This document shows, in pieces, positions 1 through 64,000 of a stretch of 64,000 nt of DNA. How positions within the stretch are numbered: the stretch's first letter is position 1; every line of letters begins with the position of its first letter. The stretch is from Natronomonas sp. CBA1123 (GTDB lineage: Archaea; Halobacteriota; Halobacteria; Halobacteriales; Haloarculaceae). The stretch spans positions 1 through 64,000 of the forward strand of contig NZ_WPCC01000015.1 of NCBI RefSeq assembly GCF_009741925.1, written 5' to 3'. The notes beneath the pieces are model-generated. The model saw nothing but the letters and a program-made list of their open reading frames with translations. It made no database searches and was not told the DNA's origin. The position numbers and the translations under genes are program-made.

Positions 1-32
1 ACGCGATGGACCTCGTCCGGGAGTTCTACTAA
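1..32 (+). CDS. C-terminal end of an unidentified gene (partial)
   Basis: Reading frame 3 encodes AMDLVREFY followed by TAA at 30-32, immediately before a hairpin-rich intergenic repeat. Only nine codons lie in the window, so no function can be given. The clean stop and the repeat placed directly after it suggest the 3' end of a real plus-strand gene convergent with the minus-strand gene that ends at 189. Confidence 0.45.
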   Translation, partial: AMDLVREFY

Positions 33-37
33 CGACC

Positions 38-182
38 TTTTTGCACGGCGGGCCTGCGGCCCGCCGGCAAAAACGTCGATGAAAAAGACACGTCGGCTCT
101 CCTTCCAGTCGAGCCTCGGTCCCGCGCCTCCCTTCGGTCGGCGCGGTTGAACCGCTCGCTCACTCCGTTCGCTCGCGGATGC
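38..182. repeat. Hairpin-rich dispersed intergenic repeat, copy 1
   Basis: The element opens with a hairpin at 38-73: TTTTTGC pairs with GCAAAAA outside, and GGCGGGCC pairs with GGCCCGCC around a TGC loop. The word TCGATGAAAAA follows. It closes with GAACCGCTCG and CGCGGATGCT. A second copy at 47113-47266 shares these landmarks in the same order and orientation, but its inner stem is GGTCGCC/GGCGACC, so both arms changed together. It fills the space between two convergent genes. T-runs flank the stem, so it could act as a bidirectional terminator, but a mobile or structured-RNA origin is equally open. Confidence 0.7.
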
Positions 183-188
183 TTGTTT

Positions 189-1202
189 CTACTGGACTAC
201 TGCCGATAGCTGGTCGATTCTCGCCTCGGTTTCGGCGACCAACTCCTCGACCACCTCGGCGGCCGGCTGTACCTCGTCGGTGAGGCCGCTGCTCTGTCCG
301 GCGTACAGCGCTAGGGCGTCAAGGTCGCCCTCGACGCCTTCCATCGGGAGGTCGTCGCCGTAGCGCACGATTGGGTGGCCGCCGGGGTATTCGGCGATGG
401 TCTCGCCCTCACCGGGTCGGTCGCCGGGGGTGGGGCGGCCCGCTCGTTCCCACGCTTCCGTGGTGCTGTTGTGGAGAACGCGGTGGGGCATCCCTTTCCA
501 TCCGATATCGAACAACTCCGAGTACAGCGTCTCGGTCTCCTCGGCGTCGACGATGCGCTCCCGGTAGTGATTCTCGACGGCGGCCTCTTCGGTAGCGACG
601 AATCGGGTTCCGAGCCACGCACCATCTGCCCCGGCAGCGAGGACGGCGGCGACACCGCGGCCGTCGGCGATGCCGCCCGCCGCGACGACCGGAACGTCGA
701 CGGCGTCGGCGACGCGCGGGACGAGCGGCAGCGTCGCCACCTCGCTTTGGACGTGGCCGCCGGCTTCCCAGCCCTGTGCGACGATTACGTCCGCGCCGGC
801 CGCCGCGGCCGTCTCGGCCTCCTCGGCGCTGCCGACGGTGACGAGCACCGACGCGCCTCCGTCGTGGACGCGTTCGATGTACGGTGTCGCATCGCCGAAC
901 GAGAAGGAGACGGCTGGCACGCCAGCACCGAGGACCGCATCGAGGTGGTCCTCCGTTGCGACTTCTTTGGCTTCGGGGTCGAGAACGACGTTGACGGCGA
1001 AGGGGCGGTCGGTCCGCTCGCGGGTTCGCTCGACGAACTCGGCGGCTCGGTCGGGCGGCCGCCACGTCACCGCCAGTGTCCCGAGGCCGCCCGAATTCGA
1101 CACCGCGGCGGCCAGTTCGGGTCTGGTCACGCTGCCGATGGGCGCCTGTACGATGGGGTACTCGATTTCGAGGGCGTCACACAGCGGGGTCGAAAGCGCC
1201 AT
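189..1202 (-). CDS. Nitronate monooxygenase / 2-nitropropane dioxygenase-like FMN oxidoreductase
   Basis: Predicted FMN-dependent TIM-barrel oxidoreductase of the NMO/YrpB family, 337 residues. The N-terminus carries the family hallmark PIVQAPIGS, then SNSGGLGTL. Later come GADVIVAQGWEAGGH, which holds the conserved AGGH histidine, and the phosphate-binding VVAAGGIADGRG followed by GADGAWLGTRF. I chose the ATG at 1202 because the preceding in-frame residues are arginine-rich and lie over the intergenic gap. It is the last gene of an apparent minus-strand operon behind methylmalonyl-CoA mutase and epimerase (gap 44 bases), so a role near acyl-CoA or nitronate detoxification is possible. The substrate cannot be read from sequence. 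Confidence 0.85.
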   Translation of the reverse strand: MALSTPLCDALEIEYPIVQAPIGSVTRPELAAAVSNSGGLGTLAVTWRPPDRAAEFVERTRERTDRPFAVNVVLDPEAKEVATEDHLDAVLGAGVPAVSFSFGDATPYIERVHDGGASVLVTVGSAEEAETAAAAGADVIVAQGWEAGGHVQSEVATLPLVPRVADAVDVPVVAAGGIADGRGVAAVLAAGADGAWLGTRFVATEEAAVENHYRERIVDAEETETLYSELFDIGWKGMPHRVLHNSTTEAWERAGRPTPGDRPGEGETIAEYPGGHPIVRYGDDLPMEGVEGDLDALALYAGQSSGLTDEVQPAAEVVEELVAETEARIDQLSAVVQ

Positions 1203-1246
1203 ATCCGGGAGTAGTCCGGCGGGTGAAAAAGCGTGCTGCCGCCGTG

Positions 1247-1630
1247 TCAGTGTTCGACGAACTCGACGAGCATGCCGCCGGTCGATTTCGGGTGGAGGAA
1301 CGCCACTTGATGGCCCCACGCGCCCGGCCGCGGTTCTTCGTCTATCAACTCGACGCCAGCGGATTCTGCGCGTTCGAGGGCGGCGTCGATGTCGTCGGTC
1401 TCCAGGGCGATGTGATGTAAACCGGGGCCGTTGTTCTCCAGATACTTCGAGATGGTTCCCTCCTCTTGGGGTTCGAGCAACTCGAAGTAGCCGTTCTCCA
1501 GTTCCAGAAAGATGACTCGGAGGTCCCCGAACCGTTCCTCGTGGGCGATGTCACAGCCGAAGATGTCCTCGTAGCGGAAGGCGAGGCTCTCGGCGTTCTC
1601 GGTGGCGATGCCGGCGTGGTCGAAGCGCAT
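1247..1630 (-). CDS. mce: Methylmalonyl-CoA epimerase
   Basis: Interconverts (S)- and (R)-methylmalonyl-CoA in the propionate-to-succinyl-CoA route. At 127 residues it has the family's usual length and the two-repeat vicinal-oxygen-chelate (glyoxalase) fold. It begins RFDHAGIATENAES, contains NNGPGLHHIALETDD in the second half and ends GGMLVEFVEH. The metal ligands expected for the fold (early His, central HH, terminal Glu) are visible. It lies 40 bases downstream of the methylmalonyl-CoA mutase gene on the same strand, which is the partner enzyme, so co-transcription is very likely. Confidence 0.93.
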   Translation of the reverse strand: MRFDHAGIATENAESLAFRYEDIFGCDIAHEERFGDLRVIFLELENGYFELLEPQEEGTISKYLENNGPGLHHIALETDDIDAALERAESAGVELIDEEPRPGAWGHQVAFLHPKSTGGMLVEFVEH

Positions 1631-1670
1631 GCGTTTCCGTCGGTCGCCGAGGGAGAAATAACCTCCCGAC

Positions 1671-3347
<1,677 letters not shown>

Positions 3348-3410
3348 TATTAGAGAAAGGGGTCGCGCGGGGCTTAAGGGTTGGCGGATGGGTGCGACAG
3401 CACGCTTTTG

Positions 3411-3428
3411 CGTATGGGTACCCATACG
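3411..3428. promoter_or_regulatory. 18-bp perfect palindrome, candidate VapBC operator
   Basis: CGTATGGGTACCCATACG is identical to its own reverse complement and ends six bases before the vapB start codon. Two further A/T pairs flank it after one mismatch. Type II antitoxins of the VapB class commonly repress their own operon by binding such palindromes, so this is the obvious autoregulation site. Its closeness to the ATG implies a leaderless or near-leaderless transcript whose start is masked when the site is occupied. Binding is inferred, not shown. Confidence 0.6.
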
Positions 3429-3434
3429 AAATAT

Positions 3435-3653
3435 ATGAGCAAGAACATCTCTATTTCCGACGACGTCTACGAGCGACTTCGACGCGAGAAGGACGGCCGG
3501 AGTTTCAGCGAGGTAATCGCCGAGCAGCTCGACGAGGGGGCAACGCTCTCCGATGTCACCGGACAGCAGGTACTGCCTGACGACGCTGCCGAGGGAATCA
3601 AGACGGACGTTCGAGAGATGAGCGAGGGGACGCTCGAACGGCTGGAGGAATGA
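3435..3653 (+). CDS. vapB: VapB-family antitoxin
   Basis: Small acidic antitoxin of 72 residues, beginning [19 protein letters not shown]. The N-terminal segment looks like the ribbon-helix-helix DNA-binding part of the archaeal VapB family (COG1753). The acidic C-terminus would wrap the toxin. I chose the ATG at 3435 because the codons upstream of it lie in the palindrome. The stop overlaps the toxin start in an ATGATG arrangement (3650-3653), showing translational coupling. It is followed directly by a PIN-domain toxin, which fixes the assignment better than the short sequence alone. Confidence 0.88.
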
Positions 3654-4063
3654 TGCTCTGTGACACCAGTGTCCTCGTGGATATCGACCGCGGCGGTATC
3701 GACGAGAAAGTCGCACGACTCGACGAGGAGGGCAGACACGCGATCAGTTCGGTGACGGTGACCGAACTGTACCTCGGCGTCGAGAAGGGATACGAGCGCG
3801 GAACGGAGGCCTACGAGCAGGCGGTCGTCGGCCTCGAGAGACTGCTCTCTCGGTTCGAGCAGTTCGATGTCACCCGTCCCGTCGGCGTGAATGCGGCCCG
3901 AATCGTCGCCGACTTACAGGCTGATGGAGAACGGCTCGATGACCTCCACGACGTGTACATCGCCGCGACCGCTCGGAGCGAAGAACTGCCCGTGCTGACC
4001 GCGAACGTGGGGCATTTCGAGCGGATTGACGACGTTCGGGTGGTGGACTGGGAAGGATTCTAA
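3650..4063 (+). CDS. vapC: VapC-family PIN-domain ribonuclease toxin
   Basis: PIN-domain RNase of 137 residues; VapC toxins cleave tRNA or rRNA when freed from the antitoxin. Acidic catalytic positions are visible: Asp5 in [11 protein letters not shown], Glu39 in VTVTELYLG and the Asp cluster in [15 protein letters not shown], then [11 protein letters not shown] near the end. It may start at 3650 or at the second ATG at 3653. It overlaps vapB by four bases and converges on the secreted-protein gene whose stop is at 4060, overlapping its end by four bases. Confidence 0.92.
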
Positions 4064-4938
4064 TTCGAACAGAGTTCTATCTGTCCGTCCAACTCACAGT
4101 CCGCTATCTCGTCGCAGAACTTGGTTTGCGACTTTTCTACTGCATCAGTCGTACGCTGTTCGACATCACACGAATCCGCCTCGAGGAACGTTCGTCGGAT
4201 GAAGAACGTCGACGAATCGTCTTCGACGAATTCGATAGCGAAAACGCCTGTCGGTCGTCCAGACACTCCATCGAAATCATTGAGTTCGACGCTTTCCCCC
4301 TCTCCTGACTGCTCCCCTGTTCTGTAAACTGTCCCGTCCCGCCTATACCACGCACGCAGCGTCTTTCCGTCCAGACTCTCGTCGTACTTGAACTGGCCCC
4401 CTCCTGTGAATCTGGGCGCAGTCGTGGCTGCTGTTGGCAGTGAACAGCTGATTTCGAAACGCCGCTGTGCAGAGACACTGAAACCCTCTCCTTCGGCTTC
4501 GATTCCGAAGACGACCTCTTCGGTCGCGTTGCCGTTGCAATCTATTTCGACGGTAACAAAAGCATCCTCTCCAGGGGTGAATTCGTCTGGTGGCTTCTCG
4601 TTTACTTCGATGGAGTCGAATTCGTCGCCTCGTTCGTCGACCGACAGCGAGAACCCCGTTATTTCTCCTGCAAACTGATTCGTCGCATGAAACAGGTCCT
4701 GCTCTTCACCACTGGTCACATTCAGTGTTTCCGGGGGCGTGGCGTTCGGTTCGTCTTCAGTCGGATACGTCCCGTCCTCGTTCGGGTATCGCAACCCAAG
4801 AAACGCATACGGGTCCCCAACTACGTCGATATTCACGTCCCGCTCGACCTCCGCCGACGTGAACGCCCCCGACCCCATCACCAGACTCCCGCTCGCCGTA
4901 AACGCGCCCATCGAGGCGAGAACGCTGCGGCGCTTCAT
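4060..4938 (-). CDS. Secreted surface protein with SipW-substrate-type signal (DUF1102-like)
   Basis: Exported protein of 292 residues. It starts MKRRSVLASMGAFTASGSLV and continues VMGSGAFTSAEVERDVNIDV, matching the signal region of the paralogs at 6147 and 11512 (positively charged RR, hydrophobic core, then GSGAFTSA just before the mature chain). The rest is Thr/Glu/Asp-rich and beta-like. Several Cys residues (EIDCNG, EISCSLP, EADSCDVEQ, TKFCDEIADCELDGQIELC) may form disulfides, which the paralogs lack. It is translationally coupled (ATGA) to the upstream DUF7344 regulator. No enzymatic motif is visible. I infer a cell-surface or fibre role from the signal class and the neighbourhood. Confidence 0.6.
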   Translation of the reverse strand: MKRRSVLASMGAFTASGSLVMGSGAFTSAEVERDVNIDVVGDPYAFLGLRYPNEDGTYPTEDEPNATPPETLNVTSGEEQDLFHATNQFAGEITGFSLSVDERGDEFDSIEVNEKPPDEFTPGEDAFVTVEIDCNGNATEEVVFGIEAEGEGFSVSAQRRFEISCSLPTAATTAPRFTGGGQFKYDESLDGKTLRAWYRRDGTVYRTGEQSGEGESVELNDFDGVSGRPTGVFAIEFVEDDSSTFFIRRTFLEADSCDVEQRTTDAVEKSQTKFCDEIADCELDGQIELCSN

Positions 4939-5492
4939 TCGTCACACACCTCGTATTTCTCGGAGCCGATACGGTTCCGTGCGGCGTCGTAGGTGTGAAC
5001 CGCGGCAGAAACGGCGAACAGAGCGACGAGAATCACAGAAAGTCCAAGACCTGATAGTTCACCGAAGGGGTACACCCCCACCCACACGGCGGCGACGAGC
5101 GCCGCCCCCACCGCCGACAGTCCGAGATAGTACTCGCTCCACGGGATGTCGTTGTGCGGGACGAACTCCAGATACATCTGGACTTCGCGTGCGTCCTCGG
5201 TCAACTCCACCTCCCCGCGCATGTGTTCGTACTCGATGATACCGGCGTCGTCGAGCTTCGGCAGGTGATTCTGCCGCAGCGCGGTGTAGACGCGCTTGCG
5301 CTCGGCGCTGTCGATTTCGGCCGTCGTGGTGTCGTTTTCCCACGCGGTGACGTGGTCGACGAGCTCGCGCAACTCGACTCGACGGTCGTCCTGTTGTTTG
5401 AGATATTGCAGCGCACAGCGGCGCCGGGCGTTACTGAGCACCTCGAAGACCTCGTCGCGCGGCAGCGACGATGCGTTGTCAGAGGGTGACAC
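4935..5492 (-). CDS. DUF7344 winged-helix protein with membrane anchor, paralog 1
   Basis: Haloarchaeal DUF7344 protein, 185 residues. The N-terminal half is a winged helix (DEVFEVLSNARRRCALQYLK, ELVDHVTAWEND, RKRVYTALRQNHLPKLDDAG, then a beta wing). The C-terminal half has two membrane segments (YYLGLSAVGAALVAAVWVGV and LGLSVILVALFAVSAAVHTY). The layout is a membrane-tethered transcription factor. It overlaps the start of the secreted protein at 4938 by ATGA, so both come from one mRNA. The start used is GTG. An ATG 34 bases upstream sits behind a G-rich leader but is one base out of frame, so the true N-terminus is uncertain. Ligand and targets are unknown. Confidence 0.75.
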   Translation of the reverse strand: MSPSDNASSLPRDEVFEVLSNARRRCALQYLKQQDDRRVELRELVDHVTAWENDTTTAEIDSAERKRVYTALRQNHLPKLDDAGIIEYEHMRGEVELTEDAREVQMYLEFVPHNDIPWSEYYLGLSAVGAALVAAVWVGVYPFGELSGLGLSVILVALFAVSAAVHTYDAARNRIGSEKYEVCDE

Positions 5493-6146
5493 CGACTCGG
5501 AGAGGTGTGGTTCCTTTGAGACTCATGTTCCCCCACCAGAGGACTACATGTTGTCTGACGCGGGTCGCACTAATTAAACCCTACGATGGTTTTGCGGTTT
5601 GAGCCGAAATTCGGGTAGCAATTCGGCCGCAGTATGGCGGTTTTGGATGGTTGGTATATAATTGGCCGGTGATTAGGGATGGGTTATTTATAAGAGCATT
5701 TTTGACTCTCGAACCACGGCTTCGAACTACTAGCTGTCTCCGAAAATCTATAGTTATCTCTGTGGAATAATATCACTAATTCTCGCGCGCGCTCTGGAAA
5801 ATCAACGGATAGCGGTCGGTTCTTCTTTCCGAGGGTCGACTATCGGGCGCGGAACCGGTTTTGAGCTACGGCACGCGCGGCGAGATCGCGCCGAATAGCA
5901 CCCATCTCCCGGTAAAACTGCGATTAATGCTTGGTTAAGCGTCTTTCGGGGACGTTTCAGGATGGGGCTGTGCGCGATTCAGCCCTCTGCTGTCCGTTCG
6001 CAGGCCGGGGCTGTGTTCGGTTCTGCCAGTGCATACAGAAGGGGTGTCCTCTCTTTGGGGTGAGTAAGCGCGGAGCCACTGACACCCGGTCGGTCGACGT
6101 GAATTGTGGGGGCGTGGGGCCGCGCGAAAACCAAGGTGAAAATACA
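5493..6146. other. Long AT-rich regulatory gap between divergent surface-protein genes
   Basis: No credible gene is present in these 654 bases. Two TATA-like stretches occur at 5655-5662 (TATATAAT) and 5684-5693 (TTATTTATAA). GC is low; I counted 22 G/C in the 60 bases 5641-5700. The last 85 bases carry a leader shared with the paralogous gene at 11512. Divergent promoters for the DUF7344 operon on the left and the DUF1102 protein on the right must lie here, and the distance is unusually long for a haloarchaeon. Confidence 0.5.
6064..6139 (+). promoter_or_regulatory. Conserved 5' leader of DUF1102 gene, copy 1
   Basis: Three blocks recur in the same order upstream of the paralog at 11512: GTAAGCGC at 6064-6071 (preceded by a TTGGG block), TGTGGGGGCGTG at 6105-6116, and AACCAAGGTGA at 6129-6139. 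The last contains a Shine-Dalgarno-like AAGGTGA seven bases before the ATG. Spacing between blocks differs between copies. This supports a transcribed leader with a shared control element, but homology by simple gene duplication would also leave such blocks. Confidence 0.5.
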
Positions 6147-6884
6147 ATGCAACGAAGAAACTTCTTGATTGGAATGGGTTCAATTGCTGCCGGCGGAGCT
6201 GCTGTAGTTGGTTCAGGCGCGACAAGTGTCATCCGTGCAGACCGAGGATACAAAGTGGATGTGGCAGGAGATGCAGACGCGTACCTGGGTCTTAATGGAA
6301 ATACCGACTCACCATTTGTTAATCAGTCTGATGGGACGCTATCGCTTGACTTTGCTTCCGATACTGAAGATGGTGGAGAGGGGGTCAATATCGGTGTGAC
6401 CGAAGCACGGCCCGCATTTGAACTCATCAACCAAGGCGCCGAAACGATGTACGTTCAAGTGGAGAATCCACTTTCGAACAACGATATAACTACGGATACG
6501 ACTGGAAACGCAGCTGACGAGGCCACTATCACTGTGCCCGCAGGTGTTGATTTCCAATTTATTGCCACTCCAAGTGGTGATGCTAATAATCTTAGTGGCG
6601 GTGAATTTGGCGTGATTGGACGTCAATCAACTCCGTCAACCGGACCCACATTTGGTAGTACAACTGGTCAGAAGTCTATTCGAAAACATCCTGGGGCTAC
6701 GGGCTACAACTTTATCGAAAACGCTGGCCACGTTGAATTAGACCCGGGACAAAGTGTTGATGTTATTACACGGGTAATCGCTACGGAGCAGGTTAATCCT
6801 CCTGAAGTAGATTTCACCGTTGAAGCATTCAGCGATGCACAATGGGCTTCTGGTGATCGCATGGACTTCTACGCTGAAGAATAG
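6147..6884 (+). CDS. Secreted DUF1102-type surface protein, paralog 2
   Basis: Exported protein of 245 residues starting MQRRNFLIGMGSIAAGG, followed by AAVVGSGATSVIRADRGYK. The RR-x-F-L pattern resembles a Tat signal, and the region also fits the SipW-cognate class. The mature part begins VDVAGDADAYLGLNG, the hallmark opening of these haloarchaeal proteins, and ends in a beta-rich segment (VDVITRVIATEQVNPPEVDF). No Cys and no C-terminal anchor, so it is probably released or polymerised. The ATG at 6147 is chosen because a Shine-Dalgarno-like AAGGTGA precedes it and the signal starts there. Base composition is unlike its neighbours (I counted 47% and 42% GC in two 60-base stretches). The gene for an anchored relative follows after 99 bases. 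Confidence 0.72.
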   Translation: MQRRNFLIGMGSIAAGGAAVVGSGATSVIRADRGYKVDVAGDADAYLGLNGNTDSPFVNQSDGTLSLDFASDTEDGGEGVNIGVTEARPAFELINQGAETMYVQVENPLSNNDITTDTTGNAADEATITVPAGVDFQFIATPSGDANNLSGGEFGVIGRQSTPSTGPTFGSTTGQKSIRKHPGATGYNFIENAGHVELDPGQSVDVITRVIATEQVNPPEVDFTVEAFSDAQWASGDRMDFYAEE

Positions 6885-6983
6885 ACACCAAAAGATATAT
6901 AAATAGCTCCGAATCTTCAGGAAGCAATTAATCAAATATTCAACTACCATTCCCCTGATAACCGTATATAAATTTAATTTGAT

Positions 6984-7817
6984 ATGAATAAATCTCGGAG
7001 TACCACTCAAAATCGATACGTACTTTCTTTATTACTTTTTGGATTAATTGGTGGAATCTCGCTTGTAGTTGTCACTGGGGGGGCCGACGTTGTTACTTAT
7101 GAGGAGACAGACGTTCTTGAGCTTGAACCTGCCGGTAAGGGTATATACACCCAAATAGACGACGAGACCGGCGAAATCCAGATCATCCTCACAGAGGAGA
7201 ACCCGAACCTGAACGCTGAAGGCGTCAACAACGACGCCGTCACCGATATCGGTCCAGTGTTCACCGTTGAGAACGTCCTTGACCAGCAAACCAATGCGAC
7301 CGTTTGGATTTCCCACGACAGCAACGCCGTCGAGTTCTACGTTCCGGGCGAGGGAACGGCCGAGAGCCAAGCCGACGGCGTGTTCATGCAGCCGGGCGAT
7401 TCGGAGACGATAGCGATGCGCATCGACACCCGTGAGACCGACGAAATCACGCTCGGCTCCATCAACGTGATGGCGGTCCTCGACCCCGAAGTCGAGACCG
7501 AGGCCGACGCCGGGTCGTTCGAATCTCTCGGGTATGGCGGATCGGCTGACACCGAAACCCCTGAAACGAAGACGCCCTCGGGAGGGGATACCGAAACGGA
7601 GACCCCATCGGCAACGGCCACCGCAACCGAGAGCGGAGGCTCGGAAGCCAGAACCGGGACGTCGACACCGACGGCCGCACCCACGCCGACGCCCACCGAC
7701 GACCCGACCGGAGAGCAAGCAGGCCTCGACCCATCGTCGCTACTGGGGCTCCTCGGCGCGCTCGCGGGGCTGCTGCTTCTGTTCGCTCTCGCTCGGCGCC
7801 GCCGAAGCGGAGAATAA
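6984..7817 (+). CDS. Membrane-anchored DUF1102-type surface protein
   Basis: Surface protein of 277 residues. An N-terminal hydrophobic segment (YVLSLLLFGLIGGISLVVVT) is followed by a beta-like domain (residues about 35-180) and a Thr/Pro/Ser-rich linker with many TETPS and PTPTP runs (about 185-245). A C-terminal membrane helix follows (LLGLLGALAGLLLLFALA) with a basic RRRRSGE tail. The architecture is a stalk holding an extracellular domain off the membrane, so it could anchor fibres made of the secreted paralogs. A tract of seven Gs (7077-7083) lies at the end of the signal segment and is in frame here. The start region is very AT-rich with TATATAAAT just upstream. Confidence 0.7.
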   Translation: MNKSRSTTQNRYVLSLLLFGLIGGISLVVVTGGADVVTYEETDVLELEPAGKGIYTQIDDETGEIQIILTEENPNLNAEGVNNDAVTDIGPVFTVENVLDQQTNATVWISHDSNAVEFYVPGEGTAESQADGVFMQPGDSETIAMRIDTRETDEITLGSINVMAVLDPEVETEADAGSFESLGYGGSADTETPETKTPSGGDTETETPSATATATESGGSEARTGTSTPTAAPTPTPTDDPTGEQAGLDPSSLLGLLGALAGLLLLFALARRRRSGE

Positions 7818-7883
7818 TTCCCGGCGTTTCAGTTCTCGATACCGGCCGTTCTTTTTACCGTATCGAAAGCGAATAGAGGCGTA

Positions 7884-8736
7884 ATGAGCGATGAGACGGC
7901 GACGTCGTTTTTCGGAATTCTCCGAAAGAGCGTCCGTGCTAGCGACCTTGCACTCCTGTTTTCGGTCCCGCTCGTCCTCGTCGCCGTCTTCTCGCTCCCG
8001 CGTGCGACCCGCGAATCGCTGACCTTCGCCTACACCGACCCCTCGCTACTCACCGCCTACACCTCGGCGTTCGTCCACCTCGATTCGACCCACCTGCTGG
8101 TCAACGTCGGCGGCTACCTGCTCGTCGCGCCGCTGGCGTACCTGCTGAGCGCCCTGAGCGGCCACCGGCGGCGGTTCTTCGTCGCCCTCGCCGTCTTCCT
8201 CGCGGCCTTCCCGGTCGCGCTGTCGTATCTGAACCTCGCCGTCATTCGGCCGAGCGTAGGCTACGGCTTCTCGGGGGTGCTGTTGGCGTTCGTCGGCTAC
8301 CTGCCCATCGCGCTCGCCGATTACCTCGACGCGCAGTTCGATATCGGCTCGCGTCGGTCGCTCGCTCCCGCGTTCTTTTTTCATCGGGTTGGCGCTGTCG
8401 GCGCTGTTGAGCGTTCGGTCGCCGGTGACCTACGGGCTGGCGGCGGCGTCGGTGCTGTCGGCGCTGCTGTACGCCTTGCCGGCTTTCGAGCACCCGGGCC
8501 GACTCCGCTCGAACGTTCGGGCGGCCGCGGGGATGGCCGGCCACTTCGAGCTGTTCGCCGCCGGACTGCTCGCGTTCCTCGCGTTCGTCTTCGTCGCCTT
8601 CCCCGTGGACCCGACGGCCGGCGGGAGCGTCGTCAACCTCTATGCGCACCTGCTCGGCTACGCCTTGGCGTTCGTCGCGACGTACGTCAGCGTCGAAGTC
8701 GGGCTTCGACTCCCCGGGTCGGAGGCGTGGGTGTGA
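7884..8736 (+). pseudogene. Rhomboid-family intramembrane serine protease, frameshifted at a T6 run
   Basis: Multi-pass membrane protein, 283 residues if repaired. The first frame covers HLDSTHLLVNVGGYL (rhomboid HxxxN box) and YGFSGVLLAF (catalytic GxSG serine). The second frame covers the last membrane segments with NLYAHLLGYALAF, holding the catalytic histidine. The frames meet at six Ts (8376-8381). With five Ts the chain reads on as AFFFIGLALSALLSVRSPV without a break. As written it is non-functional past residue 165. A sequencing overcall, a real mutation or slippage are all possible. It sits among surface-protein genes and converges on a DUF7344 membrane-tethered regulator, a plausible substrate. 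Confidence 0.8.
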
Positions 8737-8748
8737 CCGGACGGACTG

Positions 8749-9339
8749 CTACCCCAGCGTCTCGATTTCGTACTCGCCGGTCCCAAGCCGGCGTTGTCTC
8801 GATTGGTAGGTGTGAGTCGCTGCAGTGACGGTGAAGACGGTTGCAACACCCAAAGCGAGCCACCACGCCGAGAGGAGCCCGAACGGGTAGATACCAGTCC
8901 ACGCAACGGTGATGAGCGAGATTGCGACAGCCGACTGACCGAGATACAGCTCGCTCCACGGAATGTCGTTTCCGGGGACGTACTCAAGATACAGTTGCAC
9001 CTCGCGGGCACAGTCGGTCAACTCTACTTCCCCGCGCACGTGTTCATACTTAATGATGCCTGCCTTCTCCATCTTCGGGAGGTGTGTCTGTCGAATCGCG
9101 GCGTAGACGCTCTTGCGTTTGTCGCCATCCAGTTTATCGATAGGCGTGTCCGTCTCCCACGCGGCGACGTAATCGACGAGTTCTCCAAGGTCAACGCGCC
9201 GGTCGTCATGCTTTTTCAGGTAATGAACGATACACCGTCGTCGGTCGTTGCTGAGGATCTCGAAGATGTCGTCGCACGCCAACTCGCGACCCCCACTGGC
9301 TGTACCGATGTGCCCCACTCTTGGTAGTTTGTCGTACAT
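8749..9339 (-). CDS. DUF7344 winged-helix protein with membrane anchor, paralog 2
   Basis: Second DUF7344 protein, 196 residues. Winged helix: DDIFEILSNDRRRCIVHYLK, ELVDYVAAWETD, RKSVYAAIRQTHLPKMEKAG. Two membrane segments follow PWSELYLGQSAV (VAISLITVAWTGIYPFGLLS and WWLALGVATVFTVTAATHTY). It is closest in sequence to paralog 1. I start at the ATG at 9339, which follows a G-rich Shine-Dalgarno-like stretch; an in-frame GTG at 9375 is an alternative. No secreted protein is directly downstream. Instead it converges on the rhomboid gene, 12 bases apart. The role as a membrane-bound transcription regulator is inferred from architecture. Confidence 0.74.
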   Translation of the reverse strand: MYDKLPRVGHIGTASGGRELACDDIFEILSNDRRRCIVHYLKKHDDRRVDLGELVDYVAAWETDTPIDKLDGDKRKSVYAAIRQTHLPKMEKAGIIKYEHVRGEVELTDCAREVQLYLEYVPGNDIPWSELYLGQSAVAISLITVAWTGIYPFGLLSAWWLALGVATVFTVTAATHTYQSRQRRLGTGEYEIETLG

Positions 9340-9618
9340 CGTTCCCCTCCCCACAACCGTGTGGATGTGTAACACGGGGGTATTCGAACAAGTAGGTTTT
9401 GATAGTTCTAGAGACAGGTGATAAAATACCAGAGATGTCCGGTGTTTCCTCCCTATACTATTAGATGTTCTTGATGTTAGTAATCGCCGATTACCAACAC
9501 GGAGCGAGAAACTGAGATGGTGAATCGCCTTTGTTTATAAACCACACGGCGTGTCGCCGGTCGCCCGCGGACCACCCCTACTTGCCACGCGTTTCGAGTT
9601 CGTCGCCCTCGGCGTCGG

Positions 9619-10632
9619 TTAGCTACCCACTTTCTCTCCGTCGTCGAAGCTCGACCCACCGAAATCGAACTTCACGCCGACGATGCCGTCGGGGCATGGC
9701 GATTGAGGAGTTTGTTCGGGCTGTGAGTCCGTCCCGAAGGCGTCGACGATTCCACTGAGAGAATCACCAACCGGGTGGTTTTGGATTCCCGGCCCTGATG
9801 CACTGCTGTCTCCAGTACTCGACCCGGCTTTCGTGACGACCACCTCGACCGACCCGCTGCTCTCCCAGTGCACTGCGGTGGGTTCGCTGCCGTTCCATTT
9901 CGCAACGGAGACGTTTAGGTCCGCATCGAGCGACACGCCACAGAGTGCGAGGAAACTGATTCCTTTCTCTGGGTCGTCGGTCGCGTGCTTGCAGTCCTCC
10001 GGGACGCTTCGGTTGAGCGTCGCAGTAATCGGCTTCGTCACGTTAATCGTAATCGGGTCACCGGCTTCGAACGATCCCTCGAAGGTGGCGTCGTCCGTCC
10101 TACCCGGTGAAGTCGGGCCGACATCCTTCGTGGTGCCATCGACCGTGACCGTCCCCTCCAGTGGCCGAGCGAATCGGTTGGTGACCGTCACCGTGAGCTC
10201 GGCGCGCGTCGACACGCTCGGAGAACTGTCGACTGTAATTCCTTTTGAGCCGATATCGACACCGACGAGATCGTTGTCGCTTTCAGCTGACTCGTTCGCA
10301 AAGACATTGGCGTCGACGAGGTCGTTGTCGCTGCCGGCCGAACTCTCCGAGAAGATGTCCGCATCCACGCCGTCGTCGTCGTTCCCTGCGGATTCGTTGC
10401 CTCCCAGGTCGGCGTCGACGAGGTGATTATCCGGTCCTCTATCGTGTGGACCGTGCCGCACTGTCTTCTCCTCACAGGACACCTCAAAGCCGACGAGCGC
10501 AGACTCGTCGTCGGCAACCGATAGTGCAGTCGTCCGGTCGGCGTTGGCGGCCGTGAAACTCCCGGTTCCGGACGCGAGCAACACGACCGACGTGGCGACC
10601 GCGAGGACGCCGAGGACTTTGAGAGTGTTCAT
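9619..10632 (-). CDS. Secreted surface protein with acidic tandem repeats (DUF1102-like N-terminus)
   Basis: Exported protein of 337 residues. It begins MNTLKVLGVLAVATSVVLLA, then SGTGSFTAANADRTTALSVA, the signal and mature start typical of the family in this cluster. Residues 68-130 hold about four degenerate 16-18 residue Asp/Asn-rich repeats of the form DNDLVDANVFANESAES. The rest is beta-like with several NxS/T sites (NVTK, NRSV, NVSV) and six Cys. It has no C-terminal anchor. The start is one base from the stop of the DUF7344 gene at 10634, the same regulator-then-surface-protein order as 5492/4938. The acidic repeats suggest metal binding or a salt-adapted stalk, but this is a guess. 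Confidence 0.6.
   Translation of the reverse strand: MNTLKVLGVLAVATSVVLLASGTGSFTAANADRTTALSVADDESALVGFEVSCEEKTVRHGPHDRGPDNHLVDADLGGNESAGNDDDGVDADIFSESSAGSDNDLVDANVFANESAESDNDLVGVDIGSKGITVDSSPSVSTRAELTVTVTNRFARPLEGTVTVDGTTKDVGPTSPGRTDDATFEGSFEAGDPITINVTKPITATLNRSVPEDCKHATDDPEKGISFLALCGVSLDADLNVSVAKWNGSEPTAVHWESSGSVEVVVTKAGSSTGDSSASGPGIQNHPVGDSLSGIVDAFGTDSQPEQTPQSPCPDGIVGVKFDFGGSSFDDGEKVGS
10243..10431 (-). repeat. Tandem 48-54 bp coding repeats
   Basis: Within the secreted protein gene, four units of 16-18 codons follow one another, each with an Asn/Asp-Leu-Val-Asp-Ala core followed by NESA or ESSA. The second unit (DGVDADIFSESSAGS) and third (DLVDANVFANESAES) are closest. The units are degenerate, so this is an old expansion rather than a recent slippage array. 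Confidence 0.6.
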
Positions 10633-10633
10633 A

Positions 10634-11230
10634 TTAGCTTCTCAATTCCGGTGGATTCGGTGATTTGCCGAGTTTCATGCGCCGAGTGATGTAGGCGTGT
10701 GCGAGCGCCGAGACGGCGAAAGCGGTGACACAAAACACCGCCCAGCCGATATCCGGAAACAGTCCGAACGGGACGATATCCAGCGCCGCCGCCGACAGCA
10801 ACGCGGCGGCGACAGCGGAGAGACCGAGGTAGTAGTCACTCCACGGGAAGTTCCACCCGGAGATGACCTCGGTGTATATGTCGATATCCGAGAGCGCTTC
10901 GGCCGGCTTGACGACGCCGTCCCGTCGCTCGAACTCCACGATTCCCACCCGGTCCATCTTCGGCAGATGCTCCTGTTGGAGCGCGGTGTAGGTCCGCTTT
11001 CGCTGGGCGGACGTTACGTTCCGAACTGTAGTGTCACACTCCCAGGCGGCGAGCTGTTCGGCGAGCGTCCCCAGTTCGACGGGTTCCTCGTGAAACTGGA
11101 GGTAGTGAACCGCGTATCTGCGCCGCGAGTTCGACAGAATTTCGTAGATCTCGTCGCGTGTCGGTTCCCCTGACTCGACAGTGGGGCCGCCCGAGTCGTC
11201 CCCGTGCCCCCGTGATGTTGTGGCTGACAT
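10634..11230 (-). CDS. DUF7344 winged-helix protein with membrane anchor, paralog 3
   Basis: Third DUF7344 protein, 198 residues from the ATG at 11230 (MSATTSRGHGDD). Winged helix: DEIYEILSNSRRRYAVHYLQ, LAEQLAAWECD, RKRTYTALQQEHLPKMDRVG. Two membrane segments follow FPWSDYYLGLSAVAAALLSA and GWAVFCVTAFAVSALAHAYI. Its wing region (VEFERRDGVVKPAEALSD) differs most from the other two paralogs. It is first in a two-gene unit with the repeat-containing secreted protein (one base between stop and start). It is divergent from the DUF1102 gene at 11512, with a perfect inverted repeat in the shared promoter region that could be its binding site. Confidence 0.75.
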   Translation of the reverse strand: MSATTSRGHGDDSGGPTVESGEPTRDEIYEILSNSRRRYAVHYLQFHEEPVELGTLAEQLAAWECDTTVRNVTSAQRKRTYTALQQEHLPKMDRVGIVEFERRDGVVKPAEALSDIDIYTEVISGWNFPWSDYYLGLSAVAAALLSAAALDIVPFGLFPDIGWAVFCVTAFAVSALAHAYITRRMKLGKSPNPPELRS

Positions 11231-11408
11231 AGATCCCCTATTGCCCACCACGTGAGACAATACCACGGAATAAAGTATTGAGGTCCCTGTGTTTCGATAA
11301 TCGACTGTTGTGCCGGCGGAAATCACCGTCAGACGCGTGGCTGACTGTTCGGTCAACGGTCTCACACTCGAACCGGAGTAACATCTCGTTTGTAACCTTC
11401 AGAACGAC

Positions 11409-11425
11409 TCTGAACGGCGTTCAGA
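11409..11425. promoter_or_regulatory. 17-bp inverted repeat in a divergent promoter region
   Basis: TCTGAACGGCGTTCAGA has perfect eight-base arms around one central G. It lies between the divergent DUF7344 gene (start 11230) and DUF1102 gene (start 11512), about 90 bases before the latter. The size and symmetry suit a dimeric winged-helix or other regulator. No second copy was noticed elsewhere in the cluster. Confidence 0.45.
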
Positions 11426-11462
11426 CGACTCAATACAATGCCCCTACATCTCCTTGGGCCGT

Positions 11463-11503
11463 GTAAGCGCACCTCATGTGGGGGGGCGTGACAACCAAGG
11501 TGA
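11463..11503 (+). promoter_or_regulatory. Conserved 5' leader of DUF1102 gene, copy 2
   Basis: Blocks GTAAGCGC (11463-11470, preceded by TCCTTGGG), a G7 version of the TGTGGGGGCGTG block (11477-11490) and AACCAAGGTGA (11493-11503) match the leader of the paralog at 6147 in sequence and order but are packed more tightly. The last block ends eight bases before the ATG at 11512 and includes a Shine-Dalgarno-like AAGGTGA. Confidence 0.5.
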
Positions 11504-11511
11504 GACCAACT

Positions 11512-12307
11512 ATGGTGAAACGACGCAAGATGTTGATCGGAATGGGATCGCTCGCCGCTGGCTCGGCGGCAGCAGTAGGAAGTGGTGCGTTTACGTCGGC
11601 GCTGATAACGCGTGACGCGGACGTTACTGTGGCTAACGACAAGAGCGCATACATCCAACTGGAAAAGGGGGGGTGCTCGAGGCGTTGGTGATAAAGTCGG
11701 TCACGAGAATGGTGAACTCTACATTGACCTCGGAAGGAATGCCAGTGGTTCGGGTGTCAACGACGATGCTCGATACCAGCTTGGCGCAATGAACGATAGT
11801 GCGACGGGTGATGGCATTAGCTTCGAGAGTCTCTACGACAGTGACTCAGCCCCGGCGGCAGCCGGATCGGGGGCTCCATGGGTTCCTGGCAACAACGGAG
11901 GTACGGACCAGTCAGCCTTCGTCGTTAGAAACCGAAGCGGTCAGGTTCTCGACATTCGAATCGGTCTGAACACCTCTACCGCGAACACGAATGCAACAGT
12001 GTACCTGCAAGGCGCAGCCACGAAAATTGACGGTGCTTCACAGGGAGACCCAAGCACGGTTGACGGCGCGGAAGCCGTTCGTACGAGCGTACTTGATTTG
12101 GACGACCCTACTCAAGGGCAAAATAATGCAGTGGAAGCGCTAAGCTTCAACAACGACAACGACCCGGATGAAGCAATTCCGCCGGGGGAATCGGTGTACG
12201 TGTCGCTTCAGGTCGATACGAGAAGTGGAGAGACGAGTGATGGAACTAGTCTAAGTGAAGAATTAGTCGTCGGTGCGAATGAGGCTGCCGAACCCGGCAT
12301 CGAATAA
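11512..12307 (+). pseudogene. Secreted DUF1102-type surface protein, frameshifted at a G7 tract
   Basis: The first frame encodes MVKRRKMLIGMGSLAAGSAA, then AVGSGAFTSALITRDADVTV and ANDKSAYIQLEKGG, a textbook start for this family. It then runs into a stop at 11691. The second frame carries the remainder (ENGELYIDLGRNASGSGVND through SVYVSLQVDTRSGETSD) to 12307. The frames join at seven Gs (11667-11673). Six Gs would give a single 264-residue protein reading EKGGARGVGDKVGHENG across the junction. The C-terminal half keeps the beta-rich pattern and has no anchor. It may be a base-calling error, a dead copy or a slippage-controlled gene. The signal peptidase gene follows 102 bases downstream. 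Confidence 0.75.
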
Positions 12308-12409
12308 ATCGAACGCACGGGAATCCGTCTGCTGACGACTTTTTTCGAACGACTACCCCACCAGTCCCGGTGAAACGCTTTTCCCAATCGCCGCCGAGAG
12401 AAACAGTAC

Positions 12410-13540
12410 GTGTCGCTTCGAGGCTACGCCACCCGGGGGGTGGAACTACTGTTAGTGTTGGCGTTGGTCGCGCTCATCGCGGGGGCCGCGCTCGGCCAGC
12501 CCGTGCTGTTGGGGTTCGTCGAGACGGGAAGCATGGAGCCGACGCTGGAACCCGGCGACGGCTTCGTCGCGATTCCCTCACCCGTCGCCGGCGACATTGA
12601 GGAGGGCGACGTTATCGTCTTCGAAGCTCAGAACCTCCAAGGTGGCGGGCTGACGACCCACCGGGTCGTCGGCGAGACCGAATCGGGGTACATCACCCGC
12701 GGTGACGCAAATCCCTTCACCGACCAGGACGGCCAAGAGCCGCCGGTCACGGAGGGCCAAATCGTCGCGACAGCGTGGCAAGTGAACGGCGAGGTCGTCG
12801 TCATTCCGGGATTGGGTCTCCTGACCGAGGCAGCCCGCGGGATGCTCGATTCCGTCCAGCGAACGCTGGCACAGACGTTCGGGACGCGGGCGTTCCTCGG
12901 CACGCAGGGGCTGGCGCTCCTCATCGCCGGCGGTGGGTTGGCAGTGCTTCTCTTCGGGTTCCTCTTCGACGACGAGCGACGACAGCGCGTCGTCAAGCGA
13001 ACCCGGCGCCGGAAGGGCATCTACGACCCCCGCAGACTCGTGCTCGCGATGGCGCTGTTCGTCGCCTTGGTCAGCGGCGGGACGATGGTCGCGATGTCGA
13101 ACACCCAGGAGTACGGCATGGTGAGCGCGTCGTTCGACTCGGAGAACCCGACGACGGTGCCGACGAACGAGACCTCGAACCTGACGTACCCGGCGCTCAA
13201 CGGCGGCCAGCTACCCGTCTATGCCTTCTATGCACCCGCGAGCAGCAACGTCGACGTAGAGCCGACGTCGATACGGATGGACCGCGGCGAGTCGCGAAAC
13301 GTCACGGTCACCTTACAGGCGCCGCCGGAGACCGGCTACTACCCCCAATACGTCGCCGAACACCGATACTTCGCCGTGTTGCCCTTCGGCGTCGTCGCGG
13401 GGCTGTACGCGGTCCATCCGTGGCTGCCGACGCTCGTCACGAGCCTGCTGATGGGTGGGGCGTTTCTGCTCGTCGGGTTCCTCCTACTCGGTGCCTCGCC
13501 GGTTCGGACCCGCTCGCGCTCTCGAAGCTCGTGGTTCTGA
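12410..13540 (+). CDS. SipW-like type I signal peptidase with an extra exported domain
   Basis: Membrane signal peptidase of the archaeal/ER (S26B) type, 376 residues. After an N-terminal helix (residues about 11-35) come Ser41 in ETGSMEPTLEPGD and His84 in LTTHRVVGE, which replaces the bacterial lysine. RGDANPFTDQD supplies the Asp. The peptidase part ends near residue 150. A second membrane helix follows, then a basic cytoplasmic RRQRVVKRTRRRKG, another helix, an outside beta-like domain with NxS/T sites (TNETSNLT, SRNVTVTL) and C-terminal helices. Ordinary SipW enzymes are about 190 residues, so the C-terminal half is an addition. The start is GTG. It probably processes the five SipW-class proteins nearby. 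Confidence 0.85.
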   Translation: MSLRGYATRGVELLLVLALVALIAGAALGQPVLLGFVETGSMEPTLEPGDGFVAIPSPVAGDIEEGDVIVFEAQNLQGGGLTTHRVVGETESGYITRGDANPFTDQDGQEPPVTEGQIVATAWQVNGEVVVIPGLGLLTEAARGMLDSVQRTLAQTFGTRAFLGTQGLALLIAGGGLAVLLFGFLFDDERRQRVVKRTRRRKGIYDPRRLVLAMALFVALVSGGTMVAMSNTQEYGMVSASFDSENPTTVPTNETSNLTYPALNGGQLPVYAFYAPASSNVDVEPTSIRMDRGESRNVTVTLQAPPETGYYPQYVAEHRYFAVLPFGVVAGLYAVHPWLPTLVTSLLMGGAFLLVGFLLLGASPVRTRSRSRSSWF

Positions 13541-13587
13541 CGGGCGTGGCAACCCTTTTATTGTGGCCTCGCGTTTGCCGGGACGAA

Positions 13588-14667
13588 ATGTGGGGGAAAC
13601 GGGCGAAGGTGGTGGTCGCCGACTACGCGGTGGTTATCGCGGCGGCGCTCGTCGTCGTGTTACTCGTCGGCGGGGCACTGACCTACACGACCAACGTCGA
13701 ACCGGGGACGGAGACCGAACAGCGGACCGTAAGCGAGTGGCGCTCCGTCGGCGGCTACACCCACTCTTCGACGATTCAGACCGAAAACAGGGTGTTCGAC
13801 GTCGGCGAGACGTTGGAGGACCGCTCGCTGTACTACACGCAACTCGGGCCGGAACTCGACGGGCAGTTCAGATACGGCTTCGAGGCACCGAGTGGGGAAC
13901 TGACCGTCGAGAGTACCACGACGCTCGTCATCCGGTCGGTGTCCGAGGGTGAGGAGGGCGACACCGAGGAACTGTGGCGCATCGAGGAACCGCTCGGAAC
14001 GACCTCCGAAACGGTCGCACCCGGAGAGCTGGCGACGACGACGTTCACCATCAACGTGACCGAAGTGCTCGCCGAAATCGAAGGCGTTCGTGAAGACCTC
14101 GGCGCCTCGCCCGGCGAGACCTCGGTCAGCGTCGTCTCGGCTGTCGAAGCCACCGGCAGCGCCGCGGGCGGCGACGCAACCGACGAAGCCACCTACACGC
14201 TCACGCTCGACCCCGGTTCGGATACCTACAGCGTGAGCGGACCCTCCGGGGAGACCGAATCTCATCCACGTACCGAGACAGTGACGGTCGAACGGAGCTA
14301 CGGCCCGGTCCGGAGCGCGCTCGGGCCGCTGCTCGTCGTCCTCTCGCTCGTGGGACTCGCCGGTATCGCGGCCGGCCGATATCGCGGGGCGTTCGAGGTG
14401 ACCGACGCCGAACGCCGAACCCTGTCGTTTGCCGCCCAGCGCGAGGAGTTCGACCAGTGGATCTCCCGGGGTTCGGTGTCGACCGCTGCCGACGACAAAC
14501 CGCGCGTCCGCATCGACGCCCTCGAGGACCTCGTCGACATCGCCATCGATACCGACGCACGCGTCATCGAGGACGTGGGCAAACACCGGTACTACGTTCT
14601 CGGGGAGTCGCTGTGTTACGAGTTCGAACCGCCGACAGAGGTCGACCTCCGCAGTCTGTCGAAGTGA
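13588..14667 (+). CDS. DUF5305-family membrane protein
   Basis: Protein of 359 residues matching the haloarchaeal DUF5305 family in layout. It has an N-terminal helix (VVIAAALVVVLLVGGALTYT), a large outside beta domain beginning VEPGTETEQRTVSEW with TYTLTLDPGSDTYSVSG near its end, and a second helix (ALGPLLVVLSLVGLAGIAAG). An inside C-terminal domain of about 95 residues follows (WISRGSVSTAADD, IDALEDLVDIAIDTDARVIE, HRYYVLGESLCYEF). The start ATG at 13588 gives the helix right after MWGKRAKVVVADYA. It follows the signal peptidase by 47 bases, and the pair is likely co-transcribed. Function is unknown; assembly or anchoring of the secreted proteins is my inference. Confidence 0.75.
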   Translation: MWGKRAKVVVADYAVVIAAALVVVLLVGGALTYTTNVEPGTETEQRTVSEWRSVGGYTHSSTIQTENRVFDVGETLEDRSLYYTQLGPELDGQFRYGFEAPSGELTVESTTTLVIRSVSEGEEGDTEELWRIEEPLGTTSETVAPGELATTTFTINVTEVLAEIEGVREDLGASPGETSVSVVSAVEATGSAAGGDATDEATYTLTLDPGSDTYSVSGPSGETESHPRTETVTVERSYGPVRSALGPLLVVLSLVGLAGIAAGRYRGAFEVTDAERRTLSFAAQREEFDQWISRGSVSTAADDKPRVRIDALEDLVDIAIDTDARVIEDVGKHRYYVLGESLCYEFEPPTEVDLRSLSK

Positions 14668-14668
14668 G

Positions 14669-15247
14669 TCAGCTAGTGTCGTACTTGTAGGTCGCTTCGT
14701 CGGGGTCGATCCCGAAGTCCTCGGCGGATTCCTCGGGTTCGGGCTCGGGTTGGGCCTCGGCTGCGACCTTGAACCGCTCGCGGAGGCGCTCGGGCATTCG
14801 GAACCGCTCGGTGTCGATGCGCATGGGGACGGCTTCGGGGTCCAGCGACTCCCGCTTGGATTCGAGTCGCTCCTGCAACACTTCCGGAAGGTCCTCCGAG
14901 GCGACGCCTTCGAAGCCGAACTGGGTGAGGTAGTCGTGGGAACTCGTCAGCGAGTAGACGTGGTCGAACCCTTCGGCTTCGGCGCTGTCGACGAGGCGTT
15001 CGACGACGTGGGCGCCGACGCCCTGTCGTTCCCAGCCGTCGAGGACGCCGATGGAGGTGAGTTCACACACCTCGCCGTCGTCGCCGCTGTGGACTCGAAT
15101 CCGGCCGAACCCCGCTCGGGTGTTCGACTCCTCGTCGACGGCGATGACGTAGTCCCGCGACCGGAAGGCGGTTTCGTCCAGGCCCATCGCCTCGATGTGG
15201 TCTAACAGCCAGGCCTCATCGCGGTTTCGTGCGTCCCGGACGTACAT
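14669..15247 (-). CDS. GNAT-family N-acetyltransferase
   Basis: Predicted acetyl-CoA-dependent N-acetyltransferase, 192 residues. The acetyl-CoA site is visible as CELTSIGVLDGWERQGVGAH (the V-x-x-x-x-R/Q-x-x-G-x-G/A pattern), preceded by a beta strand TRAGFGRIRVHSGDDGE. The GNAT core spans residues about 1-120. A Glu/Pro-rich tail (about 125-192) is extra and ends ATYKYDTS. The start at 15247 (MYVRDARNRDEAWLLDHIEA) is preferred over an in-frame codon nine residues upstream. It converges on the DUF5305 gene with one base between stops. The substrate is unknown. Confidence 0.85.
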   Translation of the reverse strand: MYVRDARNRDEAWLLDHIEAMGLDETAFRSRDYVIAVDEESNTRAGFGRIRVHSGDDGEVCELTSIGVLDGWERQGVGAHVVERLVDSAEAEGFDHVYSLTSSHDYLTQFGFEGVASEDLPEVLQERLESKRESLDPEAVPMRIDTERFRMPERLRERFKVAAEAQPEPEPEESAEDFGIDPDEATYKYDTS

Positions 15248-15365
15248 AGCGTTGCGTTGGAGCGGCCGACGCAAAACCGTTCCCCCTCCTCGGACAACAT
15301 GAAATTCATTTTTTGTTTTTTCAAGGAAGAAAACTACTTGACGGCGGGTGCGAACACATCACAGT

Positions 15366-17342
15366 ATGGAGTCTCTCGAGGAGTTCGACGAAATCGTACA
15401 CGAGCCCGACGACGCGTTCGTCGAGTCGACCAACGTGTACGCGTTCATGCAGGAGTACGGCATCGACGACTACGAGGAACTGATAGAACGCACCACGAGC
15501 GACGTGGAGTGGTTCTGGGACGAATTGCCCGATTATCTCGACATCGAGTGGTACGAGGAGTACGATAGCGTCCGTGACGACTCGGAGGGGCCGCAGTTCA
15601 CCGACTGGTACCCCGGCGGGAAACTGAACGTCGCCCACAACACCGTCGACCGCTATGCGGCGGCCGATTCCGAGCGCCGGAACAAGGTCGCCTGCATCTG
15701 GGAGGGCGAGGACGGCGACGTTCGGAACTTCACGTATCACGAACTCTCCCGAACGTCGAATCAGGTCGCCAACTACCTCGAATCCGTCGGCGTCGAGAAA
15801 GGCGATACCGTCGCGCTGTACATGCCGATGGTGCCGGAGGTCATCTCCATCCTGTACGGCTGTTTCAAGGTCGGCGCCATCGCCGTTCCCATCTTCTCGG
15901 GCTTCGGCGTCGAGGCCACAGCGACCCGCATCGAGGACCCCGAAGCCGACGTACTGTTCACTGCCGACGGCTTCTACCGACGGGGGTCGGAGATACCGCT
16001 GAAAGCGCCCGCCGACGAAGCCATCGAGGAGGCCGACCACGACGTGACCGACGTGGTCGTCTACCGGCGCTTCCCAGACAGCGACCCCGAGATGACCGAG
16101 GGCCGAGACGTCTACTGGAGCGAGTCGGTCGCAAAACAGGATGACGACTACGAGACGGCGGAACTCGACGCCAGCGACGAGTCGATGCTGCTGTACTCCT
16201 CGGGGACGACGGGCAAGCCGAAGGGCATCGTCCACACCCACGCCGGCGCCCAACTGCAGGCCGCAAAGGAAGTGTACTTCGGGTTCGACTTGAAGCCTTC
16301 AGACCGGTTCTTCTGGGTGTCCGACATCGGGTGGATGATGGGGCCGTGGACGCTCATCGGCACCCACACCTTCGGCGGGACGATGGTGATGTACGAGGGC
16401 GCCCCGGACCACCCACAACCCGACCGGTTCTGGGAGATGATAGACCGCCACGACATCACCCAGTTCGGCATCTCGCCGACCGCCATCCGGGCGCTTCGCA
16501 AGCAGGGCGACGAGTGGGTCGAAGGCCACGACCTCTCCTCGCTCCGACTGTTGGGGTCGACGGGGGAACCGTGGGACCCCGAATCGTGGCTGTGGTTCTA
16601 CGAGGAAATCGGCGGCAGCGAGGCGCCCATCATCAACATCTCGGGTGGGACCGAGATTTTCGGCTGTTTCCTGATGCCGATGCCCATCAACTCGCTGAAG
16701 CCGTGTACGCTCGGCGGGCCCGGACTCGGGATGGACATCGACATCGTCGACGAGGCCGGCGAGTCCATCGCCGAGGACCACGAGCGCGGCTATCTCGTCG
16801 CGCGGGACTCCTGTCCGTCGATGACGAAGTCGCTGTGGCAGGGTGACGACCGCTATCTCCACGAGTACTGGTCGAGTTTCCAGGACCCGCCGATGTGGGA
16901 CCACGGCGACTGGGCTCAGAAGGACGAGGACGGCTTCTGGTTCCTGCACGGTCGGGCCGACGACGCGCTCAACGTCGCCGGCCGGAAGGTCGGCCCCGCC
17001 GAAATCGAGGGCGCGCTCATCGAACACGAGGCTGTCAATCAGGCCGCTGCCGTCGGCGTTCCCGACGACACCACCGGCACCGCCGTCGTCACCTACGTCG
17101 TCCTCGAGCCGGGCTACGAGGAGTCGGAGGACCTCAAAGAGGAACTCCGCGCGAAGGTCGGCGAGGAACACGGCAAACCGTTCCGGCCGCGGGAGGTGCT
17201 GTTCGTCGACGAGTTCCCCAAAACTCAGTCCGGGAAAATCATCCGCCGAGCGATTCAGGCCACCTACACCGGCGAGGACCTAGGTGACATGTCCTCCATC
17301 GAGAACCCCGAAGCGATGGACGAACTGGAGAACGCACGGTAG
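15366..17342 (+). CDS. AMP-forming acyl-CoA synthetase (acetyl-CoA synthetase family)
   Basis: Ligase of 658 residues that activates a short-chain acid with ATP and CoA. Motifs in order: YSSGTTGKPKGIVHTHAG (ATP loop), LGSTGEPWDPESWLWFYEE, NISGGTEIFG, MWDHGDWAQKDEDGFWFLHG and the C-terminal TQSGKIIRRAI with the catalytic lysine. The N-terminal ACAS-type region (WFWDELPDYLDIEWYEEYD) and the total length fit acetate/propionate-CoA ligases rather than fatty-acid ones. The ATG at 15366 follows an AT-rich stretch rich in T-runs. Substrate choice between acetate and propionate cannot be settled here; the methylmalonyl-CoA enzymes at 1247-3347 make propionate attractive. Confidence 0.88.
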   Translation: MESLEEFDEIVHEPDDAFVESTNVYAFMQEYGIDDYEELIERTTSDVEWFWDELPDYLDIEWYEEYDSVRDDSEGPQFTDWYPGGKLNVAHNTVDRYAAADSERRNKVACIWEGEDGDVRNFTYHELSRTSNQVANYLESVGVEKGDTVALYMPMVPEVISILYGCFKVGAIAVPIFSGFGVEATATRIEDPEADVLFTADGFYRRGSEIPLKAPADEAIEEADHDVTDVVVYRRFPDSDPEMTEGRDVYWSESVAKQDDDYETAELDASDESMLLYSSGTTGKPKGIVHTHAGAQLQAAKEVYFGFDLKPSDRFFWVSDIGWMMGPWTLIGTHTFGGTMVMYEGAPDHPQPDRFWEMIDRHDITQFGISPTAIRALRKQGDEWVEGHDLSSLRLLGSTGEPWDPESWLWFYEEIGGSEAPIINISGGTEIFGCFLMPMPINSLKPCTLGGPGLGMDIDIVDEAGESIAEDHERGYLVARDSCPSMTKSLWQGDDRYLHEYWSSFQDPPMWDHGDWAQKDEDGFWFLHGRADDALNVAGRKVGPAEIEGALIEHEAVNQAAAVGVPDDTTGTAVVTYVVLEPGYEESEDLKEELRAKVGEEHGKPFRPREVLFVDEFPKTQSGKIIRRAIQATYTGEDLGDMSSIENPEAMDELENAR

Positions 17343-17717
17343 CGGTATCGGCGCTCGAAAAAATACTCGGTCGTGTGTTTCGCTCGGTCCGTCGGTTGCT
17401 CGGTTCGTTTTTCGATTCGTTCGGTTCGCGTCGGTTTCGCTACGGTCCTCGGGACAGGGTCCGGACCCTCGGTGCTCGGTTCAAACGTGGGTTGTGAATC
17501 GATTCGATGCAGTGCGTCGGCCCTCTTGGGTCGGGAGTTTTCGAGTCGATACCACTACAGCAGTCGTTCGATGGCGATTCGTCCGGTCGATTGCTGGTGT
17601 GTTTCCCCGTAGACTGGTCACCACCTCTTACACTGTGGTATGTGTTGACGTACCAAAAGGCTTGTGCCCAAAATCGACTCCCGCTCGAATACCCGAATCC
17701 GGCCTCGAAAGCCGTCT
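17343..17717. other. Gene-free intergenic region between convergent genes
   Basis: These 375 bases separate the acyl-CoA ligase and the S9 peptidase, whose 3' ends face each other. The first 120 bases are a degenerate run of TCGGTTCG-like words. A perfect 14-base palindrome AGGGTCCGGACCCT lies at 17456-17469. I see no gene, tRNA or promoter pair that would need this space. Confidence 0.4.
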
Positions 17718-19535
17718 TCAGACGTGTTCGTCGAGGAAGTCGACGATTTCGGTGTACGCCTCTTTGCGGTTTTCCAACTTCGAGAAGCCGTGGCCTTCGT
17801 CTTCGAAGATGAGTTTCCTGACCGGAACGCCCTGTGCTCTGGCTTGCTCGACTATCTGTTCGGCCTCTCCCACAGGAACGCGGGGGTCGTTGGCGCCGTG
17901 GAGGACGAACAGCGGCGCCTCGATGCTCTCGATGTTGTTGATAGGTGAGATGGATTCGAGGAACTCACGGTCCTCACTCAGTGAGCCGTACTCGGCCTCG
18001 CGCAACTCGCGGCGCCACGACCCGGTGTTTTCGAGGAACGTCACGAAGTTGGCGATGCCGACGGTGTCGATGCCGGCGGCCCACAGTTCGGGGTACTCGG
18101 TGAGCGCCGCGAGCACCATGAACCCGCCGTAGGAACCGCCCTTGGCGACGATTCGGTCGCCGTCGATGTCGGGTCGGTCGGCGAGCCACTCGACGGCCGC
18201 CTCGATGTCGGCCACCGAATCCATCCGCTTTTCGACGTCGTCGAGATGGGTGTAGGCCCGCCCGTAGCCGGTCGACCCGCGGACGTTCGGCTCGAAGACG
18301 GCGTAGCCGTGTTCGAGGAGGTACTGCTTGACCGGCGAGAAAGATGGTCGCCGCTGACTCTCGGGGCCGCCGTGGATGTCGACGATGACGGGCGTGCCCT
18401 CTTCCGGTGCCGACTCCGGAAGCGAAAGGTAGCCCGGAATCTCTCGGTCGTCGAACGTCTCGTAGCGCACCAACTCGCTTTCGCGGAACGTCTCTTCGGG
18501 AATACCCGCCGTGGAGGCCCGAGTCCACCGCTCGGCGTCGCCCGACGCTACGTCGACGACGTAGACGTTCGTGTTCTCGGTGTCGGCGGTGACCGTCACG
18601 GCGAAGCGGTCGGCCTCGTCGTCGAAGGCGACACCGCCGGCGACCCCCGCCGGAATCTCGGGGTCGGGAAACGCCTCGATAGTCGTCTCGCCGGTCAGTT
18701 CGCCGACGGTCAACTTCGTGTAGCCGTCGACGTTCCGCGAGTAGACGAGTCGGCCCGTCTCGTCGTCCAAGGCGACGCCGTCGAGGTTCCACTCGCCGCC
18801 CTCCTCGACCGTCTCGATGTCGCCCGTCTCGGCGTCGAGTCGCGCGAGATACAGCGTGTCGGCATCGAGGTCCGTACAGCAGTACACCCCCGTTCCGTCG
18901 GGCGACCACGAGAGGCTCGAATACCGGATGGCGTCCTCGGAGTGGTCGGTCAGATGGGTCAACTCCCCGGACTCCACGTCGAGGACGTAGGCGTCGTGGT
19001 CGAAACTGGAATAGGCTTCGTGAACGAGCAGCCGTGAGTCGTCGGGGCTCCATTCGCCGAGCGACAGCCAGCCGTCGCCTTCGTGTATCAACTCGGCGTC
19101 GTCGCCGGTCTCCTCGCGTCCCTGGACGTAGATGTCGAAGGCCGACTCCTCGCGTCGGTTCGAGGCGAAGGCGATGCGGTCGCCGTCGTGGCTCCAGCCA
19201 CCCCACCGGTGTTTCGCGTCCGTCGCGGTGAGGTTCCGTACCGTCCCGTCGGCGTCGAGTCGGAACAACTGCTGGCGTTCGTTGCCGCCCTCGTCTTTCC
19301 CGAAGACGAGTTCGTTCCGTTCGGGCGACCACGTGCTGAAGGTGACTCGCTCGTCGTAGAAGGTGCGCTGTGTCGGCCACGCGCCCGGTTCCTCGACGGT
19401 CCACACCTGTGGCGTCCCAGTCGTGTCCATCCGAAACGCGAGCGTGCCGTCGGGGGCGAAACTCGCCCCGAAGGCGCTTCGGACGTTCAGATAGCGCTCG
19501 ATGTCGTACACGTCCGCGTTGTGGAGGCGGTGCAT
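17718..19535 (-). CDS. S9-family serine peptidase (prolyl oligopeptidase / acylaminoacyl-peptidase type)
   Basis: Soluble two-domain peptidase of 605 residues without a signal peptide. Residues about 15-340 are a seven-bladed beta-propeller of WD/TolB-like repeats (FSTWSPERNELVFGKD, GGWSHDGDRIAFASN, LGEWSPDDSRLLVHEA, SLSWSPDGTGVYCCTD). The alpha/beta-hydrolase domain carries the triad Ser468 (GGSYGGFM), Asp550 (HGANDPRVP) and His582 (EDEGHGFSK), with VDIHGGPESQRRPSF as the oxyanion region. Family members clip short peptides or remove acylated N-terminal residues. It is divergent from the flippase gene with an 87-base gap. Confidence 0.93.
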   Translation of the reverse strand: MHRLHNADVYDIERYLNVRSAFGASFAPDGTLAFRMDTTGTPQVWTVEEPGAWPTQRTFYDERVTFSTWSPERNELVFGKDEGGNERQQLFRLDADGTVRNLTATDAKHRWGGWSHDGDRIAFASNRREESAFDIYVQGREETGDDAELIHEGDGWLSLGEWSPDDSRLLVHEAYSSFDHDAYVLDVESGELTHLTDHSEDAIRYSSLSWSPDGTGVYCCTDLDADTLYLARLDAETGDIETVEEGGEWNLDGVALDDETGRLVYSRNVDGYTKLTVGELTGETTIEAFPDPEIPAGVAGGVAFDDEADRFAVTVTADTENTNVYVVDVASGDAERWTRASTAGIPEETFRESELVRYETFDDREIPGYLSLPESAPEEGTPVIVDIHGGPESQRRPSFSPVKQYLLEHGYAVFEPNVRGSTGYGRAYTHLDDVEKRMDSVADIEAAVEWLADRPDIDGDRIVAKGGSYGGFMVLAALTEYPELWAAGIDTVGIANFVTFLENTGSWRRELREAEYGSLSEDREFLESISPINNIESIEAPLFVLHGANDPRVPVGEAEQIVEQARAQGVPVRKLIFEDEGHGFSKLENRKEAYTEIVDFLDEHV

Positions 19536-19622
19536 AATAGCGATTCGCCCGGCGACTCTCTGCGGCCGCCCTCGTCGGGAACCCGACGATTTTACGACGA
19601 CACCGACGGAACGCTACGACCA

Positions 19623-21167
19623 GTGGGCCGAACCCGAGACGACTCGGTCGAGTCGATTCCCGACGACGAACGCGAGGCGCTGTTGACCATCGCCCACGGC
19701 GCGGTCGTCACCTCCGGTGGCGTCTCCGGCCAGCGGCTACTGATGACGACCGTTGAGGTCGTCCTCGCACGCGGTCTCGGCCCCGCCGCCTACGGCGTGT
19801 ACGCGCTGGCGTGGCGAATCACCCAACTGCTCGTCAAACTCGTCACGTTCGGAAGCGTCCCCGCACTGCAGCGGTTCCTCCCGTCCTACGAAGACGACCC
19901 GCGGCGACGCGCTGCCGTAGCGGGGTTGGCCTACCTCACTACTCTCACCTTCGGCATCGCCATCGCCGCGGCCGTCTGGCTGTCGGCACCGCGACTCAAC
20001 GACCTCACCGTCGCCCGGCCGTCGTTCGTCCCGACGATGCGCGCCTTCGGTGTGCTCGTGGTGTTGCTCGGTGTCATCACAGTTGGTAGTGCCATCTTTC
20101 GGGCGGTCGGGTCGGCCCGCGGCGAAGTGCTGTTCAACAAACTGCTCCGCCCGGCCGTCCGTCTCGTCGGTGCGACCGTCGCGCTCGCGGCGGGGTACTC
20201 CGTGGTCGGCGTCGCCGGCGCCATCGTCGTCGCGACGGGACTGCTCGCCCTCGTCGTCGTCCCGGTTGCGGCGCGGGTGACTGGCGTCGTCCCGTCGCCC
20301 CGTGGGATGAGAACCGAGGCCCGCCGGTTCTACAACCACGCGGCGCCGGTCGCGATGAGCAGTCTCGGAAAGGTGTTTCAGAACCGCATCGACGTGCTCC
20401 TCGTCGGCGCGCTGTTGACGGCCGTCGCGGCCGGGGTGTACAACGCCGTCCTCGTGTTGGTCGCCATCGCGTGGATTCCGCTGTTGTCGTTCAATCAGCT
20501 GTTGCCGCCCGTCGCCTCGGAGTTGTACGCCGACGGCCGAACCCAGACGCTCAACGCTGTCTACTCGTCTGTGACGCGACTCATCGTCACGACGGTCGTC
20601 CCGATACTGGCGGTGCTCGTCGTGTACGGACGCGAGCTACTCGGCGTCTTCGGGCCGGGGTACGTCGAGGGATATCTTCCCCTCGTCGTCTACCTCGGTG
20701 GCGTCTCCGTCGGCAGCGCCGTCGGGGCGACCGGCTGGCTCCTGATGATGACCGACCACCAGTACGCCCGGATGCTGCTCGATTGGCTGCTCGCGACGCT
20801 CAACGTCGGGTTGACCTACGCGTTCGTCCTCCGGTTCGGTCTCGTGGGTGCCGCCCTCGGCACCTCGCTCGCCATCGCCATCCAGAACGGCATCCAGGTG
20901 CTGTTGTTGCGACGGTTCGAGCGCCTGTGGCCGTTCGACCGGACGTTTCTCACCCCGATGGCGGCGGGGGTCGTCGCCCTTGCAATCATGTGGGTGATTC
21001 GACTCGCCGTTCCGGGACTGGCGGCCGTCGGCGTCGGCGCTGTCAGCGGAATCGCCGCGTACGTGGGCGCCCTCCGCGTCATCGGCGTCGACCCGCGGGA
21101 CCGACTCGTCGTCCGAGAACTGACAGAGCGGTACACCGCCGACCTGACACAGCTACTTCGCCGGTGA
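19623..21167 (+). CDS. Polysaccharide flippase (Wzx / MATE-like, PST family)
   Basis: Integral membrane protein of 514 residues with 12-14 predicted helices. It starts with the amphipathic GAVVTSGGVSGQRLLMTTVE and VVLARGLGPAAYGVYALAWR typical of lipid-linked oligosaccharide flippases. FQNRIDVLLVGALLTAVAAG, ELLGVFGPGYVEGYLPLVVY and the late LVGAALGTSLAIAIQNGIQV follow the family pattern. It would move lipid-linked glycans across the membrane for S-layer or surface glycosylation. The GTG start at 19623 is chosen since upstream codons read through the peptidase promoter region. A glycosyltransferase gene follows 72 bases downstream on the same strand. Confidence 0.87.
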   Translation: MGRTRDDSVESIPDDEREALLTIAHGAVVTSGGVSGQRLLMTTVEVVLARGLGPAAYGVYALAWRITQLLVKLVTFGSVPALQRFLPSYEDDPRRRAAVAGLAYLTTLTFGIAIAAAVWLSAPRLNDLTVARPSFVPTMRAFGVLVVLLGVITVGSAIFRAVGSARGEVLFNKLLRPAVRLVGATVALAAGYSVVGVAGAIVVATGLLALVVVPVAARVTGVVPSPRGMRTEARRFYNHAAPVAMSSLGKVFQNRIDVLLVGALLTAVAAGVYNAVLVLVAIAWIPLLSFNQLLPPVASELYADGRTQTLNAVYSSVTRLIVTTVVPILAVLVVYGRELLGVFGPGYVEGYLPLVVYLGGVSVGSAVGATGWLLMMTDHQYARMLLDWLLATLNVGLTYAFVLRFGLVGAALGTSLAIAIQNGIQVLLLRRFERLWPFDRTFLTPMAAGVVALAIMWVIRLAVPGLAAVGVGAVSGIAAYVGALRVIGVDPRDRLVVRELTERYTADLTQLLRR

Positions 21168-21239
21168 CCGACTGCCGCCGAGCGTTCGGACCGCCCCGAT
21201 TCCCATTCCTTTTTGCCACCCCGCTTCGTCGTCGAGTCC

Positions 21240-22295
21240 ATGCGAATCGCGGTCGTGTTCAGAAGGCCACCGCCGCAGTCCGACCGCGACGGCGCCCTCC
21301 GCCTCCGGCGACTCGCCCGCCGCTTCGCCGCTCGCGGCCACGAGGTTCGGGTGTACTGTCTCGGCTGGTGGGGCAGCGACACCCGGCAGTTCGAACTCGA
21401 CGACGTGGTCTACGAGTCGGTCACCTTCGATACGCCGCCGCTGTTCTACACGCGGATTCCGGGTTTGCTCGCTCGGCACCGCCCCGATGTCGTCCTCGCC
21501 TCGGCGTCGCCGCCCGGCGCCGTCGTCTCCGCACGAATCGGCGCCACGCTCGCACGTGCGCCGCTCGTCTGTGAGTGGTTCGGCGACGAACCGGAAGTCG
21601 AGAGGTCGCCGTGGACCGGGACGGCCGCTCGCGTTCCGACGCGAGTCGTCACGCCCTCGGAACTCCAGCGGACGCGCGTCCGGGAGTTCGGCGCGACGGA
21701 GGAGAACACCACCGTCGTCCCCCAGAGCATCGATTTCTCGCTCGTCGCCGACACCGACCCCGCCGAGCGCCGCGACGTGGTGTACGCCCGCCGGCTCGAC
21801 GAGGACGCCAATCTGGAGAGCCTCCTGCTCGCGCTGGCGGAACTCCGCGGCGAGGACGGCTGGACGGCGACGGTCATCGGTGACGGTCCCCAGCGGGCCG
21901 ACTACGAGCGGCAGGCCCGTGACCTCGGATTGGCCGACCGCGTCGAGTTCGCCGGCGAGTGCGACCGCGAGGAGCGCGTCGCCATCTACCGCGGCGCCCA
22001 CGCCTTCGTCCAGACCGCCCGACGGGAGTTGTTCGCCGAGGAGTTGCTGTGGGCCCTCGCCGCCGGCTGTGTCGGTATCGTCGAGTATCAGGGCGACTCC
22101 AGCGCCCACGAACTCGTCGAGCGCCGCGAGCGCGGCATCCGCGTCACCGACATGGAAGCTCTCGACGACGCCATCGAGGAGGCCTGGAGCTACGGCTTCC
22201 AAGACATCGACGAGTCCTTCCGGTCGTTCGACCACGCCGCGGTCGTCGACGACTACATCGAGTTGTTCCGGAACTGTGGCGTTGAGGCGCCCTGA
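21240..22295 (+). CDS. Glycosyltransferase, GT-B fold (family 4-like)
   Basis: Cytoplasmic glycosyltransferase of 351 residues. The N-terminal Rossmann half begins MRIAVVFRRPPPQSDRDGAL with RLARRFAARGHEVRVYCLGW. The C-terminal nucleotide-sugar half has VVYARRLDEDANLESLLLAL, ATVIGDGPQRADYERQARDL and FVQTARRELFAEELLWALAA, in place of the usual ExxxxxxxE donor-binding stretch. The ATG at 21240 is directly supported by the strand start. It lies behind the flippase gene, so both probably act in surface glycan or glycolipid synthesis. Donor and acceptor are not predictable. Confidence 0.82.
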   Translation: MRIAVVFRRPPPQSDRDGALRLRRLARRFAARGHEVRVYCLGWWGSDTRQFELDDVVYESVTFDTPPLFYTRIPGLLARHRPDVVLASASPPGAVVSARIGATLARAPLVCEWFGDEPEVERSPWTGTAARVPTRVVTPSELQRTRVREFGATEENTTVVPQSIDFSLVADTDPAERRDVVYARRLDEDANLESLLLALAELRGEDGWTATVIGDGPQRADYERQARDLGLADRVEFAGECDREERVAIYRGAHAFVQTARRELFAEELLWALAAGCVGIVEYQGDSSAHELVERRERGIRVTDMEALDDAIEEAWSYGFQDIDESFRSFDHAAVVDDYIELFRNCGVEAP

Positions 22296-22376
22296 AATCC
22301 GTCGAACCCACCTCGTAACACGATAAAGTGGTCAACGTGCGGATAGCTTCAAGTGCGTGTGTGATTATCAATCGCT

Positions 22377-24362
22377 ATGGATTGGAGAGCAGTCGAACGC
22401 GAGTACACGGACGAGGTAATCGGCGAGACGACCATCCCGGAGCTGTTCTTCGATTCGGTGGGGCGGAACGGCACTCGGGACGCCCAGATGTACAAGGGCG
22501 GCGTCTACGACCGGTCGCTGACCGACGACGTGGTTCCGGAACCGCCCCGAGGCGAGTACGGTGCGCTCACCTACGAGGAGACCGGCGACATCGTGCGCTA
22601 TCTCGCCACGGGCTTTCGGGAACTCGGCGTCGGCCCCGACGACCGGGTCGGCATCTACGCGAACACCCGCATGGAGTGGTCTCAGGCCGACTACGCGATT
22701 CAGTCCGCCGAAGGCGTCGTCACGACCGTCTACACCGAATCCTCTGCGCCGAAGGTCCAGTACCTGCTGGACGACAACGACGCGATGGGCTGTGTCGTCG
22801 AAAACGAGGCGCTACTGGAGACGCTGCTGTCGGTCGAGGACGACCTTGAGTTGGAGTTCGTCGTCGTCATCGACGAGGTCTCCGAGGAGTACGCCGACCG
22901 CGAGGACATCCACACGCTCGCAGATGTGTACGAACTCGGGGCGGCCAACCACGACGAGGACACCTTCCAGTCGTGGCTCGAGAACCGCGAGTGGACGGAC
23001 CTCTGTTCGCTCGTCTACACCTCGGGGACGACCGGCGACCCGAAGGGCGTCGAGTTGACCCACAAGAACTGGCGGACTTGCTTCAACCAACTCCGGAAGC
23101 GCATCGGGCCGCGTCCCGACAAAGACGAGGACATCCCCGTGATGGAGGCCGGGATGACGGCGCTTTCGTTCCTGCCGCTTGCACACGCTTTCGAGCGCAT
23201 CAACCACTTCCACGAGTTGGGCATCGGCATGACCGTCGCCTACGCCGAAAACCCCGATACGGTCGGCGACGACCTCAAACAGGTCGGTCCCGACGCCGCG
23301 GCGTCGGTACCTCGGGTCTACGAGCGCATTTACAACCAGATGCGCGAACAGGCCTCCGAATCGCCGGTGAAAAAGCGCATCTTCGAGTGGGCCGTCGACA
23401 CCGCCCAGACGTACGACGACGCCGACGACCCCGGCACCATTTTGGAGACGAAACTGAAAATCGCCGACAAACTCGTCTTCTCGCAGGTGCGTGAGGCCCT
23501 CGGCGGCAACGTGCAGTTGTTCGTCTCGGGCGGTGGGTCGCTGTCGGAGGACCTCGCGAAACTGTATCGGGCGATGGGGCTGACGATTCTGGAAGGGTAC
23601 GGTCTCACCGAAACCGCCCCCGCGCTGACGACGAACCCACCGGAGGACATCCGCGTCGGGACGATGGGCATCGCGCTGTGTGACGTGGACCTTCAACTCG
23701 ACCCCGATGTCGTCAGCGAGGAGACGAAAGCCTCCGAGAAAGGGCAGGTCGGCGAACTGCTCGCGAAGGGGCCGAACGTCTTCGAGGCCTACTGGAACAA
23801 ACCCGAGAAGACGGAGGCCGCCTTCACGGACGACGGCTACTTCCGGACCGGCGACATCGTCGCCATCGACGGCGACGGCTACGTCCGCTTCGTCGACCGA
23901 CGGAAGAACCTCATCGTCCTCGATACGGGCAAGAACGTCGCCCCGGAGCCAATCGAAGACGAGTTCGCCACCTCCGCCCGCGTCGACCAGATTATGGTAG
24001 TCGGCGACGACCGGAAGTTCATCGGCGCGGTCATCGCGCCGAACTTCGAGGAGTTGTGGGAGTGGGCCGACGAGGAGGGAATCGACCTTCCGGAAGACCC
24101 GGAGGCAGCCATCGAGGACGACAGAGTCCACGAATGGGTCGCCGAGGAGGTCGACCGCGTCAACGAGGTGCTGTCGAAACACGAGACCATCAAGGAGTTC
24201 CGGCTGGTGCCCGAGGAGTGGACCGCCGAAAACGACCTGTTGACACCGTCGATGAAGAAGAAGCGGCGGAACATCCGCGCTGCCTACGAGGAGGCCATCG
24301 AGGACATCTACGGTGAGGAATCCGACGAAGCCGAGGCGGAAGCAGCCGCGACGGACGACTGA
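22377..24362 (+). CDS. AMP-forming long-chain acyl-CoA synthetase
   Basis: Acyl-adenylate ligase of 661 residues, FadD/ACSL type. Motifs in order: LVYTSGTTGDPKGVELTHKN (ATP loop), LPLAHAFERI, FVSGGGSLSEDLAKLYRAMG, LEGYGLTETAPALTTNPPED, YFRTGDIVAIDGDGYVRFVD, RRKNLIVLDTGKNVAPEPIE and the C-terminal LTPSMKKKRRNIR region with the catalytic lysine. The C-terminus has an acidic extension (EESDEAEAEAAATDD). Haloarchaea degrade fatty acids by beta-oxidation, for which this is the entry step. A role in lipid recycling is equally possible. It stands alone, convergent with the J-domain ferredoxin. Confidence 0.92.
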   Translation: MDWRAVEREYTDEVIGETTIPELFFDSVGRNGTRDAQMYKGGVYDRSLTDDVVPEPPRGEYGALTYEETGDIVRYLATGFRELGVGPDDRVGIYANTRMEWSQADYAIQSAEGVVTTVYTESSAPKVQYLLDDNDAMGCVVENEALLETLLSVEDDLELEFVVVIDEVSEEYADREDIHTLADVYELGAANHDEDTFQSWLENREWTDLCSLVYTSGTTGDPKGVELTHKNWRTCFNQLRKRIGPRPDKDEDIPVMEAGMTALSFLPLAHAFERINHFHELGIGMTVAYAENPDTVGDDLKQVGPDAAASVPRVYERIYNQMREQASESPVKKRIFEWAVDTAQTYDDADDPGTILETKLKIADKLVFSQVREALGGNVQLFVSGGGSLSEDLAKLYRAMGLTILEGYGLTETAPALTTNPPEDIRVGTMGIALCDVDLQLDPDVVSEETKASEKGQVGELLAKGPNVFEAYWNKPEKTEAAFTDDGYFRTGDIVAIDGDGYVRFVDRRKNLIVLDTGKNVAPEPIEDEFATSARVDQIMVVGDDRKFIGAVIAPNFEELWEWADEEGIDLPEDPEAAIEDDRVHEWVAEEVDRVNEVLSKHETIKEFRLVPEEWTAENDLLTPSMKKKRRNIRAAYEEAIEDIYGEESDEAEAEAAATDD

Positions 24363-24380
24363 ACCGCCGAGCGTCCGCTC

Positions 24381-25070
24381 TCAGTCGTCGGCTTGGGCCT
24401 TCTCGAAGGGACTCGGCGGCAACAGGAGGTCGTCGAGGTCGGGCAGGTGTTTGACGTTGTAGACGACCTGCAGTCGGTCGGTCGCCGGCCGCGCCATACA
24501 GGAGAGTCGAATCCCCCGGTCGAGCATCTCCTCGGGGAGGATGTGGTCGACCGGCATCGACAGTTCGCCCTCCTTGATGGCGACGGCGCAGTTCGCACAC
24601 GCGCCGCCGCGGCAGGCGTAGGGCCACGCGAAACCGCGGTTCTCGGCGGCTTCGAGGAGCGATTCCCGCGGTTCGGCCAGAAACCGGCCGTAGTCCTCGT
24701 GGTCGAGGTTCGCCGCCGACGCTTTATCGAAGAGGTCGTCGTCATCGAGGCTCCAGCCGTGGTCCGCGAGTACGTCGTAGTTGAGATACTCGACGCGCGT
24801 CGCCGACTCCTCGGGTCCGTCGGTGGTTTCGTCCGACTCGTCGGCCTCGGATTGCGGTTCGCCCGGCGCGCCGACCTTCTCGTCGGCGTCGGGCACGCTC
24901 CGGGCGCGGCCGGCTTTGATGTCCTCGTAGGCCTCCCGGACGCGCTTGAACTCCCGTGGAGAGCCGCCGTGGTCGGGGTGGGCCTCCTTGATTCGGTCCC
25001 GGTAGGCCTGCTCTATCTCCCGCTGGTCAGCACCCGGCTCGACACCCAGAACCTCGAACGGGGACGCCAC
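24381..25070 (-). CDS. J-domain / plant-type [2Fe-2S] ferredoxin fusion
   Basis: Protein of 229 residues joining two domains. Residues 1-60 are a J domain with a clear HPD triad (KEAHPDHGGSPREFKRVREA), the Hsp70-activating motif. An acidic linker (about 65-100) follows. Residues 100-229 are a haloarchaeal-type 2Fe-2S ferredoxin with WSLDDDDLFDKASAANLDHE and cluster ligands in CRGGACANC and LSCMARP. The Hsp70-linked part suggests chaperone-assisted delivery or maturation of the iron-sulfur domain, but that is inference. The ATG at 25070 fits a J domain starting at the N-terminus. A second, simple ferredoxin is encoded at 62817. Confidence 0.9.
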   Translation of the reverse strand: MASPFEVLGVEPGADQREIEQAYRDRIKEAHPDHGGSPREFKRVREAYEDIKAGRARSVPDADEKVGAPGEPQSEADESDETTDGPEESATRVEYLNYDVLADHGWSLDDDDLFDKASAANLDHEDYGRFLAEPRESLLEAAENRGFAWPYACRGGACANCAVAIKEGELSMPVDHILPEEMLDRGIRLSCMARPATDRLQVVYNVKHLPDLDDLLLPPSPFEKAQADD

Positions 25071-25127
25071 GCCTACGTGTAGTCGAACGGCGAGGATATA
25101 TCTTCTCCAATCGGCCGAACGTGTCGG

Positions 25128-27572
25128 TTACTCTTCCGTGAACGCCGCGGGGTCCATCACGGCAGCGGCCGTCTTCACCGCGGCGACGTTCTCTTCGACG
25201 TCGTGAACCCGCACGATGTCGGCGCCCCGCTCGGCAGCCAGCGCGCTTGCGGCGACGGTTGCGGAGAGCCGTTCGTCCGCCTCACGGTCGAGGAGTCCGA
25301 ACATCGACTTGTGCGAGTGGCCGAGGAGAACCGGACAGCCGAGCGCACGGAACTCCTCTAAGCGACCGAGTATTTCGAAGTCCTCCCCGGGAGACTTTCC
25401 GAACCCGAGGCCGGGGTCGACGATGATTTGTGAGCGGTCCAATCCGGCCTTCTCGGCCAACAGGACGCGTTCGACCAGCGCATCGAGCGTATCCGAGACC
25501 ACGTCGTCGTACTCGATGTCGGCCTCGGGGTCGACCGGGGTGTGAATCGAGTGCATCACGACGACGGGAACGTCGTGTTCGGCTGCCACCAGCCGCATCT
25601 CGGGGTCCTCCAGCCCGGATACGTCGTTGAGAATGTCGGCGCCGGCATCGAGAGCGGCCCGTGCCACCTCTGCTTTCCGGGTATCGATAGAGACGAGGGC
25701 GTCGGCGTCGGAAAGCGCCTCGACGACGGGAACGACGCGCTCTTTCTCTTTTTCGACCGCGACAGGGTCGGCGCCCGGTCGGGTGGACTCCCCGCCCACG
25801 TCGACGATATCGGCGCCGGCCTCGACGAGGCGTCGACCCTGTTCGACGGCGTCGTCGATGTCCTCGTATTGGCCGCCGTCGTGGAAGGAGTCGGGCGTCA
25901 CGTTCAGAATCCCCATGACCGCGGTTCCGTCGTCCCACGGGTAGCCGTGTGGTTCGGGTCGATGGCCGATTTCCAGCGTCTCCCTGAGTTCGTCGGCGAA
26001 CCGCGAGAGGCCGTAGGCCTGCCCGTCGAGTTTCTCCGCGAGGCGCTTGAACTGTGCGAGCGTTCCCATCAACACCACGTCGACGAGTTCGCGGTCCTGT
26101 GCTGTGAGTCCGGAGGTGGCACACTCCGCGCCCAGCGACAGCGACTCCTGTTTGAGGTATTCGGCCTGTCGGGGTTGGACGCGGGTGGCGACGACACGGT
26201 GGACGCCCTTCGCTCGCATTCGGTGGATGCCACCCTCGGTCACGTCGGCGCTTTCGAGCACGTCGCGAGCGGCGTCGAGGTCCGGCACGCGCTTTTCGAC
26301 GCGGAGTCGGGTCCAGCGCCGCCTGGCTTCGGCGACGACGAACAGCGACCCACAGACGAGAACGGCGTCGCCGTCGCCGGCCGCGTCGATGGCGGCCTCG
26401 ACGGCGTCCTCGACGGCCGCCTTCGTCCGTCCCTCGGCGTCCGACCCGGCGGCCTCGAACGCCGCCGCGAGCGCCTCGGGCGTTTCGGCGCGCTCGAAGT
26501 CCGGCCGGCAGGTGTAGACGTAGTCGGGGTCGGGCAGCGCTTCGACCATGCCCGCGTGGTCCTTGTCGCACATCGCACCGAAGACCAGATGCAGGTCGTC
26601 GTACTCGAACGTCGATAGCGTCTCCGTGACGCCGGCACAACTGCCGGGGTTGTGTGCGCCGTCGAGGACGACGAGTGGCTCTCGCTCCATCACCTCGAAG
26701 CGGCCGGGCCAGTGGGCGTTCCGGAGGCCGCGTTCGATGTCGTCGGTCGAGACGCCGCCCATCTGTCGACAAAGTTCGGCCGCGACGCCGGCGTTTCGAG
26801 CCTGATACGTCCCGAGGAGCGGGAGGCGTGTCTCCACAGTCCAGTCGTCGCCGTCGAGTGCGACGGCCTGCTCGACGCCCACCCGACCGTCGTCACGGAC
26901 GCGGATGTCCGCCTCGTCGTCGGTTCCGACCCGACGGACCGTTCCGGCCACGTCCGTGACGGCGTCGAGGGCGTCGCCCTCGGTGGCGGTGACGAGCGGG
27001 TTCGAATCCGGCGCGACCGCGGCCTTATCACGGGCGATTTCGGGTATCGTGTCACCGAGGATGTCGGCGTGTTCGAGCGTGACGCTCGTGACCGCTGCGG
27101 CCTCGCTGTCGACGGCGCCGGTCGCGTCGTAGCGGCCGCCGATGCCGACCTCCAGTACCGCCACGTCCACGTCGGCACGGGCGAAGGCCCACACCGCAAG
27201 CGCCGTCGTCGTCTCGAAGAACGTTGGCGAGGCGCCCTCGGCGGCCCGCTCGGTGACGTACGGTTCGACCTGCTCGACGAACTCACACACTGCGGTCTTC
27301 GAGACCTTCCGGCCGTCGATGCGGACGCGCTCGCGAACGTCGTCGAGGTGCGGAGAGGTGTACAGCCCCACGTCGTAGCCGGCTTCCCGGAGGACGGATT
27401 CGACCATTCGGGCGGTGCTGCCCTTCCCGTTCGACCCAGCGATGCGGACGACCCGGAGGTCCTCGCCGGGCCCCCCGAGGAAATCGAGGAGCCGCCGGGT
27501 CGACTCGACACCGGTCGTCGGCGAGTACCGGCGGAGGTCGAACAGGAAGTTCGCCGCCTCGTGGTACTCCAT
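25128..27572 (-). CDS. folCP: Bifunctional folylpolyglutamate synthase / dihydropteroate synthase (FolC-FolP)
   Basis: Folate-synthesis fusion of 814 residues known from haloarchaea. FolC part (residues about 1-425): RIAGSNGKGSTARMVESVLR (ATP loop), YTSPHLDDVRERVRIDG, LEVGIGGRYDATG, VVLDGAHNPGS. FolP part (about 530-814): VMGILNVTPDSFHDGGQYED, VDVGGESTRPGADPV, VSIDTRKAEVARAALDAGAD, ILNDVSG, DPGLGFGKSPGEDF and LGHSHKSMFG. Between them is a roughly 100-residue linker (GVHRVVATRVQPRQAEYLKQ) that belongs to neither standard enzyme. The enzyme joins pterin to p-aminobenzoate and adds glutamate. It is transcribed alone on the minus strand. Confidence 0.95.
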   Translation of the reverse strand: MEYHEAANFLFDLRRYSPTTGVESTRRLLDFLGGPGEDLRVVRIAGSNGKGSTARMVESVLREAGYDVGLYTSPHLDDVRERVRIDGRKVSKTAVCEFVEQVEPYVTERAAEGASPTFFETTTALAVWAFARADVDVAVLEVGIGGRYDATGAVDSEAAAVTSVTLEHADILGDTIPEIARDKAAVAPDSNPLVTATEGDALDAVTDVAGTVRRVGTDDEADIRVRDDGRVGVEQAVALDGDDWTVETRLPLLGTYQARNAGVAAELCRQMGGVSTDDIERGLRNAHWPGRFEVMEREPLVVLDGAHNPGSCAGVTETLSTFEYDDLHLVFGAMCDKDHAGMVEALPDPDYVYTCRPDFERAETPEALAAAFEAAGSDAEGRTKAAVEDAVEAAIDAAGDGDAVLVCGSLFVVAEARRRWTRLRVEKRVPDLDAARDVLESADVTEGGIHRMRAKGVHRVVATRVQPRQAEYLKQESLSLGAECATSGLTAQDRELVDVVLMGTLAQFKRLAEKLDGQAYGLSRFADELRETLEIGHRPEPHGYPWDDGTAVMGILNVTPDSFHDGGQYEDIDDAVEQGRRLVEAGADIVDVGGESTRPGADPVAVEKEKERVVPVVEALSDADALVSIDTRKAEVARAALDAGADILNDVSGLEDPEMRLVAAEHDVPVVVMHSIHTPVDPEADIEYDDVVSDTLDALVERVLLAEKAGLDRSQIIVDPGLGFGKSPGEDFEILGRLEEFRALGCPVLLGHSHKSMFGLLDREADERLSATVAASALAAERGADIVRVHDVEENVAAVKTAAAVMDPAAFTEE

Positions 27573-27666
27573 ACCCTAGGGAGTTCCGGCGGCCGCTTTA
27601 GCGTGTCGAACGCAGGTGAGACGGCAGCGACTGGCGGTGGTGGCGGAACGCGCCGAGAACCGGATG

Positions 27667-27673
27667 CTTATAA
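27667..27673 (+). promoter_or_regulatory. TATA-box-like element of the CBS-domain gene
   Basis: CTTATAA sits 24-30 bases before the ATG at 27697. Archaeal transcription starts about 25 bases after the TATA box, so the transcript would be leaderless, the common haloarchaeal arrangement, and no Shine-Dalgarno is visible. Position and sequence support it; no start-site data exist here. Confidence 0.5.
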
Positions 27674-27696
27674 CCGGGTGCGCGCAACGGACCGCC

Positions 27697-28101
27697 ATGA
27701 ACACGGAAGTCGGGCATCTCATGACCGCGCCTGTACTGACGGCCGACCCGGAGACGCCCGTCGAGGAAATCGCTGACGGAATGCTCGAGAAGGGCATCAA
27801 ATCCGTCGTCGCCGTCGACGACGAGGGCCGCCCGATTGGCATTCTCACCTCGACGGACTTCGTCCGCATCGTCGCCGAAGGGACGCCCAAGTCGACGACG
27901 ACCGTCGGCGACCACATGACTGAGGACATCGCGACGACGCAATCCGACGTGGCGATTCCCGAAATCGCCGAACGGATGGTCGAGTACGAAATCAGTCACT
28001 TCCCGGTCGTCGACGAGGACGGCGAGGCAATCGGAATCATCTCGGCGACGGACCTCACCGAGTACATCTCCGGAATGGCGGTCAGAGAACCGAGCGAATA
28101 G
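27697..28101 (+). CDS. Two-CBS-domain protein
   Basis: Stand-alone CBS pair (Bateman module) of 134 residues. Repeat 1: VGHLMTAPVLTADPETPVEE to IGILTSTDFVRIV. Repeat 2: VGDHMTEDIATTQSDVAIPE to IGIISATDLTEYI. Such modules bind adenine nucleotides (AMP, ATP, SAM) and regulate partner proteins. With no fused catalytic domain the partner is unknown. The ATG at 27697 is chosen over upstream codons because the repeat starts there and a TATA-like box is correctly placed. It converges on htpX with a three-base gap. Confidence 0.9.
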   Translation: MNTEVGHLMTAPVLTADPETPVEEIADGMLEKGIKSVVAVDDEGRPIGILTSTDFVRIVAEGTPKSTTTVGDHMTEDIATTQSDVAIPEIAERMVEYEISHFPVVDEDGEAIGIISATDLTEYISGMAVREPSE

Positions 28102-28104
28102 AAT

Positions 28105-28944
28105 TCAGTAGTACGACCGTTCCACGTCCCGAACGGCCTCGATTCGCTTCTCGATGGGCGGGTGCGTCGCGAACACTCGCTCCAGTGCCGAGCGCTCGCC
28201 GCCGAAGATACACAGCGCGCTGACGTTGTCGTCTAACTCGGCGTTGCCGCGCTGGCCGGCCGAACTAATCTTCTGGAGCGCGCGTGCCATCGCGTCGCCG
28301 CCGACGTGCTCTGCCGCATCGGAGTCGGCGACGTACTCCCGGTACCGGGAGATGGCCAGTACGAACACCATCGCCACCGACTGGACGAGGATGGAGGCGA
28401 TGTAGCCGAGGATGATGCTCCCGATACCGTCCTCGCCGGCGAAGGCAACGACGAAGTACGCCGCCAACCCGAGCATCGAGGCGATGGACTGGCCCATCAC
28501 CATCGTAATCACGTCGCGGTTGTCGATGTGGGCGAGTTCGTGGGCGAGGACTGCTTCGAGCTCATCGTGGCTCAGGAGGTGCATCAACTCGGTGGAGACG
28601 ACGACCACGCCGGCGCCCCGGCGGCCGACCGCGAAGGCGTTCGGAACGCCCATGTCGGCGACCATCAGGCGTGGCTTTTCGAGGTCCATCTCCTCGCTGA
28701 TGCGTTCGACCGAGCGATGCACCTCGGGGAACCGGTCTTCGGGCATGTCCTCGGCGCCGGTACTCCACAGCGCCATCTTCTTGCCGACGACGTACTGGAA
28801 GCCGGCGAAGGCGACCGTCCCCAGCAGGATGACGGGGATGCCGACGCCGAAGACCTCGAAGGCGACGATGGCGAGCATCGCATAGAAGGCGAAGAGGATG
28901 CTCCCCACGACCGCCATGCGGGCTTTGAGTCCTACGTGTCTCAT
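28105..28944 (-). CDS. htpX: HtpX-like M48 membrane zinc metalloprotease
   Basis: Integral membrane protease of 279 residues. Two N-terminal helices (residues about 12-55) precede the cytoplasmic peptidase part with HELAH at 135-139 and downstream EYVADSDAAE providing the third zinc ligand. Two more helices lie between (about 148-200). VADMGVPNAFAVGRR is the typical pre-catalytic segment. HtpX degrades misfolded membrane proteins. The length is close to the family norm. The promoter lies in the 285-base gap shared with divergent dapA, where a 7-bp inverted repeat (28995-29015) is present. Confidence 0.93.
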   Translation of the reverse strand: MRHVGLKARMAVVGSILFAFYAMLAIVAFEVFGVGIPVILLGTVAFAGFQYVVGKKMALWSTGAEDMPEDRFPEVHRSVERISEEMDLEKPRLMVADMGVPNAFAVGRRGAGVVVVSTELMHLLSHDELEAVLAHELAHIDNRDVITMVMGQSIASMLGLAAYFVVAFAGEDGIGSIILGYIASILVQSVAMVFVLAISRYREYVADSDAAEHVGGDAMARALQKISSAGQRGNAELDDNVSALCIFGGERSALERVFATHPPIEKRIEAVRDVERSYY

Positions 28945-28994
28945 GTACCCCGAGTTAGGCGTTTACGGTCAAATGGCTTCTGGCGTGGATGATA

Positions 28995-29015
28995 ACACAC
29001 CACACGACGGTGTGT
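28995..29015. promoter_or_regulatory. Inverted repeat between divergent htpX and dapA
   Basis: ACACACC and GGTGTGT form perfect arms around a 7-base loop, 51 bases upstream of the htpX start and about 215 before dapA. It could be an operator or a hairpin in either leader. No second copy was noticed, so this is weak. Confidence 0.25.
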
Positions 29016-29229
29016 CGGACTCAAAACGCCTAAGTCCGTCCGCGAACGTCTCTGATGTATGCGAGATGGCGTACTCGTCGGTCGGCCACGGACGAACCCC
29101 AGCGAGTCCGTCGTCTCAGTCGCTTTCTCCAAAGGCAAACGTTCGTAGACCGGTCTCCGGCGGGCGTGGCGTCCCGTCGCAGGTCGACACCGAACGCACA
29201 GCCTCCGAACGCACGACTCCCAACACACC

Positions 29230-30111
29230 ATGACACACGACACATTCGACGGCGTCTTCCCCGCGATGACGACGCCGTTCCACGACGACGAAAGCATCGA
29301 CCACGACACCCTCCGGGCCCACGCCCAGCGACTCGAAGCCGCCGGCGTCGACGGCCTCGTGCCGGTCGGCACGACCGGCGAATCCGCGACGATGACCCAC
29401 GACGAACACATCGAGGTCGTCGAGACGGTCGTCGACGCGGTCGACGACGTGCCGGTCATCGCCGGCAGCGGGTCGAACAACACCCGCGAGGCGCTCGACC
29501 TCTCGGAACGGGCGGCCGCCGCAGGCGCCGACGGCCTGCTCCTCATCTCGCCGTACTACAACATCCCTGAACCGGACGGGATGGAACACCACTTCCGGCA
29601 AATCGCCGACGCGGTCGACCTCCCGCAAATCATCTACAACGTCCCCGGCCGCACCGGCCGGAACATCGCCGTCGAGACCGCCGTCTCCCTGGCCGAACAC
29701 GAGAACGTCGTCGGCTACAAGGCCGCAAGCGGCGACCTCAACCGGACCAACGAGGTCATCGAGCGTACCCGCGAGGAGAACTTCTCGGTGCTGTCGGGTG
29801 ACGACGCCCTGACGCTGCCCGTCATCGCACAGGGCGGCACCGGCTGTATCAGCGTGGCGGCGAACGTCGAACCCGAACGCACCGTCGCCCTCGTTGGGGC
29901 GGCCCTCGAGAACGACTTCGACCGCGCCCGCGAACTCCAGTACGAACTGGGTGACCTCTTCCGGACGCTGTTCGTCGAGACCAACCCCATCCCCATCAAC
30001 GAGGCGATGGCGATGCGGGGTATCCACTCCGATACGATGCGCTCGCCGCTCAATCCGCTCCAACCCGAGAACCGCGACCGACTGCGCCGCGTCCTCGACG
30101 ACCTCGAATGA
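29230..30111 (+). CDS. dapA: 4-hydroxy-tetrahydrodipicolinate synthase
   Basis: First committed enzyme of diaminopimelate/lysine synthesis, condensing pyruvate and aspartate semialdehyde, 293 residues. Visible motifs: PVGTTGESATMTHDEH (the GTTGE pyruvate-binding segment), ISPYYNIPEPDGMEHHFRQI, Tyr136 in IIYNVPGRTGRN and the Schiff-base Lys164 in VVGYKAASGD. GDDALTLPVIAQGGTGCISV completes the barrel. Other aldolases of this family exist, but the ATGA overlap with dapB at 30108 settles the role. Confidence 0.96.
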   Translation: MTHDTFDGVFPAMTTPFHDDESIDHDTLRAHAQRLEAAGVDGLVPVGTTGESATMTHDEHIEVVETVVDAVDDVPVIAGSGSNNTREALDLSERAAAAGADGLLLISPYYNIPEPDGMEHHFRQIADAVDLPQIIYNVPGRTGRNIAVETAVSLAEHENVVGYKAASGDLNRTNEVIERTREENFSVLSGDDALTLPVIAQGGTGCISVAANVEPERTVALVGAALENDFDRARELQYELGDLFRTLFVETNPIPINEAMAMRGIHSDTMRSPLNPLQPENRDRLRRVLDDLE

Positions 30112-30848
30112 ACCTGCTCGTCATCGGTGCGACCGGACGGACCGGCAGCGAAATCGTCGCCGAGGCCAGCGGTCGTAGCCACGACGTGACCGGCGTCGCC
30201 ACGTCCTCTGACACCATCGAGGACGTTCGCGTCTACCCCGACGAGGACCTCCCCGAACTGCTGGCAGACGCCGACGTCGCCATCGACTTCACCGTGCCGT
30301 CGGCCAGCCGCGAGTACGCCGCCCTCGCCGCCGAATCGGGCGTCCCCTACGTCGTCGGGACGACGGGGTTCGACGAGGGCGGCCTCGATGCGCTCCGGGC
30401 GGCCAGCGAGTCGACGCCGGTGCTGAAGGCGTCGAACTTCGCCCGCGGCGTGCAGGCGCTGCTCCGGGTCGTCGAGGCCGGCGTCGAGGCGCTGCCGGGC
30501 TACGACGTCGAACTCACCGAGACGCATCACAACGGCAAACGCGACGCCCCGAGCGGGACGGCGAAGACCCTCCTCGAGGTCATCGATTCCGCTCGTGACG
30601 ATGCCCTCGACCGCGTCCACGGCCGGGAAGGCGAACATGAGCGGGAGGATAGCGAAGTCGGCGTCCACGTTCGCCGGGCCGGCAACGTCCGCGGGGAACA
30701 CGAGGTGCTTCTGGCCGACAACGACGAGGTGCTGACGCTGACCCACCGCGCGGAATCGCGTCGAGTGTTCGCGGCGGGCGCCGTCGACGCCGCCGAGTGG
30801 CTCCTCGGCCGTGAGGCCGGCTGGTACGACTTCGAAGACGTGCTGTAG
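30108..30848 (+). CDS. dapB: 4-hydroxy-tetrahydrodipicolinate reductase
   Basis: NAD(P)H-dependent reductase of 246 residues, second in lysine synthesis. It begins with the nucleotide-binding VIGATGRTGSEIV. AIDFTVPSASREY, YVVGTTGFDE and the substrate-binding ETHHNGKRDAPSGTAKTLLE are diagnostic. VHVRRAGNVRGEHEVLL is the usual late motif. It overlaps dapA by four bases, so the two are translationally coupled. The next pathway gene, dapD, is 1.6 kb away past an oppositely oriented histidine kinase. Confidence 0.96.
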   Translation: MNLLVIGATGRTGSEIVAEASGRSHDVTGVATSSDTIEDVRVYPDEDLPELLADADVAIDFTVPSASREYAALAAESGVPYVVGTTGFDEGGLDALRAASESTPVLKASNFARGVQALLRVVEAGVEALPGYDVELTETHHNGKRDAPSGTAKTLLEVIDSARDDALDRVHGREGEHEREDSEVGVHVRRAGNVRGEHEVLLADNDEVLTLTHRAESRRVFAAGAVDAAEWLLGREAGWYDFEDVL

Positions 30849-30908
30849 GTCCGTTTCTACACTCCTCCTCGGCGCTCCGAGGGACGCACGAGGCGACGAG
30901 AGTCTGCA

Positions 30909-32306
30909 TCACTGTCGGACGAACTCGATGCCGGTGAATTCGAAGCGTGCTCCCCCGGCAGTTCCCTCGTGGACTTCGATGTCCCAGCCGTGTGCCTCTG
31001 CAATTCGCTTGACGATAGTCAGGCCGAACCCGGTACCACCGCTCGCCGACGAGTGACCGGGTTCGAATACGGTTTCCCGGTCGGCTTCGGGGATACCGGA
31101 CCCGTTGTCCTCGACGTAGATGCCGTGTTCATTGATACATCCGATGTGGACTGTTACGTCAACCCGTCCGTGTTCGACCGCGTTCCGGAAGAGGTTCTCG
31201 AAGACCAGTCGGAGTCGGCTTCGGTCACCGCGGATGGTGATTTCGTCGTCGATTTCGATAGTCGCCTCCTGCGTTGCCGTAGTTTTCCAACAGGACCAAA
31301 CGAGGTCGGTCAGCCGTATGGAATCGAACTCCGCGACGACCTGTCCCTGTCTGGCGAGGGTGAGCGTATCCGAGATGAGTCTCTCCATCCGGTTGAGCGC
31401 CTGCAGAAGCGGCTTGAGATGCTCGCTGTCGTCGTCCTCGGCGAGGAGTTTCGCTCGTCCCTGTGCGACGGTGAGTGGGTTTCGCAAGTCGTGAGAGACG
31501 ACGCTTGCGAACTCGTCGAGTTGCTCTTTTTGCATTCGGAGTTGCCGCTCGCGTTCGACGCGCTCGGTGACGTTCCGCGTGATGCCGATAATCTGAGTCA
31601 CTTCGCCGTCGGTGACGACCGGTGCGAGGTTCGTCTGCCAGAACCGTGCTCCCGTCTCGACGGGGACTTCCTCCTGATACGTAATCGGTTTGCGGGCCAT
31701 CGCACACCGGTGATAGTTCGACTGGAGTTCCAACCCGAGTTCGTCGCCGAATACGTCGGTCGGGGTCTTCCCTCGGACGTCCTCGGTCGTGATGCCCGTC
31801 TGTTCCTCGTAGCTCTTGTTCAGCCGTTCGAACCGAAATTCCTTGCTGTCGTCCACGTCGTCAACGGCCAGAAAGAAGATGCCGTCTTCGACGGTTTCGA
31901 GCAGTGTCTTGTACTCCTCTGCGAGCTGTTGATACTGTTGTTCCTGTCGTTTTCGTTCGGAGATGTCACGGCTATTCACCAAAATCCCGCTGATGCGAGG
32001 GTCGTCTATCCGGTTTTGTAGCGTCGCTTCAATCCAGCACCACGACCCGTCGGCACGCCGAAACCGGGTTTCGATAACCCGTGTCTCGTTGGGGTTCGCC
32101 TGCAGCCTCTCGATGGCTTCGGCGACCGCCGCACGGTCGTCGGGGTGTTGGTAGTCGAACCCTGACTCGCCGAGCAGCCCCTCCTGCTCGTACCCGAGTG
32201 TCTGCTCTACCGAGGGACTGACGTACGTAATCGTCCCGTCAGAATCGATAATCGTGGCAATATCGGAGGACTCATCGACGAGTTTCCGATACGTATCCGC
32301 CTCCAT
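30909..32306 (-). CDS. PAS-PAS sensor histidine kinase
   Basis: Soluble two-component kinase of 465 residues with no membrane segment. PAS 1 covers residues 1-125 (IIDSDGTITYVSPSVEQTLG to VNSRDISERK). A coiled linker leads to PAS 2 (about 135-255, ending ITRNVTERVERERQ). The HisKA domain carries the phospho-acceptor His272 in ASVVSHDLRNPLTVAQGR. The HATPase domain has RLRLVFENLFRNAVEHG, VEDNGSGIP and SGGTGFGLTIVKRIAEAHGW. It senses a cytoplasmic cue. No response regulator is adjacent, as is usual in haloarchaea. It lies head-to-tail against the lysine genes and splits them. Confidence 0.93.
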   Translation of the reverse strand: MEADTYRKLVDESSDIATIIDSDGTITYVSPSVEQTLGYEQEGLLGESGFDYQHPDDRAAVAEAIERLQANPNETRVIETRFRRADGSWCWIEATLQNRIDDPRISGILVNSRDISERKRQEQQYQQLAEEYKTLLETVEDGIFFLAVDDVDDSKEFRFERLNKSYEEQTGITTEDVRGKTPTDVFGDELGLELQSNYHRCAMARKPITYQEEVPVETGARFWQTNLAPVVTDGEVTQIIGITRNVTERVERERQLRMQKEQLDEFASVVSHDLRNPLTVAQGRAKLLAEDDDSEHLKPLLQALNRMERLISDTLTLARQGQVVAEFDSIRLTDLVWSCWKTTATQEATIEIDDEITIRGDRSRLRLVFENLFRNAVEHGRVDVTVHIGCINEHGIYVEDNGSGIPEADRETVFEPGHSSASGGTGFGLTIVKRIAEAHGWDIEVHEGTAGGARFEFTGIEFVRQ

Positions 32307-32435
32307 GTGGATACTACGGCACGTTATTTTATAAGTCGTGTCGTCAGCCCACCATGAGTCCCTGTCAGCCCGGCCGCCACGGAAAACACGCGTCTTCCAA
32401 TAGAGCCAAGTCCCGTGTTTCCGAGGATACGCCCA

Positions 32436-33272
32436 ATGAGTGCACTCGAAAACGACATCGTGGACCTACAGCAACGAAAAGAAGAGGGATTGACCGCCGA
32501 TGAAGCCACCGCCGAGGATATCGCCGTCTTAGAGGAGTTCCTAGCGGCACTCGAAGCGGGCGAGGTCCGCGCCGCGGAGAAAAACGACGGCGAGTGGGAG
32601 GCAAACGAGTGGGTCAAACAGGGCATTCTGCTCAATTTCGGCTTGCGGAACATCGAGACCCACACCTACGGCGGCGTCGACTACCACGACGTGTTGCCGC
32701 TGCGAGAGACCGACGACCTCCCCGAGCGAGGCACCCGGAACACGCCCGACGGCACCGTCGTCCGCCGCGGCGCCTACATCGGCTCGGACGCGATTCTGAT
32801 GAGTCCGGCGTTCGTCAACATCGGGGCCCACATCGGCGACGGCACGCTCGTCGACTCTTGTGACACGGTCGGCTCTGCAGCCCAAATCGGTGATAACGTG
32901 AAGTTGGGTGCCAACACCCTCATCGGCGGCGTCCTCGAACCCGTCGAGGCCGCCCCCGTCGTCGTCGAGGACGGCGTTTCCTTGGGCGCTGGCTGTCGAG
33001 TCACCTCCGGATTCGTCGTCGGCGAAGGCAGCATCGTCGGCGAGAACACGCTCCTGACCCCGCGCATTCCGGTGTACGACCTCGTTGAGGAGGAGGTCAT
33101 CTACGGCGAGTTGCCGCCCGAGCGGCGCGCCTTTACTCGGTTCGTCGAATCCAGCGTCGGCGACCACGACCTCTTCGAGGGCGGCGCCTACAAGCCCGCC
33201 GTCGTCGCCACCGACGTCGAGGAAGAGACCCTGGAGGCGACCCAACGCGAGGACGCCCTGCGCGATAACTGA
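32436..33272 (+). CDS. dapD: Tetrahydrodipicolinate N-succinyltransferase
   Basis: Acyltransferase of 278 residues in the succinylase branch of diaminopimelate synthesis. The N-terminal helical part (residues 1-75) leads to VLPLRETDDLPERGTRNTPD and then a left-handed beta-helix of hexapeptide repeats (GAYIGSDAILMSPAFVNIGA, HIGDGTLVDSCDTVGSAAQI, GDNVKLGANTLIGG, SLGAGCRVTSGFVVGEGSIV). The ATG at 32436 gives MSALENDIVDLQQRKEEG. Its use implies that dapE and dapF act later in the pathway; neither is present in this window. Confidence 0.94.
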   Translation: MSALENDIVDLQQRKEEGLTADEATAEDIAVLEEFLAALEAGEVRAAEKNDGEWEANEWVKQGILLNFGLRNIETHTYGGVDYHDVLPLRETDDLPERGTRNTPDGTVVRRGAYIGSDAILMSPAFVNIGAHIGDGTLVDSCDTVGSAAQIGDNVKLGANTLIGGVLEPVEAAPVVVEDGVSLGAGCRVTSGFVVGEGSIVGENTLLTPRIPVYDLVEEEVIYGELPPERRAFTRFVESSVGDHDLFEGGAYKPAVVATDVEEETLEATQREDALRDN

Positions 33273-33310
33273 GGGCGGTACGAGAACGGTTCTGTGGCAG
33301 GACTCGACGT

Positions 33311-33592
33311 TCAGTCGTCGGCTTCGGCGGGTTCGTCGTTGCTCGACTCCGTGTCGTCTTCGCTGCTTTCGACCGTTTCCTCGTCTGCGTCCTCGATTTT
33401 GATTGTCGTGGCGTCGGCGTCGTCGAAGCCGTCATCGTCGTCCCTGCCCGCGCCGACGGAGAGTTTGAACGCGAAGCGGTCTTCGCTGACGACGCTGCCG
33501 ACGGCGGCGCTGAAGGGACCGAGCGTCGACCCGATGGCGATGCCGACGGGGTTCGTGCGGTCACTGCGGCGGCGTGGCGTCTCGTCTGTCAT
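33311..33592 (-). CDS. Small acidic conserved-type hypothetical protein
   Basis: Protein of 93 residues of unknown function. The N-terminal half is mildly hydrophobic (PVGIAIGSTLGPFSAAVGSV, then VSEDRFAFKLSVGAG). The C-terminal half is extremely acidic (DDDDGFDDADATTIKIEDAD, then EETVESSEDDTESSNDEPAE). It sits on the opposite strand between dapD and lysA, 38 bases from the dapD stop and 81 before the lysA start. The ATG at 33592 begins MTDETPRRRSDRTNP. The acidic tail may only reflect salt adaptation. The assignment as a gene rests on composition and the well-placed start. Confidence 0.55.
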   Translation of the reverse strand: MTDETPRRRSDRTNPVGIAIGSTLGPFSAAVGSVVSEDRFAFKLSVGAGRDDDDGFDDADATTIKIEDADEETVESSEDDTESSNDEPAEADD

Positions 33593-33673
33593 ACCCCTCG
33601 GTTCGCTGTCGAGTAGGGCAAGCCTTTCGGTCGAAGCGGAACCCTTGTTATCGGTCGACCCTCCCTTTCGACA

Positions 33674-34918
33674 ATGAGTCTCGCCGCCTCGCCGCTCGTC
33701 AAGCGCCTCGCCGATTGGGACGCCGACCGCCTCGAACGGGTGGCCGACGAACACGGCACGCCGCTGTACGTGATGGACCACGACCGCATCCGCGAGAACT
33801 TCGCGCGGTTCGATTCGGCGTTCGACTTCGCCCACGTCATGTACGCCGCGAAGGCCAACACGGGCCGGGCAGTCATACAGACGCTGTACGACGCCGGCGC
33901 CGACATCGAGTGTGCCGCTGCCGGGGAACTCGACCGCGCGCTGAAAGCCGGCGTCGCGCCCGAGGACCTCCAGTACACCGCGGTCAATCCGCCGGACGGC
34001 GACCTCGATTACGCCGTCGATTTGTGGGAGGACACCCCCGAATTGACCATCACGGCGGGCGCGGAGATGACGCTGGACCGTCTCGAAGCACGCGGCTTCG
34101 ACGGCCGCCTCGCCCTGCGCGTCAACCCCGGCATCGGCACCGGCCACCACGAGAAGGTCGCCACCGGCAAGGACGCGAAGTTCGGCCTGCCGTACGACGA
34201 GGTCGAACAGGTCGCCGAGGAGGCACGCGAACGCTTCGACTTCGTCGGCCTTCACGCCCACGTCGGTAGCGGCGTCCTCTCCGATGACCTCGACGACCAC
34301 CGTCGGGCCCTCGAGAAGGTCGCCGACCTCGCCGAACGCGTGGGTGATATCGAGTTCCTCGATTTGGGCGGCGGCTTCGGCGTCCCCTACCGCCCCGAGG
34401 AACCGCCGCTGGACATCGAGGCCGCCGCCGAGATGGTCCGGGGGGTCACCGAGGACGTCGATGCCACCATCGCGCTCGAACCCGGTCGGTATCTCGTCGC
34501 CGACGCCGGCGCACTCCTCACGCGGGTCAACACCATCAAACAGACGCCCGAGACGCGCGTCGTCGGGGTCGACGCCGGTCTGACGGCGATGATTCGCCCC
34601 GCGATGTTCGACTCCTATCACCACATCAGAAACGTCACGGGCGACGACCGCGAGGCCGTCGAATCGAGCGTCGGCGGGCCGCTGTGTACCAGCGCCGACG
34701 TGTTCTGTACCGACCGGCCCATCCCCCGACCCGAGGCCGACGATTTGCTTGCCATCGGCAACGTCGGCGCCTACGGCATCAACCTCGCCAGCCAGTTCCA
34801 CTCCCAGCCCAAACCCGCCGAAGTCGCAATCGAGGGCGACGACGTTCGCCTGACGCGTCGCCGGGAGACGTTCGACGACCTGACGCGACTGGAGGACGAA
34901 GCGCCCGGAACCGAGTGA
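33674..34918 (+). CDS. lysA: Diaminopimelate decarboxylase
   Basis: PLP enzyme of 414 residues making lysine from meso-diaminopimelate. It is a fold-type III alanine-racemase-like barrel with Lys60 in HVMYAAKANTGRAVIQTL. Also visible are RVNPGIGTGHHEKVATGKDA, KFGLPYDEVE, GLHAHVGSG, LDLGGGFGVPYRPEEP and ALEPGRYLVADAG. The substrate-binding segment GPLCTSADVFCTDRPIP and IGNVGAYG close the active site. It is the last lysine gene here. In many haloarchaea dapF follows directly, but here an unrelated CBS transporter gene lies convergent downstream. Confidence 0.96.
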   Translation: MSLAASPLVKRLADWDADRLERVADEHGTPLYVMDHDRIRENFARFDSAFDFAHVMYAAKANTGRAVIQTLYDAGADIECAAAGELDRALKAGVAPEDLQYTAVNPPDGDLDYAVDLWEDTPELTITAGAEMTLDRLEARGFDGRLALRVNPGIGTGHHEKVATGKDAKFGLPYDEVEQVAEEARERFDFVGLHAHVGSGVLSDDLDDHRRALEKVADLAERVGDIEFLDLGGGFGVPYRPEEPPLDIEAAAEMVRGVTEDVDATIALEPGRYLVADAGALLTRVNTIKQTPETRVVGVDAGLTAMIRPAMFDSYHHIRNVTGDDREAVESSVGGPLCTSADVFCTDRPIPRPEADDLLAIGNVGAYGINLASQFHSQPKPAEVAIEGDDVRLTRRRETFDDLTRLEDEAPGTE

Positions 34919-35021
34919 CGCGGTGGTCCTCACGTGAGCCGTCGAAGGTGCCGACGCTTGTATCCGTCTCCCGACTGACTCGTTCAGCGTTCGGGTATCG
35001 AATACGTACTGTCTGCTCGTG

Positions 35022-36104
35022 TCACTGTGGAGCGGTCGTTCGGTCCCCGAGTTCGATATCCAGTGGGTCTTCGATTTCACCCATCACGGCTTCGAGGGCG
35101 TCAGTTGCGGTAATCAACCCCACGACGGTCCCGTCCGTGTCGTCAGTCACGAGCGCGAGTTCCTGGTGTTCGTCCTGAAACGAATCGACGGCATCACTGA
35201 TGGGTGTGTCCGCGGGAAGCGTCATCGGCGGAGCGGCGATATCCTCGAACGTAACTTCGCCGCGTCTGAGGGCGTCGAGTTGGTCGACGACCGTGGGGAC
35301 GTAGACGATTCCCCGATACTCCGCGGGGTCGTCACCGATTAACGGAAACCGTGTATGTGGGCTCGTCCCGATTCGGTCGAGGTTCTCTTGTGCAGAGACG
35401 GCCGTCGAGAGGAACACGATGTCCGACCGATGGGTCATGACCTCACTCACCGGCAGTTCGCCCACGCTGAACGCGTTGATAACCTCCTCTTTGCGTTCGT
35501 TGGTGAGGTCTCCGTTGTCGAGTAACGTCCCGAGTCGGTGACGGAGGTCTGCCCGCGATTCGACACGGTCGGTTTCGGTTTCGAGCCAGGCACCGGTCAT
35601 CTCGATACCGAAAAGCCCGAGCGTCCATTTGGCGACGCTGTCGCCGAGTATGATAACCGGATAGAGCAGTTTGGCAAACCAGTAGAGGGGAGTCGCACCG
35701 TACCGAGCGACGAACTTCGTCCGCTCGACCCCGAGATACGTGGGCGTCTGCTCGCCGTGGGTCAGGTGGAGTAGATTGATGATGACGAACGCGAGGATGC
35801 CCCCCACACCAATCGACGTAAGCAGTGTGTTTTCGAAAACTGGATTAATCAACGCAGCCAACGCTGGTTCTGCGACGATGCCGACAGCAATACTGGTCGC
35901 GGAAATGCCGACCTGACAGCTCGTGAGATAGATTTCGAGGTTCTGTGTCATCTCCCAGGCCCGCCGGAGCCCCGGGACGTCGAACTCGGATCGTGGATAC
36001 TGCCGGACACGGGTCAGCGCGAACTCGATTGCGACGAAAAAACCGTTCGCCAAAATGAGCAAGCCCCCGGCCAGCAGGCGAAGTATTAGTTCCACCCCGT
36101 TCAT
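35022..36104 (-). CDS. CNNM/CorC-type membrane protein (DUF21 plus CBS pair)
   Basis: Protein of 360 residues, the hemolysin-C/CNNM family linked to magnesium or sodium transport. Residues 1-170 form the DUF21 membrane domain (ILRLLAGGLLILANGFFVAI, NLEIYLTSCQVGISATSIAV, VGGILAFVIINLLHLTHGEQ). A conserved helix (KEEVINAFSVGELPVSEVMT) joins it to a CBS pair (about 215-345, with MTHRSDIVFLSTAVSAQENL and VVGLITATDALEAVMGEIED). The short C-terminus lacks a full CorC-HlyC domain. The ATG at 36104 (MNGVELILRLL) places the first helix at the N-terminus. It stands alone between lysA and purB. Confidence 0.88.
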   Translation of the reverse strand: MNGVELILRLLAGGLLILANGFFVAIEFALTRVRQYPRSEFDVPGLRRAWEMTQNLEIYLTSCQVGISATSIAVGIVAEPALAALINPVFENTLLTSIGVGGILAFVIINLLHLTHGEQTPTYLGVERTKFVARYGATPLYWFAKLLYPVIILGDSVAKWTLGLFGIEMTGAWLETETDRVESRADLRHRLGTLLDNGDLTNERKEEVINAFSVGELPVSEVMTHRSDIVFLSTAVSAQENLDRIGTSPHTRFPLIGDDPAEYRGIVYVPTVVDQLDALRRGEVTFEDIAAPPMTLPADTPISDAVDSFQDEHQELALVTDDTDGTVVGLITATDALEAVMGEIEDPLDIELGDRTTAPQ

Positions 36105-36173
36105 GTATCGATATCTTCCCGCCCGCATTATCAAGCGTTACGTTCCCTTCCCTCCGGGGTGAGCGGCCGGGTA

Positions 36174-37556
36174 TCAAACCTCCTCGACCAACTCGCTGCC
36201 CAATCCGGTGTAGCCGGCGGGAGTGAGGTCGTGGAGTTCCTGCCGAACCGATTCGTCGACATCGAGTTCGTCGAACAACTCACGGAAGTCTTCCAGCGTC
36301 GCTCGCTGTCCCCGTGTGAGCGCCTTGATGCGCTCGTAGGCTTCGGTGTCGCCCTCCCGACGGAGGATTGTCTGGACGGCCTCGCCGATGATTTCGGGAT
36401 TGGCCTCCAGTTCCTCCCGCATCACCGCCTCGTTCGGTTCGACTTTCGAGAGTCCCTTGGCGGTCTTGCCGTAGCCGATGAGACAGTGAGCGAAGGCCGC
36501 GCCGATGTTGCGCTTGACGGTCGAATCCGAGAGGTCCCGCTGGAGTCGTGAGGTGGTGACGTAGTCGGCGAGGAACGTCAAATCCGAGTTCGCTTTCGTG
36601 AGGTTCCCCTCGCTGTTCTCGAAGTCGATGGGATTGACCTTGTGTGGCATCGTCGAGGAGCCGGTCTCGCCCTCGACGGTTTCCTGACCGAGATAGCGGT
36701 CCGAGACGTAGAGCCACATGTCCAAATCGAGGTCTCGGAGGACGTTGTTGACGCCGCGCAAGGCGTCGAAGACGGCCGCGAGGTCGTCACAGGGGTTGAC
36801 CTGCGTCGACAGTTCGGTGTGTTCGAGACCGAGGGACTCGACGAAGGATTTCGAGAACGCTCGCCAGTCGACGTCGGGGTAGGCGACGTGGTGGGCGGCG
36901 TAGGTGCCGGAGGCGCCGGCGAGTTTCCCCGAGAGGTCGTCGGCGGCCGCCTCGAGGCGACCGAGCGCACGGCCGAGACGGGAGGCGTAGACTGCCAACT
37001 CCTTGCCGTAGGTGGTCGGCGTCGCCGGTTGGCCGTGGGTGCGAGCCAACATTGGAAGGTCGCGGTACTCCCGTGCCTCCGCGACCAGCGTGTTGCGCAA
37101 CTCACGGATTTCGGGCGCCAGCACGTCCTCGACAGCGGGTTTCACGAGCAGGCGGTGGGCGAGGTTGTTCACGTCCTCGCTGGTGAGCCCGAAGTGGACC
37201 CACGGCCCCTGTTCGTCCTCGTCGGGCAGCGCCATCCGGACGAAGTACTCGATGGCCTTCACGTCGTGATTCGTCGCGCTGTAGCCGGCGTACCCCTCGG
37301 TTTCGAGCTGTTTGACGACGGCGGCGTCCTCGGCGTCGAAGGATTCGTATCGGTCCCGAAGCGTCGCGCGTGTCTCCTCGTCCAGCGACAGCGGCGTCGC
37401 CTCGAGGTCGGCAAGGGCGATGAGGTACTCGACTTCGACCTCGATGCGGGCACGCATGAGGGCGGCCTCGCTTGCGTACTCTGTGAGCGGTTCGGTGTAA
37501 CGGGCGTAGCGGCCGTCGAGCGGCGAGACGGCGTACAGCGGGCCCCGGTCAGTCAT
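36174..37556 (-). CDS. purB: Adenylosuccinate lyase
   Basis: Purine-synthesis lyase of 460 residues acting twice: on SAICAR and on adenylosuccinate. It starts MTDRGPLYAVSPLDGRYARY, the family's usual opening. It contains HDVKAIEYFVRMALPDEDEQ, GLTSEDVNNLAHRLLV, LARTHGQPATPTTYGKELAV and the signature GSSTMPHKVNPIDFENSEGN with TKAN, then DLSDSTVKRNIG. The ATG at 37556 is clear; further upstream codons read as arginine- and glycine-rich noise. The purN-purH gene lies 4.6 kb away on the other strand. Confidence 0.97.
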   Translation of the reverse strand: MTDRGPLYAVSPLDGRYARYTEPLTEYASEAALMRARIEVEVEYLIALADLEATPLSLDEETRATLRDRYESFDAEDAAVVKQLETEGYAGYSATNHDVKAIEYFVRMALPDEDEQGPWVHFGLTSEDVNNLAHRLLVKPAVEDVLAPEIRELRNTLVAEAREYRDLPMLARTHGQPATPTTYGKELAVYASRLGRALGRLEAAADDLSGKLAGASGTYAAHHVAYPDVDWRAFSKSFVESLGLEHTELSTQVNPCDDLAAVFDALRGVNNVLRDLDLDMWLYVSDRYLGQETVEGETGSSTMPHKVNPIDFENSEGNLTKANSDLTFLADYVTTSRLQRDLSDSTVKRNIGAAFAHCLIGYGKTAKGLSKVEPNEAVMREELEANPEIIGEAVQTILRREGDTEAYERIKALTRGQRATLEDFRELFDELDVDESVRQELHDLTPAGYTGLGSELVEEV

Positions 37557-37703
37557 GGTCGTACCTGCGACGAGGCGTTGAAAAAGGGTGTCGATAATCG
37601 GCCCGTGGGAGCAGAATATAATCACGTCCGTGTATATCCTATCGCCGTTCGCGCGCTCGTTACGGGCGGAAAGATTTTTTCGTCGCTCTTCGTGCCGCGG
37701 AGC

Positions 37704-38777
37704 ATGTCGCCCACACGCAGGTGCTTCCTCCGCAGTGTCGGTGCCGCGGCCGTCGGTGGTTCGCTGGCGGGCTGTACCGGTCTCGACGACATCGCTGGCG
37801 CGAACGACGGAATCTTGGCTGCCGTCGACGCGACCGACGGCAGCGAAAACTGGACCTTCGAGGCCGCCGACTGGATACGCTCCTCGCCGGCGTTCGCCGA
37901 CGGCACCGTCTACGCCGGCAGCGACGACACCTACTGCTATGCGGTCGACGCCGCCGACGGAACCGAACGATGGCGTGCGTCCCTCGGGTCGGGGTCCGAA
38001 GACTGGGTCCGGTCCGGACCGACCGTCGTCGACGGCACCGTCTACATCGGCAGCGACAGCAGCCACCTCTACGCGCTGGATACGGACGATGGGTCCGAAG
38101 AGTGGTCAATCGAGACTGAAGACTGGGTTCGTTCCTCGCCGACGGTCGCCGAGGGAACGGTGTACGTCGGCGACGAGTCCGGTGTACTGTATGCGGTCGG
38201 TGCCGACTCCGGGACGGTCCGCTGGCGGTACCGAACGGACGATGCCATCGAGGGCACACCAGCCGTCGCCGACGGAACCGTCTACGTCGGGTCACGCGAA
38301 AGCGGCGTTCACGCCGTCGACATCGAATCCGGAACTGACCGGTGGCAGGCGGCCACGGGCGAGGAGTTCGTCGCTGGCCCGGCCGTCGCCGACGAGAGAG
38401 TCTACATCGGCAACACCGACGGAAGGATGTACGCCCTTGGCGTCGACAGCGGGACGGTCCAATGGGACCGAACCCTCGACGACAGCGGCGTGTACCGGCG
38501 AGCGACGCTGGCCGACGGCGCCCTCTACGTGAGCACGTCGGAGGGCCGACTCTACGCGATGGACACCGACGGCGCGCCACGATGGGAGGTCGGTCTCGGA
38601 GGCGAAGCCTACTCCGCACCCGCAGTCGCCGACGGCATGGTGTACGTCGGCAGCGACGACGAGACCCTGTCCGCCTTCGATACCGAAGGCGGGGACCGGT
38701 GGACCTACTCGATGCTGGATTGGATTCGGACCGACCCGCTCGTGGTCGACGGAACGGTGTACGTCGGGTCGGACTGA
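37704..38777 (+). CDS. Tat-exported lipoprotein with PQQ-type beta-propeller
   Basis: Surface lipoprotein of 357 residues. It begins MSPTRRCFLRSVGAAAVGGS, a twin-arginine signal ending in a lipobox LAGC (Cys about residue 26). The rest is about eight propeller repeats of roughly 40 residues, each with a VADGTVYVGS-like strand followed by an Ala-Val/Leu-Asp-x-x-x-G-x-x-x-W motif (LYALDTDDGSEEWSIETEDW, VHAVDIESGTDRWQAATGEE). Such PQQ-repeat proteins (BamB-like) usually bind other proteins rather than PQQ. No catalytic residues are apparent. It is divergent from purB across a 147-base gap. Confidence 0.88.
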   Translation: MSPTRRCFLRSVGAAAVGGSLAGCTGLDDIAGANDGILAAVDATDGSENWTFEAADWIRSSPAFADGTVYAGSDDTYCYAVDAADGTERWRASLGSGSEDWVRSGPTVVDGTVYIGSDSSHLYALDTDDGSEEWSIETEDWVRSSPTVAEGTVYVGDESGVLYAVGADSGTVRWRYRTDDAIEGTPAVADGTVYVGSRESGVHAVDIESGTDRWQAATGEEFVAGPAVADERVYIGNTDGRMYALGVDSGTVQWDRTLDDSGVYRRATLADGALYVSTSEGRLYAMDTDGAPRWEVGLGGEAYSAPAVADGMVYVGSDDETLSAFDTEGGDRWTYSMLDWIRTDPLVVDGTVYVGSD

Positions 38778-38828
38778 GACGCCCGCCGCCACCGCGGGAA
38801 TTTTGCCGGAGCGGCACCTACTGGAGCC

Positions 38829-39497
38829 GTGACCTACAGCGCCGTCCTGTTCGACCTCGACGGAACCCTCTGTGAGCAGGCGCAATCGCCGGAGACGGTG
38901 TATTACGGCGCCTTCGATGCCGCCGGAATCGAACCGTTCGGCGAACCCGACGACCTGTGGGCGGCGCTCGGTGACTCGCCGCCACCGGACGACCAAGCGA
39001 GTTATCTGGCAGCCGGATTCACGAAGGTGGCCGCCCAACACAGCCGGGCGCCGGTCGACGCGACAGCTCTCGGTGAGGGATTCCTCAAGGTCGTGGATTA
39101 CGCCCAGGTGACGCCGTCTCCGGGCGCGGAAGCAGCCATCGAGGCGGCCCGAAACCACGCTCGGGTCGGCCTCGTCACCAACGGCCCCGAATCGAGACAG
39201 GCCCAGAAACTCGACGCGCTGGCGTTCGGCGACCGCTTCGAGACGGTCGTTTACGCGGGAGACCTCCCGCGTCGGAAACCGCACCGCGACCCCTTCGATG
39301 CCGCACTCGATACGCTCGATGTCGCGGCGAGCGATGCGCTCTACGTCGGCGATTCACTGGAGTACGACGTTGCCGGTGCGCAGAACGCCGGACTGGCGAG
39401 CGCGTGGTACTCGCCGACGGAGGCCGACCCCGAACCGTACCGACCCGAACACGTCCTCGGTTCGCTGTCGGACCTCGGCGGTGTGGTCGGCCCGTGA
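38829..39497 (+). CDS. HAD-superfamily hydrolase
   Basis: Phosphatase-like protein of 222 residues. Motif I is SAVLFDLDGTLCEQ with nucleophile Asp9. Motif II is GLVTNGPESRQAQKLDAL, motif III PRRKPHRDPFDAALD and motif IV ALYVGDSLEYDVAGAQNAGL. A helical cap lies between residues about 15 and 95. It begins with GTG at 38829 and overlaps the following kinase-like gene by GTGA, which suggests a shared pathway such as dephosphorylation and phosphorylation of a small metabolite. The substrate is unknown. Confidence 0.88.
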   Translation: MTYSAVLFDLDGTLCEQAQSPETVYYGAFDAAGIEPFGEPDDLWAALGDSPPPDDQASYLAAGFTKVAAQHSRAPVDATALGEGFLKVVDYAQVTPSPGAEAAIEAARNHARVGLVTNGPESRQAQKLDALAFGDRFETVVYAGDLPRRKPHRDPFDAALDTLDVAASDALYVGDSLEYDVAGAQNAGLASAWYSPTEADPEPYRPEHVLGSLSDLGGVVGP

Positions 39498-40420
39498 CTG
39501 ACTCGCCGGAAGCCGTCATCGCGGAGGTGTGTCCGGAGGCATCCGTCCAGTCGGTCACGACGCCGTCGGAGGGGAACCGAAAGCGAACGGCTATCGTCGC
39601 CCTCGATGACGACCGAACGGTCGTCGTCCAGCAATCGCCCGACGCCGAGGCGCTCCGGACGGAGATGCGAGTGGCACAGGCGGTCGCGACTCGAACGACG
39701 ATTCCGGTCCCTGCCGTTCTCGACGTCGGCCGCATCGACGCCTTCGGCTACTGTGTCACCGAGTACGTCGACGGTGACAACCTCCACGAGCGGTTCGTGT
39801 CTCTCCCGCCGGACCGCCGAGCGCACATCGCACGGCGGTTCGGCCACGCGCTCGCCGAGTTACACGAGGCGTTCCCCTTCGACGCCTTCGGCCCCGTCCG
39901 TGCCCAAAACGGGACCCTCGGGGCGAACGGACCGGACGCGTACGAACCGTGGCTGGTCGGCCACGGCGAGGCCGGCGTTCGTGCCCTCCCGGCGGCGTTT
40001 GCCGACCTCGAATCGCCGTTGCTCGATGCGATACGGGAGGGTCCCGACCGGAAGCCTCCACAGCCTCGGCTGTACCCGTGGGACCTGCGGCCCGGAAACG
40101 CACTCGTGGCGGCCGGCGAACTCGTCGCCGTCCTTGATTGGGGCGAACCGCTCGCGGCGACGACTGGCCTCTCTGTTGCCAAGACCGAACACCTCGTCGC
40201 CGACTGGTACGTCGACGACCCGACCCGGCTTCGGGCGGCGTTCCGTGACGGCTACAGTTCCGTTCGACCGCTCCCGGAACCGACGCGACGGGAGCGACTG
40301 ATAGCCGTCCTCCGGTCGGCAGTCGACGCCGACGGCGAGGTCACGCGGCCGGGATATCCGGAACGAACCGGCGGCGACGCCGTCGCCTTCCACCGAAACC
40401 GACTGGAAACGCTGTTGTGA
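39494..40420 (+). CDS. Aminoglycoside-phosphotransferase-like kinase (APH / choline kinase fold)
   Basis: Protein of 308 residues with a small-molecule-kinase fold. The N-lobe has TAIVALDDDRTVVVQQSPDA and PVPAVLDVGRIDAFGYCVTE, then YVDGDNLHERF as hinge. The catalytic region is PRLYPWDLRPGNALV followed by LVAVLDWGEPLAATTG, equivalent to HGDLxxxN and the metal-binding LDWE, but with Trp-Asp in place of His-Gly-Asp. The start is GTG at 39494, overlapping the HAD gene stop. The substrate is unknown; resistance is unlikely to be its role. Confidence 0.78.
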   Translation: MTDSPEAVIAEVCPEASVQSVTTPSEGNRKRTAIVALDDDRTVVVQQSPDAEALRTEMRVAQAVATRTTIPVPAVLDVGRIDAFGYCVTEYVDGDNLHERFVSLPPDRRAHIARRFGHALAELHEAFPFDAFGPVRAQNGTLGANGPDAYEPWLVGHGEAGVRALPAAFADLESPLLDAIREGPDRKPPQPRLYPWDLRPGNALVAAGELVAVLDWGEPLAATTGLSVAKTEHLVADWYVDDPTRLRAAFRDGYSSVRPLPEPTRRERLIAVLRSAVDADGEVTRPGYPERTGGDAVAFHRNRLETLL

Positions 40421-40423
40421 GCG

Positions 40424-41998
40424 CTACCACGGATTGATTGCGTGTTTCTTCGGCGGCCACTCCTCCTCCCGTGGTTCGTCGTAGCGATTCAACGCGCGTT
40501 TCACCCAGCCGTACGTTTCGGTGGGTTCGATGACGGCGTCCATTCCGACGCCCTCGACGGACCGAATGGCGTCGGTGCGGTCCTTGTAGAACTCGACGAG
40601 TTCCTGCCGTTTGGCATCAGGGTCGTCGGCCGCCTCGATTTCCCGTCCGTGGACGACGTCGACGGCGCCCCCGATACCCATCGCGGCGACCTCGGCGGTC
40701 GGCCAGACGGCCGTGAGGACGTTCTGGACGGACTCGCCGCCGCCCATGGCGACGTGACCGAAGCCGTAGCCGCGCCGAAGGACGAGATTGACGACCGGTA
40801 CCGTCGCGCGATTGAGTTCGAACGGGAGTTTGCCGGCGGCGCGGGCGACGCCGTCGCGTTCGGAATCCGGCCCCGGGAGGATGCCGGGTACGTCTTCGAG
40901 GGCGACGATGGGGAGCCCGAAGGCGTCACACAACGAGACGAACCGTGCGGCCGCGGTGGAGGCGTCGGCGTCGATGGTGCCGGCCATCACCCGGGGGTTG
41001 TTGGCGACGATGCCGACCGGTCGGCCGTCGATGCGGGCGAACCCGGTGACGACGTTCCGTGCGAACTCCGGTTTCGTCTCGAAGAACGTCTCCTCGTCGG
41101 TGACGCCCTCGACGATGGCGTAGATGTCGTAACCCTTCTTCGGGTCGGCGGGCATCACTTCCAGCAGGCGTTCGCGGGTGGCCTCTGCGGGCGGCCGGGC
41201 GTCGGCACTCGGCGGGTCGCGACGAGCGTTCCGCGGCAGATACGAGAGGAACTCCCGAACCCCGTCGAGGCAGGCCTCGTCGTCCTCGTAGGCGCGGTCC
41301 GCCATACCCGTCTCGGCCGTCTGGAACCCCGCGCCGCCCAACTCCTCCTTCGAGAGGTCGACGCCGAGGGCGGCTTTCACCAGCGACGGGCCGGCCACGC
41401 CGAGCGTCGACCCTTCGACCATCGGCACGAAGTCGGCCATCGCCGAGAAGTTCGTCGGTGCGGCGAACCCGGGGCCCATCATCGCCGAGACGATGGGTAC
41501 CCACCCCGAAAGTTTCGTCTGTAACCGGAAGATGCCGCCGTCGCCCTGTGCGGTGGGGCGGGCGTCCAGTCCTTCCTGAATCCGGTGGCCGCCGCCGTCG
41601 TGGAGGAGAACGGTGGGGAAGCCGCGTTCGAGCGCCAACTCCATGACTCGCTTCAGTTTCTCGCCGCCGGTGTGGCCGATGGAACCGCCCTTGACCGTGA
41701 AGTCGGTGGCGGCGATGGCGACGGGCCGGCCTTCGATATCACCGACGCCGGCGACGACGCCGTCGGCGGGGGCATCCTCCCGGTCCCAGTCGGCAGTCTC
41801 GGGCGTCGTCGGCGCCGGGGCGGCGAGTTGGCCGATTTCGTCGAAACTCTCACAGAGGTACTCGACGCGCTCGCGGGCAGTGAGTTTGTCCTGTGCATGC
41901 TGGCTCTCGACGGCGTCCGGCCGCCCCTCGTCGGCGACGGCCCGTTTTGCCTCCCGCAGTTCTTCGAGAAGGTCTGCCATTCGCGTTTCCTCCGACAT
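40424..41998 (-). CDS. Acyl-CoA carboxylase carboxyltransferase subunit (propionyl-CoA carboxylase beta type)
   Basis: Carboxyltransferase of 524 residues transferring CO2 from biotin to an acyl-CoA. Two crotonase-like halves are seen. The N half has SFDEIGQLAA, AIAATDFTVKGGSIGHTGGE and VLLHDGGGHRIQEG. The C half has VVTGFARIDGRPVGIVANNP, ARFVSLCDAFGLPIVALEDV and PGILPGPDSERDGVARAAGK. It also has GGESVQNVLTAVWPTAEVAA and ends EEWPPKKHAINPW, the usual C-terminus. It may start at 41998 or at the ATG of MADLLEEL 6 codons later. No biotin carboxylase subunit is adjacent. With mutase and epimerase at 1247-3347 it would complete propionyl-CoA to succinyl-CoA. Confidence 0.9.
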   Translation of the reverse strand: MSEETRMADLLEELREAKRAVADEGRPDAVESQHAQDKLTARERVEYLCESFDEIGQLAAPAPTTPETADWDREDAPADGVVAGVGDIEGRPVAIAATDFTVKGGSIGHTGGEKLKRVMELALERGFPTVLLHDGGGHRIQEGLDARPTAQGDGGIFRLQTKLSGWVPIVSAMMGPGFAAPTNFSAMADFVPMVEGSTLGVAGPSLVKAALGVDLSKEELGGAGFQTAETGMADRAYEDDEACLDGVREFLSYLPRNARRDPPSADARPPAEATRERLLEVMPADPKKGYDIYAIVEGVTDEETFFETKPEFARNVVTGFARIDGRPVGIVANNPRVMAGTIDADASTAAARFVSLCDAFGLPIVALEDVPGILPGPDSERDGVARAAGKLPFELNRATVPVVNLVLRRGYGFGHVAMGGGESVQNVLTAVWPTAEVAAMGIGGAVDVVHGREIEAADDPDAKRQELVEFYKDRTDAIRSVEGVGMDAVIEPTETYGWVKRALNRYDEPREEEWPPKKHAINPW

Positions 41999-42096
41999 GG
42001 GACGACGCTCACCCCGCGTGCTGTTAACATTGTTCGTCGAACAGCGAACACATACCCAACGCGTTAAACTGGGTTCTGTAGGCACAAACGTGTATA

Positions 42097-42119
42097 ACAG
42101 CGGCATTCGGAGCCGCTGT
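42097..42119. promoter_or_regulatory. Inverted repeat upstream of purN-purH
   Basis: ACAGCGGC and GCCGCTGT form perfect eight-base arms around the 7-base loop ATTCGGA, about 80 bases before the ATG at 42202. TATTATATCC and TATATGTGTATATT lie just downstream (42124-42150) and could be the core promoter, so the repeat sits where a regulator of purine genes or of the divergent carboxylase could bind. Confidence 0.4.
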
Positions 42120-42201
42120 CGTTCGTATTATATCCGTATATGTGTATATTCGAGGACCTGCAACCGCAACTACTTTGCCGGCGCGGCGGTCCGTTTCAAC
42201 C

Positions 42202-43773
42202 ATGAAAATAGCCGGTATGGCCTCGAACCGCGGCCGAAACCTGCTTCACATCGCGGACACCGAACCGGGCGGTGCCGAGTTCTCGGTCGTCCTCACGAAC
42301 GAGGAGGGCGCCCCCGTCATCGAAGGCGCCGCAGAGCGCGGCATCCCGACGGAGGTCGTCCCCAAATCCGACGACGAGACGCGCGAGGAACACGAACGTC
42401 GCGTCCTCCAGCGGTTGGAGGGGTACGATGTCGATATCGTCTGTCTCGACGGCTACATGCGCATCCTCACCGACGAGTTCCTCGATGCGGCGCCGACGAC
42501 GCTCAACGTCCACCCCTCGCTTCTGCCGTCGTTCCCGGGGATGGACGCCCACGAGCAGGTGCTCGATTCGGGCGTTTCCGTCACCGGCTGTACCGTCCAC
42601 GTCGTCGACGAAACCGTCGACGGCGGCCCTATCGTCACCCAAGAGCCCGTCCCCGTCTACGACGGTGACGACGCCGCCGACCTGAAGACTCGCGTCCTCC
42701 ACGACGCGGAGTTCACCGCCTACCCGCGCGCAGTCAAGTGGTTCGCCGAGGACCGCGTCACCCTCGAAGACGGCGACGTGTCCGTCGACGGCGACGACGG
42801 TGGACAGTTCCCCGCCCGCCGGTTCGTCTCCGACGACCGGGGTCGAGAACTCCGCTACGGCGAGAATCCCCATCAGGACGCCGCGGTGTACGTCGACGGC
42901 GCCTGTGAGGAGGCTAGCGTCGTCGACGCCGACCAACTGAACGAGGGCGCGAAGGCGCTGTCGTACAACAACTACAACGACGCCGACGGCGCCTTGGACC
43001 TCATCAAGGAGTTTGACGACCCCGCGGCGGCGGTCATCAAACACACCAATCCGGCTGGCTGTGCGACCGCGGGAACGCTCGCCGACGCCTACGAGCAGGC
43101 GCTGTCGACGGACCCGATGAGCGCCTTCGGCGGCATCGTCGCGCTGAACCGCGAGTGCGACGCCGCCACTGCCGAGGCCATCACGGATTCGTTCAAGGAA
43201 GTCGTCGTCGCACCAGCGTACACCGAGGCGGCGCTGGATGTCCTCTTCGAGAAGGACAACCTCCGTGTCCTCGAGGTGGGTGACCTCTCCGAGCGAAGCG
43301 AAGCGCTCACCGAACAGCATCTCGTCGGCGGCCGACTCGTCCAGGAGCGGGACTTCCAGGCGCCCTCGGCCGACGACCTCGAAATCGTCACCGAACGGGA
43401 CCCCACCGACGAGCAAATCGAGACGATGCTGTTCGCGTGGCGCACCATCAAACACGTCAAATCCAACGCCATCCTCTTTGCCAAGGGAACCGAGACGGTC
43501 GGCGTCGGGATGGGACAGGTCTCCCGGGTCGACGCCGTCCGACTCGCCGCGATGAAGGCAGACGAACACGCCGAAGGAAAGGACGCCGACGGCGCCGTGA
43601 TGGCGTCGGACGCCTTCTTCCCGTTCCCCGACGGCATCGAGGAGGCCGCCGACGCCGGCATCGAGGCGGTCATCCAGCCCGGTGGCTCGGTCAACGACGA
43701 GGACGTCATCGACGCTGCCGACGAACACGACATCGCGATGGCGTTCACCGGCCAGCGGGCCTTCCAGCACTGA
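42202..43773 (+). CDS. purNH: PurN-PurH fusion: GAR transformylase plus AICAR transformylase
   Basis: Bifunctional purine enzyme of 523 residues. Residues 1-190 are a formyltransferase domain (KIAGMASNRGRNLLHIADTE, VDIVCLDGYMRILTDEFLDA, NVHPSLLPSFPGMDAHEQVL, TGCTVHVVDETVDGGPIVTQ). Residues about 205-523 are the AICAR-transformylase half of PurH (LRYGENPHQDAAVYV, LSYNNYNDADGALDLIKEFD, AVIKHTNPAGCATAGTL, FGGIVALNRE, TIKHVKSNAI, IQPGGSVNDEDVIDAADEHD). The IMP-cyclohydrolase half of bacterial PurH is absent, so cyclisation needs a separate enzyme (PurO in archaea). The fusion is typical of haloarchaea. Confidence 0.95.
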   Translation: MKIAGMASNRGRNLLHIADTEPGGAEFSVVLTNEEGAPVIEGAAERGIPTEVVPKSDDETREEHERRVLQRLEGYDVDIVCLDGYMRILTDEFLDAAPTTLNVHPSLLPSFPGMDAHEQVLDSGVSVTGCTVHVVDETVDGGPIVTQEPVPVYDGDDAADLKTRVLHDAEFTAYPRAVKWFAEDRVTLEDGDVSVDGDDGGQFPARRFVSDDRGRELRYGENPHQDAAVYVDGACEEASVVDADQLNEGAKALSYNNYNDADGALDLIKEFDDPAAAVIKHTNPAGCATAGTLADAYEQALSTDPMSAFGGIVALNRECDAATAEAITDSFKEVVVAPAYTEAALDVLFEKDNLRVLEVGDLSERSEALTEQHLVGGRLVQERDFQAPSADDLEIVTERDPTDEQIETMLFAWRTIKHVKSNAILFAKGTETVGVGMGQVSRVDAVRLAAMKADEHAEGKDADGAVMASDAFFPFPDGIEEAADAGIEAVIQPGGSVNDEDVIDAADEHDIAMAFTGQRAFQH

Positions 43774-43800
43774 CGCGACGCAGGCCGGCGATTCGGCGCG

Positions 43801-44091
43801 CTACCGTATCGTAAACGCCGGTTCGGTCACGTTCTCGCTTTTACACTCCGGACACCGCGAGGGCCGGTTCGTCAGGTCGTCGAACGACGAGAAGCCACAG
43901 TCGCGACACTCCGGCGGCGCCGCGAGCAACTCCTCGTCGGTACCGTCGAGCGACCGCGCGATGTGTTCGACGTGCGACAGCGCGGCGGCGGTGGTAATCT
44001 CGAATTCGTTCGCCAGCGCGCCCGCTTCGGCGCTGTTGTTCCGGAGGAACTCGGCGATGCGCTGCCGGGTGGTCCGCTCTGCACCCTGCAT
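43801..44091 (-). CDS. HTH / zinc-ribbon transcriptional regulator
   Basis: Small regulator of 96 residues. The N-terminal half is helical with a winged-helix look (RTTRQRIAEFLRNNSAEAGA, LANEFEITTAAALSHVEHIA). The C-terminal half is a zinc ribbon with CRDCGFSSFDDLTNRPSRCP followed by ECKSENV, giving four Cys in two CxxC pairs. This pairing matches the archaeal COG3357 group of predicted regulators. Its target is unknown. It converges on the purN-purH gene and is 30 bases downstream of the sugar nucleotidyltransferase start region on the same strand. Confidence 0.82.
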   Translation of the reverse strand: MQGAERTTRQRIAEFLRNNSAEAGALANEFEITTAAALSHVEHIARSLDGTDEELLAAPPECRDCGFSSFDDLTNRPSRCPECKSENVTEPAFTIR

Positions 44092-44121
44092 ACCGCTACT
44101 CCGGGTCCCGAGGGCTAAAGC

Positions 44122-45093
44122 TTACTCCCCGGAACCGTTCGTGAGCCGCGTGTGGGCGCCGATGAGCGCGCCCGCGAGGTCGACGTTCTCGATGTGGGTT
44201 CCCTCGTCGATGATGGTGTCGTGGATTTCACAGTCGGAGACGGTAGCGTCGCCGAAGACGACCGACCGGTCCAGCGTCGAGTCGACGATTTCTGCGCCCG
44301 GCATGACGTGGACGTTCTCGCCGATGGTGGAGTTCTCGACGGTCGCCGACTCGGCGATGACGCTGTCGCCGTCCAGTGACCACGCGATTGCCTCCAGATA
44401 CGACTCCGGCGTGCCGATGTCGAACCACGGTTCCTCGAAGACGAAGGCGTGGACCGCCTCCCGTGACTGCAGCCACTGGAGGAACCATCCCGGTTCGTCG
44501 GGATTGTTGCCGCCCCCCAGGTACTCCTCGAAGCGCAGCGACTCCGCGGGGAAGGCGTAACACGCGATGGAGACGAGCGTGCTCTTGGGCTCGTCGGGTT
44601 TCTCCTGGAAGTCGACGACGCGGTCGCCTTCTAACTCCACGAGACCGTAGGACTTGGCCTTCTCGCGGTCGCCGACGTCGTAGGCGGCGAGAGCGGCCGT
44701 CCCCTTCTCCTCGAAGTAGTCGATGAAGTCGGTGAGGTCGAAGCCGATGAGGTTGTCGCCGGCCACGACGACCAGGTCGTCGTCGATGCCCTCGCGGTCG
44801 ACCAACTGTCCGAGCGCGCCGACGACGCCGAACTTCTCGGATTCCTCGGTGGTGTCCTCGACCGACAGCGTCGGCTTTTCGAAGCCGCTGTCGGCGATGT
44901 AGCGTTCGAACTCCTCGGCGAAGCGCTCGTTCGTCGAGACGTATACTTCCTCGATGCGGTCGTCTTCTTCCAGCGCCTCGAAGATGCGGTCGATGACAGT
45001 AGACTCACCAACCGGGAGAAACATCTTCGGACGGTGTTTCGTGATGGGCCACAGACGCGTCGCGTACCCGCCAGCGAGAACGACGGCTTTCAT
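44122..45093 (-). CDS. Sugar-phosphate nucleotidyltransferase
   Basis: Nucleotidyltransferase of 323 residues making an NDP-sugar. It opens MKAVVLAGGYATRLWPITKH with RPKMFLPVGESTVIDRIFEA, the GxGxRL-type loop and the KP box. VVVAGDNLIGFDLTDFIDYF carries the metal-binding Asp, and VDFQEKPDEPKSTLVSIACY is the EKP motif. WFDIGTPESYLEAI is also present. The C-terminus (about 250-323) has left-handed helix repeats (SATVENSTIGENVHVMPGAE). It resembles glucose-1-phosphate thymidylyl/uridylyltransferases of surface-glycan synthesis. The exact base and sugar cannot be assigned. Confidence 0.9.
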   Translation of the reverse strand: MKAVVLAGGYATRLWPITKHRPKMFLPVGESTVIDRIFEALEEDDRIEEVYVSTNERFAEEFERYIADSGFEKPTLSVEDTTEESEKFGVVGALGQLVDREGIDDDLVVVAGDNLIGFDLTDFIDYFEEKGTAALAAYDVGDREKAKSYGLVELEGDRVVDFQEKPDEPKSTLVSIACYAFPAESLRFEEYLGGGNNPDEPGWFLQWLQSREAVHAFVFEEPWFDIGTPESYLEAIAWSLDGDSVIAESATVENSTIGENVHVMPGAEIVDSTLDRSVVFGDATVSDCEIHDTIIDEGTHIENVDLAGALIGAHTRLTNGSGE

Positions 45094-45160
45094 TGTTCGA
45101 TGACGACAGATGCCGCGACCAAGTGTCTTTTGTTACGGCGAACGGCCGATGAAGTGGCCG

Positions 45161-45880
45161 TTACTCGCCGAGCCACGCGTCGGTGACCCGCAGGGAGCCA
45201 CGCGACCCGTCGAAGGTCGTCTCGTAGGACAGTTCGATAGGGCGGTCCATGTGGGGGCCGTCGGTGACGAGCGTCTCGAACTCCCCACCTTCGCCGAGGA
45301 CGTGGACGCCGTACTCGTCGTTGAGCGCTTCGAGGTCGGCGACGGCGTCGGCGTCCAGCGTCCGCCCGAGCCACGACTCGTCGAGGCCGTAGGCAGCCAC
45401 CCGGACGATTGTGATTTCGAAGCCGGCGTCCAACATCGCGTCGGCCAACTCGCGGGGGTCTTCCTGCCACAGCGGGGCGAACAACTCGCATTCAAGCCGG
45501 TCACACATCGCCTCGATGCGGTCGGTCTGATAGCTGCTCTCGACGGCGCCGGCCGTGACGCCGCCGATGCCACCGAGGCCGTCGGCCAACTCGGCCAGCG
45601 CCGCCTCCAGCGGCTCCAACTCCCGGTCGCCGCGCTCGCCGCTGTCTTCGGCCGGGTCGGCCCCTGCCTCGAAGTCATCGGGGCGAACGTCGACGAGCGG
45701 AATCCCGATGCTCTCGGCGGCCAGCGACGCCAACTCCGTCGCTGGCACGTGATACATGAAGGAGTCACCCTCGGGATGGACCGTCACCAGTCGCTCGACC
45801 GGCAAATCGCGTTCGAGCGCCCGGTACAGCGCCCACGAGGAGTCCTTTCCGCCCGAAAAGAGGCTCACCCACGGATTCAT
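45161..45880 (-). CDS. dph6: Diphthine-ammonia ligase (Dph6 / MJ0570 family)
   Basis: ATP-pyrophosphatase-fold enzyme of 239 residues. It begins MNPWVSLFSGGKDSSWALYR with the SGGKDS PP-loop. Family features follow: IPLVDVRPDD, GGVTAGAVESSYQTDRIEAM, CDRLECELFAPLWQED and GEGGEFETLVTDGPHMDRPI. In archaea it performs the last step of diphthamide formation on elongation factor 2, amidating diphthine. It is on the minus strand between the nucleotidyltransferase and a DUF373 gene with no evident functional link. Confidence 0.92.
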   Translation of the reverse strand: MNPWVSLFSGGKDSSWALYRALERDLPVERLVTVHPEGDSFMYHVPATELASLAAESIGIPLVDVRPDDFEAGADPAEDSGERGDRELEPLEAALAELADGLGGIGGVTAGAVESSYQTDRIEAMCDRLECELFAPLWQEDPRELADAMLDAGFEITIVRVAAYGLDESWLGRTLDADAVADLEALNDEYGVHVLGEGGEFETLVTDGPHMDRPIELSYETTFDGSRGSLRVTDAWLGE

Positions 45881-45922
45881 ACTCGGAGTAACCCAGCGCC
45901 GACTAAATGGGCGTCGGTTCGG

Positions 45923-47068
45923 CTACTCGGGGACCTCGTCGAGCGGCGACTCGCCCTCGCTCATCCGCGAGGCGAAGGCGACGCCGAGGAAACTCGCGAG
46001 GATGCCGGCGGCGACGTACAGCGCGAGTCGCCCCCAGATACCGAGGACGAACCCCTCGATACTCACTGGGCCGAGTTCTACCGCCGTGACCTCCAGCGGA
46101 CCGATGACGGCCGCGCGTTCGAGGAAGTACCCGGTAAAGCCGCGGACGACCAATCCGACGGCGACGACGCCGAACGGAAGGTTCATCAGCGCCGCGGAGA
46201 CGCTCTCTTCGGCCAGCAACTCGTCGATGAGGCGGCCGGTCGCCGCGGCCAGTGCCGCCGCCGCGAACCACGGAACGCTGTCGAAAATGAACCGCAAGCC
46301 GACCAGGAGTTCGCCCGTCTCGGCCGTTCCCACGCTACCCATGTTCGTCGCGCTGATGCCGCCGGCGAAGATGCCGACGAACGCCAACCCCGTCCCGACG
46401 ACGTAGGTGACGAGCGACACCTGCCCGGAGTAGAAGGCGTCACGAACCCGTCGGGGGAGCGTCGCCACGAAGTCGTCGATGCCGAGGCCCTTGTACAACA
46501 GGAACGTCCCGATGACCGCGGCGATGGCCGACAGCGCGATGGCCACGTCGTCGGCCAACAGCAACAACACCGGAAACGCGAGCAACGCGGCGCCGATGGG
46601 GACCAACACCGTCCCCCGGAGTTCCTCGTCGCCGAGGAACTGCTTCAGGAGGTAGTACGTCGACTGGATGTCGTGGGACTGCCGGACGACAACGCGGTCG
46701 ACCGCGTCGACTTGGACGCGACTCTCTATGATGGGGACGAGTCGCTCGTCGCTGGCCGAATCCGTGACGACGATGGCGGCCTCGATGTCGTTGTCCGCGA
46801 CGAGGGTGTCGATGCCCCGGGCGACGGCGCGGTCGCTGTTGACGCCGTCGCCGCCACCGCCGGAAATGACGGCGACGAGGGGGTCTTCGCCCTCGTCGCG
46901 GAGGTCACGGGCGACGCTGAGCGTCTCCAGCAGGCAGTTGACGCGGCTGTCCTCGGGGTCGTCGATGCCCACGTCGGTGACGAGCGCCTGGACGGCCTCC
47001 CAGCCGACGATTGGGCCGTCCGGCCCGAGGGTCCCGTCGCGGTCGACACACACGACCAGCGTACTCAC
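45923..47068 (-). CDS. DUF373-family membrane protein
   Basis: Archaeal DUF373 protein of 381 residues. The N-terminal cytoplasmic domain (1-150) begins TLVVCVDRDGTLGPDGPIVG and has AVISGGGGDGVNSDRAVARG and RVVVRQSHDIQSTYYLLKQF. About nine membrane segments follow from residue 160 on (VLVPIGAALLAFPVLLLLAD to LYVAAGILASFLGVAFASRM). The GTG at 47068 is taken as the start; an in-frame codon lies nine residues upstream. The promoter would have to lie in or next to the hairpin repeat at 47113-47266. Function is unknown. Confidence 0.82.
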   Translation of the reverse strand: MSTLVVCVDRDGTLGPDGPIVGWEAVQALVTDVGIDDPEDSRVNCLLETLSVARDLRDEGEDPLVAVISGGGGDGVNSDRAVARGIDTLVADNDIEAAIVVTDSASDERLVPIIESRVQVDAVDRVVVRQSHDIQSTYYLLKQFLGDEELRGTVLVPIGAALLAFPVLLLLADDVAIALSAIAAVIGTFLLYKGLGIDDFVATLPRRVRDAFYSGQVSLVTYVVGTGLAFVGIFAGGISATNMGSVGTAETGELLVGLRFIFDSVPWFAAAALAAATGRLIDELLAEESVSAALMNLPFGVVAVGLVVRGFTGYFLERAAVIGPLEVTAVELGPVSIEGFVLGIWGRLALYVAAGILASFLGVAFASRMSEGESPLDEVPE

Positions 47069-47112
47069 GGTGGTCCGTTGCCAGTGGGCGGACAAAAGCT
47101 TTCAGGACGAAC

Positions 47113-47266
47113 TTTTTGCACGGTCGCCTGCGGCGACCGGCAAAAACTTCGATGAAAAATAGCGACTCGTTCCCGTCGCGCGCCGAGGGCGCGCGGTGGT
47201 CACTTCGTCGCTACCGGCGGCTTCGCCGCCGGCGAACCGCTCGGCGCTTCGCGCCTCGCGGATGCT
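47113..47266. repeat. Hairpin-rich dispersed intergenic repeat, copy 2
   Basis: It starts with TTTTTGC...GCAAAAA at 47113-47146 enclosing GGTCGCC-TGC-GGCGACC, continues with TTCGATGAAAAA, and contains further strong hairpins (GCGCGCC/GGCGCGC and CCGGCGGC/GCCGCCGG). It ends with GAACCGCTCG and CGCGGATGCT, the same terminal words as copy 1 at 38-182. It fills the gap between sppA and the DUF373 gene, which are on the same strand. Stem bases differ from copy 1 while pairing is kept. Confidence 0.72.
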
Positions 47267-47283
47267 CAACTATCCCGGCGGCG

Positions 47284-48282
47284 TTATACTCGGAACCGGA
47301 ACTCGCCGCTGGCGTCGGTGAACTGACTGGCGATACCGGCGCCGACGGCGTAGGCGACGGATTCGGCACCACCGCGGAGCCGTTCGGTGACGCCGAGTTG
47401 GGGCTCCAGCTCCGTCGTCGCCACCTCCTCGTCGAGCAGGCTCTCGAGGCGCTCCTCGACGTCTTTGCGGGTGCCGATGGAGTCGACGAGCCCCATCTCG
47501 TGGGCCTCGCTTCCGAGGAAGACTTTCGCTTCGGTGTCCCGAATCTCGGTTTCGTCCATCGCTCTCCCCTCCGCGACGGTTTCGACGAACTGGTCGTAGT
47601 AGTCGTCGATGATACCCTGCAGGTACTCCCGTTCCTCCGGCTCGAGGTCGTCGAAGGGAACGCCGGCCTCCTTGAACTCCCCGGCGGTGAGTTGTTCGTA
47701 TTCGAGGCCCGCCTTTTCGAGGAGGTCGGCGGCGGTCATCCGCGAGCCGCGGACGCCGATGGAGCCGACGACGCTGCCGTCGCGGGCCCACAACTCGTCA
47801 CAGCCGGAGGCTATCCAGTAGCCGCCGCTTGCACACACGTCCGTCGCGTAGGCGATAGTGGGGCCGTCGAACCGTTTCGCCGCCAGTCGGATGTCGTCGC
47901 TCGGGACGACGGCGCCACCGGGTGTGTTCAACCGCAGCAACAACGCCTCCGCGTTGTCGTCGTCGTCCGCGTTTTCGATGAGGTCGACGATTTTGTCCGC
48001 GCCGGGTGTACCGGGGGTCGACGGGGGAAATCCACCACCGCCGTCGCGGGTAATCGGCCCCTCGACGGCCACCTCCGCGACGTTGTACGCCGGAAACACG
48101 TTGGCAGCGATGTTGCTCCCGATGCGGAGTCCAACCGCTACGGTCGCGACCACAAGGAGCACACCGAGCAGGTCTGCGATATCTGTTGGGGTCTGGACGA
48201 ACAGTAGCCAGCCCGCGGCTGCCGCGACGATTGCGACGAAGATGCCAACCGTGAGTCTGGCTACTTTCTGAGCGCCGTTCAT
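47284..48282 (-). CDS. sppA: Signal peptide peptidase SppA (S49)
   Basis: Membrane-anchored serine protease of 332 residues that digests cleaved signal peptides. Two N-terminal membrane segments (ARLTVGIFVAIVAAAAGWLL and IADLLGVLLVVATVAVGL) precede the catalytic domain. The dyad is Ser152 in DVCASGGYWIASG and Lys204 in LEYEQLTAGEFKEAG. LLLRLNTPGGAVVPSDDI and VVGSIGVRGS are the standard flanking motifs. It is a half-length SppA, as usual in archaea. A small two-helix membrane protein gene lies 64 bases upstream on the same strand. Confidence 0.94.
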   Translation of the reverse strand: MNGAQKVARLTVGIFVAIVAAAAGWLLFVQTPTDIADLLGVLLVVATVAVGLRIGSNIAANVFPAYNVAEVAVEGPITRDGGGGFPPSTPGTPGADKIVDLIENADDDDNAEALLLRLNTPGGAVVPSDDIRLAAKRFDGPTIAYATDVCASGGYWIASGCDELWARDGSVVGSIGVRGSRMTAADLLEKAGLEYEQLTAGEFKEAGVPFDDLEPEEREYLQGIIDDYYDQFVETVAEGRAMDETEIRDTEAKVFLGSEAHEMGLVDSIGTRKDVEERLESLLDEEVATTELEPQLGVTERLRGGAESVAYAVGAGIASQFTDASGEFRFRV

Positions 48283-48346
48283 GTACCGACCGAAGGCTGG
48301 CGGACTGTTAAGTGTGGCTCGTCAATAAAAAGAATCGACCGACGGT

Positions 48347-48535
48347 TCAAACAGCGGCGTCCTTCTCGGAGAGCCCGACGAGAAGGGTTCCGACGACCAT
48401 TCCCAGCGTGGCGACTGCAGCGACACCCGTGGGGTACGGAATCGGGGTGTCGAGGAATCCCGCGACGAGGACGACGATACTGCAGACGACGAGGAGCACG
48501 CCACCGACGACGAGTCTGCCCGTGTTGGTTGCCAT
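48347..48535 (-). CDS. Small two-helix membrane protein
   Basis: Protein of 62 residues made almost entirely of two membrane segments (LVVGGVLLVVCSIVVLVAGF and GVAAVATLGMVVGTLLVGLS) with a short loop DTPIPYPT and an acidic tail EKDAAV. The ATG at 48535 begins MATNTGR. It is 64 bases upstream of sppA on the same strand and may be co-transcribed. I do not recognise a family and cannot assign a function. Confidence 0.6.
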   Translation of the reverse strand: MATNTGRLVVGGVLLVVCSIVVLVAGFLDTPIPYPTGVAAVATLGMVVGTLLVGLSEKDAAV

Positions 48536-48647
48536 ACCTGTCGGTATGTGAACCCGGCAGTTAAAACTCACCGATTGTCACTGGCGGAGGTGCCGTCGCT
48601 CAGGGCCGACTCACAGGGGTTTTGCGGGTGCGGCACTCAGCGATGGC

Positions 48648-49106
48648 ATGGGCAGCAGTCTCGATTCGTTGCGGACCGTCGCGGACTACCAGTTCGGGGC
48701 GGGCGCCGGCGCCGCGCTGTTCGACGGTGATATCACCGTCCAGCGAACCAGTTCCGGCCGGCCACAGCAGATTCTCGCCGACGACGAGCGGATACTCTCC
48801 TACGGCGTCGACGGCCGATTCACGCTCGGCGCGGCGGGCGGCCGACGCCTGCAGGCCGCCCTCGATGCGCCGGCCTACCGGGTCGTCGTCGGCGACGACA
48901 GCGAACCCTTCGTTCGCGAGGAGAAGAACGTCTTCGCGAAGTTCGTCCGGGAAGTCGACCCCGCCGTCCGACCGGGCGACGAGGTGTTGGTCGAACACTA
49001 CGACGGCGACCTCCTTGCGGTCGGTCGAGCCGAACTCTCGGCCGACGCCATGCTCGATTTCGAGACGGGCATGGCGGTGAAAGTCCGCGACGGCATCGAG
49101 GCGTGA
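48648..49106 (+). CDS. PUA-domain RNA-binding protein
   Basis: Protein of 152 residues. Residues 1-75 form a small pre-domain ([39 protein letters not shown]). Residues 78-152 look like a PUA domain ([69 protein letters not shown]). PUA domains bind structured RNA in tRNA and rRNA modification enzymes. It is followed in the same direction, 55 bases on, by the NAC and tRNA methyltransferase genes, which supports a translation-linked role. Confidence 0.8.
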
Positions 49107-49161
49107 GTTCTCCCACGGCGTAACATCAGGCTTTTTGCCCCGTCGCACCCTCACTTCGGGT

Positions 49162-49557
49162 ATGTTTGGAGGAGGCGGCGGCATGAACCCGCGCAAGATG
49201 GAACAGATGATGAGCCAGATGGGTATCGACCTCACCGATATCGACGCCGAGGAGGTCATCATCCGCACGGCTGACGAGGAACTCGTCTTCCACGACGCCG
49301 ACGTACAGCGGATGGACGCCCAGGGCCAGCAAACGTATCAAATCGTCGGCGACCCCGACACCCGCCCCCGCGGCGAGGGCACCGAGGCCATCGAGGCCGA
49401 GTCGGAATCCGAGAGCGACACCGGCGACAGCGAGTTCTCCGACGAGGACGTCGAAATCGTCGCCCGTCGAGCCGAAGTCCCCGAGGAGCGCGCCCGTGAA
49501 GTGCTTGAGGAGACTGGCGACCTCGCGGCGGCCGTCCAGAAGCTCGAAGTAGAGTGA
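49162..49557 (+). CDS. nac: Nascent polypeptide-associated complex protein
   Basis: Archaeal NAC (alpha-NAC homolog) of 131 residues, a ribosome-bound chaperone of nascent chains. It starts [20 protein letters not shown] with [20 protein letters not shown], the archaeal NAC domain. A Glu/Ser-rich linker follows (about 75-95), then a C-terminal UBA domain ([34 protein letters not shown]). The ATG at 49162 gives the usual start. Its stop overlaps the GTG of the tRNA methyltransferase gene, a pairing that is common in archaea. Confidence 0.95.
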
Positions 49558-50300
49558 GCGAGCGACGCGTTCTCGTCGTCCGCGGCAACCGTGAGTTCCT
49601 CGTCCGCCCCGGCGAGACGATGGAGTCCGACCTCGGCATCCTCGAAGTCCCCGAGGACGTGACAACCGGGACGACCCTCGAGACGCATCTCGGGGAAGCC
49701 TTCGAGGTCCGACGACTCCGCGGTCCGGACCTCTTCGACCACCTCGAACGCACCGGCGCGCCGATGATGCCACGCGACATCGGCTTGGTCGTCGGCCACA
49801 CCGGCGTCGCGTCGGGCGACCGCACGCTCGACGCCGGTACCGGAACCGGCGTCCTCGCCGCCTATCTCGGCCGCCTCGGGGTCGACGTGACGACCTACGA
49901 GCGTGACCCGGAGTTCGCCGAGGTAGCCCGCGAGAACATGGACCTCGCGGGAGTCACCGACCACGTCGACGTTCGAACCGGCGACCTGCTTGAAGAAATC
50001 GACGACATCGAGGACTCCTTCGACTTGTTGACCCTCGATACGGGCGATGCGCCCGAAGTCGTCGAGCGCGCGCCCGAATTGCTCGCTCCCGGTGGGTTCG
50101 TCGCCGCCTACACTCCCTTCGTCGAGTCCGCCCGCGCCTGCGTCGAGTCCGCCCGCGAGGCGGGCCTCTCGGAAATCGAGACGCTCGAAACCATCCAGCG
50201 GCGGATGGACTTCGACGACCGCGGCTCCCGCCCCTCGACCGCGGGCGTCGGCCACACGGGGTATCTCTGTTTCGCCCGGTTTACCCCACAGCTCGAATGA
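49554..50300 (+). CDS. trmI: tRNA (adenine-N1)-methyltransferase, TrmI type
   Basis: SAM-dependent tRNA m1A methyltransferase of 248 residues. A short N-terminal beta domain ([20 protein letters not shown]) precedes the Rossmann fold: [40 protein letters not shown] (motif I), [60 protein letters not shown]. In archaea this enzyme modifies A57/A58 in the T loop. It starts with GTG at 49554 coupled to NAC. Its last 20 bases overlap the 3' end of the convergent gene at 50281. Confidence 0.93.
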
Positions 50301-50847
50301 TATCGAGCAATTCTCCTTCGTAACGCGCCGTCTCGGCGTCGACCCACCGGTCGAGACCCTCCGTCGGGTAGGCGCCGCCGGCGACGTAGAAATCGCGGTC
50401 GTACCAGGCTGCTACCCGTCCGCTGACGGGGAGAGACTCGCCGTCGAGTGGCAATTGCGCCCGATAGCGGGTAAGACGCGCCCGCTTGCGGTTGTCCGTG
50501 CGGATGCTCTCGGTGTCGCCGATTTCGACGGCTTCGAAGCCACGCTCCCGGAGTTCCTCGGCGAACTCCCGTTTGGACTCGGTGACGATGCGCGGATTCA
50601 CGAGCGACGTGGTTCCGAACGGAAGCGACGGCGAAAATTCGAGTCGAGTCGCGAAGACGAACCGCCAGATTCGGTCCGGGCCGCCCGCGGCGACGATGCG
50701 CTCCCGGAGGTCGGCGTCCTCGTAGACAACGGTGTGGCCAGTCACGTCGACGTTCGGGAGGCTGAACACCGTCTCGGTCGTCTCCTCGGTGCGTTCCCAC
50801 CCGCCCGACATCTCGTCTGGAACCGACGGTACTCCGGCGTTCGACAT
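50281..50847 (-). CDS. Conserved haloarchaeal-type hypothetical protein
   Basis: Soluble protein of 188 residues starting MSNAGVPSVPDEMSGGWERT. A mid-region reads TGHTVVYEDADLRERIVAAG, GPDRIWRFVFATRLEFSPSL and PFGTTSLVNPRIVTESKREF, followed by RARLTRYRAQLPLDG and VAAWYDRDFYVAGGAYPTEG. The pattern is an alpha/beta domain without recognisable catalytic motifs or membrane segments. It overlaps the 3' end of trmI by 20 bases on the opposite strand. I do not recognise the family. Confidence 0.7.
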   Translation of the reverse strand: MSNAGVPSVPDEMSGGWERTEETTETVFSLPNVDVTGHTVVYEDADLRERIVAAGGPDRIWRFVFATRLEFSPSLPFGTTSLVNPRIVTESKREFAEELRERGFEAVEIGDTESIRTDNRKRARLTRYRAQLPLDGESLPVSGRVAAWYDRDFYVAGGAYPTEGLDRWVDAETARYEGELLDIIRAVG

Positions 50848-50923
50848 ACGCCGAGAACGGACCGAAGGGCCTTCATTGTACGCGACACTGCGGTCGCTGT
50901 CCGAATTCACCCCCGAACGCGTC

Positions 50924-51299
50924 TCACTCGCCGTCCGGCGATGCCAGGAGGTCCTCCTCGTATGCGGCAATTGCCCCGATGACTTTCTCGGCGTCGTCCT
51001 CCGGCACGTCGAACGCATCGAGCGAGTCGGACAGGAGGTCGACCGCGCGCTGGATGTGGGCCGGCGTGAACGGCACGTGGAGGTGTGCCTCGCGCACGGG
51101 CGCTGCGTCGTACGTTTCCGGACCGCCTGCTGCTTCACAGAGGAAGTCCGTCTGTGTCTTCCGGAGTCTCTCCATGTCGGCATCTTCGAAGAACGGCCCG
51201 AGTTCGTCGTCTGCCTGCAATCGGTCGTAGAAATCGTCGACGACGGCGCGGATTCCATCGTGCCCCCCCGAGTCGCTCGTACAGCGTCTCCTCGGCCAT
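50924..51299 (-). pseudogene. Group I truncated haemoglobin, frameshifted at a C7 run
   Basis: The first frame starts at 51299 (MAEETLYERLGG). The second carries AVVDDFYDRLQADDELGPFF, EDADMERLRKTQTDFLCEAA, GGPETYDAAPVREAHLHVPF and TPAHIQRAVDLLSDSLDAFD to the stop at 50924. They meet in seven Cs (51263-51269, Gs on the coding strand). With six, the chain reads ERLGGHDGIRAVVDDFYDRL, a normal truncated haemoglobin of 124 residues. It keeps the B10 Tyr (DDFYD) and the F-helix His (REAHLHVPF) that binds haem. It would bind O2 or NO. An assembly error is likely; otherwise only an N-terminally truncated form from 51220 could be made. Confidence 0.8.
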
Positions 51300-51347
51300 A
51301 CTGACTCGGTTCGTGTTCTCGCGGATTAAACGACTCGAAACCGGCGT

Positions 51348-52718
51348 TCAGTACTTCGGTTCCGCGCCCGTCTCCGTGTAGATGTCGTCCATGATGTGGT
51401 CGCGCTCGCGACGCCACGACTCGAAGCCGTCGGGGCTGGAGGGGTAGGTCTCGTAGTGGTCGAGCAGGCGGTCGGCGAGGCTCTTCGTGTCGTAGAGGTT
51501 CTTCAGCGTCCCCCAGTGGCCGATGGACTTGTACAGCACTTGCAGTTTGAGTTTGAGGCTGACGTTCGCCGACCCCGAATACAGCGCATCCGAGAGCTTT
51601 TCGGCGGGCATCGCGGCCAGCAGGGCAAGGAGGTCGTCGAGGTCGTAGGCCGTCGAGAAGATGTTGTAGATGTCGAGGGCGGCGTACCGGCCGCCGTAGT
51701 GGTCCATCACGCGCTCGTTGTACCGCCAGAGACTCGACTCGCTCACGTCGCCCTCTTCGATGGCCTGGATGGCCTGTTCGCCAGCGTACTGGCCGGCGTA
51801 GGCGGCGCCGGCGATGCCGCCACCGCTGATGGGGTTGACGTGGGCCGCCGAGTCGCCGATGGCCATGTATCCGGGTGCGACCGCCGAGTCGTAGGGGCGG
51901 CGCGTCGGGAGAGCGGCGCCGAGTTTGTCCTTGACGGTGGCGTTTTTCAACTCCGGCCGCTGGCTGATGTCCTCCCGGAGGTCCTTGACGAGTTGCATCG
52001 GCTCCTCGTTCATCTGGAAGCCCAGGCCGACGTTGATTTCGGTGGGCGTCCGCGGGAAGTACCAGAGATACCCCGCCGAGCGCTTGGTCGGTTTGAAGAC
52101 GAGGGCGTCGGACCACTCGACGGGTTCGTCGACCTCGATGACCTCTCGGTAGGCGGAGGCGAACTGCGAGTAGCGGACGTTGGTGTCGAAGGTAGTGTCC
52201 TCGAAGTCGGCTTTGTCCTGCAGCAGCGACAGCGAACCGGCGCCGTCGAGGGTAATCGTCGCCTCGTAGGTTCGGGGTTCGCCTTTGTGTTTGGCTTTCA
52301 CACCGTGGACGCGACCGTCGTCGTCCTGCATCACGTCCTGGACGACGGTGTCGTAGTGGAACTCGACGCCGGCGCGTTCGGCGCCGTCGATGATGAGTCG
52401 GCCGTACTCCCAGCGGTCGATGACGGCGAGTTCGCCCGGAACGGGAATGTCGAGGACGGCGTCCTCCTGTGGAATCTCGAACTGGCCGTGGTCGACCTCG
52501 GTGTTGGTGAAGGCGTCGGCGATGTCGGATTTCGGAATGGACTCGGGGAAGTTGTCGGCGCCCTTCAGGGCGTCGCCGCAGGCGATGTGGCCCGCCTCCT
52601 CTTCGTCCTTCCGTTCGACGATGACGACGTCGTAGCCCGCATCCGAAAGCGTCGCGCCGGCGTAACAACCGGCGGTTCCGGCCCCGACGATGACGACGTC
52701 GTACTCGAAGGTGGTCAT
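51348..52718 (-). CDS. Geranylgeranyl reductase family flavoprotein (archaeal lipid saturation)
   Basis: FAD-dependent reductase of 456 residues that saturates the double bonds of geranylgeranyl chains in archaeal membrane lipids. It starts with the FAD Rossmann motif DVVIVGAGTAGCYAGATLSD, then VVIVERKDEEEAGHIACGDA, which includes the conserved Cys-Gly. SAGYLWYFPRTPTEINVGLG is the family's YxWxFP segment. APGYMAIGDSAAHVNPISGG holds the second FAD motif. The C-terminus (FSTAYDLDDLLALLAAMPAE) is helical. It may instead act on other isoprenoids, since haloarchaea have several paralogs. Confidence 0.88.
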   Translation of the reverse strand: MTTFEYDVVIVGAGTAGCYAGATLSDAGYDVVIVERKDEEEAGHIACGDALKGADNFPESIPKSDIADAFTNTEVDHGQFEIPQEDAVLDIPVPGELAVIDRWEYGRLIIDGAERAGVEFHYDTVVQDVMQDDDGRVHGVKAKHKGEPRTYEATITLDGAGSLSLLQDKADFEDTTFDTNVRYSQFASAYREVIEVDEPVEWSDALVFKPTKRSAGYLWYFPRTPTEINVGLGFQMNEEPMQLVKDLREDISQRPELKNATVKDKLGAALPTRRPYDSAVAPGYMAIGDSAAHVNPISGGGIAGAAYAGQYAGEQAIQAIEEGDVSESSLWRYNERVMDHYGGRYAALDIYNIFSTAYDLDDLLALLAAMPAEKLSDALYSGSANVSLKLKLQVLYKSIGHWGTLKNLYDTKSLADRLLDHYETYPSSPDGFESWRRERDHIMDDIYTETGAEPKY

Positions 52719-52787
52719 GTCCGCCTCTCAACACCCGGGCGGCAAAACTCTTGCCAACAACCCCGGGTGTTCGACGACCCCGCTCGA

Positions 52788-54287
52788 CTACTTCTCTCGA
52801 ACCGTGCCGCCGCTTAGCCCCTCCCACTCGACGCGGTAGCCGAGTCTGGAGAGGACCGCACTCGCGTCGTCGATGTCGTACTCTGCCAGTCGCTCTTCGA
52901 CGGCGGCAAGGTCCATCCCTGCCTCGATTCGGCCGTCGAGTGACTCCAGCACCGCCGGCCGGACGAGCGTGCGTCCGACGCGTTCGTGGTCCGGGAACGC
53001 CGCTGCTTCGATGGCCGATTCGGGGACGCCGTAGGAGTCGGCGAGGGCGGCGATGGTCGTCACGTCGGCTTCGGGCGTCAGTTCGTCGGGAACCGATTCG
53101 GCACTCTCGGCGCGCAACTCCTCTTCGTAGGGGCGAAGGGCGTCTCGTACGTCTTTCAGTCGAACCGTCTTCGAGTACGGTATCGCGCGGTGGCCCTCCG
53201 CTTCGATGGCCTCGCCGACGCCGAGTGATTCGTCGTAGGCGACCAGAAACGCCACGTCTTCGAGGGTCGCGAACTGCGAGAGTTTCTTCTCGACGTACTC
53301 GGGGGTCCAGAAGCCCATTATTTCGAAAAACACCCTGAAATCGCCGTGTTTCCAGTCGAAGGCGAAATCGGGGATGGCGACGTGTTCGCCGGCGGCCAGC
53401 GGTTCGGGCTCCCGAACGAGGTTCCAATCGAGGTCCAGCGCGTCGAATCTGGCGTAGAAATCCGATTCGACGCCGCTGTCGAAGGTCGGTTCGGCGACGG
53501 GGTCGGTTCCCGGTACCGTCACGTCGCCGTCGTCGAGAGTCAGGCGGCGTTCGGTGCCGCGGTCGTCGATGGTGGCTTCGAGATGCCACTCCTCGGCTTT
53601 GGCGACCGTCCGCAGCAGGCGGGCGAAGCGCGTCCCGTAGCGACGGGAGCGCTTGAACAGCGCGTCCGGGCCGGTGACGACCACCTCGCGTCCGTCGTCG
53701 GTGCGGCGGATTTCGTACATCAGACGGAGCCGTTTGACGGCCGAGACGAGCGCCTTCGGGTCCGATGACCGGACTCGTACTTCGACGGCGTCGAACAACG
53801 CGGTCTGTGCGAGCGAGAGGTCGTACTGTTTTCGGAGGCTCTCGGGGTCGTAGTTCGATTCGACGGCGACGAGGACTTCTTCGGGTTCGCGGTCGGCGAA
53901 CAGCGACGCCTCGATGTCCTCGGTGGCGGCATCGAGACGCGCGGCGGCCCGCTCCAACGCCGTCTCGCGTTCGGCCTCCGTGACGACGCCGACCGACTCG
54001 GCGGCCTCGAAGGCGGCCGTCCGTGCGCGAATCGGGTCGATGGGCGCCCGCGTCTCGAAGGTCGCCGCCCGTTCGAGCAGTTTGGCGAACCCCCGGACGA
54101 GTTTGAAGTCGTCGGCCTCACCTTCGATGTCGGTGAGTGCGGCCTCCAGCGTCTCGCGTCGCTCGCCGACGTGGCCCTGATAGACGCCGAGGACGCGCGC
54201 GGCGAGCGCCTCGTCGTCGGCGTCGGTGAACTGCGGCTGGTAGCCGCCGCCGGCACGGGAGACCCGCAGGAGGTCCTTCGTGAGCAC
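52788..54287 (-). CDS. DUF790 nuclease (Bax1-like)
   Basis: Archaeal DUF790 protein of 499 residues. Homologs (Bax1) are nucleases that pair with the XPB helicase in excision repair. Residues 1-200 form the N-terminal domain (VLTKDLLRVSRAGGGYQPQF, FAKLLERAATFETRAPIDPI, RKQYDLSLAQTALFDAVEVR). The PD-(D/E)xK-like core lies about 310-380: VAIPDFAFDWKHGDFRVFFE, IMGFWTPEYVEKKLSQFATL, VAFLVAYDESLGVGEAI. The start is the GTG at 54287. XPB is not adjacent; endonuclease III lies 37 bases upstream on the same strand, so the pair may form a repair unit. Confidence 0.88.
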   Translation of the reverse strand: MLTKDLLRVSRAGGGYQPQFTDADDEALAARVLGVYQGHVGERRETLEAALTDIEGEADDFKLVRGFAKLLERAATFETRAPIDPIRARTAAFEAAESVGVVTEAERETALERAAARLDAATEDIEASLFADREPEEVLVAVESNYDPESLRKQYDLSLAQTALFDAVEVRVRSSDPKALVSAVKRLRLMYEIRRTDDGREVVVTGPDALFKRSRRYGTRFARLLRTVAKAEEWHLEATIDDRGTERRLTLDDGDVTVPGTDPVAEPTFDSGVESDFYARFDALDLDWNLVREPEPLAAGEHVAIPDFAFDWKHGDFRVFFEIMGFWTPEYVEKKLSQFATLEDVAFLVAYDESLGVGEAIEAEGHRAIPYSKTVRLKDVRDALRPYEEELRAESAESVPDELTPEADVTTIAALADSYGVPESAIEAAAFPDHERVGRTLVRPAVLESLDGRIEAGMDLAAVEERLAEYDIDDASAVLSRLGYRVEWEGLSGGTVREK

Positions 54288-54324
54288 TATCGGGGGTGGG
54301 CGGGCGGCCCGCAAAAACGTCCCG

Positions 54325-55140
54325 CTACTCGGCCTCGGGGGCTTCGCTCGGGTCGACCACCTCGCCCGTCTCCGGGTAGACGCCGAGTTGGTCACAGTCG
54401 TCGGCCAGCGGGCAGGCGTCGGGGTCCTCCAAACACGCCGGCTTGCGCGCCGAGCAGTACTCCCGGCCGAACTGAATCATTGCCGTGTGGCCGAAACCAC
54501 ACTTGTCGGCTGGAACGTCGCGTTCGAGGTACTCTCGGACTTCCTCGTGGTCGGCATCGGCCGGAGCCAGTCCCATCCGGCGGGCGATGCGGTGGACGTG
54601 GGTATCGACGGGGAAGACACCCCCGCGACCCCCCGAGAACAGCAACACACAGTCGGCGGTTTTCGGACCGACGCCCTTCATCTCCAGCAGGGCGCTCCTG
54701 ACTTCTGGGGGGTCTTCGTCCTTCACGAACTCGTCGAAGCCGTCTTCGCCGCCGTATTCCGCGACGACGCGCTCGGCGAGTCGGATGAGCGTCTCCGATT
54801 TCTGGTTGTACAGGCCCGCCGAGGAGATTGTCTCGGCGAGTTCGTCTTGGGCGGCGTCGGCCAGCGCCACCGCGAGGTCGCCGGGGTTGTCGCTGCCGTA
54901 CCGTTCCATCAGCGCGTCGTGTGCCGGTTGGCTCGCCTTGTCGGAGGTGTTCTGGCTCAACACGGTGCGGACGAGACACTCGAAGGCGTCCTGTCCACCG
55001 TAGGTCTTCTGCCAGTACAACTCACCGAGTCGATCGACGACGCCTTCGGCGCGAGTGTCGGCACTCGTGGGGTCGAACTCCGAGACCGTGCCGCCGCCGG
55101 ATTCGCCGCCGGAGATGTTCTCGGCGGGTTCGTCGTCCAT
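54325..55140 (-). CDS. nth: Endonuclease III (DNA glycosylase/AP lyase)
   Basis: Base-excision-repair enzyme of 271 residues removing oxidised pyrimidines. The helix-hairpin-helix is LLEMKGVGPKTADCVLLFSG with catalytic Lys160, and Asp179 lies in FPVDTHVHRIARRMG. The C-terminus carries an iron-sulfur ligand set: CSARKPACLEDPDACPLADD plus one more C, close to the family spacing but with six residues between the second and third Cys. VLSQNTSDKASQPAHDALME is the usual N-terminal motif. An acidic extension of about 30 residues precedes the domain. It is upstream of the Bax1-like gene. Confidence 0.94.
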   Translation of the reverse strand: MDDEPAENISGGESGGGTVSEFDPTSADTRAEGVVDRLGELYWQKTYGGQDAFECLVRTVLSQNTSDKASQPAHDALMERYGSDNPGDLAVALADAAQDELAETISSAGLYNQKSETLIRLAERVVAEYGGEDGFDEFVKDEDPPEVRSALLEMKGVGPKTADCVLLFSGGRGGVFPVDTHVHRIARRMGLAPADADHEEVREYLERDVPADKCGFGHTAMIQFGREYCSARKPACLEDPDACPLADDCDQLGVYPETGEVVDPSEAPEAE

Positions 55141-55200
55141 GCGGCCACGTAGGCGGTCGACGCCCTAAACCCTACCCGAGGCGGCGAGGCGTTCGTCTGT

Positions 55201-55617
55201 TCAGGCGTCGACCGAGAGGATACATTCGAGGTCGGCCCCTTCGGCGAGTGCCTCGACGAGGTCGCGGTCGAGGTCCGCTGCGGCGGCATCGCAGTCGACG
55301 GCGACGGTCCGGTCGTCGACGTAGTCGCTGGTTCGGCCGACCATGCCGCGCATGTTCTCGAAGGTGAGGTCGGGGTGGCCGCGTCCCTCGATGACGTGTT
55401 CGTGGCCGTCGGCCCGGAGCGTGACCGTGATTGTCGCGTCGTGAGACTGACAGGCTGAGACGAATTCGTCGTCGAACTCCGCGGGGACGGTGTCGGCTTC
55501 GATACCGAGGATGCAGTCGCCGGCGGGCGTGAGCCAGTCGTCGCTCGTCAACTCGAACGTACTCGTGTGTTCGGCGGTGACGTGCTCGTGGCCGCTCGCG
55601 TGTACGTGCTGTTCCAT
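55201..55617 (-). CDS. DUF371-family protein
   Basis: Archaeal DUF371 protein of 138 residues, function unknown. It begins MEQHVHASGHEHVTAEHTST. The family-like core is FELTSDDWLTPAGDCILGIE, ADTVPAEFDDEFVSACQSHD, ATITVTLRADGHEHVIEGRG and HPDLTFENMRGMVGRTSDYV, followed by RTVAVDCDAAAADLDRDLVE. His-rich segments at the start suggest metal binding, but this is a guess. The ATG at 55617 is favoured over upstream arginine-rich codons. It is 60 bases upstream of nth on the same strand and may share its transcript. Confidence 0.85.
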   Translation of the reverse strand: MEQHVHASGHEHVTAEHTSTFELTSDDWLTPAGDCILGIEADTVPAEFDDEFVSACQSHDATITVTLRADGHEHVIEGRGHPDLTFENMRGMVGRTSDYVDDRTVAVDCDAAAADLDRDLVEALAEGADLECILSVDA

Positions 55618-55699
55618 AATCGGGGCAACGACGCACGTCGGTTTGTGTCGTTTGATTGTGCTGCGTCGGCCCGCATGGAACAGCGACCTCTCGAAGGCG

Positions 55700-56440
55700 T
55701 CAGTTGGCAGCCTGTGTCTGTCCCGTGTTCTGGTCGACACTCATCTCGGCCGGGTTCTTCATCCCTTCCTTGACACCGAATCGCACGAGGACGACGTTGA
55801 TGGGGTAGGCAGCGATAAACCCGAGCGACAGCGAGAACGCCAGCGCCATCCAGAACAGAAGGTCTCCCATGTGGGCCTCCGAGGCCAGCAGGAGGTCCGC
55901 GCCGATCGCTGTGACCTCCATAATCGTAATCGAGGGTGTTTCGCTGTAGAAGGCGTCCTTCATGCTCTCCCAGAACGCGACGCCTTCCTGCATCAGCGGC
56001 CCGACGGTTAGGGCGTAGCCGAACACGTACGCGAACCCGAAGGTGATTGCGGCGACCCATCCGATGGTCAACGCGAGGATGCCCTGTGCGAGGGTGATGC
56101 CGACGATTTCACCGGCTCCGCATCCGGAGTAACAGTGTGCCGTCGACCGAACCCCGCGGCGCCACAGGGAGTCGGTAGTAATCTGGGTTCGACCGGTCCA
56201 CCAGTAGAGTGCGAGGCCGAACGGCCCCGAGTACAGGACGACGAGTGCCCAGACGCCTTTCATCATCGACGGCAACGCCTGATTGCGGGCGCGGAGGTCC
56301 CACAGAAGCGTTCCAACGGACATGCCGACGAGGAGTACCCACACGGCGGCGACGAGTGGGTCGGAAAGCAACGGTCTCAACACAGCACGAACCGGTGAGA
56401 ACGCCTGTTCGATTCGGGTTCCGAGTTGGATGAGCAGCAT
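55700..56440 (-). CDS. DUF4396-domain membrane protein
   Basis: Membrane protein of 246 residues with about six helices. The first (LVAAVWVLLVGMSVGTLLWD) is followed by MMKGVWALVVLYSGPFGLAL. The diagnostic STAHCYSGCGAGEIVGITLA places two Cys and a His near the membrane face. SITIMEVTAIGADLLLASEA and FWMALAFSLSLGFIAAYPIN are the late helices. This fits the DUF4396 pattern, whose HC-x-GC-G region may bind a metal, possibly copper; the function is uncharacterised. The start is the ATG at 56440. Confidence 0.8.
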   Translation of the reverse strand: MLLIQLGTRIEQAFSPVRAVLRPLLSDPLVAAVWVLLVGMSVGTLLWDLRARNQALPSMMKGVWALVVLYSGPFGLALYWWTGRTQITTDSLWRRGVRSTAHCYSGCGAGEIVGITLAQGILALTIGWVAAITFGFAYVFGYALTVGPLMQEGVAFWESMKDAFYSETPSITIMEVTAIGADLLLASEAHMGDLLFWMALAFSLSLGFIAAYPINVVLVRFGVKEGMKNPAEMSVDQNTGQTQAAN

Positions 56441-56811
56441 TCGTTTTATCGACGGTGAGTTGGTTCAGTGCGACCCCGATTCGGTGTATCGGCGATGCTC
56501 CACGGGCTATTACACGAGGGACGGTTAACCGAGTTGTGGCCGGTGTGGGCCGTTCGCATTTATATATGGGCGAAAACGTGTGTGAACACCTAACGCGGCA
56601 CCTTCAGGCGTGTGGTAGCCGTTTTCACGTGTCTCGACCTCCGTAATTCTTAAATAGAGAAACACAGTAGTAACAGACACCAGAACGCATCCGGCGTTCG
56701 GCAGCATCGTCAGCCGACCAGAATGATAGGTACGATTCCTTGTACGGCGACAGCGGCTCTCCGAGCGTTAGCTGTCCGCACCCGGAGCGGTAATGGAGTA
56801 GAACGATAACC
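56441..56811. other. Promoter region between divergent DUF4396 and coiled-coil genes
   Basis: No credible gene in 371 bases. TATA-like sequences occur at 56559-56567 (TTTATATAT) and 56649-56656 (CTTAAATA). The latter is about 160 bases before the coiled-coil gene start, which would give that mRNA a long leader. No repeat or RNA gene is evident. Confidence 0.4.
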
Positions 56812-57702
56812 ATGGTAGAGTCAATCGACGAATCCCAGAACGTAGAACTGACAGACGACGACCTCGAAAACGATTCTAAAGGTCAACTCATCAAACGCGC
56901 CGGCCAGCTTCGCGACCGGCGAAACGAGCTCAATCAGATGGCCTCCGAGCGCGCTTCCAAGCGCGACGAACTCAACGCGAAAACTCGCGAGAAGGTCGAC
57001 GAGGCCCAACAGCACCGCGAGAAGCGCGACGAGCTCAACGAGCAGGTCCAAGAGCACAAAGAGAAGCGAAACGAGCTCAACGCGAAAGCCAACGAGCTCT
57101 TCGACAAGGTCGACGACCTGAAAGACGACCTCGAACTCAACGAGGGCAAGAGCGTCGACCAGCTCAAAGAGGAAATCGAGGAGCTGGAGTTCAAACAGCA
57201 GACCGAGGTGCTCTCGACGGAGGACGAGCGCGAACTCATCGAGAAAATCGAGGAGAAACGCGAGAAACTCGCCGACCGGAAGGGGAAACTGAACCAGGAC
57301 GGCGAACTCGAAGAGCTCAAAGAGGAGGCCCAGGAGGTCCGTGCGGAAGCCTCCAACCACCACCAGAAGGTCACCGAGCTCGCCGACAAGGCCCAGGAAC
57401 ACCACAACCAGATGATCGAGGCCTATCGGGAGGCCGACGACATCCGCGACGAGGCCGACGAGTGGCACGAGAAGTTCGTCGACGCCCAGGAGGCGGCCGA
57501 CCGCCACCACGAGGACTTCGTCCGCGTCCAGAAGCGCCTGCGCGAACTCGACAAGGAAGAAGAACAGGAGCGCAAGGGCGAACGCGAAGAGAAGCGCGAG
57601 GCCGCAAAGGAGGAAGCCGAGGAAATCTACCAGAAGTTCAAGGAAGGCGAAACCCTCGACACCGAGGACCTGATGAAGCTGCAGAAGGCCGGCAAACTGT
57701 AA
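56812..57702 (+). CDS. Long coiled-coil protein (COG1340-like)
   Basis: Almost wholly alpha-helical cytoplasmic protein of 296 residues, extremely rich in Glu, Lys and Arg. Units such as RRNELNQMASERASKRDELN and EKRDELNEQVQEHKEKRNEL recur with spacings of 14, 21 and 14 residues, multiples of the heptad. A continuous coiled coil probably spans residues 20-270. It ends with a small conserved tail, EEIYQKFKEGETLDTEDLMK. Such archaeal proteins (COG1340) are uncharacterised. Their SMC-like rod suggests a structural or chromosome-associated role, which is inference. The ATG at 56812 is the first in frame. Confidence 0.85.
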   Translation: MVESIDESQNVELTDDDLENDSKGQLIKRAGQLRDRRNELNQMASERASKRDELNAKTREKVDEAQQHREKRDELNEQVQEHKEKRNELNAKANELFDKVDDLKDDLELNEGKSVDQLKEEIEELEFKQQTEVLSTEDERELIEKIEEKREKLADRKGKLNQDGELEELKEEAQEVRAEASNHHQKVTELADKAQEHHNQMIEAYREADDIRDEADEWHEKFVDAQEAADRHHEDFVRVQKRLRELDKEEEQERKGEREEKREAAKEEAEEIYQKFKEGETLDTEDLMKLQKAGKL

Positions 57703-57754
57703 TCGCCGCTATCTAACGCCGTACGGCTCGCTGTTTTGCTGTTCTCTCGTCCCG

Positions 57755-58252
57755 TTAGAGGAGGAACCGCTCTTCGTCTTCGCTCATGTCGACGAAGGAA
57801 TCCGTGGCATCCCGCAGCTCCTCGGCCGTCGAGGAGCCGAAGCCGAACACCTCGGTGCGGACGCCCTCGTGTCGGAGATGGGTACACAGTCGCGCGAAGT
57901 CGCCGTCGCCGCTGAACAGCACGATTACGTCGACTTTCGGCGCGAGCGTCACCGAATCGAGACACATCCCCAAATCCCAGTTGGCCTTCTTCGACCCGTC
58001 GGCGAACGTCTTGATGTCCTTGATTTTCGTCTCGAAGCCGATGTCTCGCAGCGCCTCGAAGAACTCTTCTTCGCTGGGGGAGTCGGCGCGGATGACGTAG
58101 GCGATGGCACGGACGAGTTCGCGGTCGCCGACGGCGGCCGCGAGCAGTTCGGTGTAGTCGATGTTCCGGGAGTAGAGGCTGTGGGCGGTGTGATAGAGGT
58201 TCTGGGAGTCGGCGATGACCGCGACCCGCTGGCTGTCGTGAATCGGCGGCAT
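57755..58252 (-). CDS. NYN-domain (LabA/PIN-like) ribonuclease
   Basis: Protein of 165 residues with the NYN fold of PIN-like RNases. Acidic active-site positions are visible in RVAVIADSQNLYHTAHSLYS (Asp15), SKKANWDLGMCLDSVTLAPK and VDVIVLFSGDGDFARLCTHL, with GVRTEVFGFGSSTAEELRDA after it. The set matches the LabA/YaiI-like COG1432 group. Members act in RNA processing or surveillance; the substrate here is unknown. It converges on the coiled-coil gene with a 52-base gap. Confidence 0.88.
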   Translation of the reverse strand: MPPIHDSQRVAVIADSQNLYHTAHSLYSRNIDYTELLAAAVGDRELVRAIAYVIRADSPSEEEFFEALRDIGFETKIKDIKTFADGSKKANWDLGMCLDSVTLAPKVDVIVLFSGDGDFARLCTHLRHEGVRTEVFGFGSSTAEELRDATDSFVDMSEDEERFLL

Positions 58253-58296
58253 ATCCGAACTCGTTCGGCCTGCCGGATAGGTTTTCGTATCGGTCC

Positions 58297-59187
58297 TCAG
58301 GAGTCGGTGCAGTCGTAATACGTGATGGTGTATGCGTGTTCGTTTCCGAGGTAAACTAAACTCACCTCGCAGTCGTCAGTTACGCCTATCTCGATTGCAT
58401 CGCCCGAGACGACCGCCGCACCACCGCGTCGGGGCCGCTCGCCGCTCACCGACCCCTGCCACTGTCCCGGTTCGGTCTGGTCAACGCCGTCGACCGTGGC
58501 GAAGCCCTCACCTCGGACTCCGAGATTCTCGGGGGAGAGAGGGTCGCCCCCGTTGTGGGTGAGCGTGAGAACGGTCGTGTTCCCGTCGGCCGGTCGCTCT
58601 TCGGCGACGAACTCCGCGTTCGGACCTCCGCCACTCCGCTGTTCGGTGTACTCGTCAGCGAAAACCGCTCCGAAGGGGGAGACGCCGAGGAATCCCACGA
58701 CGAAAACAGTGGCCACGACGAGATTGAGCGCGACTACCCGGACGAACGGCGATGTTCCGTTGACTCCGGTGTAGAAACGATAGGTGAAGGCAATCCCCAC
58801 GGAAACGACCGTGATTCCCCCAACGGCCCCGAGGAATATAACGGGACTGAAGAGTCTGAAAATGAATGATTCGAGGGCTACCAGGATTACCAGCATCACG
58901 GGCACAGTCACGACGATTCCCGTGACGGCGGCAGCGATATGATACACACGATTCCCCCTTTCGCGTGTCCGAACCTCCGCGATTGCGAACGGAGCGGCGA
59001 CGTACAACAGCGTCGCTACGAGGAGCAATCCCTTCACTAACACCGACCCGATTCGCGCCTCGATGAGCGACACTGACCCGTCCATTGGCACAAACACCGT
59101 CATCGAGGCGACGACCCCACCGACGACGCCGACGATGAACGTCAGGGCTGCAGCGTACGCCAGCAGCCGCTTTCGCGGCCCCGTCAT
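58297..59187 (-). CDS. Membrane protein with a pilin-like C-terminal domain
   Basis: Protein of 296 residues. Four to five membrane segments cover residues 8-185 (AYAAALTFIVGVVGGVVASM, VLVKGLLLVATLLYVAAPFA, HIAAAVTGIVVTVPVMLVIL, ALNLVVATVFVVGFLGVSPF). The C-terminal 100 residues face outside and read VLTLTHNGGDPLSPENLGVR, RRGGAAVVSGDAIEIGVTDD, VSLVYLGNEHAYTITYYDC. This resembles the beta domain of haloarchaeal type IV pilin-like proteins (THxGGDxL), but without a pilin leader peptide. It overlaps the upstream gene's stop by ATGA, so the two work together or are regulated together. Function is unknown. Confidence 0.7.
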   Translation of the reverse strand: MTGPRKRLLAYAAALTFIVGVVGGVVASMTVFVPMDGSVSLIEARIGSVLVKGLLLVATLLYVAAPFAIAEVRTRERGNRVYHIAAAVTGIVVTVPVMLVILVALESFIFRLFSPVIFLGAVGGITVVSVGIAFTYRFYTGVNGTSPFVRVVALNLVVATVFVVGFLGVSPFGAVFADEYTEQRSGGGPNAEFVAEERPADGNTTVLTLTHNGGDPLSPENLGVRGEGFATVDGVDQTEPGQWQGSVSGERPRRGGAAVVSGDAIEIGVTDDCEVSLVYLGNEHAYTITYYDCTDS

Positions 59188-59885
59188 GGGAACAGCGCGA
59201 ACAGCACCAACGCGAGAAGCGGTGCCAGAAAGAGGTTCAACACCGTCACGTAGCCGAGGACGCCTCGTCGCTTGAGCGCGTTGTCGGGGAAGGCCTCGCT
59301 TGCGAACCGGTAGCCGACGTACTCGGAGGCGGCGAAGACTGCCGCCCCGACGAGCGTGACGAAGGCACCCGCGAGCCAGCAGGGCACCGGGCCGCAGGTC
59401 GTCGCGAACTGGACGCCCTCGGGGTAGGTGGGTTGGATTCGCGCGGCCTCGGCTTTCGTCAGGCCGTTCGCTTCGACCCACTCGACGACGGGATGTTCGT
59501 CGGGGAGGTCCTCGATTCGGACCGTCGGGTCGGCCGCCTGCACCGACTCGACGAGGTCCTCACGGCCGGCTTCGAGCATGAGGTGTGCCACGGCACAGGG
59601 CGTTCCGTCGGAGCCGACGAACAGCGGCGTTCGTTCGGCCTCGGTTCGGTTCGTCGGGAACTCGCCGCGGCGTCGGTACGCTGCCAGTCGGTCGAGATGT
59701 CGCTGTCGACGGCGGCGCTGGGTGGGCGTGAGGTGGTCGTGGTCGGCATCTCGGAGCGCTGCCTCGGTCCGCCGAAGGTGTTCGCGTATCCGGACGGCGT
59801 CGATTCGACGGCGCAGTCGGTTCACGGCGTCGACGGAGGGTGCGGGCGGCCGGTCGGCCGACACGTCGTTTCGTGTCGCTGACAT
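59184..59885 (-). CDS. Hypothetical protein with a bacterial-type extracellular motif and membrane helices
   Basis: Protein of 233 residues. The N-terminal half is Arg-rich and helical (LRRRIDAVRIREHLRRTEAA, LTPTQRRRRQRHLDRLAAYR). The middle reads RTPLFVGSDGTPCAVAHLML, then VESVQAADPTVRIEDL and VVEWVEANGLTKAEAARIQP. This Asp-Gly-x-x-Cys-Ala-Val...Ile-Gln-Pro arrangement is familiar to me from hypothetical exported bacterial proteins. Two C-terminal membrane segments follow (WLAGAFVTLVGAAVFAASEY and VTVLNLFLAPLLALVLFALF). It is coupled by ATGA to the membrane protein with the pilin-like domain. No function is known. Confidence 0.62.
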   Translation of the reverse strand: MSATRNDVSADRPPAPSVDAVNRLRRRIDAVRIREHLRRTEAALRDADHDHLTPTQRRRRQRHLDRLAAYRRRGEFPTNRTEAERTPLFVGSDGTPCAVAHLMLEAGREDLVESVQAADPTVRIEDLPDEHPVVEWVEANGLTKAEAARIQPTYPEGVQFATTCGPVPCWLAGAFVTLVGAAVFAASEYVGYRFASEAFPDNALKRRGVLGYVTVLNLFLAPLLALVLFALFP

Positions 59886-59934
59886 TGTGGTTGGTTGTCA
59901 CACGACCCGCAATAATAGTTCCGGCGTAGTTCCG

Positions 59935-60675
59935 CTACTGGAACCCGCGAATCGACTGGGCTTGCGTGCTCTCGTCGCGGTCGGCGTCCTGCAGTCGCTC
60001 GGCGAGTTGTTTGCGGGCTTCCTGTATCTCGTCGGCACGCTCGAGGAGGGCGTCGGTGTCGACCTCGATATCGGCGATTGGGCTGATACCGTGTTCCAGC
60101 AGGACGCGGGCGGACTCGGGGTCGGGGAACTGCGGTTCCGTCTGGACGATGAGTCCGACGGCATCGAGGCCGACTTCGCCGGCGCGGTGAATCAAGGCGC
60201 CGGTCGGCCCGCTGACGAGGCCGCTTTCCCGCGGTGGGACGATTCCCTCCTCGTCGAGTACGTCGCCTGCGCCGCCGGTGGCGACGCCGTACATCTCGGG
60301 GACGCCGTCTTTCTCCTCGCCGAGGCCGCTGAGATACAGCGGGAATACGTCGTGTTCGTCTATCCAGCCAGTGACACACCCGGCGAAATCCGAGGATTGG
60401 GTCGGGGAGACGGGCACGTCGCTCTGGAGGACGACGAGGTTCCGCTCTTCGTCGGCGTACAGCCGGACGGGCGGACGGACCTCGGAGCTCTCGCCTCGAT
60501 AGACGGCCACTTTCGGCAGTCCCTCGCAGTGAAGGGCGCCGTAGTAGGTCATCTCGAACTCCTCGACGAGGTGGTCGGCGGCGATTTTCCCGACGAGCCC
60601 GGCTCCCGGAAGCCCCTCGACCAGCGTTGGCGAATCCAACTCGATGTCTTCGGCTTCGACCTGAACGTGTGCCAT
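59935..60675 (-). CDS. PAC2-family protein (proteasome assembly chaperone-like)
   Basis: Soluble PAC2-fold protein of 246 residues, related to archaeal PbaA/PbaB and eukaryotic proteasome assembly chaperones. It starts with DIELDSPTLVEGLPGAGLVG and KIAADHLVEEFEMTYYGALH, the conserved opening. LVVLQSDVPVSPTQSSDFAG, VPEMYGVATGGAGDVLDEEG and GLVSGPTGALIHRAGEVGLD follow, then VQTEPQFPDPESARVLLEHG. A helical C-terminus (LLERADEIQEARKQLAERLQ) is usual. It is divergent from the RNA methyltransferase operon, with 100 bases between starts. Confidence 0.9.
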   Translation of the reverse strand: MAHVQVEAEDIELDSPTLVEGLPGAGLVGKIAADHLVEEFEMTYYGALHCEGLPKVAVYRGESSEVRPPVRLYADEERNLVVLQSDVPVSPTQSSDFAGCVTGWIDEHDVFPLYLSGLGEEKDGVPEMYGVATGGAGDVLDEEGIVPPRESGLVSGPTGALIHRAGEVGLDAVGLIVQTEPQFPDPESARVLLEHGISPIADIEVDTDALLERADEIQEARKQLAERLQDADRDESTQAQSIRGFQ

Positions 60676-60775
60676 GCGATAGCGAACGTCCGGCGGCGTC
60701 TTAATACTGGCCGCCGGCGGTCGGCGGATGCTTCGGAACCGACACCGACAAACCCGCGGCCGCCGGACGACGGAT

Positions 60776-61687
60776 ATGGACCCGCTCGCCAGATACGACT
60801 CGCTGGTCGACGATTCGGCGGCGTTTCACGCGGCCTGCGAGCGACCGCTGCCGTCGGTCGTCCGCGTCAACGACATCAAGGCGACGCCGGACCGCGTCCG
60901 CCGGGCGTTCGACGAAGCGGGCATCGACTACGAGGGCGTCGGCTGGCACGACGGCCTCTTTCGACTCGCAGAGGACGTGAAACCGGGCAACACGTGGCCG
61001 TTCGTCCACGGCTGGGTGTACGGCCAAGAGGAGGTGTCGGCGGTGCCGGCACTGGCTGTCGACCCCCAACCGGGCGAGCGCGTCCTCGACTGCTGTGCGG
61101 CGCCGGGGAGCAAGACGACTCAACTCGCGGCGCTGATGGACGACCGCGGCCTGCTCGTCGGCAACGACAACAACCTCGGGCGGTTGTCGGCGCTGCGGTC
61201 GAACGCCGAGCGCTGTGGCGTCTCGAATCTCGTCGTCACCAGAGCCGACGCCCGCAACTTCTCGCTGAAGCCGTTCTCCGGCGAGCCGTTCGACCGGACG
61301 CTCGTCGACGTCCCCTGCTCGTGTGAGGGGACCGTCCGGAAGAACCCCGACGCCGTCGACGACTGGTCGCTGGACCACATCGAGGGCATCGCGGGCGTCC
61401 AGAAGGCCATCCTCGGCCGGTCGCTGGAAGTCACCCGCGAGGGCGGCACCGTCGTCTACTCGACGTGTACGTTCGCCCCCGAGGAGAACGAGGCCGTCCT
61501 CCAGTACGCCTTAGAGGAGTACGACTGCCGACTCGTCGAGTACGACCTCGACCTCGACCACGTCCCCGGAATCACCGAGTGGGACGGCGACACCTACGAC
61601 GAATCGATGACGCGTGCCAAACGCATCTACCCACATCACAACGACACGGGCGGGTTCTTCTGTGCGAAACTGGAGGTGGGGGCATGA
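60776..61687 (+). CDS. RNA m5C methyltransferase, NOP2/Sun (RsmB-like) family
   Basis: SAM-dependent RNA cytosine-5 methyltransferase of 303 residues. It has the N-terminal LPSVVRVNDIKATPDRVRRA, then motif I LDCCAAPGSKTTQLAALMDD, VGNDNNLGRLSALRSNAERC, Cys181 in LVDVPCSCEGTVRKNP (motif IV) and Cys231 in VYSTCTFAPEENEAV (motif VI). The two cysteines are the release and nucleophile residues of the family. The ATG at 60776 is preferred. It overlaps the next gene by ATGA. The substrate may be tRNA or rRNA. Confidence 0.93.
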   Translation: MDPLARYDSLVDDSAAFHAACERPLPSVVRVNDIKATPDRVRRAFDEAGIDYEGVGWHDGLFRLAEDVKPGNTWPFVHGWVYGQEEVSAVPALAVDPQPGERVLDCCAAPGSKTTQLAALMDDRGLLVGNDNNLGRLSALRSNAERCGVSNLVVTRADARNFSLKPFSGEPFDRTLVDVPCSCEGTVRKNPDAVDDWSLDHIEGIAGVQKAILGRSLEVTREGGTVVYSTCTFAPEENEAVLQYALEEYDCRLVEYDLDLDHVPGITEWDGDTYDESMTRAKRIYPHHNDTGGFFCAKLEVGA

Positions 61688-62208
61688 CCAGCGAGAACGA
61701 CAGTTCTCGGGAGAACGACGGACAGGTGTTCAATCGCCTGCCGGCGACCGCTGCCGAACGCGACGACGAGGGTCGGGCGACCCGCGAGGAAGTCGTCGAG
61801 TGGTGGGTCGACCGGTTCGGACTCGACCCCGAGACGTTCGAGAACTACACCTTCTGGGAGAAGGGCGCCGGGAAGGTGTGGGCGTTCGCTTCGGACCTCG
61901 AATCGCCGGCGGACGTGGAGGGTCTCGGAATGACGTTCCTGCGGACGCGACAGGAACACTGGAAGCCGACGACCGACGCCGTCCAGCGGTTCGGACGCGA
62001 GGCGACGAAGAACGTCGTCGTTCTCGACGCAGACGACGCCCGAGCCTTCCTTCGCGGGGCGGACACCGACCCCGAGTGGGACGGCGACTGGGGGTATCTC
62101 ATCGCCGCCCACGACATCGCGGGCGGCGTCGAACCCATCGGCGTCGGCCTGTACCTGTACGACGAACTGCGCTCGCAGATGCCGAAGGGTCGACAACGAG
62201 AGCTGTGA
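61684..62208 (+). CDS. DUF7122-like RNA-linked protein, partner of the m5C methyltransferase
   Basis: Protein of 174 residues tightly coupled (ATGA) to the NOP2/Sun gene. The core reads TREEVVEWWVDRFGLDPETF, ENYTFWEKGAGKVWAFASDL, LGMTFLRTRQEHWKPTTDAV and WGYLIAAHDIAGGVEPIGVG. That arrangement recalls the RNA-binding pre-PUA/NIP7-like C-terminal domains attached to NSUN-type enzymes in other organisms, so it may be a detached specificity subunit. I match it to the haloarchaeal DUF7122 group with moderate confidence. Confidence 0.65.
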   Translation: MTSENDSSRENDGQVFNRLPATAAERDDEGRATREEVVEWWVDRFGLDPETFENYTFWEKGAGKVWAFASDLESPADVEGLGMTFLRTRQEHWKPTTDAVQRFGREATKNVVVLDADDARAFLRGADTDPEWDGDWGYLIAAHDIAGGVEPIGVGLYLYDELRSQMPKGRQREL

Positions 62209-62759
62209 CCCGATTTCTCCTCTCGGATACCCACTTCGACGACGAGGAGGTGCTGTCCTACACCGACCGGCCCTTCGCCTCCGTCGCCGAGATGAACCGG
62301 ACGCTCACGGAGAACTGGAACCGCGTCGTCGAGTCGGACGACGAAGTGATATTCGTCGGCGACTTCGCGGAACCGTCGGAACCGACGACGGTCCGTCGGT
62401 GGCTCGGCCGCCTGAACGGCGATATCACGTTCGTCGCCGGCGACCACGACGCGGGCGTTCGTCGCGGCTACGCCGTCACCACACAGTCGGCTTTCGAGTT
62501 CGAGACCGGCGGCCATCGCTTCTACTGCGTTCACGACCCCGAGGCAGCACCTCCCGATTTCGACGGATGGGTCGTTCATGGACACCACCACGACATCCGC
62601 CCCGAAACGTACCCTTTCATCGACCCTTCTGCTCGCCGGGTGAACGTCTCCGTCGAACTCCTCGGGTACGAACCGGTTGCCGTCTCGGAGTTAGTGGGGT
62701 ATCTCGATGCGGGCGAGCGGTTGGAACGTCGGCCGCCGTCGGGCGACTCGGGTGCGTGA
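62205..62759 (+). CDS. Calcineurin-like metallophosphoesterase
   Basis: Phosphoesterase of 184 residues. Metal-binding motifs in order: FLLSDTHFDDEEV (Asp, His), EVIFVGDFAEPSE (Gly-Asp), FVAGDHDAGVRRGYAV (GDH in place of the usual GNH), and WVVHGHHHDIRPETYPF (GHxH). RRVNVSVELLGYEPVAVSEL ends the fold. It starts with GTG at 62205 overlapping the previous stop, the third gene of the RNA methyltransferase operon. Its substrate could be a cyclic or terminal phosphate on RNA, but this is only suggested by context. Confidence 0.88.
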   Translation: MTRFLLSDTHFDDEEVLSYTDRPFASVAEMNRTLTENWNRVVESDDEVIFVGDFAEPSEPTTVRRWLGRLNGDITFVAGDHDAGVRRGYAVTTQSAFEFETGGHRFYCVHDPEAAPPDFDGWVVHGHHHDIRPETYPFIDPSARRVNVSVELLGYEPVAVSELVGYLDAGERLERRPPSGDSGA

Positions 62760-62816
62760 CTCGCTCGGGGAGCGTCTTGGTAAAGAGTTTTCACGAACTT
62801 CGCCCTACGGGCGGGC

Positions 62817-63146
62817 ATGACCGACTACACCGTCGAGTTCGTCGGGACGGGCGAGGAGATTACCGTCTCCGACAAGGAGACCATCCTGAAGCGGTGCATC
62901 GACGAGGGCATCGCACAGGAGTACTCCTGCCGTGTCGGGATGTGTCTGGCGTGTTCGGCCAAAATCGAGGCGGGCGAGGTCACCCAACCGGCCGCTCGCG
63001 GCCTCACCGACGAGGAAGCCGAGGAGTACGCGCTGACGTGTATGGCGCGGCCGCTGTCGGATTTGAAACTCGACCGAGGGAAGTACCCGCCGAGCATCGA
63101 GGACGCCGCCGCTGACGGTGGGGACGCGGCCGCCGCCGACGACTGA
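62817..63146 (+). CDS. [2Fe-2S] ferredoxin
   Basis: Small electron carrier of 109 residues of the plant/adrenodoxin fold. Cluster ligands are seen in EYSCRVGMCLACSAKIEAGE (C-x4-C-x2-C) and LTCMARP as the fourth. It begins MTDYTVEFVGTGEEITVSDK and ends with an Asp/Ala-rich tail (DAAADGGDAAAADD). It is simpler than the J-domain ferredoxin at 24381 and lacks the acidic insertion of the main haloarchaeal ferredoxin. It converges on the amidase gene with a one-base gap between stops. Confidence 0.93.
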   Translation: MTDYTVEFVGTGEEITVSDKETILKRCIDEGIAQEYSCRVGMCLACSAKIEAGEVTQPAARGLTDEEAEEYALTCMARPLSDLKLDRGKYPPSIEDAAADGGDAAAADD

Positions 63147-63147
63147 C

Positions 63148-64000
63148 CTACGCGCCCGGATAGCTCCACGGACTCGTTTCTTCGAGGGCCGCCGCGACGC
63201 CGAGCAGTCGCGCCTCCGAATACGGTTTCCCGACCACCTGCATACCGATGGGGAGTCCCTCCGTGGTGTCGGCGGGGACGTTCACGACCGGGTGGCCGGT
63301 CATGTTGAACGGCCACGCCATCGTCCAGTCGGTGGGCATGCCGCTCGTTGATTCGCCGCCGATTTCGGTCGGCATCGGTTCGTCGTGGGTCAGCGGCGGC
63401 GTCGCGAGCGTCGGACAGACGAGGGCGTCGTACTCCGCCAGCGTGTCTTCGACGGCGTGATACAGGTCGGTTCGGGGGAAATCGACAGTGGTGTACTCGG
63501 AGATGTCGTTGCTCTCGCCCATCGAGACGAGCGTCTGGAGTTCGACGGGCACCTCGTCGGCGTGGTCGCCCAGGAGGTCCATCCCCAGCGATTCGTCAAT
63601 TTCGGCGACCGAGGTGGCGAAGAACGTCGTCACGGCGACGCTGTAGGCGTGGGTGAGGTCTCCCTTCGAGGGCGTCTCGAGAGATACCTCCTCGACGGTC
63701 CCACCGGCTGATTCCAGGTCCGAGAGCGTCGATTCGATTGCCTCCTCGACGCGGGGGTCGACCGCGAAGATATCGAGGTCTGGCGAGTAGGCGATGGAGA
63801 GTTCGGAGGCGTCGGGGGCGGTCTCGACGGCTCCCCGATAGTCGTCGGGCGTCGGCACGCTGAAGGGGTCGATGCGGTCCTGTCCGGCTATCACGTCGAG
63901 CATCGTTGCGAGGCTCTCGACGTCGCGGGCCATCGGTCCCAACACGCCGACGGGGGTGTGTCCGCGGTAGCCGTTCGTCCGGTTACCGCGTGGAACGAGG
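63148..64000 (-). CDS. Amidase-signature family hydrolase (partial, 5' end outside window)
   Basis: C-terminal 283 residues of an amidase. The visible part begins RTNGYRGHTPVGVLGPMARD, the GPM-AR-D motif downstream of the catalytic Ser-cisSer-Lys triad, which would lie outside the window. It continues LSIAYSPDLDIFAVDPRVEE, YDALVCPTLATPPLTHDEPM, WPFNMTGHPVVNVPADTTEG and LPIGMQVVGKPYSEARLLGV. Members hydrolyse small amides or, as GatA, amidate tRNA. The C-terminal sequence suits a general amidase more than GatA, but the catalytic part is not seen. Confidence 0.88.
   Translation of the reverse strand, partial: LVPRGNRTNGYRGHTPVGVLGPMARDVESLATMLDVIAGQDRIDPFSVPTPDDYRGAVETAPDASELSIAYSPDLDIFAVDPRVEEAIESTLSDLESAGGTVEEVSLETPSKGDLTHAYSVAVTTFFATSVAEIDESLGMDLLGDHADEVPVELQTLVSMGESNDISEYTTVDFPRTDLYHAVEDTLAEYDALVCPTLATPPLTHDEPMPTEIGGESTSGMPTDWTMAWPFNMTGHPVVNVPADTTEGLPIGMQVVGKPYSEARLLGVAAALEETSPWSYPGA

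Follow-up and report, generated by a model that had tools for sequence, protein, structure and literature searches.

Modular non-coding repeats made up of hairpins, with conserved end modules and a variable middle, are known as the BOX elements of Streptococcus pneumoniae, and the repeat family described here resembles them in this respect. In haloarchaea, the repeats that have been described include the PATEs and SMRs of Haloquadratum (PMC3119063). Hairpins also occur at transcript ends; in Haloferax, transcripts end at T stretches and in some cases at hairpins, and these archaeal terminators likewise combine T tracts with hairpins directly behind genes, although they are neither a sequence family nor mobile, unlike the present repeats (PMC7237163). 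The repeats examined here were found in the window, by which we mean the whole 64-kb stretch of DNA that was analysed. In our judgment they are probably short, non-coding, non-autonomous mobile elements consisting of chains of DNA hairpins, which enter at a TTC/T-rich target and whose hairpins turn over as units.

A sequence-only reading of the window had proposed two copies of a hairpin repeat, at 38-182 and 47113-47266, and both are present, with their shared blocks in the order it gave. Across the window there are exactly two occurrences of TTTTTGC..GGCAAAAA, where shuffled sequence would lead one to expect none. The inner stems are also as claimed, CGGCGGGCC/GGCCCGCCG in copy 1 and CGGTCGCC/GGCGACCG in copy 2, each closed by a TGC loop. 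The true edges are slightly wider (33-183 for copy 1, 47108-47266 for copy 2), and an additional outer stem, lying outside the two intervals first proposed, covaries as well (CGAC/GTCG in copy 1, CGAA/TTCG in copy 2). The parts of the two copies and the neighbouring genes are these:

24-26, + strand: target-side TTC of copy 1, the codon preceding TAC-TAA of the upstream gene, whose stop codon is at 30-32 (from sequence and target enrichment)
33-78, + strand: hairpin 1 (head) of copy 1, with outer stem CGAC/GTCG, C.C mismatch, TTTTTGC/GCAAAAA, bulged A, CGGCGGGCC/GGCCCGCCG and TGC loop (covariance-model match 32-86, 80.5 bits; fold and pair counts)
79-86, + strand: conserved box ATGAAAAA of copy 1
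87-121, + strand: hairpin 2 of copy 1, a middle module of the GACAC type (fold)
122-146, + strand: hairpin 3 of copy 1, CCGCGCC/GGCGCGG (fold)
149-183, + strand: tail of copy 1, GAA followed by a CCGC..GCGG hairpin with T.C/C.T internal loop and ATGCT (fold; 88 tails compared)
189-1202, - strand: nitronate monooxygenase gene (PF03060), neighbour of copy 1, converging on the element
45923-47068, - strand: DUF373 gene (PF04123), neighbour of copy 2; the element's T5 starts 44 nt upstream of the predicted start codon
47101-47103, + strand: target-side TTC of copy 2, complementary to the promoter-side GAAA of the DUF373 gene
47108-47151, + strand: hairpin 1 (head) of copy 2, with outer stem CGAA/TTCG, C.C mismatch, TTTTTGC/GCAAAAA, CGGTCGCC/GGCGACCG and TGC loop (covariance-model match 47107-47159, 75.9 bits; fold)
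47152-47159, + strand: conserved box ATGAAAAA of copy 2
47160-47213, + strand: hairpin 2 of copy 2, of the TAGCGAC type with an inner hairpin nested in it (fold)
47214-47232, + strand: hairpin 3 of copy 2, CCGGCGGC/GCCGCCGG (fold)
47234-47266, + strand: tail of copy 2, GAA, CCGC..GCGG hairpin and ATGCT (fold, tail comparison)
47284-48282, - strand: S49 peptidase gene, SppA-like (PF01343), neighbour of copy 2, with transcription directed at the element

Both copies are thus real, but a count of two is far too low: the window's own genome gave 46 blastn matches and 44 matches to a covariance model of the head only, built from 25 copies and with rough E-values. The repeat family is dispersed, short and non-coding, with roughly 40 copies in this genome, a draft whose count is blurred by contig ends that fall in repeats, so that a few matches represent one split locus. 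Contigs C2, C14, C35, C46, C47, C55 and C59, as well as the window's contig, end or start in or beside a repeat copy, and L026 and L027 are apparently one locus divided between two contigs. The covariance-model search of this and other haloarchaeal genomes, several of them incomplete, recovered further copies in which the head pairing is kept on alignment, as the sequence-only reading would predict. The model matched 80 times in G001, 34 in G009, 28 each in G015 and G010, and about 30 each in G016 and G018, and several other Natronomonas genomes had none or one to four weak matches (e.g., G002, G004, G007, G017, and G019). Some other Haloarculaceae genera carry dozens of diverged relatives, with outer stems such as ACCATC..ATGGGTGAAAAA and CCCACC..GTGGGCGAAAAA, and in a sample of 295 genomes from the whole phylum no significant match fell outside the window's own order. 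The open-licence literature searched for Natronomonas, RepRanger and the GTAG/CGTC repeat survey held no matching description, and within that literature the family is apparently undescribed.

Elements are about 145-250 bp long, 115-254 bp at the extremes, and have a constant order of parts. Read on the window's + strand, the head consists of an outer stem of 4 or 5 pairs, a C.C mismatch, TTTTTSC, a bulged A, a GC-rich inner stem usually closed by a 3-base loop, GSAAAAA, which pairs with TTTTTSC, and the second arm of the outer stem, for which covarying types include CGAA/TTCG, CGAC/GTCG, TGAAC/GTTCA, and CCCA/TGGG. The head is followed by (A)TGAAAAA, by one or two middle hairpins, which fall into several types, and by a tail composed of GAA, a CCGC..GCGG hairpin with a T.C/C.T internal loop, and ATGCT. 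The head hairpin was found in 102 and the tail hairpin in 88 distinct sequences. The ends of the element, CGAAC.. and ..GGATGCT, are not inverted repeats of each other.

Copies are strongly concentrated at gene boundaries. On the same strand, T5 starts 3-10 nt past a stop codon in 48 of 57 cases, compared with 3.3% of random intergenic points, and 21 of 28 opposite-strand cases have it starting 44-51 nt ahead of a start codon, compared with 6.7% of random points, where gene starts for the distance counts came from a simple gene caller. The last sense codon is TTC at 15 of 36 unique sites but in only 1.9% of control genes, and T content at positions -15 to -11 is 2.25 vs. 0.88 in controls (10 standard deviations above; 0 of 2000 resamples). 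Since TTC followed by a stop codon is already present at the orthologous gene ends of element-free species, the motif is the target and not a product of insertion, and a change of the last codon brought in by the element was rejected on the same evidence. The promoter-side TTTC would be the upstream promoter box GAAA seen from the complementary strand. From the TTC/T-rich motif to the outer stem, the distance varies from 3 to 7 nt. T5 lies 13 nt past the end of the tRNA-Met Rfam match at some loci; at L018, L064, and L088 (three genomes, with the same flank in G009), the element starts 13 nt after the SRP RNA gene ends, and the stems differ. Few copies stand between divergent genes, where 46% of random points fall. 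In the sample from other genera, T enrichment is present in a weaker form. Two single copies from other genera, L125 (about 1480-1560) and L234 (about 960-1025), lie behind genes that are also occupied in Natronomonas; the shared genes end in ..ANIF* and in ..DYF*/..VDYF*, read as EF-2. This placement at orthologous genes across genera suggests shared insertion hot spots or transfer together with the gene.

Comparison of filled and empty sites bears on mobility. The site of copy 2, between the SppA and DUF373 genes, is filled in G000, G009, and G015 and empty in nine other genomes, and the promoter sequence CCTGAAAGCTTTT begins exactly at the element's end. Presence/absence differences also occur within a trio with flanks more than 90% alike: L028 is filled in G000 and empty in G009 and G015, L115 is filled in G009 and empty in G000 and G015, and L053+ and L053- are filled in G015 and G009 and empty in G000. 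The aligned sites show that copies were gained or lost at given positions between close relatives. A small non-autonomous mobile element was among the readings first offered, and it is supported by the dozens of copies, the empty sites, the targeted insertion, and the nested modules. The right flanks at L028, L034, L115, and L053 are diverged or lie in local tandem duplications, and a search for target duplication at these loci gave no alignable right junction. At L034, the local tandem duplication takes in part of the element and its flank. Downstream sequence often differs between close species (G000, G009, and G015 at L013, L053, and L115), and copies may mark synteny breakpoints. Many sites are common to three or four species, so activity need not be recent, and the conservation of positions might also reflect functional selection.

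Within filled sites, hairpins are exchanged as whole units. At orthologous sites with flanks 94-100% identical, hairpins are replaced as blocks in about a dozen cases; the site of window copy 1 carries a different subtype in G009 and G015 with boundaries unchanged, and N. gomsonensis has a different module type at the site of copy 2 hairpin 2. By our own count, 11 of 17 orthologous pairs with the same arms are inverted, as in the TGC vs. GCA loop of L015 and L104 or the whole 47-base asymmetric hairpin of L033 and L182. The 102 heads use just 31 distinct arms. Of the 69 three-base loops, 51 have the form TNC or GNA, with GNA mostly found on the minus strand; in DNA, the hairpin loop d(C-GNA-G) has exceptional stability. 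Because the C.C mismatch, the bulged A, and the internal loop are conserved despite this turnover, they are probably recognised by something, and on their sequence pattern they are candidate recognition features.

Certain hairpin pairs recur within elements at different sites, namely module A (GTGGCGGC..GCCGCCAC with GGTTGCGGGC..GCCCGCAACC), module B (GAGAGAGC..GCTCTCTC with GTCATCACGAAAG), and module C (CAGAAATC..GATTTCTGATGGG). Module B, noted at L212 (3018-3075), L028, L122, L182, and L186, was seen within elements and also in G019, in a stretch read as part of a TnpB-like gene some 1.1 kb past a Y1 transposase gene on its downstream side. In this it resembles an independent small mobile repeat with a preference for palindromes, and its placement is similar to that of the small mobile repeats of Haloquadratum, which attack PATEs and IS605 elements (PMC3119063).

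Pairing in the head was quantified on 25 aligned heads, where 11 of 20 pairs have changed on both sides and 91% of cells are paired, a proportion that falls to 36-55% with shifted partners. G-U pairs are nearly absent. They account for 1 of 714 inner stem cells in the 102 distinct heads, and for 5 of 2166 head pairs (0.23%) compared with 18 of 296 pairs (6.1%) in tRNAs at the same loci, with an identical folding procedure for both. The step from covariation to a functional fold, as first argued, is therefore not supported: the two arms change in concert with hardly any G-U intermediates, and sister species differ at the same site by entire hairpins exchanged or turned round. This combination points to copying of hairpins at the DNA level and not to stepwise compensatory selection on an RNA; the paired arm changes would arise by template switching or conversion among copies, either of which would keep the arms perfect.

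The same data bear on a structured RNA, either trans-acting or a 3′-UTR element, whose fold is kept by selection. The double-sided changes and high pairing of the head would suit such an RNA, as would the conserved unpaired features (the bulged A, C.C mismatch, T.C/C.T loop, GAAAAA, and GAA..ATGC). However, G-U pairs are all but missing, inverted hairpins stand on an equal footing with the original orientation, and modules are freely swapped; Rfam had no match at gathering score within the 64-kb window, and at ten loci it matched only the neighbouring tRNA, SRP RNA, and S15 leader. We therefore hold a structured RNA to be very unlikely. A conserved bidirectional terminator or insulator, with position and fold maintained by selection, is less remote and still unlikely. 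T5 behind the stop codon would stop transcription of the upstream gene, and transcripts from the opposite side would be ended by hairpin 2 with the TTTTTC and TTTTTGC after it. This is consistent with placement right behind stop codons and 13 nt behind both tRNA-Met and SRP RNA, with T5 tracts on both strands, with the scarcity of copies between divergent genes, and with positions often common to several species. Yet the element is present at only about 1% of gene ends, the same genes in relatives manage without it, the wobble pairs expected of an RNA fold are absent, and a preference for TTC as last codon is not expected of a terminator; moreover, T5 precedes hairpin 1 in the sense direction instead of following it, and some copies are decayed or truncated. 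Position and T tracts make a role in termination plausible; it would probably be secondary.

Relics and partial deletions, together with the inversions and swaps of hairpins, would also fit inert hypervariable palindromes, i.e., an old terminator-like repeat whose arms were perfected solely by template switching during replication and whose apparent gains are losses elsewhere. The strong preference for a pre-existing TTC motif, the family-wide dispersal of one fixed architecture, and the presence/absence differences in the trio with closely similar flanks make this extremely improbable.

For mobile hairpin chains, the preferred reading, the course is partly visible in the comparisons. Entry is mostly just downstream of the TTC/T-rich motif at the last codon before a stop, or alternatively where an opposite-strand promoter has its upstream edge. 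Judging from the anatomy, the inserting form would be single-stranded DNA whose hairpins are bound by an enzyme with its gene elsewhere, for which the bulged A, the C.C mismatch, and the T.C/C.T internal loop would serve as recognition features. Once inserted, hairpins turn over as units, with arms replaced whole, loops or hairpins inverted, and other modules inserted; template switching or conversion between copies would bring this about. Transcription arriving from either side may end at the T5 tracts and hairpins as a by-product, which would make copies easier to tolerate at gene ends.

No mobilising enzyme was identified by comparing Y1 genes with copy number or by looking for element ends at 27 IS200/IS605 loci. 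The number of copies does not follow that of Y1 transposase genes: no Y1 match turned up in G010 with its 28 copies, and the low-copy genomes G002 and G017 have 4 and 3 Y1 matches. Neither a head-model match nor the full tail motif was found around the 27 TnpA/TnpB loci, which held only short simple-motif matches and module B at one locus, and the six Y1 loci searched had no element heads around them. An IS200/IS605 TnpA as mobiliser is thus supported neither by presence/absence nor by the ends at TnpA/TnpB genes. It is conceivable, and we put it forward tentatively, that the repeats represent a haloarchaeal class of mobile hairpin chains served by a non-IS200/IS605 enzyme that reads the TTC-stop/promoter-edge motif, with hairpins as exchangeable and invertible cassettes and compensatory change arising without selection on RNA.

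Several haloarchaeal genera have genomes with dozens of these copies, homing to gene ends and promoter edges, and repeats so placed can reshape 3′ ends and transcription boundaries. They also provide a clear natural case of textbook covariation with almost no wobble pairs, accompanied by hairpin swaps and inversions, which cautions that covariation alone is unsafe evidence for a functional RNA; the G-U fraction offers a simple test for separating DNA-level palindromes from RNA folds.

Among known systems, REP/REPIN sequences with their RAYTs are similar: they too are palindromes outside genes, their stems have conserved imperfections, and they often stand shortly after stop codons. However, REP units are 20-40 bp long, unlike the chains of three or four hairpins seen here, and the GTAG tag is absent, as 55 unique 5′ flanks are of the CGAAC, CGACC, GAACC, or CCCAC types. 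Filing under REP was rejected for lack of the tag and of a linked RAYT or element-flanked Y1 transposase. MITEs, which share terminal inverted repeats with a transposon and usually duplicate their target, were rejected as well because the element has no terminal inverted repeats. The BOX elements are unrelated in sequence and host, and we know of no TTC-stop targeting by them. The double-hairpin elements and GC clusters of fungal mitochondria (Paquin 2000, cited in PMC4478555) are also GC-rich, intergenic, mobile hairpin pairs with palindromic units that have merged and been shuffled; they differ in being of unrelated sequence, in organelle DNA, and at another target, and in GC42 clusters loops vary while stems are constrained, whereas stems are swapped whole here.

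Overall, the family seems to work like a non-autonomous mobile element defined by its hairpins, and of the known kinds the haloarchaeal PATEs appear closest. Like the PATEs of Haloquadratum walsbyi, it is haloarchaeal, transposase-less by size, and free of terminal inverted repeats, with palindromes near both ends, many diverged copies, other small repeats that invade them, and “switch repeats” that occupy the same positions (PMC3119063). PATEs do not duplicate their target; here, right junctions were not alignable in filled/empty pairs. The terminal palindromes of PATEs resemble those of IS605-type elements, a similarity not seen at the 27 loci here; filing as PATEs was rejected on this ground and on the failure of Y1 genes to track copy number. 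PATEs have a fixed 5′ targeting sequence of 4-5 bp; here a TTC/T-rich motif is enriched at a variable distance of 3-7 nt from the outer stem. Finally, the present elements stand apart in the fixed T5/A5 and GC-stem architecture of their ends and in a target at TTC-stop codons or promoter edges.
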